Source: Melioribacteraceae bacterium (lineage in GTDB: Bacteria > Bacteroidota > Ignavibacteria > Ignavibacteriales > Melioribacteraceae). From it: a DNA stretch of 64,000 bases. Position numbers and translations under genes: made by a program. Below, piece by piece: positions 1-64,000 of the stretch (its first letter is position 1; every line of letters starts with the position of its first letter). The notes below the pieces were generated by a model. That model did no database searches and was not told where the DNA came from. It saw only the letters and a program-made list of their open reading frames with translations. The stretch covers positions 124,001 through 188,000 of the forward strand of contig JALVFE010000030.1 in assembly GCA_027030245.1 (NCBI GenBank), given 5' to 3'.

Positions 1-432
1 TTAGCTTCGGTGCGCCCGCATAATAAAACACAAACCGCAGAAAGCTTAAACAAAATAGCCGAAAACGTAAAGAAAAGGGGATTGATAATTTTATTCTCCG
101 ATTTTTTCGACGATATCGATAAAGTTCTTACGGCTATTAAAAAATTTCATTACAAAAAAAACGAGATTATCGTTTTCCAAATTCTGGATCCGGTGGAAGT
201 TGATTTTGCATTCGGGAAAGACGCAATTTTCGTGGATAAAGAAACCGGCGAAGAAATGACTACACAGCCGTTTCAAATAAGGAAAGCTTACGCCGAAACG
301 ATGAAAGAATTTCTGCATAAAATCAAAACCGAATGCATGCGTAATAGAATAGATTACAATTTAATCGAAACTACATCTTCTTTCGACAGGGCATTGTTCA
401 ATTATTTCAAGAAAAGGCGGCAGATGTTTTAA
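1..432 (+). CDS. DUF58 domain protein, C-terminal part (5' truncated by window edge)
   Basis: The frame is open from base 1 and ends at TAA 430-432, so the start lies outside the window. About 143 residues are visible. They contain the segment GLIILFSDFFDD followed by a helix and the strand IIVFQILDPVEVDF, which is the end of the vWA-like fold typical of DUF58 proteins. DUF58 genes usually sit beside MoxR ATPases in Bacteroidota, but the upstream neighbour cannot be seen here. The GTG at base 10 is only an internal codon and is unlikely to be the start. The next stretch is a transposase relic, so this gene marks the left edge of the accessory region. Family call is fairly sure; molecular function is not established. 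Confidence 0.75.
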   Translation, partial: LASVRPHNKTQTAESLNKIAENVKKRGLIILFSDFFDDIDKVLTAIKKFHYKKNEIIVFQILDPVEVDFAFGKDAIFVDKETGEEMTTQPFQIRKAYAETMKEFLHKIKTECMRNRIDYNLIETTSSFDRALFNYFKKRRQMF

Positions 433-465
433 TCCCGCCGCAACACAACCTGTTTATTTTTTTTG

Positions 466-698
466 ATATTAAATTTCATTTTTTTGATTTTATATTATTT
501 GATTTTTCGAACCGTTTTAACGGATTGGGGACCAAAATTGTTTTTGGTCAAACGTAGGGACGCAAAATTTTGCGTCCCTACGTTTATGTTGTTATTATCG
601 TTTTGGTTATCCGATTTATCGATAATAATAATTCCATACACATGATCCGGCTACAAACGCACCCAATTTTACAAACGGGAAATATTGCGGTATTTATT
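466..698 (-). pseudogene. Relic of REP-associated tyrosine (HUH) transposase, internally deleted and truncated
   Basis: The stretch is near-identical to the C-terminal two thirds of the intact transposase at 9319-9885, read on the same strand. It lacks the 158 bases that lie between two GGATTGG direct repeats in the intact copy (9365-9371 and 9523-9529) and keeps a single GGATTGG at 522-528. A second small deletion near 650 removes the bases encoding part of the PDHVHG motif region, and similarity stops near 698, so the N-terminus is gone. It cannot encode a working protein. The plus-strand open frame over 463-645 is only the antisense shadow of this relic. Confidence 0.8.
550..585. repeat. 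Perfect 36-base palindrome inside the transposase relic
   Basis: Bases 550-567 and 568-585 are exact reverse complements with no loop, built on the arm AAACGTAGGGACGCAAAA. The same element, with one mismatch, sits at 9551-9586 inside the intact transposase. It looks like a mobile REP-type palindrome carried within the coding sequence. Confidence 0.85.
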
Positions 699-719
699 TT
701 TTGTTAACAAACGTAATTC

Positions 720-1589
720 TTATTTAGGTATTCCATCCCAAATTTCAATATCGTCAATCCATTGATATTTGGGGTTCGCATTTCCGTAAATTTGTGTTAA
801 AATTATAAAATCGATAGGTCTTGAATTTCGAGTGGTAGGTCCGTAATGGTCCCCAATTATTTGTCCGTTTATTTTCCACAAAGCTCTGCCATCGTCGCCT
901 TCGCTCCAGTGCCAGTAAAATTCCGTTAGAAACCATTTATTGACCGGAACAGGAACGGTTTTGTTATCAATTTCCCAGACGGGGTTTTCAGGATCTGCAT
1001 CGCCTTGCCAATGCCAATAAGGAATGCCGTCATTATCTGTGTAGATAAATGCAATAAGTCTGAATCCTTTACTCTGATTTTCCGTATAATCTTTGGTTTT
1101 ATATTCAAAAATCGCCCGCCACATGTCCGGTTGAAATAAACTTGCACTATCCAGCTTCATCCAATATTTAACATATAAATCCTTTGTTCCTTCTTGAATA
1201 TTAAGAATTTCATAGGGGCATTGTGTTACCTTTACATCATAATATTCTATATTATAAAGAGCTTTTGTAGAATCTCCAGTATGTCCGATTACCGTTTGTA
1301 TCTCGCTTCTAACAGCTTGATGATTTTCATCGTCTATGTAATGTAAAGCGCTTTCGGTTGCTCCAAGTATATTAATAGGCCAACTAAAACCGGTTTCATT
1401 GTCAGTTCCTTTTATATACCTATAATCTTCATTATCTGGATAGGCTGTGTCATCTATATAAACATTGCTTTCAAATCCGGATTTAAATAAAAGTGTTGGT
1501 TTGTCAGGTATTTCGGTAGGTAATTCCTTATTACATGAAATAAATATTAATAAAACTCCGGCTATTGATATAATGATTCTGTTTTTCAT
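720..1589 (-). CDS. Putative lipoprotein with lectin/glycanase-like beta-sandwich
   Basis: The 289-residue protein starts at ATG 1589. A TTG start 9 bases upstream is possible but weaker. A short signal peptide ends in FISC with Cys19, consistent with a lipoprotein. The body is rich in Trp and aromatic beta-strand patterns, such as YWMKLD, YWHWQGD and WHWSEGDDGRALWKING, and ends in WIDDIEIWDGIP. That pattern resembles concanavalin A-like beta-sandwich proteins, including polysaccharide-lyase-like ones, but no catalytic signature could be named. The gene is bracketed by TGTTAACA at 702-709 and 1603-1610, part of the cassette-like layout of this region. Exact function unknown. Confidence 0.7.
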   Translation of the reverse strand: MKNRIIISIAGVLLIFISCNKELPTEIPDKPTLLFKSGFESNVYIDDTAYPDNEDYRYIKGTDNETGFSWPINILGATESALHYIDDENHQAVRSEIQTVIGHTGDSTKALYNIEYYDVKVTQCPYEILNIQEGTKDLYVKYWMKLDSASLFQPDMWRAIFEYKTKDYTENQSKGFRLIAFIYTDNDGIPYWHWQGDADPENPVWEIDNKTVPVPVNKWFLTEFYWHWSEGDDGRALWKINGQIIGDHYGPTTRNSRPIDFIILTQIYGNANPKYQWIDDIEIWDGIPK

Positions 1590-1602
1590 TTTTCCCAATA
1601 TT

Positions 1603-1675
1603 TGTTAACAGTGAGTATATGAAAAGTAAGCAATTCCGAAGCTCAAGCCTTTCAACTTATAAGAATGTTGAAGCA
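1603..1675 (-). repeat. Degenerate cassette-boundary site
   Basis: In gene orientation the right end reads CATATACTCACTGTTAACA and lies 13 bases before the lipoprotein start. This half-site has the same plan (ATAYAC, 5-6 bases, GTT) as 9057-9077 and sites A and B. The other arm, near TTCAACATTCTTATAAG, pairs only partly. Confidence 0.45.
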
Positions 1676-1698
1676 GACTATAAACCTTGATATTACCG

Positions 1699-2928
1699 CT
1701 ATCTCGCATATGCTTTATTTTCATTATTAAGTATAGATTTTTGTTCAATCCACTTAAATATCGGATTGTAAAGCACTTCTATTTTCGGTTTAGAATTTGC
1801 TTTATATAGTTTAACTAATTCATCGCTAAATTCTCTAAACCGATTAAATTTTCTTTTATCATTCATAAAATCAGTTTGTATTTTAAGTATCGTATCAATA
1901 TTTTCTTTACTATATGTATCAATCGCGTATAAATTGAATACTCCCCAAGTCATATATTCATTAAACGTACTATATTTGGACTGATAACCTTTTTGACTAT
2001 TCCAAAGCTTATAATCAGTCATAGCCTTTTCTAATTCCCCAATGTATTTGTCGGTTAGCGGGTTCACGTAATTATGATCGATTTCTGTAAATACTACTCT
2101 CGACATAATACTTGATTTTATTTCGAAATCTTTTGCTGATATGTTATCAATATTTTCATAGGGTGCGCTAACAAACATAAAAGTTTGCTCCATGCTTTCG
2201 TCGTTACTTTTAAAACTCATTGTATTGTGAAATCCTCCGGTCAGTGGAGAGAAAATAATACGATAAGATTGATATTCATTAGAAAATTTATCTTCTAACC
2301 AATTTTTCATATTTTGAAAATCGCAAAGTTTGTTGTAGTTAAAAATTAATTTGTTGTAGTAATTTTTGTGTTTATTGTAAAAGTTTTTGAAATTTGATTT
2401 ATTCGCAAAATCTTCGATTAAATTTATGTTTTCCGGTATTAAAAAGGCTTTTGATTTGAAAAGTTTAATAAGCACCGGACTAATATTAAGTAATTCATTT
2501 GAGTTTAATTTGTTCTCATTATTAATTTCATAATTCAAAGAAAGTAATCTAATAGCGTGTTGAGTTGGTCCGTATGGGTTTGATTTTAGATATTCATTAA
2601 GTTTTATTATTAATTGGTGATCTTTAAAACTTGAAAAGTAATTTTCAAAATCATAATAATATTCAGTTCTTTTATCAATTAAATTTTGGTCTTTTTGAAA
2701 TGTTTCGGTAAGACTGCAAGCAATTTGCATTAGCTCATAAACTTCGGGGTTTTCCACTACTATTTTATTCTTGTATTTGTTTTCTATGTTGACAGTCGGA
2801 AGGAATAAATCCATTACCTTATTTTCAATATATTCCGGACTAATGAGGTATGTTATTCCTAAAATTAGAAACAGAGATAAAACAATCAATAAAAATCTCC
2901 CGAAGTATTTAAATATTTTTCGTATCAT
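1699..2928 (-). CDS. DUF4932-like membrane-anchored protein
   Basis: The 409-residue protein has an N-terminal transmembrane helix at about residues 10-30 and an extracytoplasmic body. The region around residues 60-110 (ELMQIACSLTET, EYYYDFENYFSSFKDH) and the motif TEIDHNYVNP at 281-290 resemble DUF4932 proteins of Bacteroidota. In related sequences this second site looks like a metalloprotease HExxH. Here the first His is Thr281, so a zinc-peptidase activity is doubtful. Codon use is very AT-rich, like the neighbouring cassette genes. It stands alone with no operon partner. Family assignment is moderate, function unknown. Confidence 0.6.
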   Translation of the reverse strand: MIRKIFKYFGRFLLIVLSLFLILGITYLISPEYIENKVMDLFLPTVNIENKYKNKIVVENPEVYELMQIACSLTETFQKDQNLIDKRTEYYYDFENYFSSFKDHQLIIKLNEYLKSNPYGPTQHAIRLLSLNYEINNENKLNSNELLNISPVLIKLFKSKAFLIPENINLIEDFANKSNFKNFYNKHKNYYNKLIFNYNKLCDFQNMKNWLEDKFSNEYQSYRIIFSPLTGGFHNTMSFKSNDESMEQTFMFVSAPYENIDNISAKDFEIKSSIMSRVVFTEIDHNYVNPLTDKYIGELEKAMTDYKLWNSQKGYQSKYSTFNEYMTWGVFNLYAIDTYSKENIDTILKIQTDFMNDKRKFNRFREFSDELVKLYKANSKPKIEVLYNPIFKWIEQKSILNNENKAYAR

Positions 2929-2946
2929 TTTATTTAATTTTTGATT

Positions 2947-3055
2947 GAAGGTTCAGTATATGGTTTTGTGGCAGTTTTTGGAACACAAATCTTTCAAGTT
3001 GTACCAATATTTTTTTGTTTTTACTCATTGTTCGGAGTTTAATAAATTATCTTGA
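2947..3055 (-). repeat. Degenerate cassette-boundary site
   Basis: In gene orientation the end nearest the DUF4932-like start reads AACCATATACTGAACCTTC, close to the 3' end of site B (AACCATACACGAGACCGTTG). The opposite arm near 3043-3052 (GAACAATGAGTA) resembles the 5' arm of site A. The GTT core is changed to CTT, so the site appears decayed. Confidence 0.35.
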
Positions 3056-3144
3056 TAAATTACTATTGTCGTTTTTTCATAATTTTCACTTACTCGAATT
3101 TGAATCGCTGACATATTTTTTAGTTTTCCGGTTTCCAATTCAAA

Positions 3145-3357
3145 TCACTTTTTAATTTTAAAAATTGTAATTAAAGAAATAACAACATACATCAAAGTAA
3201 ATAGAAAAGTTACTCTGACAATGTTCCATTCCAGATTTAGGTCAGGTTCATTATTATGGTAAATATCTAATAATGCTAAAACGGATAAGAATAATCCAAT
3301 TAAAACAATTAATCCAAGTCCAAATGACATTCTTTTAAGACTTTTTAATTTATTCAT
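3145..3357 (-). CDS. Small two-helix membrane protein
   Basis: The 70-residue protein has two predicted transmembrane helices, at about residues 11-32 and 45-66, separated by a short loop (YHNNEPDLNLEW), and a basic N-terminus and C-terminus (FKIKK). It begins at ATG 3357, about 33 bases after cassette-boundary site A, and stands alone in the array. No family is recognised. The clear hydrophobicity pattern and its position as the only frame in the unit support a real gene. Confidence 0.5.
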   Translation of the reverse strand: MNKLKSLKRMSFGLGLIVLIGLFLSVLALLDIYHNNEPDLNLEWNIVRVTFLFTLMYVVISLITIFKIKK

Positions 3358-3389
3358 ATTCTATCAGTTATTTTTGTATTAAGATTGCA

Positions 3390-3522
3390 GGCAACGGTTT
3401 CGTGTATAAGGCGTTGGGCGTTTAATAGTACAAACTTTTCATTTAACTCTAACCTTTTTTATACTTACTTGCATTCGTTTTAACTGCTTGCAGCCCAATG
3501 ACTTATACACATTGTTGTGCCG
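3390..3522 (-). repeat. Cassette-boundary site A (attC-like imperfect inverted repeat)
   Basis: The outer arms 3390-3420 and 3491-3522 are imperfect reverse complements. In gene orientation the site reads GGCACAAC-AAT-GTGTATAAG ... CTTATACAC-GAAACC-GTTGCC, so both arms carry an AAC/GTT core, a 3- or 6-base spacer and a paired GTGTAT block. It begins directly at the stop codon of the gene at 3523-5181 and ends 33 bases before the next start at 3357. Confidence 0.7.
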
Positions 3523-5181
3523 TTATTGTTCTTTTTTTATTATTTCCATATCTCCTTTTTTATTCACTCTTATTACTTTCCAACCTTTGTTTAATTCTAT
3601 TGTATAATAATTGCCGATAATTTTATTATTTTCAATTTTTACAGGTAAGGGAAATGTGTATTTTTTGCCGTCAAAAGAAATAAGAATGCCTGAAACACCT
3701 AATTTTTCTTTTCCTTTAATTGTAGAAAAGTTTCCAAAATTATTACCTGAACCGTCAACACCTTTTATCATAGAATAAACAATACCTTTATCCTTCAAAA
3801 TCATTGTTCCGTTCATATCAAAAGTCCGTCCATATAAACTATCTGCTAATTTTACGCTCAATGTGGGTTTATGGATAAAAATGTCCGAATAATATTTTTT
3901 AATCTTTTCAATTTTTATTTTTCTATCAACTTCTTGTTGATGTATTTCTTTATAATTGTTTCTTTGTTGTGCCAATTCTAATTTTTCATTATTTACTTTT
4001 ATTTTTTTCCCTAAATATTTTGTTTCATAAATTTTTAAAAAATTATAAGTTGTATCAAGTCCGATTTTCCATTCGATTTTTAAATAATCAAAAATTAATC
4101 CGTAGGCAGGTCCGGTTGCATAAGGAAACGGGCGAGTGTATGTTTGTGCTTGTTCTCTGAAATTAATTTCAGATATGGCTTTTTCGTATTTATTAGGATA
4201 AGTTGAAAGAATAAATCCGGTATAATTGGCTAAACCTTCCGATGTTTCAATTTCTATTTCTTTTTGAAGGTATTCTTTATATTTTGATTGTCTTAACTTT
4301 CTAAACAATAAAGCATCATTAACGTATTTTTCAACTTCTGATTTTTCTTTGTTATGATTTATTGTATTCAAAGCATTTTTTAAGGCTTGATATTCTAAAC
4401 GCAACCATTCTCTTGCGTCATAATTATCTAAATATTGAATTGGATTTCCGTTTAGGCTGATGTGTTTATGTTGAAGTATATGGAATAATTCGTGAATTAT
4501 GGTAGCACTATTATCATCAAGATAATTAGTTAAAACTACTGCATATTCTTTTCCATTATATTTTTGTGCTGCATTGGAATAACCTAATGTGTTTTTAGGA
4601 ATTTTTTTGTAGAAAACAATACTGTCGGTTGTTTTACTATTATTTAATGCTTTTAAGGTATAAATTGTGTTATCAAAACCCAAAACCAGAATGTTATCGC
4701 TCCAAATATTTTCACCCCATAATTTGCCGTTCTCGGTTAGCAAAATCTCTTTTGCTTTCAATAATTCCGTTTTTATTGTATTTCGAAGTCTTTCAGGTTG
4801 TGTTTTTTTATTTTCAGCAACTTTTTCGATTATACTTTTCCATTTTGGTTCCGAATGTATATTATTTAGGTCTGTGTCACTTGTAATATGATTATAGTTT
4901 GAATAAAATCTATGGGAAGCCAAATATTCCAATATTTTTATTGCTTTTTCATTTTCTCTTGCCAAAGAGAAGATACAAGCGCCATTATACAATTTCGTAG
5001 ATGAAATATCATCAAATTTGTAATTGTCAATTATGATTTGAAATTTTTCAGCCGCCTTTTTATAATGTCCTAAATCATATTCTTTCATTGATAAAGGATA
5101 CAAAGTTTTAATATCTGTAATTTGGGCATCTGATATTATCGGAAATAAAAACAAGAAAAAAATTATAAGTTTATTTTTCAT
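3523..5181 (-). CDS. Exported TPR-containing zinc metallopeptidase (HExxH)
   Basis: The 552-residue protein starts at MKNKLIIFF (ATG 5181). An upstream in-frame extension would run through repeat site B and is unlikely. A signal peptide ends near SDAQ (residue 20), followed by a TPR-like helical stretch (about 25-125). The motif IIHELFHIL holds HELFH at residues 230-234, and EGLANYTG (Glu315) supplies a likely third zinc ligand, as in gluzincins. It probably cleaves peptides in the periplasm or outside the cell; the substrate is unknown. The stop codon abuts site A and the start lies 25 bases after site B, so the gene forms one cassette-like unit. Confidence 0.7.
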   Translation of the reverse strand: MKNKLIIFFLFLFPIISDAQITDIKTLYPLSMKEYDLGHYKKAAEKFQIIIDNYKFDDISSTKLYNGACIFSLARENEKAIKILEYLASHRFYSNYNHITSDTDLNNIHSEPKWKSIIEKVAENKKTQPERLRNTIKTELLKAKEILLTENGKLWGENIWSDNILVLGFDNTIYTLKALNNSKTTDSIVFYKKIPKNTLGYSNAAQKYNGKEYAVVLTNYLDDNSATIIHELFHILQHKHISLNGNPIQYLDNYDAREWLRLEYQALKNALNTINHNKEKSEVEKYVNDALLFRKLRQSKYKEYLQKEIEIETSEGLANYTGFILSTYPNKYEKAISEINFREQAQTYTRPFPYATGPAYGLIFDYLKIEWKIGLDTTYNFLKIYETKYLGKKIKVNNEKLELAQQRNNYKEIHQQEVDRKIKIEKIKKYYSDIFIHKPTLSVKLADSLYGRTFDMNGTMILKDKGIVYSMIKGVDGSGNNFGNFSTIKGKEKLGVSGILISFDGKKYTFPLPVKIENNKIIGNYYTIELNKGWKVIRVNKKGDMEIIKKEQ

Positions 5182-5205
5182 TATTCTGATTTTTGTTTTG
5201 TTCAA

Positions 5206-5343
5206 TGGCACACAACGGTCTCGTGTATGGTTAGTGGCGGATTTCATAGCTCTTAACTTTCATTTTAGCACTAACTTTGATTAGGTGTAAGGTGTTGAAT
5301 TTCAGTAATTAACCGCCATTAACTATACACTGTGTTAGCCACT
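5206..5343 (-). repeat. Cassette-boundary site B (attC-like imperfect inverted repeat)
   Basis: The inner arms GTGTATGGTTAGTGGCGG and its near reverse complement near 5311-5330 match at 16 of 18 bases. The outer part repeats the site A plan: in gene orientation GGCTAAC-ACA-GTGTAT at one end and ATACAC-GAGACC-GTTG at the other. It starts 2-3 bases after the stop of the DUF262 gene and ends 25 bases before the metallopeptidase start. Confidence 0.7.
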
Positions 5344-5345
5344 GG

Positions 5346-7028
5346 CTATTCATATCTAAATCTTTTTACACTATTGTCAATTATATCTTTACGTCTATTA
5401 TCAACGTCTTCTTTATTAAATTTACCGTTGTTAATTTTACCTGCGATATCTCTCGTTATTTTGATTTCTGACCTTAAATAACCATCAACCTTATTTATGG
5501 GTGCTTGGTTTTTAACAGATTTATTAATATTTTCTTCAAGTAAAGTTAAATTTCCAATTCTATTTTTTTCATAATCATAATTTTCATCAAAACCATATTG
5601 AGTTGGGTCAAAATCAGGTTCCCGGCTAAAAATATGTTCAATTTGTAATGATTTATATTTAGAATATGATATTGATTGATTGTTATATTCCAATAAAATA
5701 TATCTAACAGAGCCGTTTCCATAAATATTTTCTTCTAAATAATTTTGGAATGAGTAATCATTCATAAATTTATTACCAAAATATATTAATGTATTTCTAA
5801 TTTCATCTACGGAAAGATTTTCATTATTTAATCTAGAACTTAACCAATACATATCGGCAATAGGATTTGTTCCTTTTAGTTTATAAACTCGGACTTCAAT
5901 TGCTTCTAAAAGACTTAACAATTCATCCAATTTATCTTGCATATGTAATCTGACAATTACAGGATAAAGTGTTGCGCTAAATTCTAAAAATCTAAAAGGT
6001 TTTTGATAACTTTCTGTATTTTTTATTTTATCTAGCAATGAAGCATAATGAACGGAAAAATCACTAAAATCTTCAACATAGTCTTTAATAAAACTCTTTA
6101 ACTCTTCTTTGTTATCTCGAAGTAATTCACATTTATTCTTAATGTTAGAAAATACAGTATTTGCACCATCTCTATTGTTCCAGGTTTCTCTAAAAAACTT
6201 GTGAGCAGAATAATAATGATGAGTAAAAATGGTATTCTCTTCAAACCTACCTAAAATATCTAATTCGGATTTTAAAACTAAAATGTCATCATAAGCATCA
6301 AATATCTTTTCAAATTCATTATTAATTAAATCGTTTAATTCTTCATTAAGAAATAATGTTGAGTAGAGCATTAAAATACTTTTAGTTTTATCTAATACTC
6401 TTAAAGGTAATCCCCTATCATTGATAATTGAAAACATTTTTACTGCTTGTGCCTGATTTTCAACATTAAAAACTAATACTTCAATGTTATCCCTGACATA
6501 AATTATCCATTTTGTAATTTCATTAATATCTAAACCGTCTGCTAATGCGGAAAATTGTTCTTTGGCTTTTAACATTAATTTTTGACTACGTTTACGTAAT
6601 GAATTTTTATCAATAGAGTTGAAATCAAAAATTAATTTGTTCAAAAATTCGCCATCAATTCCTTGTGGTAATAATTTTAAGTTATTTTCTTCTCCAATGA
6701 ATGCTTTTTGTTGATCTTTTCTAGCTTTTACGTCTGGTAATTTCTCTATCAGGACAGAGAGAAGAATAAATAAAGTTGTTAATCTTTGTTGTCCGTCTAT
6801 TACTTCATATTCAGTATCGGTTGATAGTCCTAAACTTTTGTTTTCTTTAAAGCATAAAGTTCCAATAAAATGGTTCATATCATTACCAATACTTTCATTT
6901 ATATCATTCCAAAGAGCTTTTGTTTCATTTCCAGTCCAGCTATATTTTCTTTGGTATTTTGGAATAGTAAAATGGTTTCCTTTGAATATTGAACCAATTT
7001 TTTCAGTTTGACTTTTAGTTATTGACAT
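5346..7028 (-). CDS. DUF262/DUF1524 protein, GmrSD-like type IV restriction nuclease
   Basis: The 560-residue protein has an N-terminal DUF262 (ParB-like nucleotidase) domain, shown by IPKYQRKYSW at 22-31 and VIDGQQRLTT at 76-85. It ends in a DUF1524 HNH-type nuclease domain with LQIEHIF (Glu464-His465) and IGNLTLL at 491-497 followed by conserved Asn. GmrS and GmrD functions are fused in such proteins, which restrict phage DNA carrying modified bases; the target here is unknown. It is complete, starts at ATG 7028, and is bracketed by a perfect 10-base inverted repeat at 5333-5342 and 7057-7066. It is a solitary defence gene in the cassette-like array. Confidence 0.85.
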   Translation of the reverse strand: MSITKSQTEKIGSIFKGNHFTIPKYQRKYSWTGNETKALWNDINESIGNDMNHFIGTLCFKENKSLGLSTDTEYEVIDGQQRLTTLFILLSVLIEKLPDVKARKDQQKAFIGEENNLKLLPQGIDGEFLNKLIFDFNSIDKNSLRKRSQKLMLKAKEQFSALADGLDINEITKWIIYVRDNIEVLVFNVENQAQAVKMFSIINDRGLPLRVLDKTKSILMLYSTLFLNEELNDLINNEFEKIFDAYDDILVLKSELDILGRFEENTIFTHHYYSAHKFFRETWNNRDGANTVFSNIKNKCELLRDNKEELKSFIKDYVEDFSDFSVHYASLLDKIKNTESYQKPFRFLEFSATLYPVIVRLHMQDKLDELLSLLEAIEVRVYKLKGTNPIADMYWLSSRLNNENLSVDEIRNTLIYFGNKFMNDYSFQNYLEENIYGNGSVRYILLEYNNQSISYSKYKSLQIEHIFSREPDFDPTQYGFDENYDYEKNRIGNLTLLEENINKSVKNQAPINKVDGYLRSEIKITRDIAGKINNGKFNKEDVDNRRKDIIDNSVKRFRYE

Positions 7029-7056
7029 AATTATCTATTTTTTATTTTTTCTGCTT

Positions 7057-7155
7057 GTGGCTAACATTCCCAATAAACGAAATTTCGTGTATCCCGAAAA
7101 ATTCCAGTTAAATCGTATTGCGTTTACCGGGGACTATATGTTATACTCAAATTGA
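7057..7155 (-). repeat. Cassette-boundary site C, duplicated near 9954-10047
   Basis: In gene orientation it reads GTATAACATATAGTCCCCG ... CGGGATACACGAAATTTCG and ends in GGGAATGTTAGCC. The AAC/GTT cores and a short CCCG/CGGG stem are present, but the spacer before GTT is longer than in sites A and B. Similarity to site D extends through the AT-rich stretch to about 7186. Confidence 0.55.
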
Positions 7156-7200
7156 TATAATTTTAAAATAATTTATCAAATTCGTTAAATACCCGCAACA

Positions 7201-7599
7201 TTACTTCATTTTTTTCTTGTAAAAAACCTGTTTGCCGGAGTTTACCAATTCGGATTCGAATACGGGTTTACCTGTTGCGGCGTCTTTTCCTTCCATAATG
7301 TATAACTGAAACGCGGCATCGCCGGATATCTTTTGCATTTCTACTTCTTTTATATAATCACCACGGAAGTTCCAACCCCATGTGTTATCCGTTGTAAGCT
7401 CTTCTCTGATTTCCTTACCGTCTTTAACGTATATGCAATATCCTTTTAAACTTATATTTTTCCCTTGTACCATCACAACAACAGCGAGTAAATTATTTTT
7501 TGATTGTGCAAAGCTGTTCTCGGTATTAAATCCGCATAGATAACAAAACAGCAAAATTCCGGTTATTACTTTTGCTTTATAAATTTTTCAACCCTTCAT
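7201..7599 (-). pseudogene. Small exported protein gene with TGA at codon 4
   Basis: A well-placed ribosome site (AGAGAGGTG) precedes ATG 7597-7599, which opens M-K-G and then TGA at 7588-7590. The same frame continues with KIYKAKVITGILLFCYLCGF and a signal-peptide end near SFAQ, then about 100 residues (AVVVMVQGKNISLKGYCIYV, TWGWNFRGDYIKEV, KQVFYKKKMK). The intact reading would be a 132-residue exported protein. Translation from an internal TTG at 7554 would keep a shortened signal peptide, so residual expression is possible. No family is recognised. The stop is most simply a nonsense mutation. Confidence 0.6.
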
Positions 7600-7736
7600 T
7601 TTTCACCTCTCTTGAAATGATTTTACAGCTAAATTATTTAATTTTCAAGGTACAGGATAAGTAATTACTCCATGCAAGTTTTCTTTGTCCCGGATATTAA
7701 AAAAAGCAAACTTTGGGGGAATAACTATATTCTTAT

Positions 7737-9035
7737 CTATTTCTTTTTTTCCAATCTTTCAATTCCTCTTAATAACATTTCCTCGCGTTTCCCGTTGAAC
7801 CCAACAGCTAAATAATTTTTGAAGAAATTTTTGAGTTCAGACAATTTTTCCATTGTACGGGTTGAAGAATAAAAATTGGCGAGCAACCAAACCGGACCGT
7901 AATAAGAAAAAGCAATATTCCCCGAAATTCTCGGGATATTGCTCGTTGTAATTTTCGAAAAATATTTGAAGTGTTCCCTCTTTAAGAGTATATCTATTTT
8001 TTTATAATCGTTTTCAAATTCCGTCCCCTCGGTTTTTATCGGCGTTAATTCGGAAACCAAACCACAATTTTTAAAATATTCATTCGCCCCACCGAAAAAT
8101 ACCGGGTTCGATAAATTTGAAAAGTAAACCGGCCTGCTTTGAAAATTATCTTCTATAATTTGCAGCAGCATTGCTCTTTGCGGACTTAAATATGTTCTGT
8201 ATTTAATTTCTTCGCCTTGGATTTTGGAATCTTTTCGATTTGATTTTAAGTCGGGGTTTACCGTCCATAACATTTCGTAGTTTTCTTTACAATTATATTT
8301 ATCCAATACGGATTCGGATACCGGTATTTTAATTTTTGTGGAATTCCACTTAAAAGGGTGTATATTGTATATTTGATTGTCTGTCATATTCAGATTTATT
8401 TTTTTTACACCGCCATCCAATCCCTGTTTCAAGAATTTTATATACCAAGGTCTGTCTATATTTCCTATCGGTATAATCGTTATATCTTTTCTGTAATTTT
8501 TTATTAATTGAAGATAAGAACATACGTCAAAGTCTACGTTGCCGCCGGTAAATAGTATTGAGTTTGTATCGCAGGAATTTAGCATATTTTCCCCGGATTC
8601 AACCAGCCAATCGGGATATGCACCTTTCTCATATGCTATTTTGTAAAAATATTTTATGTTTTCCAAATCATAATTTTGCATTGCCACAAAAGCGTTTGCG
8701 CTGCATTCGGCACCGTAAAAATATTTTGCATTTCCGTAATCTGGATTTAATTCAATTGCTTTATCCAAGTATTTGAAAATTTTTTCGGAATATGAGAAAT
8801 CATATCCTTTAAGCGGGCGGCTATCGTAGGCACGGTAATGATTGAAAAATCCGAGATAATAATAGATTTCAGCATCGTCTTTGTTTTCCTTTAATGCTTT
8901 TTCAAGGATTTTGATCGCTTCATCATAATGCTCTTTCTTAAACTCATCAAGAGCTTTCTATTTTAAAGAAATTTCCTGAGCAAATAAAGTTGAGAATTGG
9001 AGAAATATCACTAATAAAATTGTTAGTTGTTTCAT
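7737..9035 (-). pseudogene. Exported TPR protein with DUF2723/TMEM260-like C-terminal region, broken by TAG at codon 26
   Basis: From ATG 9035 the frame gives a clean signal peptide (MKQLTILLVIFLQFSTLFAQ), then EISLK and TAG at 8958-8960. It then continues unbroken to 7737. The downstream part has TPR repeats (HYDEAIKILEKALKENKDDA and KAIELNPDYGNAKYFYG) and a globular region with LFTGGNVDFD, ITIIPIGNIDRPWYIKFLK and SRPVYFSN. That region resembles the soluble C-terminal domain of DUF2723 proteins, although the usual DNDT is changed. One base change would restore a protein of about 432 residues. As it stands, the product loses its export signal. Confidence 0.65.
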
Positions 9036-9056
9036 GCTTGGCCTTTATTTGATTTT

Positions 9057-9077
9057 TGTCAACGGTGAGTATATGAG
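9057..9077 (-). repeat. Cassette-boundary half-site
   Basis: In gene orientation CTCATATACTCACCGTTGACA lies 22 bases before the start codon of the broken TPR gene. It is almost identical to the half-site before the lipoprotein (CATATACTCACTGTTAACA). No convincing partner arm was found in 9078-9318. Confidence 0.45.
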
Positions 9078-9318
9078 TAGTGGTGGGATTATTTGCACTT
9101 ACTTTCATTATTGCACTGCCGTTTGTTTATTTATTTTTTTTCAATTTTAGTGCTTTGTCTGCAGTACGTATAGCTTTTTTTATCGGTAGTATTATTTCAC
9201 GTTCAAATATCCAATTCGTCAAATAATGTTTGCTCTATTGTTTCATTTTAGGCATAATTTAAAATTACCTTTATTTTTTCAAAATTATAGGTTTATTTTT
9301 GCTGCGTGCTGTTAAATT

Positions 9319-9885
9319 TCATTTTTTTGATTTCATATTATTTGAATTTTCGAACCATTTTAATGGATTGGTAATAATATAATTTTCAATTTTAGAATAC
9401 GATATTTCATTTCGTATGATATGTTCATGATAACGTGATTGCCATGCAAAACCGGGTTTAATTTTACGGGCGTTTTTGGTAACGCCGATTTTATATCCCC
9501 GTATTATTGATGCCAAATTTTTGGATTGGGGACCAAATTTGTTTTTGTTCAAACGTAGGGACGCAAAATTTTGCGCCCCTACGTTTACGTTATTTTTATT
9601 ATTTTTGTTATCCGGTTTGTCGATAATAACAATTCCATGCACATGATCCGGCATTACCACAAACGCACCCAATTTTACAAACGGGAAATGTTGAGGTATT
9701 TCATCCCAATATTTTACCGCCATTTTACCGATTTCGGATAATTTCATTCCCCGGTTAGAAATTTCACCGAAATAATGTATACGGTTTTTGGTGCATATCG
9801 TTACAAAATATGCTGCATTGGAACCGTAATCCCAATTTGGTAACCGCGTGGATTCCATACGGTATTTGTTTTTATATTTTGTCAT
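9319..9885 (-). CDS. REP-associated tyrosine transposase (IS200/IS605-like HUH Y1)
   Basis: The 188-residue protein has FVTICTKNR near residue 28, the HUH motif in PDHVHGIVII (His81, His83) and a C-terminal helix YSKIENYI with a candidate catalytic Tyr (163 or 169), as in TnpA-REP proteins. Such enzymes act on single-stranded REP hairpins. Length and motif order are complete. Residues 102-111 (VGAQNFASLR) are encoded by a near-perfect 36-base palindrome, apparently inserted into a variable loop. A decayed sister copy lies at 466-698 on the same strand, so the accessory genes sit between two copies. Confidence 0.88.
   Translation of the reverse strand: MTKYKNKYRMESTRLPNWDYGSNAAYFVTICTKNRIHYFGEISNRGMKLSEIGKMAVKYWDEIPQHFPFVKLGAFVVMPDHVHGIVIIDKPDNKNNKNNVNVGAQNFASLRLNKNKFGPQSKNLASIIRGYKIGVTKNARKIKPGFAWQSRYHEHIIRNEISYSKIENYIITNPLKWFENSNNMKSKK
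9551..9586. repeat. 36-base palindrome within the transposase coding sequence
   Basis: The arms 9551-9568 and 9569-9586 are reverse complements with one mismatch and no loop. It matches the perfect palindrome at 550-585 and stays in frame within the transposase. Confidence 0.85.
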
Positions 9886-9953
9886 TTACAAACGGTTGTA
9901 TTTTTCCGTGAGCAAAATTTTGAATTGTTTGTTAATTGTAAAACATTTCGTAA

Positions 9954-10047
9954 TAACATCCCCAACAAACGCAATTTCGTATATCCCGCAATATACGTTA
10001 TACTCCAATTGTTACAATTAAAAAAATAATTTATCAAATTTGTTATT
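9954..10047 (-). repeat. Cassette-boundary site D, partial copy of site C
   Basis: It contains a perfect hairpin CGTATAT (9978-9984) and ATATACG (9991-9997) with a 6-base loop. It aligns with 7064-7186 on both sides of a deletion: ATCCCCAACAAACGCAATTT on one side and GTTATACTCCAATTGTTACA on the other. It marks the right end of the accessory region. Confidence 0.55.
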
Positions 10048-10119
10048 TCTCCGCAACAATGCGGGAAATGTTTTTATTTTTATCCAACTTCAACAGGGGA
10101 AAAGCGTATTGCTGTCTCT

Positions 10120-11307
10120 TTACTTAATGTTTTTTCGCTGCGTCCCCGGATATATTTTTATACCGTCGGTTATGTTTATTTCATAAAAATCGGGTCGCAA
10201 ACCGAATTTCAATTGATATTCTTCTTGCACTTTTTCGATGAAGCGATTAACGGAATTTTTTTCGATAAGATTTATCGTGCAGCCGCCGAAACCGCCGCCC
10301 ATCATTCTTGCGCCCAGAACGGCCGGGTCTTCTTTCGCCAAACCGACTAAAAAATCAAGCTCGGGCAAGCTTACTTCGTAAAGTTCGCTTAATCCGCGGT
10401 GGGAAGCAAAAAGTAATTCCCCGAATCGATGCCAATCGTTATTTTGTAAGGCTTCTTTGCTGAGCTTGACCCTTTCGTTCTCTTCGATAACATACATACA
10501 CCGGTTGTAAACTTCTGAGCTCAATTTGTTTTTAACGGAATTCAATTGCGTTGCTGTTGCCTTACCGAGAGATTCAACTTTGGGAAATTGTTTGCGGATG
10601 GTTTCCAATCCGGTTTTACAGGCTTTCTTCCTTTGGTTGTAAGGGGAATTACTCAGTTGACGTTTTACGTTTGTGTTTATGAGAAGGAATTGATAGTCTT
10701 CCGGAATGATTGGAATATAATCGTAGGACAAATCCGAGCAATCGAGCAAAATGGCATTGCCTTCCTTGCCGTGCAAGTTGGAAAATTGATCCATCACACC
10801 GCATTCTGTTCCGGCAAAATTATGTTCCGCATCAATCGAAATGTTCATTATTTCGGGTGGAGTAAGATTCAATCCGAACAGTTCGTTTAATCCGAATACG
10901 ATTCCGTTTTCCAATGCCGCCGAAGAAGACATTCCGGCGCCAATGGGAATATCCCCGCCGAAAATAAGATCGAAATTTCCGAGCGGTTTGCCGGTTTCAA
11001 GAATTCCGGCAACAACGCCAATCACATAATTTTTCCATCCGCCTTTGTGCAGTTTATTCAAGTTATTAAAATCAATTTTTAAATATTCTTCGAAATCGAC
11101 AGAATAAACGGTGCTGAAATCGTTATCCGATTTGGAAAGGGCAACGACAATGTATTTATCGATTGCAGCGGGAAAAACAAGTCCGTTATTGTAATCCGTA
11201 TGTTCCCCGATTAAGTTAATTCTACCCGGAGATAGGACGATTAAAGGTTTCCGCGAAAACTTTTCTTCAAAAACATCCGATATGTTTTTTATTAACTCTT
11301 CGCTCAT
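10120..11307 (-). CDS. galK: Galactokinase
   Basis: The 395-residue protein phosphorylates galactose to galactose-1-phosphate with ATP in the Leloir pathway. GHMP-kinase features are complete: the galactokinase signature PGRINLIGEHTDYN at 27-40, the ATP-binding loop PIGAGMSSSAALE near 120-133, and GGGFGGCTINLI near the C-terminus. The length is normal for GalK. No galT or galE lies beside it; the upstream neighbour on the same strand is a hexosephosphate mutase 130 bases away. The start at ATG 11307 fits the conserved N-terminus. Confidence 0.95.
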   Translation of the reverse strand: MSEELIKNISDVFEEKFSRKPLIVLSPGRINLIGEHTDYNNGLVFPAAIDKYIVVALSKSDNDFSTVYSVDFEEYLKIDFNNLNKLHKGGWKNYVIGVVAGILETGKPLGNFDLIFGGDIPIGAGMSSSAALENGIVFGLNELFGLNLTPPEIMNISIDAEHNFAGTECGVMDQFSNLHGKEGNAILLDCSDLSYDYIPIIPEDYQFLLINTNVKRQLSNSPYNQRKKACKTGLETIRKQFPKVESLGKATATQLNSVKNKLSSEVYNRCMYVIEENERVKLSKEALQNNDWHRFGELLFASHRGLSELYEVSLPELDFLVGLAKEDPAVLGARMMGGGFGGCTINLIEKNSVNRFIEKVQEEYQLKFGLRPDFYEINITDGIKIYPGTQRKNIK

Positions 11308-11439
11308 TAACGGGCAAAGTTAATTTTTCTTCTGAATTTTTATTATTCGAAAAATAAGTTTAAGCAATTTTGCCTTTTGTTCAAATTCCTAAATTTATGT
11401 AGCAATGATAAACGTGTTTTCTTGAACAGCGATTCCTTG

Positions 11440-12804
11440 CTATTTTAATGTATCAACCAATTCTTTCACTTGTCCGAAATATTTATCGATATATTTTTCC
11501 GCATCCTCTTTTGTTTTTGCTTCGGCAATGCAGCGGATTATCGGTTCCGTATTCGATTTGCGGAAATGCACCCAGTGATCTTCGAAATCGATACGTAAAC
11601 CGTCGTCCGTGTTTATATTTTCTCCGGCGTACATTTCTTTCAGCTTTTTTATAACCATGTCGGGATTAATACCTGAAATATCAATTTTCTTTTTAACAAT
11701 TTCGTAAGATGGAAGGGCCTTTTTAAGTTCCGTCATTGTGCCGCTGAATTCAGCTAAATGTTGAAGTATGATTACTGTTCCGACTAGCGCATCTCGTCCG
11801 TAATGTAAAGCTGGATAAATAACTCCGCCGCTTCCTTCACCGCCGATTACGGCATTTACTTCTTTCATCTTTTTTACAACGTTTGCTTCACCTACGGGAG
11901 AGCGGAAAACTTTGCATCCGGCTTTTTTTGCCACGTCGTCCACTCCGCGGGTTGTGGACATATTAACAACAACGTTTCCTTTTTCTTTACTTAATATAAA
12001 CCGGACGGCTTGCACAATGGTGTTTTCTTCGCTAAACGGTTTGCCTTCGTCGGTGATTAGTACAAGGCGGTCAACGTCGGGATCGACAACAACGCCCAAA
12101 TCGGCATTATGTTCTTTTACCGCGCGCATAGTTTCAGTGAGATTTTCCGGAATGGGTTCGGGCAATCGCGGGAATATACCGGTCTTTTCACAATTAATTT
12201 TTATTACTTCGCAGCCTAACTTTTCGAGTAATTCCGGCATAACGTAACTGCCGGCGCCGTTTACACAATCGAGCAGTACTTTGAATTTTTTTTGCTTTAT
12301 TTTTTCGACGTCGATAACCTTTAATTTCAATACATCTTCAACATGGTTCTTCAATCCGTCGGAATATGATTTAACCGTTCCCAGTTCATTCCATGGTTTG
12401 TAATTTTTATTGCTCGATTCCAGATTTGCAAGCATTTCGCGGTTTTGTTCGGGCGTCATAAATTCGCCCAAATTGTTCAGTAATTTCAATGCATTCCATT
12501 CATTCGGATTATGACTTGCCGAAACCGATATTCCGCCGACACAATTGAGTTTGTTAACATTGTATAAAACCGTAGGCGTTGGGCAAACGCCGATATCGAT
12601 AACGTTATTGCCTTTTGCCAGAAGTGTTCCGATGATAATTTCTTTAACCATTGTACCTGAAATTCTTCCGTCTGAACCAATCACAATATCGCCCGGTCCG
12701 CAAAAATCCGCATAAGCAGAAGTATATTTTACAATTGTGTGCGGGTCAAGTCCGTCGCCTACAATCCCGCGAATACCAGAAACACTTACCATTAACGTTG
12801 CCAA
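11440..12804 (-). CDS. glmM: Phosphoglucosamine mutase / phosphohexomutase
   Basis: The 454-residue alpha-D-phosphohexomutase carries the active-site phosphoserine loop GISVSASHNPNEWN (catalytic Ser97), the metal loop DPDVDR near residue 245, the sugar-binding loop GGEGSGGV and the C-terminal phosphate-binding RKSNTEPIIR. GlmM converts glucosamine-6-phosphate to glucosamine-1-phosphate for UDP-GlcNAc. The family also holds phosphomannomutases and phosphoglucomutases, and the position next to galK would suit glucose-1-phosphate handling too. The substrate call is therefore less sure than the family call. Confidence 0.85.
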   Translation of the reverse strand: MATLMVSVSGIRGIVGDGLDPHTIVKYTSAYADFCGPGDIVIGSDGRISGTMVKEIIIGTLLAKGNNVIDIGVCPTPTVLYNVNKLNCVGGISVSASHNPNEWNALKLLNNLGEFMTPEQNREMLANLESSNKNYKPWNELGTVKSYSDGLKNHVEDVLKLKVIDVEKIKQKKFKVLLDCVNGAGSYVMPELLEKLGCEVIKINCEKTGIFPRLPEPIPENLTETMRAVKEHNADLGVVVDPDVDRLVLITDEGKPFSEENTIVQAVRFILSKEKGNVVVNMSTTRGVDDVAKKAGCKVFRSPVGEANVVKKMKEVNAVIGGEGSGGVIYPALHYGRDALVGTVIILQHLAEFSGTMTELKKALPSYEIVKKKIDISGINPDMVIKKLKEMYAGENINTDDGLRIDFEDHWVHFRKSNTEPIIRCIAEAKTKEDAEKYIDKYFGQVKELVDTLK

Positions 12805-13041
12805 ATTTTCCTCCGATATTTTTCTGTTTCACAAATTTAATAATTTTTCGACCAAATAAATTTCCAAGAAAAAATATCATTTATTTTTTAGTCCATAAAA
12901 AAAAGGACAAATAACTCAGAATATTTTTTAAATTTCGGTTGATTTAGTTAATTTAGCCTACTATTTTTACTGGCAACATAAATGACAGAACCACATAATG
13001 TTAATAGCTTTCCACAACTATAATTATTGAGGTAACAAATA

Positions 13042-15912
13042 ATGAAGCTTCGTCAAAAACTAATTTTCTTATTAGGATTTCTTTTATTCAGTTCGTTGGT
13101 TTATGCGGGAAGTACCGGAAAAATTGCCGGAACGGTTATCGATGCGCAAACCGGTGATCCTCTTCCTTTTGCAAACGTGTTTGTTGAAGGAACGTCATTA
13201 GGGGCGGCGACCGATTTGGATGGGAATTTTGTGATTCTAAACGTTCCTCCCGGTGTATATTCTGTAACTGCTTCCGTTGTCGGCTATCAAAAGCAGACAA
13301 TTAAAAATGTGCGCGTAAACGTTGATTTTACGACGCGGTTGGAATTCAAACTAAACCCCGGCTCTGTGGAAATGGCGGCAGTGGTTGTTGAAGGGGAACG
13401 GAATCCGTTGATACGCCAGGATTTAACAAACCCCACCGTTGCAATTACTTCGGAAACAATAGACGAATTACCGGTCGATCAGATTTCCGATGTTGTCAAA
13501 CTTCAGGCAGGTGTTACTGTTGGGGACGACGGAGGAATTCACATCAGAGGCGGATACGGAAACGAAATTTCTTATACATTAAACGGTATTTCATTAAATG
13601 ATCCTTATGGAAATAACAGATCGATAGGTCTTGCGACAAATGCTGTCCAAGAAGTTTCTGTGTCCAGCGGAACGTTTGCCGCCGAATACGGAAATGCCCT
13701 TAGCGGTGTTGTTAACTATGTAACCAAGGAAGGCGGCGATAAATATTCTTTTAGTTTGCGTGGGTACATGGGAGATTATTATACTCCCAGAACCCAATTG
13801 TTTGACAACATAGACGATATTGATATTTTTAATAGGGGAAGAACTGAAATTACTTTTGGCGGACCTTTACCTTTTACCAACAAGAAAGTAAAATTGTTTG
13901 TCTCTGGGGTTTATGAAAATTTCAAAGGTTCTTTATATGGCAAGCGCATTTACAAAACTACGGATTCATATTTAAGCCGGGAAGCTTTTAAAACCGGTGA
14001 CCCAAGAAAAGCTGACCCGGCCGATCCATATTTTTTCAATCCTTACAATCCAAATAGCCTGGGCTTGCCTACGGGAGACGGAAGCTTTGTCCCGATGAAT
14101 CCTTCGGAAAATTTCAATATTCAAGGAAACATAAGCTACAGACCATCGAGTTTGATAAAAATAAAATATGAAGCCGTATATAACAAAAGCCGAAGAAAAA
14201 ACCTTACAAGACTCGGCTCTTTTGATTTGTATCGACAATATAAATTCAACCCGGACGGAATAAGAACAATTTTCGATAACGGATTAATACAAACAGTGGA
14301 ATTAACTCACACACTAAATGAAAAAATGTTTTATACTTTGAAAGGTTCGTTCGGCTATAATGAAGAAAAAAGATATCTGTTTAAGAATGTCAACGATCCG
14401 GGATATCTGCCCATGTTGTATAGACGGCCGATTACGGGTACGGTCTTTTTAACCGGAGGTACAGATAACCGCCGATTTTTCAGAAAAACCAAAACATCAA
14501 CAATTAAAGGCGATCTTGTGGCACAGCTCTTCGGTAACCACGAAATTAAAGCCGGCTTCGAAGCAAGGTTTCACGAACTCTTTGTCGAAAATTACAGCGT
14601 TGAAATAGGTAAGTTAAATCCTGACGGCAGCTTTGGAAATTTGACTAACGATGATTTGTTATACGATTCAACGCTTACAATAATTAGAAGAAAACCAACT
14701 TCACCTGCCCTGTTGACAAGATATACAAGATATCCTGTTGATGGTGCGGTTTACATACAAGATAAAATTGAATTAGCGAAAACTTTAATTCTTAACGTCG
14801 GATTGCGCTATGAATATTTTGACCCCAAAGCATTTTGGAATCCAGCTTTATCCGATGAATTATTGAATTATAAATTCGGGTTCTTGCGAAGAAATTTAGA
14901 AAAAGCTAAAGTAAAACAACATCTTTCACCAAGAATCAGTATTTCATATCCTATTACCGATAAAGGGGTAATCAGATTTTCATACGGGCACTTTTATCAA
15001 AACGGTTCGTTGTGGAGATTATACAGAAATCCCGATTATTATGTGGTGAATGCGGGCTCCAATCCTAATTTTGGAAATCCAAATGTTAACATGCAAAAAT
15101 CAGTACAATACGAAATAGGCTTGCAACAACAATTAACAGACAATTTCAAATTCGATTTAACCGGATTTTATAAAGATGTTAGAGACTATATTTATACACA
15201 AACGGTCTATACCGAAACCGGACGCTCGTTCCGCGTCCTTACAAATTTAGCTTATTCAAATGTTAGAGGAATAACTTTATCGTTTACTCAAAGAAGATCA
15301 GCGGGCGGAATGTTTTATGCTAATTTGGACTACACTTTCCAAATAGCGGAAGGGAATAGAACTTATCCATCCGACGAATTATTTTTCAGTGAAGTATCCG
15401 GAAAACAATCGGAAACATATTTGGTCCCTCTTAGTTTCGACAGGCAACATATAATAAATTTAAGTATGGGATTATACGATCAAGGTAATTGGACGCTCGG
15501 AATAATAGGCAATTTTCAAACCGGAACCCCTTACACACCCGTATTACCGACTACGATTCCGCGTATAATTACATACCAACAAAATTCAGATAGAAAACCA
15601 ATTCAGTGGAACGTTGATTTGAAGTTCGAGAAGTTTTTCGAAATCGAGAATTTAAATTACTCGATATTCATCCAAATAAAAAATTTGTTTGACACTCAAA
15701 ATGAATTATTCGTCTTCCAAAGCAGTGGTAGGGCATTATCCGCAGTCGAAGAAACTGCAAACAGCTTCAGATTTACCGATATAAGAAAAAGAATTGAAAG
15801 AGGTGACCCCGGTTTGTTTGGAATTGAGGAAATAGACGGTTACTATTCAAAACGACCGGAAAGAGTTAGCAGACCAAGGGAAATCAGATTAGGTTTTTCC
15901 CTAAATTTATAA
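13042..15912 (+). CDS. TonB-dependent outer-membrane receptor with carboxypeptidase-regulatory-like domain
   Basis: The 956-residue protein starts at ATG 13042 after GAGGTAACAAAT. A signal peptide (to about residue 22) is followed by a carboxypeptidase-regulatory-like beta-sandwich at about 25-105 (GKIAGTVIDAQTGDPLPFAN), a plug domain at about 120-235 (IHIRGGYGNEISYTLNGISL), and a long beta-barrel ending in REIRLGFSLNL with a terminal hydrophobic strand. It would import or bind a large substrate, or serve as an export-linked barrel; the ligand is unknown. It is followed after 28 bases by a giant exported protein and then a PorV/PorQ protein, probably one operon. Confidence 0.88.
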   Translation: MKLRQKLIFLLGFLLFSSLVYAGSTGKIAGTVIDAQTGDPLPFANVFVEGTSLGAATDLDGNFVILNVPPGVYSVTASVVGYQKQTIKNVRVNVDFTTRLEFKLNPGSVEMAAVVVEGERNPLIRQDLTNPTVAITSETIDELPVDQISDVVKLQAGVTVGDDGGIHIRGGYGNEISYTLNGISLNDPYGNNRSIGLATNAVQEVSVSSGTFAAEYGNALSGVVNYVTKEGGDKYSFSLRGYMGDYYTPRTQLFDNIDDIDIFNRGRTEITFGGPLPFTNKKVKLFVSGVYENFKGSLYGKRIYKTTDSYLSREAFKTGDPRKADPADPYFFNPYNPNSLGLPTGDGSFVPMNPSENFNIQGNISYRPSSLIKIKYEAVYNKSRRKNLTRLGSFDLYRQYKFNPDGIRTIFDNGLIQTVELTHTLNEKMFYTLKGSFGYNEEKRYLFKNVNDPGYLPMLYRRPITGTVFLTGGTDNRRFFRKTKTSTIKGDLVAQLFGNHEIKAGFEARFHELFVENYSVEIGKLNPDGSFGNLTNDDLLYDSTLTIIRRKPTSPALLTRYTRYPVDGAVYIQDKIELAKTLILNVGLRYEYFDPKAFWNPALSDELLNYKFGFLRRNLEKAKVKQHLSPRISISYPITDKGVIRFSYGHFYQNGSLWRLYRNPDYYVVNAGSNPNFGNPNVNMQKSVQYEIGLQQQLTDNFKFDLTGFYKDVRDYIYTQTVYTETGRSFRVLTNLAYSNVRGITLSFTQRRSAGGMFYANLDYTFQIAEGNRTYPSDELFFSEVSGKQSETYLVPLSFDRQHIINLSMGLYDQGNWTLGIIGNFQTGTPYTPVLPTTIPRIITYQQNSDRKPIQWNVDLKFEKFFEIENLNYSIFIQIKNLFDTQNELFVFQSSGRALSAVEETANSFRFTDIRKRIERGDPGLFGIEEIDGYYSKRPERVSRPREIRLGFSLNL

Positions 15913-15940
15913 TATTGAAAAATTGTGAGGAATTAAAAAA

Positions 15941-18900
15941 ATGAAGTTTAAAATAATATTCTTAATTTTGGTTCTATTCTTAAGCGGTAATATAATTGCT
16001 CAAGAAAAAGATGAATATGGGAATTACAACCTCAAAACCCTCTCGGAAGAAGATGCGATGAGAATTTTCGGCGAGAATTACGCTCCGAAGATTTTCAAAA
16101 CCAATGGTGATCCGAGGTTGATCAAAGAATCTATTATTAACGGAAACGCAATTACAACTATTTTGTTCAATTACGGTTCGATTTGTGCACCGAACAGATT
16201 GGGGAACATTGCGGATTTGGTTTGGAACGGATTGGGTTACGGATTTGAGTTCGGACCACTTGCCGCGGCGGAAGTAATAGATGATTCGGGAAAGGTTCAA
16301 CATATAGTTGATGATTCGTTTATACGAACATTTCAGGGTGACTATTCTCCCGACGGAACACTCAAATGGGGATGGCTGCCGAAGGACGGTTACGTCGATC
16401 CCGATCAAAACGAAATTGCACGGTTGAGTATTGGCGACAGTGATGGAGACGGTAAACCGGATTCTTGGCCAGACCGTTGGTATTCGCCCGGTGCGGGTAA
16501 ATATTTATGGCCCGCTTTCCTCGGCGATCAAGCTACCGCTCCCGACGAAGAAGTTTTTTATGTTGTCGACGATTATACAAATGCCGAATTCCCTTATACT
16601 CCTTTCCCAAGCGATACGAGTAAAAAAGGATTGGGATTGGATATGGAAGTTCGTATCATACAATTTAATAACCCTCTCGCCGAAGACATAATGTTTTTGG
16701 TATATCAGATTACTAACGCAAGTGAAAAACGAATCGAAAAATCTTATTTCGGAATGCACGGCGATCCTCATGTCGGCGGTCCCGCAGATTACGGCGACGA
16801 TTTAGCAGGATTTATTGATCCTTTCGGAAATTCTTTACAAGGTACAAATTTCCCTCAACGTTCGAGGAACATGGTATATTCCTGGGACGGCGACGGAAGG
16901 GGAATGGGCGGTAGAACCACCGGTTATTTCGGTTGGAAATTTTTGGAATCGCCTTCTAATGCTACAGATGCGTTCGATAACGATGATGACGGTATTACCG
17001 ATGAAACTCCGGAAAACAGCGCCGGTAATTTTATAGACGGCGTAAGTATTCCGTTAACTCAAGGAATTTCGGACGTGGCTAAATATACCGCCGTATTCGG
17101 CGCGCCCAAACCGAGATTTGAAGGCGACGAAGATGGGGATTGGAATCCCGATAAAGACGATGTTGGTATAGACGGAATCGGGCCCGATTCTCCGAACTAT
17201 CCTGGTCCCGATTTCGGTGAAGGCGACGGCGTGCCTTCGCAAGCTTGGTATTTGGATACCGACGGCAACGGAGATTACGATGAAGGCGAACCTCTTTCCG
17301 AGGTGAGATTAACCGGATATAAATGGGCAGGCTCCGAACCGAATTTCGGGCTGAGAGACATTTCCGAATCGGATCAGATAGGTCTAAGCAGTTTCCATGC
17401 GGCAGTTTACACAAATTCCGATCCGAATGTGCCAAGAAATGATCCGTTGATGTGGGAGTGGTTATCCGCCGATACGATCGATGCTTCCCAAGAATTGCTT
17501 AGCAGTCCCGGCGATAACGTATTTAACTTCGGTACGGGTCCGTTAAGTTTGGATATCGGTGAAACCCAAAGATTCTCAATGTGTATTTTATTCGGTACCG
17601 ATTTGAATGACTTGGTTTTGAATGCGGAAACCTCCACCAGAATTTTGGAAGCAGATTACAGATTTGCGCAACCTCCCGCAAAACCTATAGTTCGCGCAGT
17701 GCCTGGAGACGGACGCGTTACTTTGTATTGGGATACGCGGGCAGAAGAATCCGTTGATCCGTTAAGCGGTAAAAAAGATTTTCAAGGATACAAAATTTAC
17801 AGAAGCCGCGACTATACATTTTCTGATGTATTTACTATTACAGACGGAAGAGGAAATCCGTTTTTGGGTAAACCTTTAGCCCAATTCGATTTGATTGATT
17901 CGCTCAAAGGTTATCATCCGGTTGAATATGCCGGAAGAGCGGTTAAATATTACGTTGGCGATAATACCGGCTTGGTTCACAAATATGTTGACAGCACGGT
18001 AACAAACGGAATTAATTATTATTACGCAGTTGTTGCATACGACGGCGGAACCGATGAAATTCCTCCGTCTGAAAACAAAGCCGTAATTTTAAGAGACCCT
18101 ATCACAGGTGAATTAACTTTCGATCCGAATACCGTGCAAGTTACTCCTGGTCCGTTGGGCGCGGGTGTCGAAAAAGCTGAAGCCGGTGTTAACGGTCAAC
18201 CCATACCGGCGGAATGGGTTAACTCTACTGGCGAAATCAATATAGAAGTTCTTGAAGATTTGGAAGTAAAAGAAAAATTGTATTCGATAGATTTCCTTGA
18301 ACCCGAACTCTACAATGTTCTCGATTCAACAGGCGTTACGGATGAAATAACTTCAAAAGATACGGTGTTTGTTGATCTCAGCAAGAAAAATATCCAACTC
18401 GAAAGCGTTCAAGTTTTCGATGCGGGAAATAATCTTGTTGATCCTTCAAAGTATTTTGTAAATCCTGGCTTTGGAAAAATTCGCGGAACATCTTCCGGTT
18501 CTTTCCCTGCCGGAGAAAAATTCACGGTTAAATACCGTTATTATCCGGTTTACCAAAGTACATTGGTGAACAGTGAAGACGGTAATCCGGCGTTCGACGG
18601 ATTAAAAGTGTATGTTCAAAAAGATGAACTGGCGCTTGACGTGGAAAATTCAGGCTGGGCACCCACGGCAGACGTGAATGTCCGCGATTCGTTGCAATAC
18701 GATCCGAACGGAAATTATCCGGGTTCACCCAAAACGCTTTACAGAGCCGATTGGGAAGTCCGTTGGAACGATCTCGATACTTTAGCTGACGGATCTTGGG
18801 CTAACGTCGGTTCGAGAGCTTGGGCTCCGCTTACGGGCTTGAGCGACACTGTTGATTGTCCTTTCGTTATTTGGAATATTACCGAAGATGTACCGGCTAA

Positions 18901-19477
18901 TTTCTTTGTCGTGGAACAAAAAGATACTAAAGGTAACGGAAGATGGGATTGGGGCGACGGAATCATTCTCCGTGCAACGAATGCCGGTCCAACGGAAAGT
19001 TCTTACTATCTCGAATTTTCATTGCCGAGCGATTCGAACGTGACGCCCAAGTTACCAAAAGCCGGTGATGTTTATACGGTCAGAACGAGAAAGCCGTTCT
19101 TGAAAGGAGATAAATATACATTCGAAACAAAACCGGTTAAATTCAGCGGTGCCAAAGCAAAACCGCAGCTCGAAAATGTTTATGTTGTGCCGAATCCTTA
19201 TGTGGCATACAGTATTGCAGAAGAACCCGGAAGATCGGCTGATAAACGGGGCGATAAAGTAATCCAATTCAGAAATTTACCGCCTACGTGTACAATCAGA
19301 ATTTATACAATAACCGGGGAATTGGTTCAAACTATAGAAAAAGACGATATGTCGAACATGGCAACATGGGATTTGTTATCGTTTGAAGGTCAACGGGTTG
19401 CTTACGGCGTTTATATTTATCACGTCGATGCGCCAGGAGTTGGAGAAAAAATCGGAAGATTTGCACTAATTAAGTAA
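15941..19477 (+). CDS. Giant exported protein with FN3-like and type IX-like C-terminal sorting domains
   Basis: The 1178-residue protein has a signal peptide (MKFKIIFLILVLFLSGN, cut near IIAQ). Several Asp-rich calcium-binding-like loops follow (GDSDGDGKPDSW, DGDGRGMGG, FDNDDDGITDETPEN). A fibronectin-III-like stretch lies near 585-700 (RAVPGDGRVTLYWDTRAEE). The C-terminal domain begins at VVPNPYV and contains IRIYTITGELVQTI and GVYIYHVDAPG, the layout of type A sorting or FlgD-like domains used by type IX secretion. It is likely cell-surface or secreted. The sandwich between a TonB receptor and a PorV/PorQ protein supports that route. Function unknown. Confidence 0.8.
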   Translation: MKFKIIFLILVLFLSGNIIAQEKDEYGNYNLKTLSEEDAMRIFGENYAPKIFKTNGDPRLIKESIINGNAITTILFNYGSICAPNRLGNIADLVWNGLGYGFEFGPLAAAEVIDDSGKVQHIVDDSFIRTFQGDYSPDGTLKWGWLPKDGYVDPDQNEIARLSIGDSDGDGKPDSWPDRWYSPGAGKYLWPAFLGDQATAPDEEVFYVVDDYTNAEFPYTPFPSDTSKKGLGLDMEVRIIQFNNPLAEDIMFLVYQITNASEKRIEKSYFGMHGDPHVGGPADYGDDLAGFIDPFGNSLQGTNFPQRSRNMVYSWDGDGRGMGGRTTGYFGWKFLESPSNATDAFDNDDDGITDETPENSAGNFIDGVSIPLTQGISDVAKYTAVFGAPKPRFEGDEDGDWNPDKDDVGIDGIGPDSPNYPGPDFGEGDGVPSQAWYLDTDGNGDYDEGEPLSEVRLTGYKWAGSEPNFGLRDISESDQIGLSSFHAAVYTNSDPNVPRNDPLMWEWLSADTIDASQELLSSPGDNVFNFGTGPLSLDIGETQRFSMCILFGTDLNDLVLNAETSTRILEADYRFAQPPAKPIVRAVPGDGRVTLYWDTRAEESVDPLSGKKDFQGYKIYRSRDYTFSDVFTITDGRGNPFLGKPLAQFDLIDSLKGYHPVEYAGRAVKYYVGDNTGLVHKYVDSTVTNGINYYYAVVAYDGGTDEIPPSENKAVILRDPITGELTFDPNTVQVTPGPLGAGVEKAEAGVNGQPIPAEWVNSTGEINIEVLEDLEVKEKLYSIDFLEPELYNVLDSTGVTDEITSKDTVFVDLSKKNIQLESVQVFDAGNNLVDPSKYFVNPGFGKIRGTSSGSFPAGEKFTVKYRYYPVYQSTLVNSEDGNPAFDGLKVYVQKDELALDVENSGWAPTADVNVRDSLQYDPNGNYPGSPKTLYRADWEVRWNDLDTLADGSWANVGSRAWAPLTGLSDTVDCPFVIWNITEDVPANFFVVEQKDTKGNGRWDWGDGIILRATNAGPTESSYYLEFSLPSDSNVTPKLPKAGDVYTVRTRKPFLKGDKYTFETKPVKFSGAKAKPQLENVYVVPNPYVAYSIAEEPGRSADKRGDKVIQFRNLPPTCTIRIYTITGELVQTIEKDDMSNMATWDLLSFEGQRVAYGVYIYHVDAPGVGEKIGRFALIK

Positions 19478-19520
19478 TAGAATCAAATAGATTCTGTTTA
19501 TTTATCGGAGGAATAATTTT

Positions 19521-20558
19521 ATGAAAAAGACATTCATTAATTTGATTGTAATAATTTTGGTTTCCGGAATGTTTGTAACATCCGAAGCGCAATTGTTCAG
19601 AAGTACTTCGAAAGTTGGAACTACAGCGGGACAGTTCTTGAAAATCGGAGCGGGAGCAAGGGCAATAGCCATGGGCGGCGCTTATGCCGGATTCGGAACC
19701 GATATATATTCGTTGTATTGGAATCCCGCCGGAATAGCTAATAATATGAATGCATCGGAAGTTACGTTTAATCATGCCGATTGGCTTGCCGATATGCGTT
19801 ATGATTTTGCGGGCGTTGCGACAAGGATTGAAGGACTCGGAACAATCTCCGGAACTTTAACAAATTTCAGCGTACCCGAAGATAAAGTAAGAACATTCGA
19901 AAACCCCGAAGGCGACGGAAGGGTTTGGGACGCGAGTTCCCTTGCTATCGGCGTCGGTTATGCGCGTCAACTTACCGACAGATTTTCAATCGGTTTTAAT
20001 TTTAAATATATCCGGGAAAGCATTTGGAATACCAGCGCTTCGGGATTTGCGATTGACGTCGGTACGCTTTATCGTACGCCTTTTAACGATTTGATGATCG
20101 GAGCCGCAATCACTAACTTCGGCTCGAAAATGCAATTGGACGGAAGGGATATACTTTTCAACGACGACCCGAACGATAACCCTGATACCGGACCGAACAA
20201 CATTCCCGCAAAATACAGAATGAATTCTTTCGATTTGCCGTTAACGTTCAGAATCGGTTTGGCAATGGATGTTGTTAGGGACAGATTTATAAGAATTACC
20301 GCGGCGGTTGATGCAAACCATCCGAACGATAACAGCGAATACTTGAACAGTGGTCTTGAATTCGCTTACGACGAAATGGTGTTTATCCGCGTCGGTTATA
20401 AATCTTTGTTCTTAAATAATTCGGAACAAGGTATAACCCTTGGCGGTGGATTAAAATATAAATTCAACGATAATTTGGGCGTTTACATTAATTACGGTTA
20501 TGCCGATTACGGCAGATTGGAAAACGTTCAGTTTTTCGATTTAGGATTAATATTTTAA
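19521..20558 (+). CDS. PorV/PorQ family outer-membrane protein
   Basis: The 345-residue protein has a signal peptide (to about residue 24) followed by the hallmark segment FLKIGAGARAIAMGGAYAG and IYSLYWNPAGIA, then alternating beta-strands ending in VQFFDLGLIF. PorV and PorQ are FadL-like barrels; PorV shuttles type IX cargo to the attachment complex. A shuttle role for the giant protein upstream is likely by context but not proven. A ribosome site GGAGG precedes ATG 19521. A strong hairpin terminator follows at 20581-20609, closing a three-gene operon. Confidence 0.85.
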   Translation: MKKTFINLIVIILVSGMFVTSEAQLFRSTSKVGTTAGQFLKIGAGARAIAMGGAYAGFGTDIYSLYWNPAGIANNMNASEVTFNHADWLADMRYDFAGVATRIEGLGTISGTLTNFSVPEDKVRTFENPEGDGRVWDASSLAIGVGYARQLTDRFSIGFNFKYIRESIWNTSASGFAIDVGTLYRTPFNDLMIGAAITNFGSKMQLDGRDILFNDDPNDNPDTGPNNIPAKYRMNSFDLPLTFRIGLAMDVVRDRFIRITAAVDANHPNDNSEYLNSGLEFAYDEMVFIRVGYKSLFLNNSEQGITLGGGLKYKFNDNLGVYINYGYADYGRLENVQFFDLGLIF

Positions 20559-20580
20559 TATTCTAAATAAATAAATTTGA

Positions 20581-20609
20581 AAAAAAGGAGCATCCGCGCT
20601 CCTTTTTTT
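20581..20609 (+). terminator. Rho-independent terminator after the PorV/PorQ gene
   Basis: The stem GGAGC (20587-20591) pairs with GCTCC (20598-20602) and is flanked by A6 and followed by T7. It lies 22 bases after the stop. Confidence 0.8.
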
Positions 20610-20626
20610 ATGATTGGAAATATAAT

Positions 20627-21349
20627 ATGGATATTAAAGAAAAGAATAAACTTATCAGAAAAGTTAATTCTCTTTTGTTGAAAAAATTCGGTAAGCCTTA
20701 CAGAAATGAAAAATTACCCGATCCGGTTGATTTATTGATTGCAACAATACTTTCGCAAAATACAAACGACAACAATTCTTACAAAGCATATCAAAATTTG
20801 AAGAAGAAATTTCCGGATTGGAAAATGCTGCTCGGCGTTTCAGCTTCCGAAATAGAAAAGGAAATTAAAATTGCCGGTTTGGGAAAACAAAAATCGAATG
20901 CAATTAAGAATTTTATCGAATCGTTGTATAAAGAAAATAAAAGCTTAAAATTGGATACGTTAAAAAACAAGGAAAACATTTCCGCAATAAAAAAACTTAC
21001 GGAATACAAAGGAATCGGAGTTAAAACGGCAAGCTGTGTTTTACTTTTTGCATTCGATAAAGATGTTTGTCCCGTTGATACACATGTTCACCGCACAGTT
21101 AACAGATTAGGCATTGTGCAAGCATCCACTCCGGATAAAACATTTTTTCTTTTGAACGAAAAATTCCCGGAAGGAATTGCTCATTCGTTTCATACCAATT
21201 TGATAAGGCTCGGAAGGGAAATATGCAAACCTAAAAATCCGGCTTGCGGTATTTGTCCCTTAAACAAAATTTGCAAATACGAAGAAAAGATTTTCGAAAA
21301 TTCTCGTAAAAATGAAAACCGGAGCTTTATGCTGTTGGATAATGTTTAA
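20627..21349 (+). CDS. nth: Endonuclease III (DNA glycosylase/AP lyase)
   Basis: The 240-residue base-excision-repair enzyme has the helix-hairpin-helix YKGIGVKTASCVLL with the catalytic Lys and the catalytic Asp in VCPVDTHVHR. The C-terminal iron-sulfur cluster has the exact spacing Cys-X6-Cys-X2-Cys-X5-Cys (CKPKNPACGICPLNKIC). It would remove oxidised pyrimidines and nick the abasic site. About 25 residues extend beyond the cluster. The gene is followed after 10-16 bases by a transporter gene. Confidence 0.92.
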   Translation: MDIKEKNKLIRKVNSLLLKKFGKPYRNEKLPDPVDLLIATILSQNTNDNNSYKAYQNLKKKFPDWKMLLGVSASEIEKEIKIAGLGKQKSNAIKNFIESLYKENKSLKLDTLKNKENISAIKKLTEYKGIGVKTASCVLLFAFDKDVCPVDTHVHRTVNRLGIVQASTPDKTFFLLNEKFPEGIAHSFHTNLIRLGREICKPKNPACGICPLNKICKYEEKIFENSRKNENRSFMLLDNV

Positions 21350-21365
21350 TTAAAACGGTTTGAAG

Positions 21366-22229
21366 ATGTGGTTGCTTTTTGCGTTATTAAATCCCGTTGC
21401 GGATGCATTCCGGAGCGTATTTGCCAAAAAGGCGTCAAAAGATTACAAGCCGTTGGTGATAGCATGGGCTAATAATTTTCTGCCAACCATTATTTTTCTG
21501 CCGTTTCTATTTTTTATCGATATCCAAATTAACACTAAGTTTATTTTAGGTTTTACGGGCACATGGTTAATTAACGTTGCGGCAACAATAATTTACATGA
21601 AGGCAATCAGCGAAGGTGAAATATCGGTGGTTATGCCGATGTTAAGCTTTACTCCGGTGTTTTTATTGGTTACAAGTCCTTTGATCGTTGGGGAAATTCC
21701 CAACGGTTACGGAATTGCCGGAGTTTTGCTTGTTGTTTTGGGCTCGTATATTTTACACTCCGAAGGGAAAAATGATTTTCTTGCACCAATCAAATCTATA
21801 ATTACGCAAAAGGGAACCCGTTTAATGCTGCTTGTTGCATTTATGTTTAGCTTTTCTTCCAATTTCGATAAAGTGGCAATTCAAAATTCATCGGTAATGC
21901 AGCATATTGTATTCGCAAACATATTTTTATTTTCTTCCTTTTCGATTATCAATTTAATTAAGAAAAATCATAAGGTTTTCCGGGACGATAATCCCGCTGC
22001 AAGAAAAAATTTATTAATTATAAGTTTGTTTACCGCTTCCATGTTTATATTTCATTTGTTTGCAATTTCGATGACGCTTGTGGTTTATGTAATCGCTCTC
22101 AAACGGCTTTCCGGATTGATTGCTGTAATTCTCGGTAAAATATTTTTTAACGAAGGAAATATACGTAACAGATTAACCGGCGCCGCAATAATGAGCGCGG
22201 GAGTTTTTTTACTTGTATTTTGGGGATGA
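21366..22229 (+). CDS. EamA/DMT-family membrane transporter
   Basis: The protein of about 287 residues has ten predicted transmembrane helices in two EamA-type halves, with the pattern NPVADAFRSVFAKKASKD at the start and GVLLVVLGSYIL closing the first half. DMT proteins move small metabolites across the inner membrane; no substrate can be named. ATG 21366 is preferred over the in-frame TTG six bases upstream. It may be co-transcribed with nth. Confidence 0.8.
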   Translation: MWLLFALLNPVADAFRSVFAKKASKDYKPLVIAWANNFLPTIIFLPFLFFIDIQINTKFILGFTGTWLINVAATIIYMKAISEGEISVVMPMLSFTPVFLLVTSPLIVGEIPNGYGIAGVLLVVLGSYILHSEGKNDFLAPIKSIITQKGTRLMLLVAFMFSFSSNFDKVAIQNSSVMQHIVFANIFLFSSFSIINLIKKNHKVFRDDNPAARKNLLIISLFTASMFIFHLFAISMTLVVYVIALKRLSGLIAVILGKIFFNEGNIRNRLTGAAIMSAGVFLLVFWG

Positions 22230-22362
22230 CCGCAATATTGAATTAACTTTTGATTGTTTACCAATCTATTAGCTCAAAATTTAGTAAATTGCGAACTGCC
22301 TTTTCTTTTAATCTAATTTGTAACTATATTTGCAATAAATTTAAATAAATTGGACATTTTGT

Positions 22363-23766
22363 ATGAATAAAAAATACGATATCGTGGTTTTGGGCGGAGG
22401 ACCCGGCGGGTACGTGGCTGCAATACGTTCCGCTCAACTCGGTTTTAAAACCGCCCTGGTAGAAAAAGATAATCTCGGCGGAATTTGTTTGAATTGGGGA
22501 TGCATTCCAACAAAGGCATTGCTTAAAAGCGCCGAACTTTATGATATGATGAAAAATCATTCCGGCGATTTCGGGATAACGGTTGAAGGATTGTCGTTCG
22601 ATTTCAACAAAATTATTAAAAGAAGCAGAAACGTTTCGAAAAGGGTTACAAAAGGCGTAGAATATTTGATGCGGAAAAATAAAATCGATGTAATAAAAGG
22701 TTTCGGTAAAATTAATACATCGCAAAGTTTGGTTATAAGTAATGAAAACGGTGAAGAAACCGGGGAAGTGGAATTCGAAAGGCTAATAATTTCAACCGGT
22801 GCCAGACCAAGACAATTAGACATCATTCCAATCGACCGGGAAAAAATAATAACGAGTAAAGAAGCGATGACGTTAAATGAATTACCAGGTGAGATGATAA
22901 TTATCGGTGCCGGGGCAATCGGCGTGGAGTTCGCTTATTTTTATAATGTGCTCGGCACGAAAGTCACTATCGTGGAAATGCTGGATAACATTGTTCCGCT
23001 CGAGGATAAAGAAGTTTCTCAAGCGCTCGCAAACAGTTTCAAAAAAAGGGGAATTAACATATTCACATCCACAAAAGTTTTGAAAGCCGGGAAAAAAGGT
23101 AAAAAGGTTTTTGTTGAAATCGAAAGCCTGGAAGGAAAGCAAAAGCTAACGGGCGATATTGTCCTTTCCGCAATCGGGGTAACGGGTAATACGGAAAATA
23201 TCGGATTGGAAAAAGTAGGCGTGGAAACGGAGAAAGGATTTATTAAAGTAAACAAAGAAACGTTCGAAACTAATGTAAAAAATATTTTTGCTATCGGCGA
23301 TGTAATCGGTCCGCCTTTACTTGCTCATGTGGCTTCTGCCGAAGGAATTCATTGCGTTGAAAAAATTAAAGGGATGAATATCCCCGGAATAAATTACGAT
23401 TCAATTCCCGCTTGCACTTATACTCATCCGCAAGTGGCAAGCATTGGATTGACCGAAGACGAAGCGACTCGGCAAGGATATAAAATCAAGGTGGGGAAAT
23501 TTCCTTATTCGGCAAGCGGAAAAGCAACTGCGGCGGGCGACCGCGAAGGATTTGTAAAATTGATCTTCGATGAAAAATACGGCGAATTACTCGGCGCGCA
23601 TATTATCGGATCGGAAGCAACCGAATTGATTGCCGAACTCGGAATAGCTAAGGAATTGGAAGCGGATTACGAATCCATACTTAAAACGGTTCACGCTCAT
23701 CCCACTCTTTCCGAAATGATTATGGAAGCTGCCGGAAATGCGTATGGCGAATCTATCCACATATAG
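22363..23766 (+). CDS. lpdA: Dihydrolipoyl dehydrogenase (E3)
   Basis: The 467-residue flavoprotein reoxidises dihydrolipoamide on E2 with NAD. It shows the FAD loop VVLGGGPGGYVAA, the redox disulfide in GGICLNWGCIPTK (Cys42, Cys47), an NAD-binding GAGAIGVEFA, a second FAD motif IFAIGDV, and the catalytic dyad HAHPTLSE near the C-terminus. It heads a cluster with lipB, E1 and E2, all needed for one lipoate-dependent 2-oxoacid dehydrogenase. The 3' end overlaps lipB by 23-29 bases, which suggests coupled translation. Confidence 0.95.
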   Translation: MNKKYDIVVLGGGPGGYVAAIRSAQLGFKTALVEKDNLGGICLNWGCIPTKALLKSAELYDMMKNHSGDFGITVEGLSFDFNKIIKRSRNVSKRVTKGVEYLMRKNKIDVIKGFGKINTSQSLVISNENGEETGEVEFERLIISTGARPRQLDIIPIDREKIITSKEAMTLNELPGEMIIIGAGAIGVEFAYFYNVLGTKVTIVEMLDNIVPLEDKEVSQALANSFKKRGINIFTSTKVLKAGKKGKKVFVEIESLEGKQKLTGDIVLSAIGVTGNTENIGLEKVGVETEKGFIKVNKETFETNVKNIFAIGDVIGPPLLAHVASAEGIHCVEKIKGMNIPGINYDSIPACTYTHPQVASIGLTEDEATRQGYKIKVGKFPYSASGKATAAGDREGFVKLIFDEKYGELLGAHIIGSEATELIAELGIAKELEADYESILKTVHAHPTLSEMIMEAAGNAYGESIHI

Positions 23767-24442
23767 AAAATTGATTGTTAGCGACCTGGGTTTGATTGAT
23801 TACAAAACTGCGTGGGATTTACAAACCTTGCTGTTCGAAGAAAGGCAATCCGCAGATAAAGACGATATACTTTTATTGTTGGAACATCCGCATACTTATA
23901 CTTTAGGCAAAACTGCCGATAGAAAAAACTTGTTGGGCGACGAAAAATTTTTGAAGCAAAGAAATATTGCGGTTTACGATATCGATAGAGGCGGCGATAT
24001 TACTTATCACGGACCGGGGCAAATCGTCGGTTATCCGATTTTGAATTTGGCTAAGTGGAAAAAAGATACGCACAAATATCTGCGCGGTTTGGAAGAAGTA
24101 ATTATTCAAGTTTGCGCCTATTACGGTTTGAAGTGCGGAAGAAAAGAGAAATATACCGGTGTGTGGATTGATGACAGAAAAATTTGCGCAATCGGTATCA
24201 AAGTTAAAAATTGGATTACCATGCACGGCTTTGCGTTTAACGTTAATACCGATCTTGAATTGTTCAATGGAATAATTCCGTGCGGGATAAAAAATAAATC
24301 GGTAACTTCACTGCAAGCGGAACTTGGGGAAGAAGTAAACATGACTGAAGTTAAAAAAAAGATAACGGAAAAATTCAAAGATTATTTCGGATACACGAAG
24401 ATTAAAGAAACAAATATTTTAAGTGAAAAATTAGAAATTTAA
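23738..24442 (+). CDS. lipB: Octanoyl-[acyl-carrier-protein]:protein N-octanoyltransferase
   Basis: The 234-residue LipB moves octanoate from acyl carrier protein to lipoyl domains as the first step of lipoate synthesis. Motifs are present: RGGDITYHGPGQIVGYPI at about 84-101, GIKV with catalytic Lys155, and IIPCGI with catalytic Cys182. Two ATG codons, at 23738 and 23744, lie inside the lpdA end; either gives an overlap. Location between E3 and E1 matches its role in charging the E2 lipoyl domains encoded next. Confidence 0.93.
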   Translation: MRMANLSTYRKLIVSDLGLIDYKTAWDLQTLLFEERQSADKDDILLLLEHPHTYTLGKTADRKNLLGDEKFLKQRNIAVYDIDRGGDITYHGPGQIVGYPILNLAKWKKDTHKYLRGLEEVIIQVCAYYGLKCGRKEKYTGVWIDDRKICAIGIKVKNWITMHGFAFNVNTDLELFNGIIPCGIKNKSVTSLQAELGEEVNMTEVKKKITEKFKDYFGYTKIKETNILSEKLEI

Positions 24443-24468
24443 GTATAATAATATCAAAGGAATTAACA

Positions 24469-26538
24469 ATGGCAAGAGATAATTCGGTATCAAATAAAAA
24501 AACGAAAGTTAAGTCAAAAAGTATTTCGGGAAAGATGAGAAACGAGGAATTAATTAACGGCTTAAAGACAATGATCCTTTCCCGTACGATAGATCATAAA
24601 GTGCTTACTTTACTGAAACAAGGCAAAGCGCATTTCATAATTGCCGGAGCGGGTCACGAAGCAACGCAAGTTGCGTTCGGCGAAGTTCTTAAACCCAAAC
24701 ACGATTGGGCGTATCCGTACTATCGCGATCAAGCCGTTCTGCTTGCACTCGGCGTAACTCCCGAAAATATTATGCTGGAAATGCTCGGCAAGGCGGACGA
24801 TCCGGCAAACGGCGGAAGGCAAATGCCGAATCATTGGGGCTCTAAGGAATTTAATATCCCATCGCAATCAAGTCCTACCGGAACCCAGTTTTTACAAGCT
24901 GTGGGAACCGCGATGGGATTTAAAAAAGAAAAAGACCCGCGGGTTGTTTACGTTAGCGCCGGAGAAGGAACCACAAGCCAAGGCGAATTTCACGAAGCCG
25001 TAAATTGGGCGGCAAGGGAAAAACTCCCGGTAATTTTCGTTATCCAAAATAACAAATGGGCAATTTCCGTTCCCGTGGAGCAACAAACCGCCGGCAAAAA
25101 TGCTTCTGTAATTGAAATGATGAAAGGTTACGAAAATCTTTTGAGATTAAGCGTTGACGGGACGGATTACATTAATATGAAAGAAGTAGCTCGCAAAGCT
25201 TACGATTATGCCGAAAGCGGTAAAGGTCCCGTTCTCGTCGAAGCTCACGTAGTGCGGTTGTTTTCGCATTCGTCTTCCGATGATCAAAAGAAATACCGTT
25301 CCAAAGAATCATTGGAAGAGGATTTGAAAAAAGACCCGATTGATAAACTTTCCAAATATTTATTGAAAGAAAAAATCCTTACGCAATCCGATATCGATAA
25401 AATTAAAGAAGAAATTCACGAAAGAGTTGAAAAAGTTGCCGAATGGGCTCTCGAGCAAGCCGAACCGGAACCCGAAACCGCAGTGAGATTTGTTTTCGAC
25501 GAAAGCGGATTGAAAGATAAACTGGAATATGAGAAAAGCGAGCCTTCCGGCAAAAAGGTTGTTATGGTCGATGCCATCAATCATGCGTTGCGTGAAGAGA
25601 TGGAGCGCAACGAAAAGATTTACGTGTTCGGAGAAGACGTTGCCGACGGAAAGGGCGGCGTGTTTACTGCTACGAAAGGTTTGTCCACTAAATTCGGAAA
25701 CGACCGTGTTTTTAATTCACCTTTGGCAGAAGCAAGTATCGAAGGTGTTGCTATCGGTATGGCGTTAACAGGCTTAAAACCGTGTGTGGAAATTCAGTTC
25801 GGCGATTATATTTGGCCTGCGTTTATGCAAATGAGAAACGAACTTGCCACTTACCGCTACCGTTCCAATAACGCTTGGGCGACTCCGGTTGTAACGCGTA
25901 CGGCAGTCGGCGGATTTATACACGGCGGTTTGTACCATAGTCAAAATATCGAAGGATTCTTTGCTCACATTCCCGGAATTTATATCGTTTATCCTTCGAA
26001 CGCAGCCGATGCAAAAGGATTACTGAAAACGGCATTAAGATTAAACGACCCCGTTTTATTTTTGGAACATAAAGGTTTATACAGACAAAGTTATGCTGCG
26101 TCACCCGAACCGGATGCCGATTATCTGCTTCCGTTCGGAAAAGCCAACATCGTTAGGGAAGGGGAAGATTTAACTGTTGTTACTTACGGCGCTATGGTTC
26201 ATGAAACAAATTTTGCGGCAAAGGAATTGGAAAATGAAGGTTACTCGATTGAAATTGTGGATATCAGAACTCTGATTCCGCTCGATGAAGAAACAATATT
26301 CAAATCGATTGAAAAAACCGGTAAAGTTGCCGTTGTGCACGAAGATACTTTAACTTCCGGATTCGGAGCGGAAATTGCAGCGAGAATTGCACAGAAATCT
26401 TTTGAATACTTGGACGGTCCGGTTAAAAGAATTTGTGCACGCGATGCTCACATTCCGTTTAACGATAATCTGGAAAAATTTGTACTTCCTACACGGAAGA
26501 GAATTTACACCGAACTTAAAGAACTACTTGCTTACTAA
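24469..26538 (+). CDS. 2-oxoacid dehydrogenase E1, alpha and beta subunits fused
   Basis: The 689-residue protein joins an alpha part (about 25-345) to a beta part (about 365-689). The alpha half has GHEATQVAFGEVL, YPYYRDQAVLLALG and a thiamine-diphosphate motif beginning AGEGTTSQGEFHEAVN and ending in NNKWAIS. The beta half has DAINHALREEMERN, FGEDVADGKGGVF and ATDYNP-free but normal E1-beta patterns such as PLAEASIEGVAIGMAL. GEG and the overall pattern fit branched-chain more than pyruvate E1, but substrate is inferred. Fused E1 is common in Bacteroidota-type genomes. It follows lipB by 26 bases and precedes E2 by 18. Confidence 0.9.
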   Translation: MARDNSVSNKKTKVKSKSISGKMRNEELINGLKTMILSRTIDHKVLTLLKQGKAHFIIAGAGHEATQVAFGEVLKPKHDWAYPYYRDQAVLLALGVTPENIMLEMLGKADDPANGGRQMPNHWGSKEFNIPSQSSPTGTQFLQAVGTAMGFKKEKDPRVVYVSAGEGTTSQGEFHEAVNWAAREKLPVIFVIQNNKWAISVPVEQQTAGKNASVIEMMKGYENLLRLSVDGTDYINMKEVARKAYDYAESGKGPVLVEAHVVRLFSHSSSDDQKKYRSKESLEEDLKKDPIDKLSKYLLKEKILTQSDIDKIKEEIHERVEKVAEWALEQAEPEPETAVRFVFDESGLKDKLEYEKSEPSGKKVVMVDAINHALREEMERNEKIYVFGEDVADGKGGVFTATKGLSTKFGNDRVFNSPLAEASIEGVAIGMALTGLKPCVEIQFGDYIWPAFMQMRNELATYRYRSNNAWATPVVTRTAVGGFIHGGLYHSQNIEGFFAHIPGIYIVYPSNAADAKGLLKTALRLNDPVLFLEHKGLYRQSYAASPEPDADYLLPFGKANIVREGEDLTVVTYGAMVHETNFAAKELENEGYSIEIVDIRTLIPLDEETIFKSIEKTGKVAVVHEDTLTSGFGAEIAARIAQKSFEYLDGPVKRICARDAHIPFNDNLEKFVLPTRKRIYTELKELLAY

Positions 26539-26556
26539 GCAATTACGGGAGAAATT

Positions 26557-28095
26557 ATGAAAAAAGAAATTTTAATGCCTAAAATGGGTGAAAGCATTAC
26601 CGAAGGAACGATTATCAAATGGTATAAAAAAGTAGGCGATAAAATTAAAAAAGACGAGATTATTTTTGAAATCAGCACGGACAAAGTCGATACGGAAATT
26701 CCCGCTCCGGCAGACGGAGTGCTCACCGAAATTTTAGTCGGTGAAAACGAAACGGTGGAAGTTGATACCGTGGTTGCAATCATGGAAACCGAAGGCAAAA
26801 CGGCAGAAGAAACAGTTACGGAAGTGAAAGTAGAGGAAACCGGAAAAGTTGAGGAAAATTTAATTGATATTCCGATGCCTAAAATGGGCGAATCGGTTAT
26901 GGAAGGAACAATAATCAAATGGAATAAGAAAGTAGGCGATAAAGTAAAGAAAGACGAGATTTTATTTGAAATAAGCACTGACAAAGTCGATACGGAAGTT
27001 CCCTCGCCGGTTGACGGAGTTCTTGCCGAAATTCTGGTTAAGGAAAACGAAACCGTGGAAGTAGATACAATCGTTGCGAGAATTTCCACTTCGGAGAAAA
27101 TCAAAACAACTGCTGTTAAAGAAATAAAATCCGGAGAAAAAACAATAGAAGAAAAACCCGCAACTTTACCTTCGCCAAAGAAAAAAGAAAAACCCGCTTC
27201 GAACAGGTTTTATTCACCCGTAGTTTTAAATATTGCCAGAAAAGAAAATATTTCTTTCGATGAACTCGAACAAATCGAAGGAAGCGGATTGAACGGAAGG
27301 GTAACGAAAAAAGACGTTCTGAATTATCTGGAAAAAAGAAAAACCGGTAAAACCGTTCAACCGCAAAAAGTAACTTATACAAAAGGCGAAGGCGTTGAAG
27401 TTATTCCGATGGATAACATGCGCAAAAGAATTATGGAACACATGATTCAAAGCCGCGATACATCCGTTCATGTATCGGAAGTTATGGAAGTCGATATGTC
27501 AAAAATTTACAACTACATTGAGCAAAACCGGGAAAGATTTTTAAGGGACGAGGGAATAAAATTAACGTATATGGCTTTTATATCTCACGCAACAATTAAA
27601 GCATTACGGGAATATCCTTTGATGAATGCTTCACTTGACGGAGATAAGATAATTGTGAAAAAATATATCAATTTGGGAATAGCCGTTGCTGTTGAACCGA
27701 ACGGATTGATTGTTCCGAATATTAAAAATGCCGACGAAAAAAGCATCAGAGGGCTCGCAAAAGCCATAGCCGATTTGAGTTACCGCGCAAGGAATAAAAA
27801 ACTTAATCCGGAAGAAGTGGTTGACGGAACTTTCTCGATTACAAATTACGGTGTGTTCGGTGCGTTGTTCGGCAATCCGATAATAAATCAACCCGAAGTT
27901 GCAATCTTAGGCGTCGGCGCAGTGGTTAAAAAGCCTGTTGTTGTGGAAATGAACGGTAACGATGTTATTGCAATTAAACCGATGATGTATTTGTCTCTCA
28001 GTCACGACCACAGATTGGTTGACGGAATGCTCGGCGGAATGTTCTTGAAAAAGGTAAAAGAAAATCTCGAGAATTTTGACGAGAGCATTGTTTAG
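26557..28095 (+). CDS. 2-oxoacid dehydrogenase E2 with two lipoyl domains
   Basis: The 512-residue acyltransferase begins with two near-duplicate lipoyl domains whose attachment lysines sit in STDKVD at residues 43 and 143, exactly 100 residues apart. A charged linker leads to a peripheral-subunit-binding domain (FYSPVVLNIARKENISF to GRVTKKDVLNYLE, about 212-250). The catalytic core ends with LSHDHRLVDGMLGG containing the active His and Asp. It transfers the acyl group from E1 to CoA and docks E3. It closes the lpdA-lipB-E1-E2 cluster. Confidence 0.93.
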   Translation: MKKEILMPKMGESITEGTIIKWYKKVGDKIKKDEIIFEISTDKVDTEIPAPADGVLTEILVGENETVEVDTVVAIMETEGKTAEETVTEVKVEETGKVEENLIDIPMPKMGESVMEGTIIKWNKKVGDKVKKDEILFEISTDKVDTEVPSPVDGVLAEILVKENETVEVDTIVARISTSEKIKTTAVKEIKSGEKTIEEKPATLPSPKKKEKPASNRFYSPVVLNIARKENISFDELEQIEGSGLNGRVTKKDVLNYLEKRKTGKTVQPQKVTYTKGEGVEVIPMDNMRKRIMEHMIQSRDTSVHVSEVMEVDMSKIYNYIEQNRERFLRDEGIKLTYMAFISHATIKALREYPLMNASLDGDKIIVKKYINLGIAVAVEPNGLIVPNIKNADEKSIRGLAKAIADLSYRARNKKLNPEEVVDGTFSITNYGVFGALFGNPIINQPEVAILGVGAVVKKPVVVEMNGNDVIAIKPMMYLSLSHDHRLVDGMLGGMFLKKVKENLENFDESIV

Positions 28096-28250
28096 ATTAT
28101 AAAATTTAGATTGCAAATTGGTATATCGTCCTTACGGAATATGATATCCGGTGGATTTTATTAATTATTTGCTGTGTTTTATCTCACACCCCGTTTAATT
28201 TTTTCTGATAAATTTCGACTTGTAATTTGAGGACCAAACAAGGAGATTTA

Positions 28251-28718
28251 ATGCAAAACAAATTTTCCCGTAAGCTTAATATGGATAAGTTCGAATTTTT
28301 CGGAGATTTTTACAAAGGAATTGCTAGAGCGAAACTAAACGGTAAATGGGGACTGATTAATCAAAGCGGTGAACAGATTGCACCCTTTGAATTTGATGAA
28401 ATAGTTTCACTTTCCTACAGTAAAGGTTTGTACGGAATTAAAAAGAACGGAAAGTGGGGATTCATCGACCGAAACGGCGAATGTATTACGGAAGCCAAAT
28501 ACGATGCTATTTTCCCGTTTTACGGAAATTTCGGGGTTTCGAAGGTTTTAAGAAATCAAAAATGGGGACTAATCGATAAAGACGGGAATAAACTCACCAA
28601 TATATCTTACCAAAAAGTTGAAATGTTCGGCAAAGGTTTTCTGCTTGTGGAAGTTGAAGGAAAACTGGAATATTTTTCTTTGGAAGATTTTCAATACGAA
28701 CACCGGAAAAGGAAGTAG
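28251..28718 (+). CDS. WG-repeat protein
   Basis: The 155-residue protein has at least three WG repeats: KLNGKWGLINQSGEQIAPFE, KKNGKWGFIDRNGECITEAK and RNQKWGLIDKDGNKLTNISY. ATG 28251 is chosen because AAGGAGATTTA precedes it; a TTG 24 bases upstream has no such site. There is no signal peptide, so it is probably cytoplasmic. WG repeats form beta-propeller-like or solenoid scaffolds of unknown role. It is separated from the E2 gene by 155 bases and is probably its own unit. Confidence 0.8.
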   Translation: MQNKFSRKLNMDKFEFFGDFYKGIARAKLNGKWGLINQSGEQIAPFEFDEIVSLSYSKGLYGIKKNGKWGFIDRNGECITEAKYDAIFPFYGNFGVSKVLRNQKWGLIDKDGNKLTNISYQKVEMFGKGFLLVEVEGKLEYFSLEDFQYEHRKRK

Positions 28719-29168
28719 AAAATTTTAGCTAGTTTTTGTTTTGCTTCTTTGTCCAAACCACCGGTTAAGCCGTAGGCAAAATTTCTACACTCGAATATAA
28801 CTACGTATTTTTTACGAAAATTACATTATTAAGTATATTATATAGAGAAAAGTATAACAATTCTATTGATGATGTGGTTAATATTATTTGGTCAGTAAAT
28901 TTATCTTTTTTCAAGTCATTTAATATTCTACAAACCCAACAAATAGAATCTTAATTTCACTAAACTAAATATGATTACTAAAAAATCACATCTAAAACAC
29001 TAATCCTAAATAATTAAAAAATCTGAACTCATTTCATTTAACATGCCAAAATAAAGTCATTGTTCTTTCCGATGGAAAATGTTATCTTAATTTAAAAATC
29101 CGATAATGAAATCCTTAATTTTATATAGATCGTAAAATTTAATTTCATGTTTATTATTGGAGGATAAA
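28719..29168. other. Gene-free AT-rich stretch
   Basis: About 450 bases with frequent stops in all frames and no credible start plus ribosome site. No hairpin, tRNA or repeat was recognised. The right end carries TTGGAGGATAAA before the next gene. Confidence 0.6.
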
Positions 29169-29771
29169 ATGAAACTCTCACTTTTAATTTCCGTATTGTT
29201 TCTTTCATCAATTGTAATTCCGGCACAAACCGATTCGCTAAATTCAAGGTATGCGCTAATGTTTGGCATCGGGGGGAATTTAACGCTAAAAAATTTTCAA
29301 TATGATTTGGGTTTCGCAAAAGAAATAAATAATGATATGAAAATAAGATTGTTTATTTCACCAAGAATTTTTAATACGGAAGGAGATAACACTTTTCAGT
29401 GGTTTCAAGGTGAACAATCGAAAACTAAAAACATAAATGTAGAAAATAATTTTTATTTTGAAGTTGCAAGCGATTTGATTAGAAAATTTATTAACAAAGG
29501 TTCGCTGAATTTGTTCGGTGGTGCAGGTTTGAATTTTGGTTACGGTTCTTCTAGAAGAGAAGAAAGCTATAAAACAATATTACCCGAAAAAGATGAATCC
29601 AATCAAGATATAACAAAAACAACTGTGAAATACGGTTTCAGAGCAATTGTTGGTGCCGAATGGTTCGTAACAAAAAGAATAAGTATTCATAGCGAATATG
29701 TAGTTTTATTCTATTATTCCAAAATCAAAGAAGAGCTTAAATCTTATAAAAGTACGGATTTGAACATTTAA
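29169..29771 (+). CDS. Outer-membrane beta-barrel protein, cut short by an in-frame TAA
   Basis: The gene starts at ATG 29169 after TTGGAGGATAAA. A signal peptide (MKLSLLISVLFLSSIVIPAQ) leads to alternating beta-strands (YALMFGIGGNLTLKNFQYDL, NLFGGAGLNFGYGSS, YGFRAIVGAEWF, SIHSEYVVLFYYSK) typical of small PorT or OmpW-like barrels. TAA at 29769-29771 ends the frame after 200 residues. The same frame then continues 22 codons (SYDNNTVNGLSNYVAFGLSVYL) to TAA 29838-29840, which reads as the missing terminal strand. The gene is probably a recent pseudogene. No specific function is known. Confidence 0.65.
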   Translation: MKLSLLISVLFLSSIVIPAQTDSLNSRYALMFGIGGNLTLKNFQYDLGFAKEINNDMKIRLFISPRIFNTEGDNTFQWFQGEQSKTKNINVENNFYFEVASDLIRKFINKGSLNLFGGAGLNFGYGSSRREESYKTILPEKDESNQDITKTTVKYGFRAIVGAEWFVTKRISIHSEYVVLFYYSKIKEELKSYKSTDLNI

Positions 29772-29998
29772 AGCTATGATAACAATACTGTAAATGGTTT
29801 ATCCAATTATGTCGCTTTCGGGTTGAGCGTTTATTTATAAACCGGAAAAACCGACTTTAAGTTTTACCCGTTTTCAATTTTAACTTCCACCGGATGTTTG
29901 TAAGAGGAATTTTTTTAAAGAATTTTTAAAATAAATCGATATATTTAGAATGAAATAAGAAAACATATCACAATTTGCCTATTTATAAAGGAGGGCTA

Positions 29999-30682
29999 AT
30001 GTCAAATTCGACTGATTTTTTATTATACGTCCCTATTTTCTCAGATTTGCCCGAGGATACCATTGCAAAAATTGCTCAAGTCGGTTCAACACGGACGTAC
30101 AAAAAAGACAGTATAATTTTGATGGAAGATGAGGTTGGGGGCGCTTTATTTATTATTGTTAAAGGAAAAGTTAAAGTTACAAGAACAAGCAACGACGGTA
30201 GGGAAGTAATTTTAAATATTTTAACCGACTCCGATATTTTCGGGGAAATGGCTCTGCTCGACGGTCAAACCCGCTCGGCAACCGTTACTGCAATGGAAGA
30301 TTCGGAAATATTTATTATTCAACGGAATCAATTCCTCGAATTTCTTAAAGAACATCCTGAAATATCTATTGCTTTAATGCAAGAGCTTTCGAAAAGATTG
30401 CGTACTGCGGATATGCAAATTAAATCTTTGTCACTAAAAGATGCGGAAGGTAAAGTGGCTACAGTTATTTTGCAACTCGCTAACGATATAGGAAAAATTA
30501 AACAGGGAATAGTGGAAATTGACAAATTACCGCTTCAACAAGATTTGGCAAATATGGCCGGTACTTCCCGCGAAACTATTTCCCGTACTCTGCATTCTTT
30601 TGCTAAAAAAGGTTTAATCGAATTGGAAGGTTCCAAGCTGCGAATCTTTAATTACGAGAAGTTTAAAAATATGTTTTCATGA
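29999..30682 (+). CDS. Crp/Fnr family transcription regulator
   Basis: The protein of about 227 residues starts at ATG 29999 after AAAGGAGGGCTA; an upstream in-frame start would include the ribosome site. The N-terminal cyclic-nucleotide-binding-like domain has IIVKGKVKVTRTSNDGRE and DIFGEMALLDGQTRSATV. The C-terminal winged helix has LQQDLANMAGTSRETISRTL. The N-terminal Cys cluster of Fnr is absent, so it is not an iron-sulfur oxygen sensor of the classic type. The effector is unknown. Targets may lie elsewhere, since neighbours are not obviously related. Confidence 0.88.
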   Translation: MSNSTDFLLYVPIFSDLPEDTIAKIAQVGSTRTYKKDSIILMEDEVGGALFIIVKGKVKVTRTSNDGREVILNILTDSDIFGEMALLDGQTRSATVTAMEDSEIFIIQRNQFLEFLKEHPEISIALMQELSKRLRTADMQIKSLSLKDAEGKVATVILQLANDIGKIKQGIVEIDKLPLQQDLANMAGTSRETISRTLHSFAKKGLIELEGSKLRIFNYEKFKNMFS

Positions 30683-30684
30683 CA

Positions 30685-30740
30685 TTTTTGCCGGAGAGGT
30701 TTGAGGTTTTTGAAGCGGCTTCAGGTTTTTCCGGCATCTT
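30685..30740. terminator. Bidirectional terminator between convergent genes
   Basis: TGCCGGA (30689-30695) pairs with TCCGGCA (30730-30736), with T-runs outside and an inner TGAAG/CTTCA stem. It lies between the plus-strand regulator and the minus-strand gene ending at 30757. Confidence 0.55.
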
Positions 30741-30756
30741 TCTATTTTATTCCGGC

Positions 30757-31416
30757 TTAAACGGTTTGTGTTTCTTTCGAATTGTTTGCTTTTTCCTGCC
30801 TGTAGTAAAAAATAATTGCAATGAAAAATATCGCTTGAACCAATAAATTCAAAGCGCTATAAATACCTAACGGAAATTTATAATCGATATTATAAATTGT
30901 GAAATAGGAATAACCGACCGCTTTTACGAAAACCCCGAGATTTATTAAAGCGTAAGGATTTCTGTAAATTTTATTCTCTTTTTCCAAATCGACGAAACTA
31001 ATGGTTAAATTAAAATAAACGATAGCCGTATATAAAATTGCAGCCGAATGTAATGAGTTAAGTTCATCGGATAAATGAAGGGCAATCCCTACAAGAATAA
31101 CGGCAACCCAAATTAACGAATTGATTTCCTTGTTTTTGTAAGTCTCTCTTATTTTTAACAACACGTAAATCAATAATATCATTTCTATGATTAAATAAAT
31201 ATTCATTAACGGTAGATTCGATTTATGCAAGTTCAAGCGGAAATATGTCATGAAAAATTGAGTTAACGCTGCGAAAGGTACCCAAACGTATGCAAAAATT
31301 TGCAGAGTTCGGTCTTTTATTTTTCCCCACATCAAAAATAAAACAACTACTTCCGCTAAAAGGATGTAAATTGAAACGATACTCGAAGTTCTTAAAAGTT
31401 CTAAATATTCTGGCAT
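30757..31416 (-). CDS. Multi-pass membrane protein, unknown
   Basis: The 219-residue protein has about seven hydrophobic helices (for example IYILLAEVVVLFLMWG, IYLIIEMILLIYVLL, LIWVAVILVGIALHLS and LLVQAIFFIAIIFYYR) and a short hydrophilic tail. It starts nine bases after the stop of the small gene upstream on the same strand, so the pair is probably one operon. No family is recognised. A sensor or adaptor role is possible, but nothing in the sequence shows it. Confidence 0.65.
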   Translation of the reverse strand: MPEYLELLRTSSIVSIYILLAEVVVLFLMWGKIKDRTLQIFAYVWVPFAALTQFFMTYFRLNLHKSNLPLMNIYLIIEMILLIYVLLKIRETYKNKEINSLIWVAVILVGIALHLSDELNSLHSAAILYTAIVYFNLTISFVDLEKENKIYRNPYALINLGVFVKAVGYSYFTIYNIDYKFPLGIYSALNLLVQAIFFIAIIFYYRQEKANNSKETQTV

Positions 31417-31425
31417 AATAAAATT

Positions 31426-31737
31426 TTATTCTGTTTCGCAAGGTGGTGGCGGACAAGGATCGGCTGTTTGCAATGCTTTCCCGACCATTTTACCTTGTGC
31501 GTTGTAGGCAACTAAAATTGAGATTCGTTTCCCTTTTTCATCGGCGCCTTGAACTACTCCCAAACGTACAACCGATTTTTTTGAAAGTAACTCCAGAACC
31601 TGTTTTGCGTCGAATGTTTCAATTTGTGAATGGGATTTAAATCTTTTGCCTTTTTGTTTAAGGTTATTCGTGTATTTAATAAAATCGGCTTTCTCGATTT
31701 TATGATTATGAGGTTTTGCAAAGATTGATTTCTTCAT
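31426..31737 (-). CDS. Small soluble protein with Pro-rich CPPPPC tail
   Basis: The 103-residue protein starts at ATG 31737 after AAAGGGAGCAAAA; a longer in-frame start is rejected because this ribosome site would lie inside it. The N-terminal third is basic. The middle has LELLSKKSVVRLGVVQGADE and KRISILVAYNAQGKMVGKAL, which resembles a small beta-rich fold. The end is DPCPPPPCETE with two Cys around four Pro. There is no signal peptide. It is paired with the membrane protein at 30757-31416. No family is known. Confidence 0.6.
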   Translation of the reverse strand: MKKSIFAKPHNHKIEKADFIKYTNNLKQKGKRFKSHSQIETFDAKQVLELLSKKSVVRLGVVQGADEKGKRISILVAYNAQGKMVGKALQTADPCPPPPCETE

Positions 31738-31957
31738 TTTTGCTCCCTTTGTTTTAATCGATAAACAAATATGCAATAATTTTACAAGAGTATAAAGGAT
31801 TCTTCCGAATTGAATAATTATAATTTTAAGAATAAACTTATTCGGTTCTTGTTTGACTGTTTGCTGTTTGAATTTCCTGCCTAACTTATTCTTTTGCTTT
31901 TATTTGGCTCTGTAGGTATATTTGAACTTAATTTTTTCATTAAGAATTGCGGAAAAT

Positions 31958-33256
31958 ATGAAACCAGAAGTCTATATTAACGAATTATCTAAACACGTTG
32001 GAGAGACCGTAACCTTAAAAGGATGGCTTTACAATAAAAGGTCGAGCGGAAAAGTTAAATTTTTAATTTTAAGAGACGGTACCGGTTACCTTCAATGCAT
32101 TGTATTCAAAGGTAATGTAACAGAAGAAACCTTCGAGTTGGCGGATAAAATTTCTCAGGAAACCTCGTTTGAAGTTACGGGAAAAGTTAAAGAAGAACCG
32201 AGAGCAATTGGCGGATACGAATTGGACGTTACCGATTTAAAAGTTATCGGATGGGCGCATAATTATCCGATTACTCCGAAAGAGCACGGTATAGAGTTTT
32301 TGATTGACCACCGTCATTTATGGGTTCGTTCCAAAAGACAAGTTGCAATATTGAAAATAAGGCACAGAATTATAAAAGCCATACGCGATTTTTTTGACGA
32401 ACGTGGATTTACGTTGTTCGATCCTCCGATAATTACGCCTAATGCCAGCGAAGGAACTTCTACATTGTTTGAAATGGAATACTTCGATTTGGGTAAAGCG
32501 TATCTTACGCAATCCGGTCAACTTTATGCCGAAGCCGGTGCAATGGCGTTAAGCAAAGTTTATACGTTCGGTCCCACTTTCCGTGCGGAGAAATCAAAGA
32601 CAAGAAGACATTTAACCGAATTTTGGATGGTTGAACCCGAAATGGCGTTTTACGATCTTAACGACGATATGGATTTAGCTGAAGAGTTTTTGGAATATAT
32701 TGTTCAAACCGTTCTTGAGGAAAAAGCGGAAGAGCTTAAAATTTTGGAAAGGGATTTGACGTTTCTGGAAAAAGTTAAGAGACCTTTCCCGCGCGTTTCC
32801 TACACAGAAGCAGTTGAAATACTTAAAAAGAACGGAGTTGATTTTGAATGGGGAGACGATTTCGGTGCTCCTGATGAAACAATTATTTCCGAACAATTCG
32901 ACAAGCCCGTGATGATTCATAGATATCCGGCAGATGTTAAAGCGTTTTATATGAAGAGAGACCCGGAAAACGATAAATTGGCTCTTGCCGTAGATGTTCT
33001 CGCACCTGAAGGTTACGGGGAAATTATTGGCGGAAGCCAACGCGAAGACGATCTGGATATTTTGTTACAAAGAATTAAAGAACATAATTTACCGCAAGAA
33101 TATTTTGAGTGGTATCTTGATTTACGGAGATACGGTTCGGTTCCGCATTCGGGTTTCGGTTTGGGCTTGGAACGAACGGTTGCGTGGATTTGCGGTCTTG
33201 AACATATTCGGGAAACAATTCCGTTCCCGCGTATGATTTATAGAAATACACCTTAG
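31958..33256 (+). CDS. asnS: Asparaginyl-tRNA synthetase
   Basis: The 432-residue class II synthetase has an N-terminal OB-fold anticodon domain ([31 protein letters not shown]) and a catalytic core with motif 2 [20 protein letters not shown] and motif 3 [15 protein letters not shown]. The AsnRS rather than AspRS call rests on the short length, the lack of the bacterial AspRS insertion domain and the N-terminal pattern. ATG 31958 is preferred because the upstream extension does not match the family. It charges tRNA-Asn in the cytoplasm. Confidence 0.92.
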
Positions 33257-33301
33257 CATTGAAACTAATAAACTAATTTCTCATTTTTTATAGAAATTGC
33301 T

Positions 33302-34717
33302 ATGAAACCAAAAATCCTATCGTTCTTTATTGGTGTTGTTGTTTTTCTCTTTTCTAATGCAGCGGTTTTTGCTCAAGAAGCAGCGGAACAAATTGCCGAA
33401 AGTACCGGAGCGGTTCATCATGCGTTACCGGAAACTTTTACCGTAATCCCGTTCATTGTATTGTTGCTTTTAATTGCTACGGGTCCGTTGTTCTTTCATC
33501 ATTTTTGGGAACATCATTATCCTAAAATTGCAATGTTTCTTGGTCTGACTGTTGTAATTTACTATTTGGCAGTAATGCACGATACGCATTCGTTACTGCA
33601 TACATTAGCTGAATATTTATCTTTTATTGCGCTGTTATCTTCTTTGTTTGTTGCTTCGGGTGGTATTTTAATTAAAATCGATAAAAAATCCACACCGATG
33701 CTGAATGTGATTATTTTGCTTATCGGTTCCGTAATTGCAAACATAATCGGTACAACCGGCGCATCAATGTTATTAATAAGACCTTTTATAAAAATCAACA
33801 GAAACAGAATTAAACCGTATCACATTATTTTCTTTATTTTCTTAATTTCCAACATCGGTGGTGCTTTAACTCCGATTGGTGATCCGCCTTTGTTTCTCGG
33901 ATTTTTAAGAGGGGTCGATTTCTTCTGGTTTATCGAACATATTTGGTATATGTGGCTTCCAACGGTTTTGTTTTTACTTGTAGTATTTTTTATAATCGAT
34001 TCGCGCAATAAAGGTGAAGAAACCGGAGAAGAAGATTTCACCGGTAAAATAGAATTCAAAGGCTTAAAAAACATCGGATATTTATTGATCATTTTGATTT
34101 CCGTATTTTTGGATCCAGCCGTAATGAGCTGGGTGCCAAGCCTTTCGCCTTTGCCGTTTGGTATTCGTGAAATAATAATGTTTGCAGTGGTTTACATTTC
34201 GTATAAAACGGCCGACCATGAAATTTTGAAAGCAAACGAATTCGATTTCGAACCGATAAAGGAAGTTGCATATTTGTTTATCGGAATTTTTGCAACTATG
34301 ATTCCGGCGCTTCAGCTTATTGCGCACGAAGCGAATGTTTTGGGCAACCAATTGGATGCCGGAATTTTTTACTGGTCAACCGGATTGCTTTCGGGATTTT
34401 TGGATAACGCTCCCACTTACCTGAACTTCTTAAGTGCTGCAATGGGTAAGTTCGGTTTGGACATAAATATTGCGGAACAAGTGAAAGATTTTGCACTAAA
34501 CCATCCGTTATATTTGCAAGCGGTTTCTGTCGGTGCGGTTTACTTCGGAGCAATGTCTTACATCGGTAACGGTCCGAATTTTATGGTTAAATCGATTACG
34601 GAAAGAGCGGGTGTTAAAATGCCCAGCTTTTTTGCATATATGATTAAGTATTCCATCCCGATTTTAATTCCGACATTTTTTATTATTTGGTTAATATTTT
34701 ATTACGGAGCTGGCTAA
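33302..34717 (+). CDS. NhaD-type sodium/proton antiporter
   Basis: The 471-residue membrane protein has an N-terminal signal-like helix and about 12 further helices. Characteristic parts are GTTGASMLLIRPFIK, NIGGALTPIGDPPLFLGFLR and LSGFLDNAPTYLNFL, as in NhaD and other members of the ion-transporter superfamily. It would exchange sodium for protons at the inner membrane. The stop codon overlaps the next start by one base (TAATGA), so the downstream small gene is translationally coupled. Confidence 0.85.
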   Translation: MKPKILSFFIGVVVFLFSNAAVFAQEAAEQIAESTGAVHHALPETFTVIPFIVLLLLIATGPLFFHHFWEHHYPKIAMFLGLTVVIYYLAVMHDTHSLLHTLAEYLSFIALLSSLFVASGGILIKIDKKSTPMLNVIILLIGSVIANIIGTTGASMLLIRPFIKINRNRIKPYHIIFFIFLISNIGGALTPIGDPPLFLGFLRGVDFFWFIEHIWYMWLPTVLFLLVVFFIIDSRNKGEETGEEDFTGKIEFKGLKNIGYLLIILISVFLDPAVMSWVPSLSPLPFGIREIIMFAVVYISYKTADHEILKANEFDFEPIKEVAYLFIGIFATMIPALQLIAHEANVLGNQLDAGIFYWSTGLLSGFLDNAPTYLNFLSAAMGKFGLDINIAEQVKDFALNHPLYLQAVSVGAVYFGAMSYIGNGPNFMVKSITERAGVKMPSFFAYMIKYSIPILIPTFFIIWLIFYYGAG

Positions 34718-35082
34718 TGAAAACTTTAAACGAAGTATTGAATTCCGGTTTACACGGACTTTATTACGGCAACAGACTTTTATTACCTTTCAGAGCCGAT
34801 ATTCTGAAAGCGATAATCGAAAATGATATTATTATGGATTTTAGTTCCAATTCAAGCAATGCGGAATATAATATTTACGATGATTTTACCGAAATTTATT
34901 TTTATGATTATAAAGATATAAGCGAAGACGTTACGGAATTCGAAACGATTAAACTTGTTTTGGTTGAGTTCGGTGAGGATATTTTCGATTTTAAAAATCA
35001 TAGAAAAATTGCTCTACATGTTAAAGAACATCATAAATTGGAAATTGAAGAATTAAACGACGATATTTTATTAATCGAATAA
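34717..35082 (+). CDS. Small acidic protein coupled to the antiporter gene
   Basis: The 121-residue protein starts at the ATG of TAATGA, with GGAG upstream inside the antiporter gene. It is acidic and soluble, with no signal peptide (FRADILKAIIENDIIMDFSS, DIFDFKNHRKIALHVKEH). No family is recognised. The tight coupling suggests it works with, or is dosed to, the antiporter or the NAD(P)HX repair enzyme that follows 13 bases later. Confidence 0.7.
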   Translation: MKTLNEVLNSGLHGLYYGNRLLLPFRADILKAIIENDIIMDFSSNSSNAEYNIYDDFTEIYFYDYKDISEDVTEFETIKLVLVEFGEDIFDFKNHRKIALHVKEHHKLEIEELNDDILLIE

Positions 35083-35095
35083 AAAAGGCAAAATC

Positions 35096-36667
35096 ATGAT
35101 TCCATTATATTCGGCGGAACAAGTAAGGGAAGCCGATAATTATGCTATAAAGCGCCTCGGAATTCCGGGAATCGTACTGATGGAAAATGCTTCCCGAAGT
35201 ATTATATCGGCAATAATGGAACGTTTTCCCGAATTGGGATATTTCGATCACATTGGAATCGTGTGCGGAAAAGGTAATAACGGCGGAGACGGTTTTGCCG
35301 TTGCGCGCCATTTAATCAATATGGGTTTCAATGTTTCGGTTGTTAGCATCGGTAAAGAAAAAGATTTGAAAGGCGATGCATTGATTAATTTCCGCATCCT
35401 CAAAAAAATGCAAAGAGAAAGGGCAAAATTTAAGTTTAAAGAATATGGTTCCGTTAAAGATTTGAACTTATTGAAGGATTGTACATTTATAATCGATGCG
35501 ATTTTGGGAACCGGTGCAAAAGGGGAATTGAGAGAACCGTATTCAAGCATAGTAAAAAAACTTAATTCCTTTAATGCGATAAAGATTTCAATTGACTTGC
35601 CGACTGGATTGGATTTACACAATTCCACTGCGGGTGAAATCTTTGAAAGCGATTTCACGATTACGCTTGCAGAGTTTAAAACCGGACTCTTTTACGGAAA
35701 AGGTTATAAGTTTGCGGGCGAAATAGTTAAAGGGTCGATTGGAATAGGACCGGAAATATTTGATGAAATGGAAGTGGATACGTACTTAATTGAACCCGAA
35801 GATGCTTTCATCGGTATGCCCGTTAAGGAGCCCGATATTTACAAATATTCTGCCGGAAAAGTTTTAGTGATTGCCGGTTCGGGAAAATTACCGGGTGCCG
35901 CAATTTTAACTACAAAAAGCGCTATGAAAATCGGGGCGGGCGCTGTTTATCTTGCTTTCCCGGAATCCATTAAATCCGTTTCCCAGCAAAAACTCGAATC
36001 GGAAATAACAATTCCTTACAATGACGATAAAAAAGAGATTTTATCTTCCGTAAGCTTGAAGGATATTCACAACAAATTGAATTCTGTTGATGTTGCCGCA
36101 ATCGGTCCCGGCTTGGGAAGAGCTCCCGAAACGGTTGAAGCGGTAAGAAAAATTGTAAAACATCATTCTCAAATCAAACTTGTGCTCGATGCGGACGCAA
36201 TTTTTGCATTAAGTGAAAATTATAAAGACTTACCTTTGAAAAATCAGATTTTTACTCCTCACCACAAAGAATTTGCCGGTTTAATCGGAATTACCGTGGA
36301 CGAATTGGAAAAGGATTTGTTGAATTACGGCAGAAAATTTGTAAAGGAAACGGGTGCGTATTTGGTTTTGAAAGGTGCACCGACAATAATTTTCAATCCC
36401 GATGGTGAATGCTTCATAAACAGTGCGGGAAATCCTGGAATGGCTAAATTCGGTATGGGCGATGTTTTGAGCGGGATGATTGCCGGATTGATTGCCCAAA
36501 CAAAAAATATTGAAAATTCGGTAATCACCGGCGTTTATCTTCACAGTTTAATTGCCGACTTGTTGTTGGAAGAGGAAACCGAATATTCGATTAACGCAGA
36601 AACAATTTTAGAAAATATTCCCGAAGGAATAAAATTTTTAAGGAATTCATTTGTACAAGAAACTTAA
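35096..36667 (+). CDS. nnrD: Bifunctional NAD(P)H-hydrate epimerase / ADP-dependent dehydratase
   Basis: The 523-residue fusion has an N-terminal YjeF epimerase domain (about 1-215) with GKGNNGGDGFAVARHL. Its C-terminal dehydratase domain (about 230-515) has KVLVIAGSGKLPGAA, VLDADAIFAL, FTPHHKEFAGL and GNPGMAKFGMGDVLSGMIAG. Together they repair damaged NADHX and NADPHX. The two-domain order matches the bacterial Nnr protein (also called NnrE in its N-terminal part). The last 17 bases overlap the VanZ gene. Confidence 0.93.
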   Translation: MIPLYSAEQVREADNYAIKRLGIPGIVLMENASRSIISAIMERFPELGYFDHIGIVCGKGNNGGDGFAVARHLINMGFNVSVVSIGKEKDLKGDALINFRILKKMQRERAKFKFKEYGSVKDLNLLKDCTFIIDAILGTGAKGELREPYSSIVKKLNSFNAIKISIDLPTGLDLHNSTAGEIFESDFTITLAEFKTGLFYGKGYKFAGEIVKGSIGIGPEIFDEMEVDTYLIEPEDAFIGMPVKEPDIYKYSAGKVLVIAGSGKLPGAAILTTKSAMKIGAGAVYLAFPESIKSVSQQKLESEITIPYNDDKKEILSSVSLKDIHNKLNSVDVAAIGPGLGRAPETVEAVRKIVKHHSQIKLVLDADAIFALSENYKDLPLKNQIFTPHHKEFAGLIGITVDELEKDLLNYGRKFVKETGAYLVLKGAPTIIFNPDGECFINSAGNPGMAKFGMGDVLSGMIAGLIAQTKNIENSVITGVYLHSLIADLLLEEETEYSINAETILENIPEGIKFLRNSFVQET

Positions 36668-37061
36668 AGAAAGAAGGGTAACGTTTTTATATATTCCGTT
36701 GTTTTTTTATTGGATAGTTCTTTTTATAGCGACGACAATTCCAGCGCCTGCACTGCCCGATATTTTGGATTTCAGTGACAAGATAAAACATTTTATCGCT
36801 TATTTGGGATTTGCGTTTTTACTTTCGCTTTCCCTTCATTTTCAAGAAAAATATAAGAAGTTTACCCGATATTTTTTTATCTATGCGATGATTGTTGTTG
36901 CTCTCTATGGTGCTATCGATGAAATACATCAAATTTTTGTTCCTAACCGGATGTGTGAGTTTTGGGATTGGGTAGCGGATGTGTTGGGCGGATTGGTCGG
37001 TGTCTCATTTTCAATTATGTTTCTTAAACGGTATATACCCGTTAAAATTTTCCGTAATTGA
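36651..37061 (+). CDS. VanZ family membrane protein
   Basis: The 136-residue protein starts at TTG 36651, overlapping the nnr gene by 17 bases and preceded by AAGGAA. It has four transmembrane helices with the VanZ pattern DKIKHFIAYLGFAFLL, GAIDEIHQIFVPNR and DWVADVLGGLVG. VanZ-like proteins are widespread; the name comes from teicoplanin resistance, but a resistance role cannot be assumed here. Confidence 0.8.
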   Translation: MYKKLKERRVTFLYIPLFFYWIVLFIATTIPAPALPDILDFSDKIKHFIAYLGFAFLLSLSLHFQEKYKKFTRYFFIYAMIVVALYGAIDEIHQIFVPNRMCEFWDWVADVLGGLVGVSFSIMFLKRYIPVKIFRN

Positions 37062-37181
37062 GTAAGTGGAACATTAGAAGACTTTATTTGTAAAAAAAAT
37101 ATGCTGCAGTTTGACAAATCAAAAATCATTTGTTAAGTTGCAATAAATTATTAGTAATTCTTTAGGAATTAGGAGGAAAAA

Positions 37182-37832
37182 GTGGCTTTACCTAAAAATC
37201 CAAAAGTCGATTTGAAGCTGAAATATAGAAGAATGTTTGAAATCGGGCTTGTACTTTCATTACTTATTTTGATTTTCGCTTTTAAATATTTTCCCAGAGT
37301 GGAAGGCGAAAAGATGAAAATTGAAGCTCCGCAAGAATTGGTGGATGTGGAAGATATTGTAAATACAAAGCAAGAAACGGCACCTCCTCCGCCTCCGAAA
37401 CCTCCGATACCGATTGAAGCTCCCTCGGATGAAGTATTGGAAGATGTGGAATTAAGTGAAACTGAATTGGATGTTAACGAAGAAGTTGCCGCTCCTCCAC
37501 CGCCACCGGTAGAGGAAGAAGAAGTTGCTCCGCAGTTCTTTGTTGCGGTTGAGGAAATGCCGGAACCTATCGGTGGAATAGAGGCAATTCAAAAGCGGAT
37601 TGTTTATCCGGAAATTGCTAAAAGAGCAGGAGTTCAAGGTAGAGTTTTCGTAAAAGCTTTCGTTGATGAAAACGGTAACGTTATAAAAGCCGAAATTATT
37701 AAGGGTATCGGCGCAGGTTGCGATGAAGCTGCAATTAAAGCGGTAATGGCAACCAAATTTAAACCCGGAAGGCAAAGAGGCAAACCAGTGAAGGTTCAAG
37801 TTTCCATTCCGATTTTGTTTAAACTTAAGTAA
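37182..37832 (+). CDS. Energy-transducer TonB paralogue 1
   Basis: The 216-residue protein starts at GTG 37182 after AGGAGGAAAAA. One transmembrane helix at about 22-41 is followed by a Pro-rich periplasmic linker (PPPPPKPPIPIEAP, APPPPPVEEEE) and a C-terminal TonB domain (IVYPEIAKRAGVQGRVFVKA to KVQVSIPILFKL). It couples the proton-motive force to outer-membrane receptors such as the one at 13042-15912. It is followed by its own terminator and by a closely similar paralogue. Confidence 0.88.
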   Translation: MALPKNPKVDLKLKYRRMFEIGLVLSLLILIFAFKYFPRVEGEKMKIEAPQELVDVEDIVNTKQETAPPPPPKPPIPIEAPSDEVLEDVELSETELDVNEEVAAPPPPPVEEEEVAPQFFVAVEEMPEPIGGIEAIQKRIVYPEIAKRAGVQGRVFVKAFVDENGNVIKAEIIKGIGAGCDEAAIKAVMATKFKPGRQRGKPVKVQVSIPILFKLK

Positions 37833-37841
37833 ACTTGTTTG

Positions 37842-37869
37842 AGCGCCTCTTTGAGGCGCTTTTTTTTTA
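37842..37869 (+). terminator. Rho-independent terminator after TonB paralogue 1
   Basis: AGCGCCTC and GAGGCGCT form an 8-base stem around TTT, followed by T9. Confidence 0.85.
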
Positions 37870-38062
37870 TCCGATTTTAAGCTTTACATTCAAGTCAATC
37901 AAGAAATATCATTTCCCGGTTACCAAATTAAATTCCGGATAACTGTAATCATTTCAGATTAAATTTTAACAGTTGATTTCTTAATAATTTCGGAACTTAT
38001 TCTTTCTAAGATTGTCATATTAAAAAACCACATTTTCATTTCTTAATCATTTTGGAGGTAAA

Positions 38063-38713
38063 ATGGCTCTACCTAAAACGCCTTCCGCGGATTTGAAGAA
38101 AAAATATCGGAAAACATTCGAGACCGGAATAATCATTTCGCTGGTTTTCGTTATTTTATCTTTCAAATATTTTCCGGAATACAAGTATGAACAAAATTCC
38201 GCGACAATTACACAGGAGCTTGTGAACGTTGAAGATGTAATTCTTACAAAGCTTGAGAAACAACCGCCACCGCCACCGAAACCGCCGATACCGGTTGAGG
38301 CTCCTACCGATGATTTAATAGATAATGTTCCGATAGAGCCGACCGAAATCGATTTTAAAACTCCGTTACCGCCACCACCACCTCCGCCGGAAGAAAAAGA
38401 TGACAATCTGTCGAAAATTTTTGTCAGTGTAGAACAACTTCCCCAACCGGTTGGAGGTATAGCGGCAATACAAAAGAAAATCATTTATCCCGAAATCGCA
38501 AAACGTGCGGGAGTGCAGGGCAGAGTTTTTGTAGAAGTCTTTGTCGATGAAAACGGTAATGTATTTGACGCAAAGATTGTAAAGGGAATTGGCGCCGGTT
38601 GCGACGAAGCAGCGTTGAAAGCCGTGCTCGCAACTAAATTTATTCCTGGCAAACAAAGAGACAAACCGGTTAAAGTAAAAATGACAATCCCGGTTGTATT
38701 TAAATTACGATAA
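38063..38713 (+). CDS. Energy-transducer TonB paralogue 2
   Basis: The 216-residue protein has exactly the same length and plan as its upstream neighbour: MALPKTP start, one helix at about 23-42, Pro-rich linker (PPPPPKPPIPVEAP, PLPPPPPPPEE) and TonB C-terminal domain (IIYPEIAKRAGVQGRVFVEV). The linkers differ most, which may tune partner or reach. It starts at ATG 38063 after TTTGGAGGTAAA and has its own terminator, so the two copies are independently transcribed products of a tandem duplication. Confidence 0.88.
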   Translation: MALPKTPSADLKKKYRKTFETGIIISLVFVILSFKYFPEYKYEQNSATITQELVNVEDVILTKLEKQPPPPPKPPIPVEAPTDDLIDNVPIEPTEIDFKTPLPPPPPPPEEKDDNLSKIFVSVEQLPQPVGGIAAIQKKIIYPEIAKRAGVQGRVFVEVFVDENGNVFDAKIVKGIGAGCDEAALKAVLATKFIPGKQRDKPVKVKMTIPVVFKLR

Positions 38714-38718
38714 GTTTT

Positions 38719-38745
38719 AGCGCCTTCAGAGGCGCTTTTGTTTTA
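38719..38745 (+). terminator. Rho-independent terminator after TonB paralogue 2
   Basis: AGCGCC (38719-38724) pairs with GGCGCT (38731-38736), followed by a T-rich run. The stem is related to the terminator of paralogue 1. Confidence 0.75.
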
Positions 38746-38848
38746 TCGGCTTCAATTTTTGATACGCTTCACGGCATTCGTAAAAATTATTAAATTCTTT
38801 TTGGTTAAATTTGAAATAATGAATTAAACGTTTTTACTTAAACTCAAT

Positions 38849-39646
38849 ATGCCCTTGATAGAATTAAATAATGTTACTTATGCTTATGACGGAAATAAGA
38901 ACGGTAATTTTTTCCTTGGTGAAATAAATTTTTCCGTGGAAAAAGGTGAAGTAGTCTCCGTTTTCGGACCCAACGGCTCGGGTAAATCGACATTTCTGAA
39001 AATAATTTCTGGAATTCTTAAACCACGTTCCGGTACTGTTTTATTCGATAATAAAAACCTTAACTTGTATTCTCATAAAGAATTGGCAAAAAAAATTGCA
39101 TTTGTCCCGACGCTTACTTCTTCGGTATATCCTTTTTCCGTCTACGAAGTTGTAATGAGCGGAAGAACACCATATCTTAATTTTACCGGATTCGAAAAGA
39201 AAGAAGATCACGAAATTGTAGTAGAAGCATTAAAAACAGTTGAGATATACCATTTGCGCAACAAAGGGATTAACGAAGTTTCGGGTGGCGAAGCGCAACG
39301 GGCTTACATTGCAAGGGCATTGGCGCAAAAAACAGAAATGATTTTACTTGATGAACCGACCGCACATCTTGATTTGAAACATCAAGTGGCTGTAATGAAA
39401 TTACTGAAAAAATTGAACGAGCAACAAGGGAAAACCATAATTCTTGTTTCCCATGATTTGAACCTTGCGGGTAATTTCGGTGAACGCGCCATTTTAATGA
39501 AGAATGGTAAAATTGTTAAAGACGGAAACGCACAAGAAGTTTTAACCCAAACAAATATTAAATCGGTCTTTGAAGTAGAGGCGTTCGTAACGCATAAGAG
39601 TTTTAAAAACGAAACCCAGTTAAATATCCAGATAACATGTTTTTAG
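38849..39646 (+). CDS. ABC transporter ATP-binding protein, FecE/BtuD-like
   Basis: The 265-residue ATPase has Walker A FGPNGSGKST (Lys46), Q-loop region FVPTLTSSVYPFSV, signature VSGGEAQRA near 143 and Walker B ILLDEPTAHLD near 163. The pattern is that of iron-siderophore, heme or cobalamin importers. No permease or binding protein lies in the window, so its partner must be elsewhere. The 3' end overlaps the next gene by ten bases. Confidence 0.85.
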   Translation: MPLIELNNVTYAYDGNKNGNFFLGEINFSVEKGEVVSVFGPNGSGKSTFLKIISGILKPRSGTVLFDNKNLNLYSHKELAKKIAFVPTLTSSVYPFSVYEVVMSGRTPYLNFTGFEKKEDHEIVVEALKTVEIYHLRNKGINEVSGGEAQRAYIARALAQKTEMILLDEPTAHLDLKHQVAVMKLLKKLNEQQGKTIILVSHDLNLAGNFGERAILMKNGKIVKDGNAQEVLTQTNIKSVFEVEAFVTHKSFKNETQLNIQITCF

Positions 39647-40680
39647 AAAAAATATTCGGGAAATTATCCGGTTCGCACAAAATTTTAATCACAACTGTCG
39701 TTATTGCTGTTCTGGATTTGATATTTTTATATTTATTCAAATATGAATATAACAATTTCAGCTTATCGGAATTCAGTCTTAATAAATTTGGTAATCAATT
39801 AAATTTATTTATTACTGCGCTTTTTGTGCTACCAGCGTTATTTATATCTCCCAAAAAGGATGTTCCGGGTTGGGTTATTAACGCGGTGTTCTATTCATCA
39901 ATGGTATTTTTTTTCATTGATATATTTGCTTTTCTCCTTGCTTTATCCGGAGTTTCTTTCACCAACGGTTATTTATTCGGTTATCCTTTTAAAAAAATTC
40001 TTATTGTTGCGTTACTTGGAATAGGTTTAATTATCAAAGTATATCTTATTATTATTTTGTGGAAAATTCTGTTGGGTAAAAAATCAAACATATTTATCTC
40101 TTCGGCTCTATACACAACAGTTATAATAATTTTGGTGATTATTTTAACGTATATAAATAATTTGTTTTATCAACCTTTGGATTCCGCCGGATTGGAAAAC
40201 CGGAAATACGACGTGGCTGTTGTTCTTGGTGCAGCCGTATGGCAAAAAGACAAACCGAGTCCGATTTTTAAGGGTAGAATAGAAAAAGCTTTCGAGTTGC
40301 TTCGAAAGGGAATCGTAAAAAATATTCAGGTTACGGGCGGAAATGCTCCCGGTGAAATGAGCGAAGCAAAAACCGCATACAATTATTTATTGAAAAAGCA
40401 TAATATCGATAAAAAGCTTGTATTTATTGAGGAAGAAACAACAACAACATCCGAGCAAATAAGATTTATAAAAAGAAAATTAGTGGAAGAAAAAGGGCTT
40501 AAGAACATTTTAATCATTTCGGATAAATTCCATTTGAGAAGAGTATTGGAAATGTGCGATTTTTTTAATACAAATGCATATGGAATTTCTTCCGATTATG
40601 AATTAAATTGGAAGGAATTATTTTTGTATAGATTCCGGGACAGCATCGGAGTATTAATTTTCTGGCTTTTTGCTGTTTGA
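39637..40680 (+). CDS. DUF218 (YdcF/ElyC-like) membrane protein
   Basis: The 347-residue protein has five predicted transmembrane helices in its first 180 residues, followed by a DUF218 domain: YDVAVVLGAAVW, GRIEKAFELLRKG, IQVTGGN and FIEEETTTTSEQIRF, ending with ILIISDKFHLRRVLEM. Relatives such as ElyC and SanA affect envelope integrity; a biochemical activity is not settled. It overlaps the ABC ATPase gene and is probably co-transcribed with it. Confidence 0.8.
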   Translation: MFLEKIFGKLSGSHKILITTVVIAVLDLIFLYLFKYEYNNFSLSEFSLNKFGNQLNLFITALFVLPALFISPKKDVPGWVINAVFYSSMVFFFIDIFAFLLALSGVSFTNGYLFGYPFKKILIVALLGIGLIIKVYLIIILWKILLGKKSNIFISSALYTTVIIILVIILTYINNLFYQPLDSAGLENRKYDVAVVLGAAVWQKDKPSPIFKGRIEKAFELLRKGIVKNIQVTGGNAPGEMSEAKTAYNYLLKKHNIDKKLVFIEEETTTTSEQIRFIKRKLVEEKGLKNILIISDKFHLRRVLEMCDFFNTNAYGISSDYELNWKELFLYRFRDSIGVLIFWLFAV

Positions 40681-40713
40681 TGATTCCAATTATTATTGTT
40701 GGGAGAAATTATA

Positions 40714-41790
40714 ATGAGAGATTTTGATATTCTGGAAAAATTCGGTCACGAACAGATAATTTACTGTTCAGATAAAGAAGCCGGATTACGCGCGATAATT
40801 GCTATTCACGATACTACATTGGGTCCGGCGATAGGCGGAACGAGGATGTGGAACTATAAATCGGTTGAGGAAGCATTAATCGATGTTTTAAGGCTTTCAC
40901 GGGGCATGACCTACAAAGCGGCAGTTTCGGGATTAAATCTCGGAGGCGGTCAAGCCGTGATTATCGGAGATTCCCAAAAAGATAAAAGCGAATTGCTGTT
41001 CAGAACATTCGGAAAATTCGTTGATGGTTTGGGAGGAAGGTATATAACGGCCGAGGATTTGGGAACCGACGTAAAAGATATGGAATTCGTACGGATGGAA
41101 ACAAAACACGTGACCGGAATTTCGCGCGCTCTCGGCGGTTCGGGCGATCCTGCGCCGGTATCCGCTTACGGTGTGTATCTCGGTATGAAAGCTTGTGCAA
41201 AGGTTCGCTGGGGAAACGATTCTCTTGAAAATAAAAAAATTGTTTTACAAGGAGCGGGACACGTAGCGCGTTATTTGGCGGAACATCTGCATAACGAGGG
41301 AGCAATACTTTTCATTGCGGATATAATTCCGGAAAGAGCCGAAAAACTTGCCGGAACTGTTCGCGCTGATGTAGTGCATCCTTCGGAAGTTTACGATTTC
41401 GAGGGAGATATTTTTGCTCCGAGCGCTCTCGGAGGAATTTTGAACGACGAAACCATTCCGAAACTTAAATATAAAATTGTTGCCGGCGCGGCAAATAATC
41501 AACTTGAAGACGAAGATAAACATGGAAAGATGTTGATGGATAAAGGCATTCTTTATGCGCCCGATTATGTAATTAACGCCGGAGGATTGATAAATGTGGC
41601 AAACGAACTTGAAGGCTACAGGCAAGACAGGGCTCTTAAACGTGCGGAAGGAATTTACGACATAATAATGAAAGTGCTTAAAACCTCTCAGGAGGAAAAT
41701 ATTCCTACAAATAAAGCCTCGGATATGCTTGCGGAAGAACGGTTGAATAAAATTGGCAGAATAAAAACGATTTTTTCATCGGGGAAATAA
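40714..41790 (+). CDS. Leucine/valine dehydrogenase family protein with Gln at the catalytic Lys80
   Basis: The 358-residue protein starts at ATG 40714 after GGGAGAAATTATA. It matches Glu/Leu/Phe/Val dehydrogenases along its whole length. In Bacillus leucine-dehydrogenase numbering it keeps the substrate Lys68 (GMTYK), Asp115 (ITAEDLGT) and the NAD loop GAGHVA. However, the catalytic lysine of GLNLGGGK is Gln80 (CAA at 40951-40953). Leucine dehydrogenase makes branched 2-oxoacids for the dehydrogenase complex at 22-28 kb. The substitution makes activity doubtful. It leads directly into nusB with a 9-base gap. Confidence 0.85.
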   Translation: MRDFDILEKFGHEQIIYCSDKEAGLRAIIAIHDTTLGPAIGGTRMWNYKSVEEALIDVLRLSRGMTYKAAVSGLNLGGGQAVIIGDSQKDKSELLFRTFGKFVDGLGGRYITAEDLGTDVKDMEFVRMETKHVTGISRALGGSGDPAPVSAYGVYLGMKACAKVRWGNDSLENKKIVLQGAGHVARYLAEHLHNEGAILFIADIIPERAEKLAGTVRADVVHPSEVYDFEGDIFAPSALGGILNDETIPKLKYKIVAGAANNQLEDEDKHGKMLMDKGILYAPDYVINAGGLINVANELEGYRQDRALKRAEGIYDIIMKVLKTSQEENIPTNKASDMLAEERLNKIGRIKTIFSSGK

Positions 41791-41799
41791 GAGATTAAA

Positions 41800-42291
41800 A
41801 TGATATTTGAAAAACCCAGGAAATCCCGGCGAAGAATTTTAAGAGAAAAAGCGCTGCAAATTCTGTACGGCAATGAGCTGAATAAGGAAAATTTGGATAC
41901 CACAATTAAACAAGTATTGGGAGACGTCAATTTTTCGGATAGGGAATTTAGCTTGAAATTGGTAAACAGTGTTATTGAAAATCAAAAAGAACTTGAAAAT
42001 TTAATAGTTAAAAAATTATCTAATTGGGAATTGGAACGTATTGCATTGATAGACAGATTGCTGTTGAGATTAGGTATTGCAGAAATGTTATTTTTTCCCG
42101 AAATTCCTCCTAAGGTTACGATGAACGAAATGATAGAAATTGCCAAGGAGTATAGCACGGCAAAAAGCGGAAAGTTTATTAACGGTATTTTAGATGCTAT
42201 CTTAAACGATTTGAAAAAATCTAACAAACTTAAAAAATCGGGCAGGGGACTGATTGAGCAATCCTTCCACAAAAAATCTTCCGGAGAATAA
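41800..42291 (+). CDS. nusB: Transcription antitermination factor NusB
   Basis: The 163-residue protein has the NusB helical pattern: SRRRILREKALQILYG at the start, then NWELERIALIDRLLLRLGIAEML, and NEMIEIAKEYSTAKSGKFINGILDAIL at its core (shown here in parts only). NusB binds boxA RNA with NusE for rRNA antitermination. The C-terminal tail is basic and slightly long. The end overlaps the following MFS gene by 38 bases. Confidence 0.9.
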   Translation: MIFEKPRKSRRRILREKALQILYGNELNKENLDTTIKQVLGDVNFSDREFSLKLVNSVIENQKELENLIVKKLSNWELERIALIDRLLLRLGIAEMLFFPEIPPKVTMNEMIEIAKEYSTAKSGKFINGILDAILNDLKKSNKLKKSGRGLIEQSFHKKSSGE

Positions 42292-43579
42292 AAAAGAAAA
42301 CAAATTCCGAATTTTTATTTGGACTTTATTCGACTTTGCGAATACTTCGTATTCCATAGTTGTTGTTACATTCGTGTTTGCAGTATATTTTAAGGAAGTT
42401 GTAGCTTCCAACAAACCTGCGGGTGATTTGTTTTGGAGTTTGGGAATTAGCATTTCGATGATAATTACGGCTTTCGTTTCCCCGGTTTTAGGCGCCATTG
42501 CCGATTACTCTTCCGGGAAAAAAAGATTTTTGCTTTTCTTTACTTTACTTTGTATTGTCTCAACTGCTATTATGTACTTTCTTAACGAGGGCGATATAAT
42601 TTTTGCGCTTGTTCTTTTTATTCTTGCCAATATCGGTTTCGAAGCGGGTTTGGTTTTTTACGATGCGTTTTTACCCGAACTAACATCGCCCAAAAACTAC
42701 GGAAGGGTAAGCGGGTACGGCTTTGGAATGGGATATCTCGGCTCACTTGTTATTTTGTTAATTATTGTACCTTTTATTCAAGACAATCTAATTAAAGAAA
42801 CATTTCCCGTAGCTGCTGCATTTTTCCTTCTCTTTGCAGCGCCGCTTTTTTTCTTTATCCACGATTTCAGAAAAAAAACGGAACACAAGGAATCTTATTT
42901 TAAAGTAGGATTCGGAAGAGTATTTACAACAATTAAAAACTTAAAGTATTACAAAAATCTTGTGATTTTTTTACTCTCATTCTTTTTCTATATCGAAGGA
43001 GTAAACACCGTTATTTTCTTTGCGGGAAATTATGCGAAAACCACTTTACACTTTTCCATGACGAATTTAATTTTCTTTTTCTTGATTGTGCAAACCACCG
43101 CGATTTTAGGTGCTGTGCTTTTCGGAATTATTTCCGACTCATTGGGACAGAAAAAAACGATTCAAATTACATTATATATTTGGCTTTTTACAATTCTTGT
43201 CGCCTACGTAACAAGCGGAGACGGCGCGATTGTTCAATACCTTAGTGATAAATTCACTTTACCGGTCGGGGAAATCCAACAAAGATCGTTTTATTTGGTC
43301 GGACTCTTAGCCGGCGGTGTAATCGGCGCAACGCAGTCTACAAGCAGAAGTCTGATGTCCAAACTTACGCCGTACGAAAAGAAGACGGAGTTTTTCGGTT
43401 TTTATTCGCTATTTGGGAAAAGTTCCGCTGTTTTGGGACCTGTGGTCTTCGGAGTTGTAAGTTACATAACGGGAAACCAACGGTTTGCCATTTTATCGAT
43501 TGCTTTCTTTTTTATAGTAGGATTAATTGTTTTGAATTATGTTAAAGACCCGGACGTTAAAACCCAAACAATACAATAA
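42254..43579 (+). CDS. MFS transporter, UMF1/Atg22-like
   Basis: The 441-residue protein starts at TTG 42254 inside the nusB end, preceded by CAGGGGAC. It has about 12 transmembrane helices and the UMF1-type beginning IWTLFDFANTSYSIVV, with ADYSSGKKRFL and the late motif GGVIGATQSTSRSLMSKLTP. Such proteins export amino acids or other solutes; the substrate is unknown. Overlap with nusB suggests coupled translation. Confidence 0.82.
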   Translation: MSNPSTKNLPENKKENKFRIFIWTLFDFANTSYSIVVVTFVFAVYFKEVVASNKPAGDLFWSLGISISMIITAFVSPVLGAIADYSSGKKRFLLFFTLLCIVSTAIMYFLNEGDIIFALVLFILANIGFEAGLVFYDAFLPELTSPKNYGRVSGYGFGMGYLGSLVILLIIVPFIQDNLIKETFPVAAAFFLLFAAPLFFFIHDFRKKTEHKESYFKVGFGRVFTTIKNLKYYKNLVIFLLSFFFYIEGVNTVIFFAGNYAKTTLHFSMTNLIFFFLIVQTTAILGAVLFGIISDSLGQKKTIQITLYIWLFTILVAYVTSGDGAIVQYLSDKFTLPVGEIQQRSFYLVGLLAGGVIGATQSTSRSLMSKLTPYEKKTEFFGFYSLFGKSSAVLGPVVFGVVSYITGNQRFAILSIAFFFIVGLIVLNYVKDPDVKTQTIQ

Positions 43580-43644
43580 TAAGAAATAATTAGTTTTTGT
43601 ATTTTGCGATAGGACATTTTACGGTAACAGCGAATACACCGGAA

Positions 43645-44376
43645 TTACTTTCTAAGTTTTGTCCCTTTTTGGTAACTATGTTTAAAGAGAAAATAAATTG
43701 CGGTAACCGAAACAACCAACCAAAGCAAACCCCATGCAATCGAAGGAATGCCGGAAATATTTTCCAGCAAACCCGCATCGGTTACCCTTTCACTGCCGGA
43801 AAGAATGTCTTCTTTGATATCGGTTAAGACATAAAGCGAAGAAATCAGTCCGAGCGATTTCATCAAATAAGAATGAACCGTTTTACTAAAATACCGGGGC
43901 GATAAAAAAAGTAGTATTGCAAAAAACAAAGCGGAAAACACCGTAGCCGAACCTTTCAAGATGTTTGCCGCAAAGATAATAAGGATAACGGAAACGGTAG
44001 TGCAAATGTATTTACTTAACTTCAAATTGTAAGAAGAAACAAAAAGAGCGGCGCCGAAAAACAAACTTCCCAAATAACCGGCCGAAGCAATTAGAAAACG
44101 GTTACCGCCTTCGGTTATGGTTACGCCTCCCAAATAATAATTGATTTTTATCATTTCCACTTTACCGCCGGTGAAAAACGCTATAAAAGCGTGACTGATT
44201 TCGTGCAAAAGAATTACAAAAAGTTTAACGGGATAAATAATTATCGTATCCCAAAATAATACGGCAAAAAGTGTGATTCCTGAAATGATGAGTAATTCCA
44301 GATTTTTATTACTTATGCCGCTTTTTTTCTTTTGGGATTTTCTTGACTTATTTGTATTGGTTTTTGTTTTTCCCAT
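43645..44376 (-). CDS. M50-like membrane zinc metalloprotease
   Basis: The 243-residue protein begins with a basic, Lys/Ser-rich tail and has about six transmembrane helices. The motif HEISH (58-62) sits in a hydrophobic helix (VKLFVILLHEISHAFIAFF), as in M50B or site-2-protease-like proteins, followed by GGKVEMIKINYYLGGVTI. The second metal motif is not obvious. It is convergent with the MFS gene. Substrate unknown; probably cleaves within membranes or acts as a related non-proteolytic protein. Confidence 0.72.
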   Translation of the reverse strand: MGKTKTNTNKSRKSQKKKSGISNKNLELLIISGITLFAVLFWDTIIIYPVKLFVILLHEISHAFIAFFTGGKVEMIKINYYLGGVTITEGGNRFLIASAGYLGSLFFGAALFVSSYNLKLSKYICTTVSVILIIFAANILKGSATVFSALFFAILLFLSPRYFSKTVHSYLMKSLGLISSLYVLTDIKEDILSGSERVTDAGLLENISGIPSIAWGLLWLVVSVTAIYFLFKHSYQKGTKLRK

Positions 44377-44488
44377 TGACTTTTTTGATTTTAAGAATAC
44401 ATTTACAAATATAGCTTTGGAAATCTATTAAATCATCTTGATAATTTTTGTTTTTTTTCAGTATAAAATTTATTTTAGTGGTGCAAAA

Positions 44489-44561
44489 GCGAGCGTAACT
44501 CAGTTGGTAGAGTGTCAGCTTCCCAAGCTGAATGTCGCGGGTTCGAATCCCGTCGCTCGCT
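44489..44561 (+). tRNA. tRNA-Gly (CCC)
   Basis: A full cloverleaf: acceptor GCGAGCG with CGCTCGC, D-arm ACTC/GAGT, anticodon stem TCAGC/GCTGA around TTCCCAA with anticodon CCC at 44522-44524, and T-arm GCGGG-TTCGAAT-CCCGT. The discriminator is T73, normal for glycine. CCA is not encoded. Confidence 0.95.
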
Positions 44562-44683
44562 CTAAAATTCGTTTGCAAAATTGGAAATATTAAATTAAGT
44601 TTACAATCTCAATATCGAGTTCATTTGATTTATTGATGATGATTTTTGTCGCCACCCTCTATACGGCGGCAACAACAACGAGA

Positions 44684-44758
44684 GGGGCCTTAGCTCAGTT
44701 GGTTTAGAGCACCTGCCTTACAAGCAGGGGGTCAGAGGTTCGAGTCCTCTAGGCCCCA
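44684..44758 (+). tRNA. tRNA-Val (TAC)
   Basis: A full cloverleaf: acceptor GGGGCCT with AGGCCCC, D-arm GCTC/GAGC, anticodon stem CCTGC/GCAGG around CTTACAA with anticodon TAC at 44719-44721, and T-arm AGAGG-TTCGAGT-CCTCT. The discriminator is A; CCA is not encoded. Confidence 0.95.
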
Positions 44759-44760
44759 CA

Positions 44761-44789
44761 AACCCGCGCCGGTTGGTAGCGGGTTTTTT
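44761..44789 (+). terminator. Terminator after tRNA-Val
   Basis: AACCCGC (44761-44767) pairs with GCGGGTT (44779-44785), followed by TTTTA, three bases after the tRNA. Confidence 0.75.
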
Positions 44790-44887
44790 ATTATACTGTT
44801 ATCGTTTCTACGGTTACTCTGTCGCCGCCGTCCACACGGTCCCCATGCTGCCACCGTCCATAAAGGCTGTCTCAAAATGTAAAAATC

Positions 44888-44967
44888 ATCATCCCGCCCG
44901 CCTTTGGCGGATTGATTAGAACCAATCATCCCGTCCGCCGTGGGTGGATCGTTTCGGGATCTGAAAA
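44888..44967. repeat. Dispersed CCCGCCCGCC / CGGGATCT-type repeats, two adjacent copies
   Basis: Two tandem units begin ATCATCCCG(C/T)CCGCC and contain small GGCGG/CCGCC stems. The second ends in TTTCGGGATCTGAAAA. They share their word order with the unit at 45237-45284. Confidence 0.6.
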
Positions 44968-45157
44968 ATAACCGCCGCTAATTCGCTAATGATAAAGTTT
45001 GGGGGATGCAGATTTTTAGCCCATACGTCTTACATCTTACGTCTTTCGTTTTGCGTTTAGGATTGGTCTCTGGTCATTAGTCATTGGGAATTTGGGATTA
45101 GTTGTTTGGAATTTTTGATTTGTTATTTCTTCCGCCTTCAACTGGATAGCAATTAAC

Positions 45158-45229
45158 ATGTCATTCAGAATTTATTGTGGGATCTATGAAGAAAAAATAA
45201 GATGCTGAAACAAGTTCAGCATGACACAG
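45158..45229. repeat. Dispersed hairpin repeat, CATGTCATTC type
   Basis: It begins CATGTCATTCAGAATT and contains the perfect 8-base stem ATGCTGAA (45202-45209) with TTCAGCAT (45215-45222) around ACAAG, then GACACAGAAT. Confidence 0.65.
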
Positions 45230-45236
45230 AATAGAA

Positions 45237-45284
45237 CATGTCATCCCGTCCGCCGTCGGCGGATTATTTCGGGATCTAAAAGAA
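45237..45284. repeat. Dispersed nested-hairpin repeat
   Basis: The outer stem ATCCCG (45243-45248) pairs with CGGGAT (45270-45275), and an inner TCCGCCG pairs with CGGCGGA. It is introduced by CATGTC like its neighbours. Confidence 0.65.
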
Positions 45285-45285
45285 A

Positions 45286-45325
45286 CATGTCATTCCGAAC
45301 TTGTTTCGGAATCTATAAAGAACTA
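45286..45325. repeat. Dispersed hairpin repeat, inverted kin of 45202-45222
   Basis: ATTCCGAA (45292-45299) pairs with TTCGGAAT (45305-45312) around CTTGT. The core GAACTTGTTTC is close to the reverse complement of GAAACAAGTTC at 45207-45217. Confidence 0.65.
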
Positions 45326-45681
45326 CAAAATAGTACAACAATATTATTGTAATTTGTTATTGGTCATTGGGAATTTCTTTCCTTCGCGTTCTTTGTGATT
45401 TTTCCTTTGTGTGCTTTGTGGTAAAAAAAAGAACAACAGGTTGTTCACAAATTGAACACGGACTGTATACGGAATAATTGGAATTTGTCATTTGGAATTT
45501 TTTATTGTCATTTCATCTGCCTCAAGTGGACAGCCTGCCACATGCGCGTCAGCCCAAATGTTTGATAACAGAAGATGAACGATTGCAATACCCATTCCTC
45601 CGGTTGGTAAAAAAAGACCTTGCTTCAACCGGATAAAATTTCTATTTTTCGAACTAATTATTAAAAAATTCGAAAAATCTT

Positions 45682-46281
45682 TTGAATAAATACGAAAACA
45701 AAAGAGAGCTTATCAAAAACGCCGGAAGACAACTGTTTGTTACTTACGGTATCCGTAAAACCACTTTGGATGATATTGCGAATAAAATCGGTCTTAGAAA
45801 AAACTCGCTTTATTATTATTTCCCCAGTAAAGAAGATTTATTTCATGAATTGATCGAAGACGAAGTGAATTATCATTTTGAAAAATTGCAAGGTATCGTT
45901 GAAAGTAAAAAATCTTGCCAGGATAAAATCTTATTGGTTATCAGAGAATTAACAAATTTCGTGCACGAGCGGGGGAATAAATACTCCATAACTATGAAAG
46001 CATTTATCGAAATTAATCAAGTTGTAGAGGAAAAATTTCCCGAATTCAAATCACGCGTTGCCGGTTTAATTCATTCTCTATTAAAAGAGGGGATTAAAAA
46101 AGGTGAATTCAAAAAACATAATGCCAAGCAAGTTGCCGAGGATATAACTTTTTTGGTAAGATCCATAGAATTGAATTATTTCTACAATGCCAAAGTACAA
46201 TTTGTTTACGAACTTGATTTTGATTTGCTATACAAAACAATGAGAAGATTAACTCAATACATTTTCAATGGTTTAAAATAA
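45682..46281 (+). CDS. TetR family regulator of an RND efflux operon
   Basis: The 199-residue protein starts at TTG 45682. The N-terminal helix-turn-helix reads GIRKTTLDDIANKIGLRKNS followed by LYYYFPSKEDLFHELIEDE, a clear TetR DNA-binding domain. The C-terminal domain would bind an unknown ligand. It lies 18 bases upstream of a TolC-adaptor-permease set on the same strand and most likely represses that operon. Confidence 0.88.
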   Translation: MNKYENKRELIKNAGRQLFVTYGIRKTTLDDIANKIGLRKNSLYYYFPSKEDLFHELIEDEVNYHFEKLQGIVESKKSCQDKILLVIRELTNFVHERGNKYSITMKAFIEINQVVEEKFPEFKSRVAGLIHSLLKEGIKKGEFKKHNAKQVAEDITFLVRSIELNYFYNAKVQFVYELDFDLLYKTMRRLTQYIFNGLK

Positions 46282-46299
46282 AATTACCTTTAAGGAATT

Positions 46300-47730
46300 A
46301 TGATGATAAATAAATACAAAACCAATAGGTTATTACTTTTCCTTATTGTTTTTCACACCGGTGTTTTTGCGCAGGTGAAAACGATTGATTTGGATGATGC
46401 CATCAATATTGCTTTACAATCGAACAAGCAAATTAAAATTTCGGAGCTTGAAGTAAAAAAAGCGAGAGCTGCCGTTAGCGAAGCTTTCGGTTATGCTTTG
46501 CCGTCGCTCGATGTTTCCGCAAGTCTAACAAGATTCTTGGAAAAACCCCGCATGCCGTTTCCTGACTTCCAAGCGTTACTCGGTAATTCTGTTTACGGCA
46601 TACTCTTTAACGAAGGCGTGTTGCCTTATAATCCACAGAAATTCAGACCTTTGGAAACCAAGCTGCAAAGTTTCGCGCAGACCAACAATTACGAAGCCGG
46701 AATTACATTGACGCAGATAATATTTAACTCCGCAGTGTTCAGGGGAATCGGAGCTTCGGCAATTTATCTGAATTTGGCAAAGGAACGTTTGAAAGCAACG
46801 GTTTCCGAAACCGTAACGAACGTTAAAAAATCTTTTTACGGTGTCTTGCTTTTGAAGGAGATGCTTGCAATTACCCGCGAAAGGCTGCAAAACGCAGAGG
46901 AGAATCTCCGTAATCTTAAATCGATGAACGAAAAAGGTTTGGTTTCGGATTTTGACGTTATGCAAGTGGAAGTTCAAGTGGAAAACATAAAACCCAAATT
47001 GGTAGAACTGCAAAACACGTTGTTGAAGGCTAAAGACGGACTGAAAATTGTTCTCGGACTGAAACAAAACGATAAAATAGATGTCTCCGGAAAATTTGAA
47101 TATAATTACACTGATTACAAAAACGATTCGTTATTGATTGACGAAGCATTGCAAAGTAATTATAACTTAAAAGTTTTGCGACTAAAAAAACAAGTGGACG
47201 ATGAATTTATAGAAATCGACCGTTCAGATTATTGGCCTACCGTTGCACTTTTCGGGAATTATAAATTTGCCGGAAGTTCCGATAGTTGGGATTTTCAGAA
47301 TTATACCTCGTCGATGATTGGAATTAATTTCTCCATAAATATTTTCAAAGGAAGGAGAGTTGTTAATAAAGTTGAGCAATCCGAAATAACGGCAATTCAA
47401 ACGTTGGAGCAGATTGCACTCACCGAAGATATGTTGCGGTTACAAATTAAAGAAAAACTGAATCAGTTCAAACAAATACAAACTCAAATTGAGGCGTTGG
47501 AAAGAAACGTTTCGCTAGCACAGAAAGCTTACGAAATTGCGAAAGTTAAATACAGCGAAGGGTCGGCAACACAATTGGAAGTTAAAAATGCCGACGTTGA
47601 ATTGAGCCTGGCAAAAACAAACAGAATAAAAGCTATTCACGACTATACGTTGGCTCAAGCACAGCTTGAAAATTTGCTCGGCAGAGTCGACAAAAAATAT
47701 TTTAAAAATTTTAAGAATTATTTGGAATAA
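46300..47730 (+). CDS. TolC-like outer-membrane efflux protein
   Basis: The 476-residue protein has a signal peptide (to about residue 25, ending FAQ), then paired OEP domains: IDLDDAINIALQSNKQIKIS and long coiled helices (ERLQNAEENLRNLKSMNEKG, RNVSLAQKAYEIAKVKYSEG). Two beta-barrel stretches lie between. It would trimerise as the outer-membrane exit duct of the RND pump. It is followed by the adaptor gene after 18 bases. Confidence 0.9.
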   Translation: MMINKYKTNRLLLFLIVFHTGVFAQVKTIDLDDAINIALQSNKQIKISELEVKKARAAVSEAFGYALPSLDVSASLTRFLEKPRMPFPDFQALLGNSVYGILFNEGVLPYNPQKFRPLETKLQSFAQTNNYEAGITLTQIIFNSAVFRGIGASAIYLNLAKERLKATVSETVTNVKKSFYGVLLLKEMLAITRERLQNAEENLRNLKSMNEKGLVSDFDVMQVEVQVENIKPKLVELQNTLLKAKDGLKIVLGLKQNDKIDVSGKFEYNYTDYKNDSLLIDEALQSNYNLKVLRLKKQVDDEFIEIDRSDYWPTVALFGNYKFAGSSDSWDFQNYTSSMIGINFSINIFKGRRVVNKVEQSEITAIQTLEQIALTEDMLRLQIKEKLNQFKQIQTQIEALERNVSLAQKAYEIAKVKYSEGSATQLEVKNADVELSLAKTNRIKAIHDYTLAQAQLENLLGRVDKKYFKNFKNYLE

Positions 47731-47748
47731 AATTTTGGGAATCAAAAA

Positions 47749-48795
47749 ATGATAAAAAGAAAAAAAATATTTTACCCCGTTGTATTATTGATATTGCTTG
47801 CCGTCATCTTAAACGGCTGCGGAAATAAAGATAATAAAGGAAATGCAAAAAGTATCGAGGAAATTCAGAAGGAAGAAGGGATTCCTGTTGTAGTTCAAGT
47901 AATAGAAAAGAAACCGTTTGCGAAACAGATGAATTTCTTCGGAACTTTGGAAGGAATCAGGCAAACGGTTGTGGGCGCCATGATCGGAGGAAGAATAGAA
48001 AAAATTAATTTCCGCCCGGGTGATTATGTACGGAAAGGGGATGTGGTAATCGAATTCCCCGAAGATTCGCCGGCATCCCAATACCAACAAGCAAAAGCTG
48101 CGTACGAGGTGTCCAAGAAAAATTACGAAAGGATTAAAGCGCTTTACGAAGCGGGGGAAACGTCCAAAGCAAATTACGAGGGAATCGAAGCCAAATATTT
48201 GGTTGATAAACGGAATTATGAAACGATGAGACAAATGTTGTTCCTCGATGCGCCGTATAACGGAGTTATAACAGAAATGATGGTAAACGAGGGAGACAAT
48301 GTTAAAGCGAAAACCGCTTTGTTTACCATTGCCCAATTACATAAACTAAAAACTAAAATCTGGCTCTCGCCCGAAGAAGTTCGTTTGATTAAAAAAGGAA
48401 TGCCGGTAAAGGCAAAATATAATGGAAAAGTATTCAAGGGAAAAATTCAAAATGTATCTGTTGGCGTTGATCCGTTCAAACAAGCCTTCAGCGCTACGGT
48501 AGTATTCGATAACAAATCGGGTGAGTTAAGACCCGGATTAACTCTGGAAGTAATAGTTCTGGTTTATCAAAATAAGGAAACAGTGATAGTTCCTTTAAAT
48601 TTAATTAAACACGATGCGCAAGGGGACTTCGTTTTTATTTCGTCTGAAGGTAAAGCTAAAAAGCAATATGTGGAAACAGGCGAAAAGAGCGGATTAAGCA
48701 TCGAAATTAAGAATGGGCTTAATATCGGAGACAGTCTAATCGTTAAAGGTGCTGATAGAGTATCCGAAGGTTCAAAGATTAAAGTCGTCGAATAG
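47749..48795 (+). CDS. RND efflux periplasmic adaptor lipoprotein
   Basis: The 348-residue protein has a lipobox LNGC (Cys24), a barrel-sandwich (biotinyl-lipoyl-like) hybrid (GGRIEKINFRPGDYVRKGDV), an alpha-hairpin (QQAKAAYEVSKKNYERIKAL) and beta-barrel and membrane-proximal domains (PGLTLEVIVLVYQNKETVIV). It bridges the inner-membrane permease and the TolC-like duct. Position between them fits. Confidence 0.9.
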   Translation: MIKRKKIFYPVVLLILLAVILNGCGNKDNKGNAKSIEEIQKEEGIPVVVQVIEKKPFAKQMNFFGTLEGIRQTVVGAMIGGRIEKINFRPGDYVRKGDVVIEFPEDSPASQYQQAKAAYEVSKKNYERIKALYEAGETSKANYEGIEAKYLVDKRNYETMRQMLFLDAPYNGVITEMMVNEGDNVKAKTALFTIAQLHKLKTKIWLSPEEVRLIKKGMPVKAKYNGKVFKGKIQNVSVGVDPFKQAFSATVVFDNKSGELRPGLTLEVIVLVYQNKETVIVPLNLIKHDAQGDFVFISSEGKAKKQYVETGEKSGLSIEIKNGLNIGDSLIVKGADRVSEGSKIKVVE

Positions 48796-48806
48796 GAGGG
48801 CAGAGA

Positions 48807-51800
48807 ATGTTTCTTGTAAAATTATCTTTGGAAAGACCCGTTCTTACGACGGTTGCGATACTGATTTTTATTATTTTCGGCGGTTTGGCGTACTTCGGTC
48901 TGAATCTTAATCAAATGCCGGATGTGGAAATTCCGTTTGTAACCGTTTCTACAGTTTATCCGGGCGCCGGTCCGAAAGAAGTGGAAAACCTTATCACCAA
49001 GCGAATAGAAGACGCTGTTTCTACTATAAGCGGAATTAAGAGAATCGAATCTTATTGTTTGGACGGTGTTGGAATTACACTTTTGGAATTCAGACTGGAT
49101 AAAGACGTAAACGTTGCAAATCAGGAAGTGAAAGATAAAGTTGAAACTATTCTGAACCAATTACCGGACGAAGCGAAAAAGCCGATAATTCAAAAATTTG
49201 ATTTTTCCGCTTTTCCCATTATCGATTTGGTTTTAAACGGACCCGTAGGACCCCGGGAACTTTATGAATTGGCGGATAAAAAAATAAAGGACAGACTTTC
49301 ACAAATAAGCGGTGTTGCAAACGTAAACATTACCGGGGGTCAGAAAAGGGAAATCCGTGTTGTAATGGATGACAAGGTAATTTACGAAAATAAGATTTCA
49401 CTTCCGCAAATGTTACAATTGCTCGGAGCGCAAAACCTCGATATTCCGGGCGGTTATTTTCAGAACACGGAAGAAGAATATTCCGTCCGGTTCAAAGGAC
49501 AATTTTCCAGCGTGGATGAGATAAGAAATTTGTTGGTTCACACGCCTTACGGAAATAAAAGGCTTTCGCAAATAGCGGATGTGCAAGACAGCGGAAAAGA
49601 TATCCGTCTGCGCTCCATTTATTTCGATGCCGGAACAAAAATACGGGACGAAAACGTTGTAAGGTTATCAATTATTAAAAGTACAGACGGAAACGTTGTA
49701 AAGGTTGCCGATGCCGTAAAAGCGATTTTACCCGAACTTCAAGCTTCGCTGCCTGACGGTATAAAGCTAACGATGGTAAACGACAAATCGGAATTTACCC
49801 GGAGCACAGTTGACGATACGATGAGCAACATTATTCTCGGTGTTATTTTTACATCGATCGTTCTGTTCTTGTTTTTGGGCGATGTTAGATCCACTTTAAT
49901 CGTTGCGCTTTCCATGCCCGCCTCAATTATCGCAACTTTCTGGGCATTGCAGTTATTTGATTTGACATTAAATATTATGACATTAATGGGTCTTTCGGTA
50001 TCAGTCGGTGTTCTCGTTGCTAATTCTGTGGTTGTACTCGAAAACATTTTCAGGCACAGGAATCTGGGACTCGACTCCAAAGAATCGGCTTTAACCGGAA
50101 CAACTGAAATTGCGGTTGCAGTAATTGCCGCTACCGCTACAAACCTTGTAGTATTTTTACCGATTGCGAACATGAGCTCAATTGTCGGAAGGTTTTTAAG
50201 GGAATTGGCTCTTGCCGCTTCGTTCGCTACTATTTTTTCTCTTTTGTTTTCTTTTACGTTAACACCAATGCTTGCAAATTTGATGATTGGGAAGAAAGAA
50301 AAAGAAGGAAAGTTTAAAATCAAATTAAATGAATTCTATGCAAAATGGGATTCGTTTTACGCCAAACTCTTGGAAAAAGCTTTGAAAAACAAATTTGTTG
50401 CGTTCGTGATTGTTGTCGGTTCGTTTCTGTTGCTTGTTTTGTCGATTGTTGTGTATGGACCGAATTTGGGATTCGATTTCATTCCCCATTCCGATGACGG
50501 AAGGATTTCGATTACCGCTGAACTTCCGCAAGAATATAACATGAAAGAAACGGCGAAAACCTTGAAACTAATTGAGGATAGAATTAAGAAGCATAAAGAA
50601 GTGGTGCACATTCTTACTGATCTCGGAAAAATAGATAATCTTAATACCGGTACCAATATGGCGCGAATGGAAGTAAAGCTTGTCGATCAATCCGAAAGGG
50701 ATTTGAAATTACAAGATATGATAAACATTTTCGTTGCGGAACTGGCAGATATACCTAATGTGAAAATTACTGTCGATTACGGTTCCAAGCAAGGACAGCA
50801 AGGTGCTCCGATTCAATTTTTTGTATTGGGGCAAGACCTTAACAAATTGGAAGAATTAAAGAACACTATTTTCGAAAAAATAAAGGATGTTCCGGGATTG
50901 ATTAACTTGGATCAAAGTTCCAGAAAAGGGAAACCGGAAATTACCATTATCCCCAAAAGGGTAAAACTTGCACAAACCGGAATCACCGCGCAGGAAATTG
51001 CTCTGACGGTTAGAGCGGCTATTGAAGGAATGCAAACTTCAAAATACCGTGAAGCCGGTAACGAATACGATATTACGATTACACTGAATGAAAAATCCGT
51101 AAATAGTCCGGAAAAAATAGCTTCCATTCCGATTGTTGCAAGAAACGGCGTTGTTTACAGAATTGCCCAACTTGCCGATGTCAAATTCACAAAAGGATTT
51201 TCAAAAATTTTGCACCGGGATAAATATGCCGCAATCCAGTTTACTGGATCGCCCACTCCCGGAACACCGCTCGGTGATGTTACATCGGAAATTGACCGCA
51301 GGTTGAAAGAAATTAATTTGCCACAAGGATATAAGATAAAATGGACAGGTAACGTTGAAATGATGAACGAAATGCTTGCAGATTTTGCTTTTGCTTTTAT
51401 TTTGGCGATGGTTTTAACTTATATGTTACTTGCGGCAATATTGGAAAGTTTTATCCAACCGTTTTTTATATTGCTCACGGTTCCGCTTGCTCTTATCGGT
51501 GTACTGGCATCGCTGTTTTATACCAATATACCTTTTGCAATTACCTCTTTAATGGCAATAGTCATGTTGATAGGAATTGTAGTGAATAATGCCATACTTA
51601 TGCTCGATTATACGAATCAACTTGTCCGCGAAAAAGGGATGAAAATCAGAGATGCTCTTATCCGTGCTTGCCCGACTAAATTAAAACCGATTATAATGTC
51701 TACATTGGCAATCATACTCGGTATGTTACCGATGGCAATTGGGATTGGCGCAGCAGGTAAAGAAATGCGCATGCCTCTTGGCGTTGTAAGTGTGGGCGGT

Positions 51801-51884
51801 TTGATTGTATCCACTGTTCTTACATTATTTGTAGTTCCGGCGTTTTACTATTTGGTTTCGAAAGAGCGCAGGCAAAATTCTTAA
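48807..51884 (+). CDS. RND efflux permease lacking the TM4 Asp pair
   Basis: The 1025-residue inner-membrane pump has the usual 12-helix, two-porter-loop plan: LSLERPVLTTVAILIFII at the start, then NQMPDVEIPFVTVSTVYPGA and the duplicated late half with MAIVMLIGIVVNNAILMLDY. In TM4, where AcrB has Asp407-Asp408, this protein has Ala405-Asn406 (VGVLVANSVVVLEN; codons 50019-50024). TM10 has Val-Asn-Asn instead of the AcrB Lys940. Coupling must therefore use other residues or a different ion. Substrate unknown. Confidence 0.9.
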   Translation: MFLVKLSLERPVLTTVAILIFIIFGGLAYFGLNLNQMPDVEIPFVTVSTVYPGAGPKEVENLITKRIEDAVSTISGIKRIESYCLDGVGITLLEFRLDKDVNVANQEVKDKVETILNQLPDEAKKPIIQKFDFSAFPIIDLVLNGPVGPRELYELADKKIKDRLSQISGVANVNITGGQKREIRVVMDDKVIYENKISLPQMLQLLGAQNLDIPGGYFQNTEEEYSVRFKGQFSSVDEIRNLLVHTPYGNKRLSQIADVQDSGKDIRLRSIYFDAGTKIRDENVVRLSIIKSTDGNVVKVADAVKAILPELQASLPDGIKLTMVNDKSEFTRSTVDDTMSNIILGVIFTSIVLFLFLGDVRSTLIVALSMPASIIATFWALQLFDLTLNIMTLMGLSVSVGVLVANSVVVLENIFRHRNLGLDSKESALTGTTEIAVAVIAATATNLVVFLPIANMSSIVGRFLRELALAASFATIFSLLFSFTLTPMLANLMIGKKEKEGKFKIKLNEFYAKWDSFYAKLLEKALKNKFVAFVIVVGSFLLLVLSIVVYGPNLGFDFIPHSDDGRISITAELPQEYNMKETAKTLKLIEDRIKKHKEVVHILTDLGKIDNLNTGTNMARMEVKLVDQSERDLKLQDMINIFVAELADIPNVKITVDYGSKQGQQGAPIQFFVLGQDLNKLEELKNTIFEKIKDVPGLINLDQSSRKGKPEITIIPKRVKLAQTGITAQEIALTVRAAIEGMQTSKYREAGNEYDITITLNEKSVNSPEKIASIPIVARNGVVYRIAQLADVKFTKGFSKILHRDKYAAIQFTGSPTPGTPLGDVTSEIDRRLKEINLPQGYKIKWTGNVEMMNEMLADFAFAFILAMVLTYMLLAAILESFIQPFFILLTVPLALIGVLASLFYTNIPFAITSLMAIVMLIGIVVNNAILMLDYTNQLVREKGMKIRDALIRACPTKLKPIIMSTLAIILGMLPMAIGIGAAGKEMRMPLGVVSVGGLIVSTVLTLFVVPAFYYLVSKERRQNS

Positions 51885-52249
51885 ATGCAATTAAGTTAAT
51901 TAGACGGCTTGGTAAATTGATGTTTTTTTGCTGTTTAGTCCTCTTTTGGAGCCATCAAAACGTTTATAGTTGACTATTTTAAAAATCTTATTTTATTTTG
52001 GGTCAAAAATAATTGCATGATAGGTTTTTTCTCGAAATTTTTTAGATAAGCGATTAAAAATAACCGATAAACGAATAAAGCAATTGATGAATGATTTTTG
52101 ATAAAATTAATTTTTTTTCAAAAAAATCAAAAAATTTCCCTATTTTATTGTGACATTAATTAAAATTTTTTTTAAGTTTTAACTTATTAAAAGATAGTTG
52201 TGGAAAAAAATACACAAATCGATTTTATCTGTTTTCAAGAGGAACCCAA
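51885..52249. other. Gene-free AT-rich stretch before the exopolysaccharide pair
   Basis: About 365 bases without a credible frame. Long A and T tracts near 52100-52190 precede the SLBB gene and probably hold its promoter, but no box could be fixed. Confidence 0.55.
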
Positions 52250-52762
52250 ATGCTAAAAAAGATTACTTTCTTATTCTTATTGGTCCCTATTTTTGTTTTC
52301 GGTCAGGTAAAAGATTACCAACTCGGTTCCCCGGGAGTTCTTAAAGGAACGCGGTATGGCGCTTATTACGATTATTCGGATCAAGAAGCGGTTAATATTT
52401 TAGTTTCGGTGTGGGGTTGGGTTAAATATCCGGGAAAATATAAAGTACCGGATTATACTTCCGTAGCGGAATTAATCTCGTATGCCGGCGGACCGACAGA
52501 CGATTCGGATTTGGAACATTTGAGAATATACAGAATAGATGAAAATAACAAACAGAAAATGATTATGTTCGATTACAATGATTTGATGTGGGAAGATCAA
52601 CTTGAATACAGGCATAGAAGAGTGCCGAGCCTAAAACCCGCGGATGTGCTAATTGTTCCGGGTACGCCCAGACTTTATTTTAGAGACTGGTTTAGTATCG
52701 GGTTATCGGTTTTTTCCGCTCTTATTCAATTGACAATTTTAATCCTAAATATCAAAAAGTAG
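52250..52762 (+). CDS. SLBB-domain polysaccharide-export-like protein
   Basis: The 170-residue protein has a signal peptide (MLKKITFLFLLVPIFVFGQ), an SLBB-type domain (VSVWGWVKYPGKYKVPDYTS, VAELISYAGGPTDDSDLEHL, LKPADVLIVPGT) and a C-terminal transmembrane helix (SIGLSVFSALIQLTILILNI). The usual Wza-like poly-export domain is missing, so it is not a full outer-membrane channel. It starts at ATG 52250 after GAGGAACCCAA and leads into a BY-kinase gene after 17 bases. Confidence 0.8.
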   Translation: MLKKITFLFLLVPIFVFGQVKDYQLGSPGVLKGTRYGAYYDYSDQEAVNILVSVWGWVKYPGKYKVPDYTSVAELISYAGGPTDDSDLEHLRIYRIDENNKQKMIMFDYNDLMWEDQLEYRHRRVPSLKPADVLIVPGTPRLYFRDWFSIGLSVFSALIQLTILILNIKK

Positions 52763-52779
52763 AATTCAGAGGAAGTTAA

Positions 52780-55071
52780 GTGAAAGGAAAGAACAATTTG
52801 ATAAATACTGGTCCAAACGTAGAGTTTTTAAAAGATTATTTCGACGAAAACGAAACTCATACTATCCGGGATTACATTAAAATCATTCGCGATAATCTCA
52901 TTCCGGTTATCTTAATAAGTCTTGGTGTGTTACTTTTATCGATATTGTATGCGGTAACGGCTAAAGATATTTACAGATCCGAGACCGTTCTAAAAATTTC
53001 CCAACCAAAAGGAAATATACTTGATGCGCCGCTTTTACCGGAATTCGGTAATTACGGAGCAGATAGATTTATTGCAAACGAAATCGAGACGATGAAAAAC
53101 ATTACAATCCGGGAACAAGTAGCGCGGGTAATTTTAGATACATTTAAAGCCGCCGGGCACAAAGATAAATTTGCTATGATATTTAAGAGCAATTACTTTT
53201 CCAGTGATAAGGATTCCATTAAAACTGTTTACGAAATTGCGGATATGTTGGAAGACATAGTTAGTATTGAACAAAAACGCGGTCTCGATTTTATAGAACT
53301 GACTGCGGAATCGCCTTCACCTTACGAAGCTGCTTTATTTGCCCGGACTTACGCAAACGTATATCATCAATTCAACCTGCTTGATAACAGAAAACAAGTA
53401 ACAAAAATCCGTGAATTTCTTGCCGAACAAAGAGATGAAAAACTGGAGGAATTAAGAATTGCCGAAAATAAACTTAAAGCATACAAACTTACCAGCGGAT
53501 CGATCGAACTTGAAGAACAGGCAAAATCTTTAATTGAAACAATTACCGATCTCGAAGCGAAATTGAATGCCACCGCAATCGATATGGCAATTTCTAAAGA
53601 AAAACTGGATCAATATAAATCTGAGTTGAACAGAATTGATCCTACCTTGTCTCAATATTTGGAAAACAAGGCTTCCGAACCGTACATTACAAAATTGCAA
53701 GAAGAAATTGCGATAATCGAAACACAACGCGACAGAGCCATTGCAGGTGTTGGCAAAAGTGATAAAGGGAATTCGGAGTTAATTAAAAAGTATGATCAAA
53801 AATTAAAAGAGCTGAAAGATAAACTGAAAAAAAACGTTCAGGAATATCAAGCTACAATACTTGCTGCCAGTCCCGAAGAAATAAAAGAATTAACCCGCAA
53901 GATTTTTGAAGAAGAGGTAATGTATAATTCTTTAAAAGCTTCTCACGACAGGATGAGTGAGTTTATAAAAAGATACGAAAACAAATTTAATGCATTGCCT
54001 GCAAAATCAATCGATTTGGCTCGGCTGAGCAGGGAAGTGGCGGCGTTGGAAAAATTATATCTTCTTCTCGAAGAAAAATACCAGGAAGCTTTGGTAAATG
54101 AAAAATCCACGACGGGAAACGTACTAATATTGAATGAAGCAAGAGTGCCGCGTCAACCTGCCAAACCTAACAGAAAATTAATCATTTTAATCGGTTTGGT
54201 TTTAGGTTTGGGACTCGGATTCGGTTTTGCACTAATGAGAAACTATTTTGATAGAAGGGTTAAATCGCCCGAAGATATCGAAGAAAGAAATATCGAATTG
54301 TTGGCTTGGATACCCAAGATTGAGAAATTTACTGTTAACGGAACTGGGGAAGGTTCTGAGTTTATCGTAGCAAAGAAAAGTGATTCGGTTGCCAGCGAAG
54401 CTTTCCGCGCACTTAGAACAAGAATCCGTTATTCCAGATTTGATAAGGAAAATAAAGTAATTCTTATTACTTCATCAGCACCGGGAGAAGGCAAATCCTT
54501 AGTCTCCGTAAACTTGGCCGGAAGTTTTGCTCAAGTTAATAAAAGAACGGTAATTGTGGATTGCGATTTACGAAAACCAAGAATTCATACAATATTTAAT
54601 CAAAAAAGATATCCGGGTTTTACCGACTATTTTGTGGGTAAAGTTTCTTACGAAGAAATTGTTCGACATTCCGATATTGAAAATTTGGATTTTATTACAG
54701 CTGGTACCATTCCGCCTAATCCGTCCGAAATTTTGGATTCAAGGGGAATGCGTTCATTTTTGAAAAAACTTAGAGCAGAGTACGATATTGTAGTTCTCGA
54801 TTCTCCTCCGCTTGTAACCGTTACCGATGCGGAAATCCTTTCGCGTATAGTTGATGAAAGTATTTTGGTTGTTTCCGCAAATCAAACGGATATTGATTTG
54901 ATGGAAAAAGCGGTTTACTTGTTAAAACGCGACGGAAGAGACACATTTATCGGTGTATTGCTTAACAATTTCGATTTTAAATCGAGTTACGGCTCATATT
55001 ATAAATATGCTTACTCATATTCGAGAAACGGCGAAAGCAAAGCAAAAAAGAAAGGCGTATTTTCAAAATAG
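52780..55071 (+). CDS. Chain-length determinant / BY-type tyrosine kinase (Wzc-like)
   Basis: The 763-residue protein starts at GTG 52780. A Wzz domain with a first helix at about 38-58, a long coiled region (about 200-420) and a second helix near 470-490 (LIILIGLVLGLGLGFGFAL) lead to a kinase. The kinase has Walker A SAPGEGKSL near 567, Walker A' VIVDCDLRKPR near 591 and Walker B IVVLDSPPL near 670. The tail is Tyr-rich (YGSYYKYAYSYS), the autophosphorylation cluster. It controls exopolysaccharide length and export. Glycosyltransferase genes are absent from the window. Confidence 0.9.
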   Translation: MKGKNNLINTGPNVEFLKDYFDENETHTIRDYIKIIRDNLIPVILISLGVLLLSILYAVTAKDIYRSETVLKISQPKGNILDAPLLPEFGNYGADRFIANEIETMKNITIREQVARVILDTFKAAGHKDKFAMIFKSNYFSSDKDSIKTVYEIADMLEDIVSIEQKRGLDFIELTAESPSPYEAALFARTYANVYHQFNLLDNRKQVTKIREFLAEQRDEKLEELRIAENKLKAYKLTSGSIELEEQAKSLIETITDLEAKLNATAIDMAISKEKLDQYKSELNRIDPTLSQYLENKASEPYITKLQEEIAIIETQRDRAIAGVGKSDKGNSELIKKYDQKLKELKDKLKKNVQEYQATILAASPEEIKELTRKIFEEEVMYNSLKASHDRMSEFIKRYENKFNALPAKSIDLARLSREVAALEKLYLLLEEKYQEALVNEKSTTGNVLILNEARVPRQPAKPNRKLIILIGLVLGLGLGFGFALMRNYFDRRVKSPEDIEERNIELLAWIPKIEKFTVNGTGEGSEFIVAKKSDSVASEAFRALRTRIRYSRFDKENKVILITSSAPGEGKSLVSVNLAGSFAQVNKRTVIVDCDLRKPRIHTIFNQKRYPGFTDYFVGKVSYEEIVRHSDIENLDFITAGTIPPNPSEILDSRGMRSFLKKLRAEYDIVVLDSPPLVTVTDAEILSRIVDESILVVSANQTDIDLMEKAVYLLKRDGRDTFIGVLLNNFDFKSSYGSYYKYAYSYSRNGESKAKKKGVFSK

Positions 55072-55102
55072 GGAGCAAACTTTAATATAATTTTTATATT
55101 TT

Positions 55103-55130
55103 ATCCCCACTTTATGTGGGGATTTTTTTT
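55103..55130 (+). terminator. Rho-independent terminator after the BY-kinase gene
   Basis: ATCCCCAC (55103-55110) pairs with GTGGGGAT (55116-55123) around TTTAT, followed by T7-8. Confidence 0.88.
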
Positions 55131-55167
55131 GTATGACATCACTTTACAAAATTAACCGGATATAAAT

Positions 55168-56655
55168 ATGAACGAAATTTCTCTCGATATTGATATTCTC
55201 ATTTCATTTGGGGTTTACTTTATAGCAATGCTAGCCATTGGTTGGTATTTTTATAAAAGAACAGAAAATTTATCCGATTACATTCTCGGCGGAAGAAGTT
55301 TGAATGTTTGGGTTACTTCCCTTAGCGCTCAAGCATCCGATATGAGCGGTTGGCTTTTGCTCGGTTTGCCGGGATATGCTTATTTAGCCGGACTCGAATC
55401 GGCGTGGCTTTTGTTGGGGTTAATCGTTGGAACTTATGCAAACTGGAAATTTGTTGCATACAGATTGAGAAAGTATACCGAAATAGCCGGCGATTCGCTT
55501 ACGCTCCCCGATTTTTTTCAAAACCGGTTTAAGTCGAATTCAAAAGTAATCAGGATAGTCTCTGCAATTTTTATTTTGGTGTTTTTTCTGATATATACGG
55601 CTTCGGGGTTTGTTGCCGGAGCAAAACTTTTTAATACGGTATTTAATTTTCCTTACGTTACGGCTCTTGCAGTCGGAGTTTTTGTTATAATTGCTTACAC
55701 ATTTTTAGGCGGATTTATGGCAGTAAGCTGGACAGACGTAATACAAGGTACAATTATGTTTTTTGCAATAATTATTGTGCCTATTTTGGGAATCTTGGCT
55801 ATTGGTTGTCCTGCAAGTTTTTTTGAAGCATTACAAGTAAAAAATCCAAATTATTTAAGCTGGTTAACAAACTCCAATGGCGAAACGCTTTCTGTTATTG
55901 CTGTTATTTCTTTGCTTGGATGGGGCTTGGGGTATTTTGGTCAACCCCATATTTTAGCCAGATTCATGGCAATAAAAAATTCCGAGCAGATAAAAAATGC
56001 CAGAAGAATAGCAATGATTTGGGTGGTAATTTCTTTGTTTAGTGCCGTTATTTTGGGAATGGTTGGATTTGTATATATCGAACCCGCATTGACCGGTGCA
56101 GCTACGGAAACCGTTTTTATGGTTTTGGTGCATCAATTGGTCCCATCGATTTTTGCCGGTATTTTGCTTTCGGCAATCCTTGCGGCAATTATGAGTACTG
56201 CCGATTCGCAATTACTTGTGGCTTCATCGGCTTTTACGGAAGATATTTATAGAGCTTTGATTAAGAAAAACGCTTCGCAAAAAGAATTGGTTTGGATAAG
56301 CAGAATATCCGTTTTGGTTATTGCCGTAATTGCATTTTTAATCGGTTTAAATCCAAAATCAAGCGTTTTGGAATTGGTCGGTTATGCATGGGCGGGATTC
56401 GGTTCGGCTTTCGGTCCGATAGTTATTCTTTCGCTTTATTGGAAAAGATTTACGGAAAAAGGCGCAATTGCCGGAATTATTGCCGGAGGAATTACCGTAA
56501 TTGTTTGGAAACAATTGACAGGCGGTATTTTTGATTTGTACGAAATGGTACCTGGCGTTTTAGCGGGATTTTTATTCGCAATTGTTTTCAGTTATTTCGA
56601 TGAAGAACCGTCTCAGGAAATTATTACGGAATTTGAAACCGCAACCGAGAAGTAA
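55168..56655 (+). CDS. putP: Sodium/proline symporter
   Basis: The 495-residue member of the sodium/solute symporter family has about 13 helices. Characteristic parts are SLSAQASDMSGWLLLGLPGY, ILGGRSLNVWVT, GWGLGYFGQPHILARFMAIK and AIMSTADSQLLVASSAF with the sodium-site Ser/Thr residues. The ASDMSGWLLLGLPG segment is the best sign of PutP rather than other SSS members. It would import proline with sodium. It stands alone after a terminator. Confidence 0.9.
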   Translation: MNEISLDIDILISFGVYFIAMLAIGWYFYKRTENLSDYILGGRSLNVWVTSLSAQASDMSGWLLLGLPGYAYLAGLESAWLLLGLIVGTYANWKFVAYRLRKYTEIAGDSLTLPDFFQNRFKSNSKVIRIVSAIFILVFFLIYTASGFVAGAKLFNTVFNFPYVTALAVGVFVIIAYTFLGGFMAVSWTDVIQGTIMFFAIIIVPILGILAIGCPASFFEALQVKNPNYLSWLTNSNGETLSVIAVISLLGWGLGYFGQPHILARFMAIKNSEQIKNARRIAMIWVVISLFSAVILGMVGFVYIEPALTGAATETVFMVLVHQLVPSIFAGILLSAILAAIMSTADSQLLVASSAFTEDIYRALIKKNASQKELVWISRISVLVIAVIAFLIGLNPKSSVLELVGYAWAGFGSAFGPIVILSLYWKRFTEKGAIAGIIAGGITVIVWKQLTGGIFDLYEMVPGVLAGFLFAIVFSYFDEEPSQEIITEFETATEK

Positions 56656-56746
56656 TGTGCATTCAAAACATATTTAAAATGAAAACGCACGCTTCAAAAA
56701 ATGAAGTGTGCGTCTTCACTTGGAGGTTGGTTACTTGGTTGAAACT

Positions 56747-56923
56747 TTATAGTAGCATTAAAGATAAAATCAAAAGAACTACGTACATTGAAACTAAACC
56801 TAAAATAATAGATCTTCGTTTTTTTATTTTTTCTTGAATAATCATATCGTCTTCAATCAGATTTTTGCTGTGGAAATCTTTGCTCAGCGTGTTCCATCTT
56901 TTATGAAGTAAGGTTTTTTCCAT
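56747..56923 (-). CDS. 58-residue single-helix membrane protein
   Basis: The frame ATG 56923 to TAA 56747 encodes a basic, hydrophilic N-terminal half (MEKTLLHKRWNTLSKDFHSK, IIQEKIKKRRS) and a C-terminal helix (IILGLVSMYVVLLILSLMLL). It is not on the same strand as putP and overlaps a spurious plus-strand frame. The amphipathic-plus-helix pattern and the neighbouring tiny membrane gene support it, but no family is known. Confidence 0.45.
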   Translation of the reverse strand: MEKTLLHKRWNTLSKDFHSKNLIEDDMIIQEKIKKRRSIILGLVSMYVVLLILSLMLL

Positions 56924-56949
56924 AATTTTTCCCGTTGATTGTTACTAAT

Positions 56950-57072
56950 TTATTTTTCGACAATTTTTTCGTAAAGTTTATCGCTGTTGCGGGGGAAGAT
57001 TTTGTAAAGAATGTTAAAAAGAACAAAAACCATTACAAGAATTATTATGCTGAATATATCAATATTTCCCAT
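56950..57072 (-). CDS. 40-residue single-helix membrane protein
   Basis: The frame ATG 57072 to TAA 56950 is preceded by the strong ribosome site AAGAGGAGAACC. The product has a helix IFSIIILVMVFVLFNILYKI and a basic-acidic tail (FPRNSDKLYEKIVEK). It ends 26 bases before the 58-residue gene on the same strand, so the two likely share a transcript. Function unknown. Confidence 0.5.
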   Translation of the reverse strand: MGNIDIFSIIILVMVFVLFNILYKIFPRNSDKLYEKIVEK

Positions 57073-57279
57073 GGTTCTCCTCTTAACAAATTCTTGAAAC
57101 AAATATATAACAATTTTTAAAATATTGCAAGTAAATAACTTAAGAAATTTACATAAAGTAAAATTTAAGATGCGTTAGCTAACATATTGTTATTTCGAAA
57201 GGGCAAAAATTGCGTTTTTAGGCTGTTTTCAAAGGATTTATGGTTTTTTTGTCTTTTTAAACTGTGTTTAAGAGGAATC

Positions 57280-58524
57280 TTACTTGTACAAAAAGTATTT
57301 TTCCGAGATTTCTCTGAATTTTTTTACATCCTTATCGAGGAAATATTTAATTTTTTCAAACTTCCAAGAAGTATTAAGCATTTCGCGGATGAAAGTACTC
57401 CCGACGGCTCTGTCAAAAGCTCTGCGTTGATTAGGTGTTGCCAATTCAAACAGATTTTTTTCACGATATAATTCGTGAAGAACTTCCATGGCGATAAATT
57501 GCACGTTCATTAACTCCGCATTTTTAAAATCCGTAATGTGGATTTGAACTCCGTTTAGATGTTTTCCTTTACCGAAAGCGTAATAAGGTGTGTAGTGGAT
57601 GGGTCTGAATATCATGCCTATTAATTTTTTTTCATTCATTTTCCGGGCAAATTCTTCGGCATCAATCCATTCCGCTGCAATGGTTTTGAATGGCAGTGTG
57701 TAACCAACACCGATGGATAAAGCGTTTCGCAGTTCTCCCAAAATGCCCGTCATAACATAATAAAATGATGTTTCCCATGTGGGAATGTGGGGAGAAGGAG
57801 GAATCCAGAGAAGTCCGGTTTCGCCGAAAGTCATTTCCCGTGTCCAATTTTGCATCGGCACAACGGTTAGTTTACATTTTAGTCCGTTTCCTAAAAGATT
57901 TTCCCCGTTTATGAATTTTGCAAGTTCTCCGCAAGTTAGTCCGTAAACATAAGGAACCGGATATTTTCCGATAAACGAACGGAGAGAATCTTCCACGATG
58001 TTGCCTTCCACGCGGTTTCCACACAAAGGATTCGGTCTGTCTAAAACCACAAACTCGATGTTGTTTTCCGCTGCTGCTTCCATCGCTAATCCGAGAGTGC
58101 TTATAAACGTGTAAGACCTCGCACCTATGTCTTGAATATCGTAAACCAAGACATCTATTCCTTCAAGCATTTCCGCGGTCGGTTTTCTGTTTTTGCCGTA
58201 CAACGAATAAACGGGCAAACCGGTTTTACCGTCGATGTAATTTTCTATTTTCTCTCCGCCTTCAACGTTTCCTCTCACTCCGTGCTCAGGTCCGAACAGC
58301 GCCACCAGATTTACCCTTTCGTTTTCAAACAAAATATCTATTGTCGATTTAAGTTTGCTGTCGGTTCCTGTGGGATTGGTAATTAAGCCGACATTTTTTC
58401 CTTGTAATATGTCAAAATTTCTTTCTTCCAGAACTTCTATCCCCAATTTTACTTTTGCTTTTTGGGAATAAACCGGATAGACAAGGATTAAGTAAAGAAC
58501 AAATGGCAAGAAAATTTTTCGCAC
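57280..58524 (-). CDS. namZ: DUF1343 exo-beta-N-acetylmuramidase (NamZ-like)
   Basis: The 414-residue exported protein has a signal peptide (to about residue 20, ending VYSQ) and the DUF1343 pattern: KNVGLITNPTGTDS, LVALFGPEHGVRGNVEGGEK, VLVYDIQDIGARSYTFIST, FVVLDRPNPLCG and WIPPSPHIPTWETSFYYVMTG. NamZ-type enzymes release MurNAc from the non-reducing end of peptidoglycan fragments for recycling. No other recycling gene is beside it. It ends about 15 bases from the cyclodeaminase-like gene on the same strand. Confidence 0.85.
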   Translation of the reverse strand: MRKIFLPFVLYLILVYPVYSQKAKVKLGIEVLEERNFDILQGKNVGLITNPTGTDSKLKSTIDILFENERVNLVALFGPEHGVRGNVEGGEKIENYIDGKTGLPVYSLYGKNRKPTAEMLEGIDVLVYDIQDIGARSYTFISTLGLAMEAAAENNIEFVVLDRPNPLCGNRVEGNIVEDSLRSFIGKYPVPYVYGLTCGELAKFINGENLLGNGLKCKLTVVPMQNWTREMTFGETGLLWIPPSPHIPTWETSFYYVMTGILGELRNALSIGVGYTLPFKTIAAEWIDAEEFARKMNEKKLIGMIFRPIHYTPYYAFGKGKHLNGVQIHITDFKNAELMNVQFIAMEVLHELYREKNLFELATPNQRRAFDRAVGSTFIREMLNTSWKFEKIKYFLDKDVKKFREISEKYFLYK

Positions 58525-58538
58525 GGTTTGGAAATCTC

Positions 58539-59108
58539 CTATAATAATTTTTTTGCTTGCTCGACTAATTTCAAAATATCTTCGTATAGCATCGAATTCC
58601 GCTTTACGCCATTTTTATAAAATTCTTTTTTTTCAAAATGAACGGATAATCCGTTAAGAATGAAAGTAATATTTTCCGCAGCGGATTGGACTGAATTCAC
58701 TGCGGCAACTACAACGGTTTTGAATTGGGGAAGGGAATACTCCGCAACCGTTCTTAGCATTGAAATTATTTCGTTGTTGTGTTTCTGAAAATCTATAAAA
58801 AGCTCAAGGATTTGTCCGGCTTTTTCATTGCCGGGTAAGTTTTTGTCGAAATCGATACCGGCTGAAATTTTTGAAAAAATCTCGCTTAATTCGGAAAATC
58901 TTCTTTCGTAATGTTCAAGCTGTAATTGTATTCTCGTCAAACGTTTGTTAGCTTCGGTGTATTCGCTCGATTTGGTGGATTCGAAACAAACATCCGCTCC
59001 TATTCGTGATGCAACCGATCCGAGAAATGCCGAAAATGCAACAACTTCCGCAATTGGCGAAGAAGTAAAAAGTTTATCGAGAAAATTTTCAACATCATCA
59101 TGATTCAT
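58539..59108 (-). CDS. Cyclodeaminase/cyclohydrolase family protein (FTCD-like)
   Basis: The 189-residue all-helical protein starts at ATG 59108 after CCGGAGATTCTT, overlapping hutI by 11 bases. It resembles formiminotetrahydrofolate cyclodeaminase/methenyl-THF cyclohydrolase proteins (LFTSSPIAEVVAFSAFLGSV with a short Gly-rich substitute, and LRTVAEYSLPQFKTVVVAAV). The family motif PGGGSVAA is changed to SSPIAEVV, so activity is uncertain. Next to hutI it would fit one-carbon recovery from histidine breakdown. Confidence 0.7.
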   Translation of the reverse strand: MNHDDVENFLDKLFTSSPIAEVVAFSAFLGSVASRIGADVCFESTKSSEYTEANKRLTRIQLQLEHYERRFSELSEIFSKISAGIDFDKNLPGNEKAGQILELFIDFQKHNNEIISMLRTVAEYSLPQFKTVVVAAVNSVQSAAENITFILNGLSVHFEKKEFYKNGVKRNSMLYEDILKLVEQAKKLL

Positions 59109-60351
59109 AAGAATCTCCGGCAAAAATTACTTCACCGTTTTTAACCGTCATTACATTTAAATTTCTCCCGACGTTATAAACAATTTCCGCATATTCGGTT
59201 GTATCGAAAATTGCAAAATCGGCATTTTTCCCGGGTTCGATGCTTCCTACGGTTTTCTGTCTGTCCACCGCATTTGCCGCGTTTATCGTAACCGAGCTGA
59301 TAATTTCTTCGATTGACATATTCATCTTAAGTGCGGCAATGCTCATTATCAAATGTAAATTTGGAATATGTGAAGAACCCGGATTATAATCGGTAGCAAG
59401 AGCAACGGTAGCTCCGGCATCGAGAAGTTTTCGTGCGGGAGCGTAACCGTAATCGAGGAAAAACGATACACCCGGTAATAAAACCGCAACAGTATTTGAA
59501 TCCGCAACAGCGGAAATTTCATTTTCGGATAAAACCTCAAGATGATCTACGCTAACCGCACTATGTTTCAACGCCGTTTGCAATCCACCGATATTGTTGA
59601 ATTGCTCGGTATGCAGTTTCAATTTCAATCCGGCTTTAGCCGCGCTGCTGAAAATTTTATCTACTTCTCCGGAGCTGAACGCAGTAACCTCGCAAAAAGC
59701 ATCGCAAAATTCCGCCAGTTGTTTTTCCGCAATGTAAGGAATCAGTTCGGTTGTAATTATCTGAATGTATTTTTCATGATCGTTTTTGTATTCCGGTGGA
59801 AAAGTGTGTGCCCCGAGAAAAGTGGGAACAATATCGATTGGGAAAATTTCGTTAAGTTTTTGAATTACCTGAAGCAATTTTATTTCATCGTAAAAACTCA
59901 AACCGTATCCGCTTTTAATTTCAAGCGTGGTAATTCCTTGCGAAATAAAGTATTGAACTCTCGGTTTGACAAGTTCCAGTAATTCTTCGAAAGATGCGTT
60001 GCGAACGGCTTTCACGGTGGTATTTATTCCGCCGCCGGCTTTTGCTATTTCCTCGTAAGTTTTTCCTTGTAATCGCATTTTAAATTCGTTTGCCCGCGAT
60101 CCGGCAAACGCAGTGTGCGTATGGCATTCCACCAAACCGGGTAAAACCGTTTTACCCGTAAGATCGATTACTTCGTCAAAATTTTCGTTTGTTTTTTCAT
60201 TCGGAATAATTTCCGAAATTTTACCGTTTTCCACAACTATCGACATATTTTCCTGAACTCCGATTTCCGAAGCTTCTTTGCCGCGTTTTTCGTTTTTACC
60301 GTTAGTGTTTACCGTAACTATTTGTGCGGGATTTTTAAAAAGTTTTTTCAT
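59098..60351 (-). CDS. hutI: Imidazolonepropionase
   Basis: The 417-residue amidohydrolase opens the imidazolone ring in histidine degradation. The N-terminal metal site VECHTHTAFAGSRANEF, the later LKLHTEQFNNIGG, SVDHLEVL and LATDYNPGSSHIPNLHLIMS are typical. It starts at ATG 60351. The cyclodeaminase-like gene overlaps its end. hutH and hutU are not in the window, so the rest of the pathway must be encoded elsewhere, or lie beyond the right edge. Confidence 0.93.
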   Translation of the reverse strand: MKKLFKNPAQIVTVNTNGKNEKRGKEASEIGVQENMSIVVENGKISEIIPNEKTNENFDEVIDLTGKTVLPGLVECHTHTAFAGSRANEFKMRLQGKTYEEIAKAGGGINTTVKAVRNASFEELLELVKPRVQYFISQGITTLEIKSGYGLSFYDEIKLLQVIQKLNEIFPIDIVPTFLGAHTFPPEYKNDHEKYIQIITTELIPYIAEKQLAEFCDAFCEVTAFSSGEVDKIFSSAAKAGLKLKLHTEQFNNIGGLQTALKHSAVSVDHLEVLSENEISAVADSNTVAVLLPGVSFFLDYGYAPARKLLDAGATVALATDYNPGSSHIPNLHLIMSIAALKMNMSIEEIISSVTINAANAVDRQKTVGSIEPGKNADFAIFDTTEYAEIVYNVGRNLNVMTVKNGEVIFAGDSYES

Positions 60352-60568
60352 GTGTCCGTTGAATTTAATAAAGTTTTTGTCCCGGTTAATTTATCTCAAC
60401 CGGTTAGGAAATTAATCAAAAAAATGTTTATATCATTAATTGTGTTTTGTAAAAATAGAAAATTAATAAAAGAAAAATATGCCGCGAAGAGATAAAAAGG
60501 AAATAACCGGTGATTTTTAATTTTGTAGGAAGAAGGGAAACTACTGGTATTCAAACTTGAGTATTCGT

Positions 60569-60721
60569 TCAGTATTTCCCCTTGTCTTTTTTGATTTCTT
60601 TACGGATATAATTGAAAAGATAAATTCCGGTGGAAAGTAAAATAATTACGAGCATCAAGTATGTTATAAAATCTTTATAGCCGTTTGCTTTTACAAATTC
60701 CATTATTTTATCGAAATCCAT
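60569..60721 (-). CDS. 50-residue single-helix protein in the nor-type cluster
   Basis: The frame ATG 60721 to TGA 60569 is preceded by AAAGGAGCAACGA. The product has an amphipathic start (MDFDKIMEFVKANGYKDF), one helix (ITYLMLVIILLSTGIYLFNY) and a basic tail (RKEIKKDKGKY). It lies 15 bases after the NorF-like gene on the same strand. The small size and position resemble small subunits of heme-copper oxidases, which is inference only. Confidence 0.55.
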   Translation of the reverse strand: MDFDKIMEFVKANGYKDFITYLMLVIILLSTGIYLFNYIRKEIKKDKGKY

Positions 60722-60736
60722 TCGTTGCTCCTTTAA

Positions 60737-60979
60737 TTAAACGGTATAAGCATAACTGATGAATGATATAAAGATAATCAAAATTGTAACCAAAATCGTT
60801 TTCCACATTAAATGAGCTTTGTAAAGTTCCATGTATTGAAATCCGATTCCCAGAAATTTAATTCCGTATAATAAAACAATCGTTACGGCAAGACCCGTTT
60901 TTAAAAACGAAGATTCGGAAAAAACAAAACTAAGAAGGGTAAGCGTAACTAAAACTATCCAAGTAATTTTATTGTTCAT
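60737..60979 (-). CDS. NorF / cytochrome oxidase subunit IV-like membrane protein
   Basis: The 80-residue protein starts at MNNKITW (ATG 60979). Three helices and the late segment FQYMELYKAHLMWKTILVTI match NorF and prokaryotic subunit IV proteins. A longer in-frame start overlapping the upstream subunit III gene is rejected as it lacks family similarity. It lies 20 bases after the subunit III gene. Confidence 0.75.
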   Translation of the reverse strand: MNNKITWIVLVTLTLLSFVFSESSFLKTGLAVTIVLLYGIKFLGIGFQYMELYKAHLMWKTILVTILIIFISFISYAYTV

Positions 60980-60999
60980 AATTTTCCCTTGATATTTTT

Positions 61000-61599
61000 T
61001 CAATGAATTAAATACAAAGTAGGGAAGAGTAACATCCAAATTAAATCGCACATATGCCAGAACGATGCGGAAGTTTCCACATCGAGAAAATTATGTGCGG
61101 TGTAAATCCCTTTTTTGATTCTGTAATAAACGTAAGATAAAATTAACACACCGACAAATACGTGTAAAAAGTGAAACCCGGTTAACAGCCAATAGTAAGT
61201 AAAGAAAGTATTGTAACCGAGACTTAATCCGTGTTCCAGTTTTTGAAAATATTCGAACGCTTTCAAAACTAAAAATCCTATTCCGAAAACGATTGTGAGC
61301 CGTAAAAGAAATTTACTTTTTTCCGTTTTTCCGCGTTTCAACATGTGCAACGCTTCCGCCATAAAATAACCGCTCGTAAGCAGAACAATCGTATTGATGG
61401 TTCCAATTGTTTTATTTAACATATTCTGCGATGTATTGAATAATTCAACCGCGGATTGCCGCTGGAATGCAAAAACAATAAGGGCAATGGTGAAAGTGAG
61501 AACTTCAACAGAAATTATCATCCAGATTAATATTCCGCCGGGTGGATAAAAAATATTTTTGTAATCTATTGTTTCGGTTTTCTTTACGGCTTTTTCCAT
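61000..61599 (-). CDS. Cytochrome c oxidase subunit III / NorE-like protein
   Basis: The 199-residue protein has five helices and the subunit III features AEALHMLKRGK, LLTGFHFLHVFVGVLILSYV and ETSASFWHMCDLIWMLLFPT, the short type seen in NorE. In nor clusters it supports nitric-oxide reductase assembly or proton/electron coupling. It lies between the NorD gene (51 bases upstream) and the NorF-like gene. Confidence 0.85.
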   Translation of the reverse strand: MEKAVKKTETIDYKNIFYPPGGILIWMIISVEVLTFTIALIVFAFQRQSAVELFNTSQNMLNKTIGTINTIVLLTSGYFMAEALHMLKRGKTEKSKFLLRLTIVFGIGFLVLKAFEYFQKLEHGLSLGYNTFFTYYWLLTGFHFLHVFVGVLILSYVYYRIKKGIYTAHNFLDVETSASFWHMCDLIWMLLFPTLYLIH

Positions 61600-61649
61600 G
61601 TGCCGACCTCTAATTATTTTAGATCATAAAATAAAAAATAAAAAAATAT

Positions 61650-63416
61650 TCAGCTGTGTTCAATCCTGTCGTATAATTTTGTTAAAGAATGTAACAATTC
61701 AATCGGGCTGGTAAGAATATTGTAATGATTATCCCCGAACATTTGCGGGAGATAAAATTTCGCTTGTTCCTCTATTGCAAATGCGAAATTATTTATTCCC
61801 AAAACTTTCATTTCCCTTAGCGCTTGCTTAATGTCTTCCACTCCGTATTTGCCTTCGTATTTATCGTAGTCGTTAGGTTTTCCGTCGGAAAGCAGAATCA
61901 ACCATTTCTTTCTATGATGATTTTTACTAAGCAGATAAGTTGCATGTCGTAATGCCGGTCCAATTCGCGTATAGCCTATTGCTTCCACCGCTCCTATTTT
62001 ATTTCTTGCATCTTTCCACGGTTCGTCGAATGATTTTAAGGTAATATACGTAGTATTGTTTCGCGTTTTTGAGTAAAAGCCGTCTATTTGGAAATCGATC
62101 AAATATTCGTTTAACACTTCCCCGAATAATATCGATATTTGTTTTTCGACGTCTATTATTCTGTTTCCGTTCGCGTAAGAATCACTTGAAAGGCTTAAAT
62201 CCAATAGAAACAAAAGCGCAAGTTCTTTTGCCGTTTTTCTGTTTGCAAAATAAATTTTTTCGCTTGGCGTGTGTTTGGTTTTCACATCTATGAAAAAGTT
62301 TGTTGCCGCATCGATATCGATATTATCGCCGTCTATTTGCCTTCTTTTTTGTTGCCATTTATTATTCAGAATAGCAAAGTTCTTTTTTAGTCTTATAAGC
62401 AACGAAGAGTTTTGTTCTATTGTGTTTTTGTAATAACCGGGATTGGTTTTATCGGGCAAGCGGTGGAAAACTTTACAATAGTCTTTTTTGTAAACACGTT
62501 TTTGGAAATCCCATTCATCGTAAGTAAAGTGAAAATTATCATACCTAATTTCTTTGCTTTCGGCAATAGTTGCGTTGCTTACGTAATCGGCTTGGTAAAC
62601 GGAATGCACCGGGTCATCAACACGCACCATGTGTTTAAGATTGTATTCACGTAAAGCTTCCAAATCTTCTTCAAGCGAATCGTCGCCGTCGAAATCCCTT
62701 ACAACGTTATCGAATTCGTCCACTGTTTCTATTTTCTCGAAATTGTGCATCAGAACGTAATCTTCTTGTGCTTTTTTATCGATTGTTACAACTTCAAGCT
62801 CGTCCGCTTTTTTTGCTTTGATTATTGTTTCCGGCGTAACCGTTTGATTTTTTAATACATTTTCGTTTATGTTGGTCAACTCATTGCGATTATCTTGCGA
62901 TATATTTTTCAAAAATCTTCCGTAAAGCCAGCTCAAATCTTTTTCCCGGGTATTCGATTTCTTATCAAATGAATAAGGAAATTTCTCCAAGAGAATATTG
63001 TAATCCGTTTCGATTGCAGGATATTCTTTGAAAAGCTCGGCAAGGATTTGGGGTGAATTTGTTTTCGCCGCATTTTGTGCTTCCACAACCGTAGCGTCAT
63101 GGTTGCGGGGAAAATTTAATTTCAATTTTTGTTGAACCGAGAGATACAGAGTTCTGAAAATATAAAATCTGAGATTTAGTTCAGTCGATTCGTAGAATGA
63201 AACGCTTTCCGGCAGGTAAAAAACATCGCCTTGCCAACCGCCTTCTCTTTCCGATGCAAATATATTAACCGGTCTTCCCGTTATTGCGCGGGCCAAAATT
63301 GTTAAGCGCGGGGAAACGGAATCGAGCGTAACTTTGTATTCGCCGTTTAGCTCTTTTTCTTTTTGTTTTTTGAAATAATTAAAAACTTTTTGAAATATTA
63401 ATTGATCGAGTTCCAT
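61650..63416 (-). CDS. norD: NorD-like vWA-domain protein
   Basis: The 588-residue protein has a long, poorly conserved N-terminal part and a C-terminal vWA domain (about 395-588). The MIDAS motif reads LFLLDLSLSSDSYANG, and the domain continues with RIGPALRHATYLLSKN and WLILLSDGKPNDYDKYEGKY. NorD works with the NorQ ATPase to activate nitric-oxide reductase, as CbbO does with CbbQ for Rubisco. It starts at ATG 63416, seven bases after the NorQ-like gene. Confidence 0.85.
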   Translation of the reverse strand: MELDQLIFQKVFNYFKKQKEKELNGEYKVTLDSVSPRLTILARAITGRPVNIFASEREGGWQGDVFYLPESVSFYESTELNLRFYIFRTLYLSVQQKLKLNFPRNHDATVVEAQNAAKTNSPQILAELFKEYPAIETDYNILLEKFPYSFDKKSNTREKDLSWLYGRFLKNISQDNRNELTNINENVLKNQTVTPETIIKAKKADELEVVTIDKKAQEDYVLMHNFEKIETVDEFDNVVRDFDGDDSLEEDLEALREYNLKHMVRVDDPVHSVYQADYVSNATIAESKEIRYDNFHFTYDEWDFQKRVYKKDYCKVFHRLPDKTNPGYYKNTIEQNSSLLIRLKKNFAILNNKWQQKRRQIDGDNIDIDAATNFFIDVKTKHTPSEKIYFANRKTAKELALLFLLDLSLSSDSYANGNRIIDVEKQISILFGEVLNEYLIDFQIDGFYSKTRNNTTYITLKSFDEPWKDARNKIGAVEAIGYTRIGPALRHATYLLSKNHHRKKWLILLSDGKPNDYDKYEGKYGVEDIKQALREMKVLGINNFAFAIEEQAKFYLPQMFGDNHYNILTSPIELLHSLTKLYDRIEHS

Positions 63417-63423
63417 CTGTGTA

Positions 63424-64000
63424 TCAAATAATTAAGCTGGCAAGATCGTTTAACGAATCGATAATATCCGTATCGTCGGTTAGCGATTCTATAATTGCAA
63501 CTTCCACGGCCAATCTGCTTTTTAATCCGGATTTTATAAGTTTTGCGGCATCTACAAGTAATCTGGTAGAAACGGTCTCCGTTAATCCCAAATCATTCAG
63601 GTTACGGATTTTATTACCGAGTTTTACCAATTTTTTTGCAACGTTCGGTTCCACTTCGCTTTCGCCGATAATTATTTCTTCTTCCAATTTCGGTTCGGGG
63701 TAATTGAAAGACACGGAAACAAAGCGTTGCCTTGTAGAAAGTTTCAGTTCTTTAAAACCTTTTTGATATCCCGGATTAAATGAAGCGACGAACATAAAAT
63801 TGGAATGCGCTTTTACCGTTTCGCCGGTTTTATCTATAAAAATTTCCCGTCTGTGATCGGTTAGCGGATGAATTGCAACGATAACGTCCGGTCTCGCTTC
63901 CGCAATTTCGTCCATATACAGAACGGCGCCTTCTTTTAATGCTCTTGTTAAAGGTCCGTCAATCCATATTGTTTCTGTCCCTTTAATGATATACCGCCCG
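63424..64000 (-). CDS. norQ: NorQ/CbbQ-type MoxR ATPase, C-terminal part (truncated by window edge)
   Basis: The frame is open to base 64000, so the start lies outside. Visible are IDGPLTRALKEGAVLYMDEI with a Walker B Asp-Glu, AHSNFMFVASFNPGYQKGF with the sensor Asn, and a C-terminal CbbQ domain (LSTRQRFVSVSFNYPEP to ETVSTRLLVDAAKLI). It is a hexameric AAA+ activator paired with NorD. norB or norC/Z were not seen and may lie just beyond the edge. Confidence 0.85.
   Translation of the reverse strand, partial: GRYIIKGTETIWIDGPLTRALKEGAVLYMDEIAEARPDVIVAIHPLTDHRREIFIDKTGETVKAHSNFMFVASFNPGYQKGFKELKLSTRQRFVSVSFNYPEPKLEEEIIIGESEVEPNVAKKLVKLGNKIRNLNDLGLTETVSTRLLVDAAKLIKSGLKSRLAVEVAIIESLTDDTDIIDSLNDLASLII

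Follow-up and report, generated by a model that had tools for sequence, protein, structure and literature searches.

A leucine dehydrogenase homologue encoded beside nusB has glutamine at the position of the catalytic lysine, a residue lost recurrently in two bacterial families

The lysine at position 80 of leucine dehydrogenase (LeuDH) is described as activating the water molecule that attacks the iminium ion, and as helping to hold the carboxylate group of the substrate (PMC6033044). Its replacement in the laboratory is reported to be costly. For the K80Q enzyme the account in PMC6033044 gives a Km of 25 mM for ketoisocaproate compared with 0.9 mM, and of 17 mM for leucine compared with 5.1 mM. 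Deamination by a Lys80 mutant is put at 1.5% of that of the wild type, or 20% in the presence of 1 M ammonia, with K80Q rescued by ammonia to a lesser extent than K80A (PMC12018205). The engineering of amine dehydrogenases is said to have had to retain Lys80, and in imine reductases Asp, Tyr or Asn is reported at the site of the catalytic lysine of hydroxyisobutyrate dehydrogenases (PMC6033044). Because the laboratory mutants are impaired, Gln80 should leave a Bacillus-like enzyme poorly able to deaminate leucine. Lys80 is treated as essential in the amino-acid dehydrogenases, and proteins that have lost it in nature provide ready-made test cases for a change in chemistry. Our search of the non-subscription literature, covering titles and the openings of abstracts, found no report of a natural loss of Lys80 in LeuDH, which is not proof that it is unreported.

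We have analyzed a protein of this kind encoded in a 64,000-nucleotide stretch of a Melioribacteraceae genome, referred to below as the window. The gene runs from an ATG at 40714 to 41790 on the forward strand and encodes 358 amino acids; in the open reading frame listing it begins at a TTG (40696) and is six amino acids longer. Numbered from the ATG, codon 80 (40951-40953, forward strand) is CAA, and thus Gln, where the general-base lysine of the GGGK motif is expected. The codons for Lys68 (40915-40917), which holds the substrate carboxylate, and Asp115 (41056-41058), which holds the substrate amine, are both retained on the same strand. Also retained is the sequence GAGHVA (41251-41268, forward strand), containing Gly180 and Gly182, which we take to be the dinucleotide-binding motif. 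In the alignment Gly180, Gly182 and Asp203 are all present, and these presumably form part of the NAD site.

The assignment of the protein rests on the open reading frame, on profile and pairwise searches, and on a structural model. It scores above the cut-offs of both PF02812 (98.2 bits, cut-off 25.3) and PF00208 (57.3 bits, cut-off 23.4), and its best matches among solved structures are LeuDHs of the Bacillus type (6acf, 454 bits and 57% identity; 1leh, 423 bits). The phmmer alignment with 6acf is free of gaps from residue 3 to approximately residue 265, matching Lys68 and Asp115 and placing Gln opposite the GGGK lysine. An AF2 model based on 71 aligned orthologues has a mean pLDDT of 92.8 and a pTM of 0.87. 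On structural re-alignment of this model the first eight entries were all LeuDHs, with Z = 52.7 and an rmsd of 1.8 for 8gxd, and Z = 50.5 and an rmsd of 2.3 over 355 aligned residues for 1leh. The models NF035922 (the tryptophan dehydrogenase ScyB) and NF040817 (glutamate dehydrogenase) gave 415.5 and 71.7 bits, under their curated cut-offs of 600 and 750, respectively. The reading of the codon and the gapless alignment at Lys68 and Asp115 confirm what the initial annotation had proposed, i.e., that the gene encodes an intact LeuDH homologue with Gln80 in which Lys68 and Asp115 are kept. A protein search of the window's genome at an E value of 0.001 matched this gene alone, ruling out a recent paralogue beside an intact copy. 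Two more PF02812 genes of that genome, on contig C16, look glutamate-dehydrogenase-like by length and score.

The gene is followed by nusB (41800-42291, forward strand; PF01029), which starts nine bases after its stop codon, as close as the initial annotation had described, and is preceded by a gene for a DUF218 membrane protein (39637-40680, forward strand; PF02698). The downstream neighbor is conserved. Within the order, 43 of the 44 loci have it on the same strand; beyond the order it was found at 23 of 44 loci (flavobacterial loci included), and a second family described below has it in all 30 loci checked, with 0.58-0.74 kb between the matched spans. In the other 21 loci outside the order, most of which show only about 1.5-3 kb downstream, nusB was not found, so that not all of the phylum shows the linkage. 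The DUF218 gene is upstream in 39/44 loci of the order and 2/44 outside it. Since the same nusB neighborhood surrounds genes with and without Lys80, the lysine was lost in place and not in a spare copy. Horizontal replacement is likewise not favored, as the gene occupies the same neighborhood as its Lys80 relatives. The window also contains two adjacent and similar open frames of 216 residues (37182-37832 and 38063-38713), which seem to have arisen by tandem duplication; the first of them has a match to the TonB C-terminal domain, and the loci L003, L004, L011 and L072 of relatives have a single copy at this place.

We have aligned family members at residue 80. Among 79 genomes of the Melioribacteraceae we found 35 full-length orthologues, two copies cut by a contig edge and one remnant. 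Residue 80 can be read in 36 of these genomes, and is Lys in 20 and a different residue in 16 (Asn in 10, the partial copy L050 included, Gln in four, Ser in one and Thr in one). Gln80 is found in all four genomes of the genus, encoded by CAA each time, in proteins of 73-100% identity; one of the four is a separately deposited Melioribacteraceae assembly (L002, JALSTB010000114.1). For the order we searched 164 genomes, and 59 gave matches at an E value of 1e-40, paralogues counted. For the phylum 395 genomes were searched, of which 154 matched, and 112 of these were read before the search of the second family. This family, of the same phylum, was entered because Tyr80 appeared; 133 of its 151 genomes matched, and 69 distinct rows were read, taken from the top 30 matches of a Tyr80 query and from 40 places chosen across genera. 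Removal of identical sequences reduced a total of 228 loci to 212 distinct rows. Matches below 44% identity or with fewer than 250 aligned residues were left out (the paralogues L052-L062 and the partial copies L050, with Asn80, L051 and L063), as was the Lys80 row L010, for a stop codon later placed at its end.

Lys80 is absent from 44 of the 212 distinct orthologues. The residue is Lys in 168, Asn in 17, Gln, Ser and Tyr in seven each, Thr in three, and Ala, Gly and Cys in one each. The 44 rows are confined to two families, with 15 of 34 rows in the Melioribacteraceae and 29 of 69 in the second family, where the sample was a chosen one and the fraction is not an estimate of frequency. All 109 distinct orthologues outside those families have Lys80. 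The replacements are small or polar, or else tyrosine, and among the 44 non-Lys80 rows there is no acidic or basic residue. The loss of Lys80 that the initial annotation had treated as a single oddity is therefore real but not singular, being a recurrent loss in place in two families.

How often has the lysine been lost? We built a tree of the 212 rows without columns 40 and 80. The best tree requires 13 changes between Lys and non-Lys, of which at least five are forced by well-supported branches; 67 of its 209 inner branches are weakly supported, so that 13 is not a firm count, and parsimony permits some regains of Lys too. A tree in which the non-Lys80 rows form one clade was rejected, with a log-likelihood lower by 675 and p-AU = 0.019 for a group that was defined after the rows had been seen, and a single origin can be set aside. 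The repeated loss of Lys80 from a protein that is otherwise kept suggests a changed job and not a broken gene.

The non-Lys80 gene is well maintained. By the NG86 method dN/dS is 0.027-0.086 for measurable non-Lys80 pairs and 0.007-0.057 for Lys80 pairs; one of the two sets of comparisons used only pairs of more than 85% identity, and saturation left several pairs without a value. Two measurable pairs within the genus gave 0.038 and 0.064, the other genus pairs being saturated. With the open frame whole, these values agree with the earlier view that the rest of the protein is intact and that the gene is not an evident pseudogene. No in-frame stop codon in the rows is more than four codons from the end; they fall at residue 352 in proteins of 354-355 and, in the omitted row L010, at residue 300 of 303. 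Lys68 is present in all 212 distinct rows, and together with Asp115, Asn261, Gly180, Gly182 and Asp203 it is invariant in the 44 rows that lack Lys80. Column 80 itself holds eight residue types in these 44 rows, ranking 38 of 358 in diversity. Judged by these codon comparisons, the data show that purifying selection maintains the non-Lys80 gene.

Maintenance does not mean that every genome has the gene. There is no intact or contig-edge copy in 42/79 Melioribacteraceae genomes (the genome with the remnant counted), and 18/151 genomes of the second family have no match. As it is absent from part of both families, the gene is useful but not essential, and can be dispensed with. In one lineage it has decayed, leaving a remnant beside nusB (L063:1636-2045) from which approximately residues 44-252 are missing. 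Another Melioribacteraceae genome contains a relative of 30% identity (L062:759-1742) with Arg, Ser and Ser at positions 68, 80 and 115, which is likely, from these residues, to be a catalytically dead member. The other catalytic position, 115, is Asp in 155 and Glu in 13 of the 168 Lys80 rows. The Glu115 rows all belong to the second family (L199, L228, L230, L231, L233-L236, L247, L255, L256, L258 and L261), and none of the 44 non-Lys80 rows has Glu115; all have Asp115, which is thus kept more strictly than in the Lys80 rows.

Has the substrate pocket changed along with residue 80? Several positions in the LeuDH pocket are known to set substrate specificity, and Table 1 of the same source gives position 40 as lining the pocket and position 150 as lying within 6 Å of the substrate (PMC8766677). 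So that no position was picked by eye, our pocket set comprises the positions of that table (PMC8766677) other than Lys68 and Asp115, numbered one higher past a single-residue insertion near 266; 20 of the 27 are conserved in the 109 reference rows. At pocket columns the mean departure from the reference residue is 18.9% in non-Lys80 rows, whereas it is 5.3% in those rows of the two families that have Lys80. The corresponding values at the other conserved columns are 10.1% and 8.3%. The first test of the pocket ignored kinship and some of its results were weak, with an overlap of 5/15 for the top 15 columns (p = 0.0496) and, for Melioribacteraceae rows alone, a trend only (rank test, p = 0.069). 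For these reasons a simulation of label histories on the tree was added, with numbers of rows and changes similar to those observed. None of 1000 simulated histories reached the observed pocket excess of 0.118 (simulated mean 0.019, sd 0.032). Given also that the other columns have hardly changed, the excess is specific to the active site and not a result of kinship alone. Both in the Lys80 and in the non-Lys80 rows, the columns of greatest divergence include several that are not part of the pocket.

The window protein has Ile40 (codon 40831-40833) and Ser150 (codon 41161-41163, both on the forward strand) in its pocket. The usual residue at position 40 is Leu (150/168 Lys80 rows), and Ile or Phe is found in 30/44 non-Lys80 rows compared with 13/168 Lys80 rows. 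At position 150, where Thr is usual (165/168), Ala or Ser is found in 24/44 compared with 3/168. Tested by independent pairs, of which five were usable, the association of positions 40 and 150 with loss of Lys80 was not significant. The Tyr80 proteins L205-L209 and L212 share a joint pocket set of Phe40, Ser42, Ser113 and Ala150. The remodeling of the pocket could alternatively reflect a relaxation of constraint, the protein binding its ligand without turnover.

We have also considered the metabolic context. Between 22363 and 28095 the window encodes dihydrolipoyl dehydrogenase, lipB, a fused E1 alpha-beta (24469-26538) and an E2 with lipoyl domains, a 2-oxoacid dehydrogenase complex for which pyruvate or branched-chain keto acids are candidate substrates. 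A match to PF00676 (E1), mostly in a frame near 700 amino acids, is present in 72/79 genomes of the family, with or without the LeuDH-like gene. A lost oxidation of branched-chain keto acids is consequently not supported as the cause, the E1 substrate being either pyruvate or branched-chain keto acids. All four genus genomes have matches to the aminotransferase model TIGR01122, each under the cut-off of that model. The aminotransferase of the window's genome exceeds the cut-offs of the type II branched-chain models TIGR01123 and NF009897, so that LeuDH is probably not required for the interconversion of leucine and its keto acid.

What might the protein do? The initial annotation had offered an inactive protein, a regulatory one or a changed reaction. 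Remodeling of the pocket together with strict retention of the ligand anchors leads us to lean toward a changed reaction or substrate. On the alignments, the kept anchors for amino acid and NAD and the recut pocket speak against a dead protein; they also favor, though less strongly, a change of substrate or reaction. The explanation we prefer, tentatively and with a little less than even confidence, is that the protein is a maintained LeuDH orthologue that would still bind NAD and an amino acid, with rewired chemistry or substrate. The general base Lys80 of a LeuDH orthologue beside nusB has been swapped in place for Gln. On this explanation the protein would still fold and bind NAD, and an alpha-amino or alpha-imino acid would be held by its carboxylate (Lys68) and its nitrogen (Asp115). 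Efficient activation of water at the iminium stage would be lost, and the physiological reaction would no longer be the ordinary deamination of leucine. Hydride transfer may proceed with Asp115 as the main acid/base, water activation being either unneeded or not limiting, on a substrate that would fit the pocket reshaped by Ile40 and Ser150.

As column 80 holds N, Q, S, T, Y, A, G and C, one new catalytic residue cannot explain all cases, and the Lys80-free proteins may have a single new function in common or several different ones. We regard as improbable a more specific proposal, that several lineages independently turned the nusB-linked LeuDH into an enzyme acting only at the C=N stage. Such an enzyme would be an imino-acid reductase, or an amino-acid oxidizer that releases the imine; the water-handling lysine would have been dropped, Asp115 and Lys68 kept as holders of the amino or imino acid, and the pocket recut. 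The change would resemble the one from Lys to Asn, Asp or Tyr that separates imine reductases from hydroxyisobutyrate dehydrogenases.

Among the alternatives, a non-catalytic sensor or partner is doubtful but survives best. It would bind a leucine-like ligand and NAD(H), and act through contact with another protein. Bacillus RocG acts by protein contact in addition to catalysis. A sensor would accord with the absence of the catalytic base, whose position is taken by one or other of eight small or polar residues, with the retention of ligand anchors and scaffold, and with the purifying selection on the gene. It accords less well with change that is concentrated in the pocket, specificity-setting positions included, where sensing of the old ligand would require no change, and the adjacent genes examined include none that is evidently a partner or regulator.

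We think it unlikely that the protein is still a working LeuDH, with another residue or an ordered water standing in for Lys80 and a substitution that is nearly neutral in this background. The conservation of Asp115 in 44/44 non-Lys80 rows, although Glu is found there in 13/168 Lys80 rows, is what might be expected of a working enzyme. So is a dN/dS similar to that of the Lys80 rows, and the 2-oxoacid dehydrogenase complex of the window, with pyruvate or a branched-chain keto acid as substrate, could take the product. However, the described Lys80 mutants of characterized LeuDH are impaired (PMC12018205, PMC6033044), Lys80 is found in 109/109 rows outside the two families, and the list of the 25 conserved columns that diverged most contains none at which many non-Lys80 rows have gained Lys or His.

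Early decay, in which an enzyme no longer needed lost its base and its gene is now heading for deletion, seems to us very improbable. The gene is absent from some genomes of both families, all that is left of it in the L063 genome (Melioribacteraceae) is an internally deleted remnant next to nusB, and for the same interconversion there is a branched-chain aminotransferase in the window's genome; but low dN/dS, intact frames in the counted rows, strictly conserved anchors, and change concentrated in the pocket rather than spread over the protein are not the marks of decay. The read error that the initial annotation had named as a possible refutation has a negligible chance of being correct, for although the genomes are draft assemblies, a sequencing or assembly error is ruled out by the identical CAA codon in 4/4 genus genomes.

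Automatic annotation may wrongly label Lys80-free proteins as leucine dehydrogenase, and such proteins could be starting points for imine-reducing biocatalysts.

The closest known systems are the Bacillus-type LeuDHs (EC 1.4.1.9; 1leh, 6acf, 3vpx, 8hpe and 8gxd), with 53-57% identity over 352-355 residues and Z values of 49-53. The window protein has Lys68, Asp115 and the NAD site in common with them, and differs in having Gln for Lys80, together with Ile40 and Ser150 in the pocket. The laboratory mutants K80A, K80Q and K80R (Sekimoto 1993, as cited in PMC12018205 and PMC6033044) are altered at the same residue, and K80Q has the same substitution. As described there, the mutants carry one impairing change, whereas the natural proteins carry theirs by descent, with further changes in the pocket. 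The tryptophan dehydrogenase ScyB (5b37; NF035922) belongs to the same family, but the window protein, at 415.5 bits, lies under the 600-bit cut-off for that group. A longer amino-acid dehydrogenase paralogue occurs in some genomes of the family (L052-L061, frames of 415-468 amino acids; the L055 copy has an internal stop codon). It is of the ELFV type, has Lys68, Lys80 and Asp115, and is 36-41% identical to the LeuDH-like protein. The imine reductases, as described in PMC6033044, present a parallel exchange of the catalytic lysine relative to the hydroxyisobutyrate dehydrogenases, but their fold and family are different and the likeness is one of analogy only. As an analogy, the parallel is made attractive by the Tyr80 and Asn80 found here.
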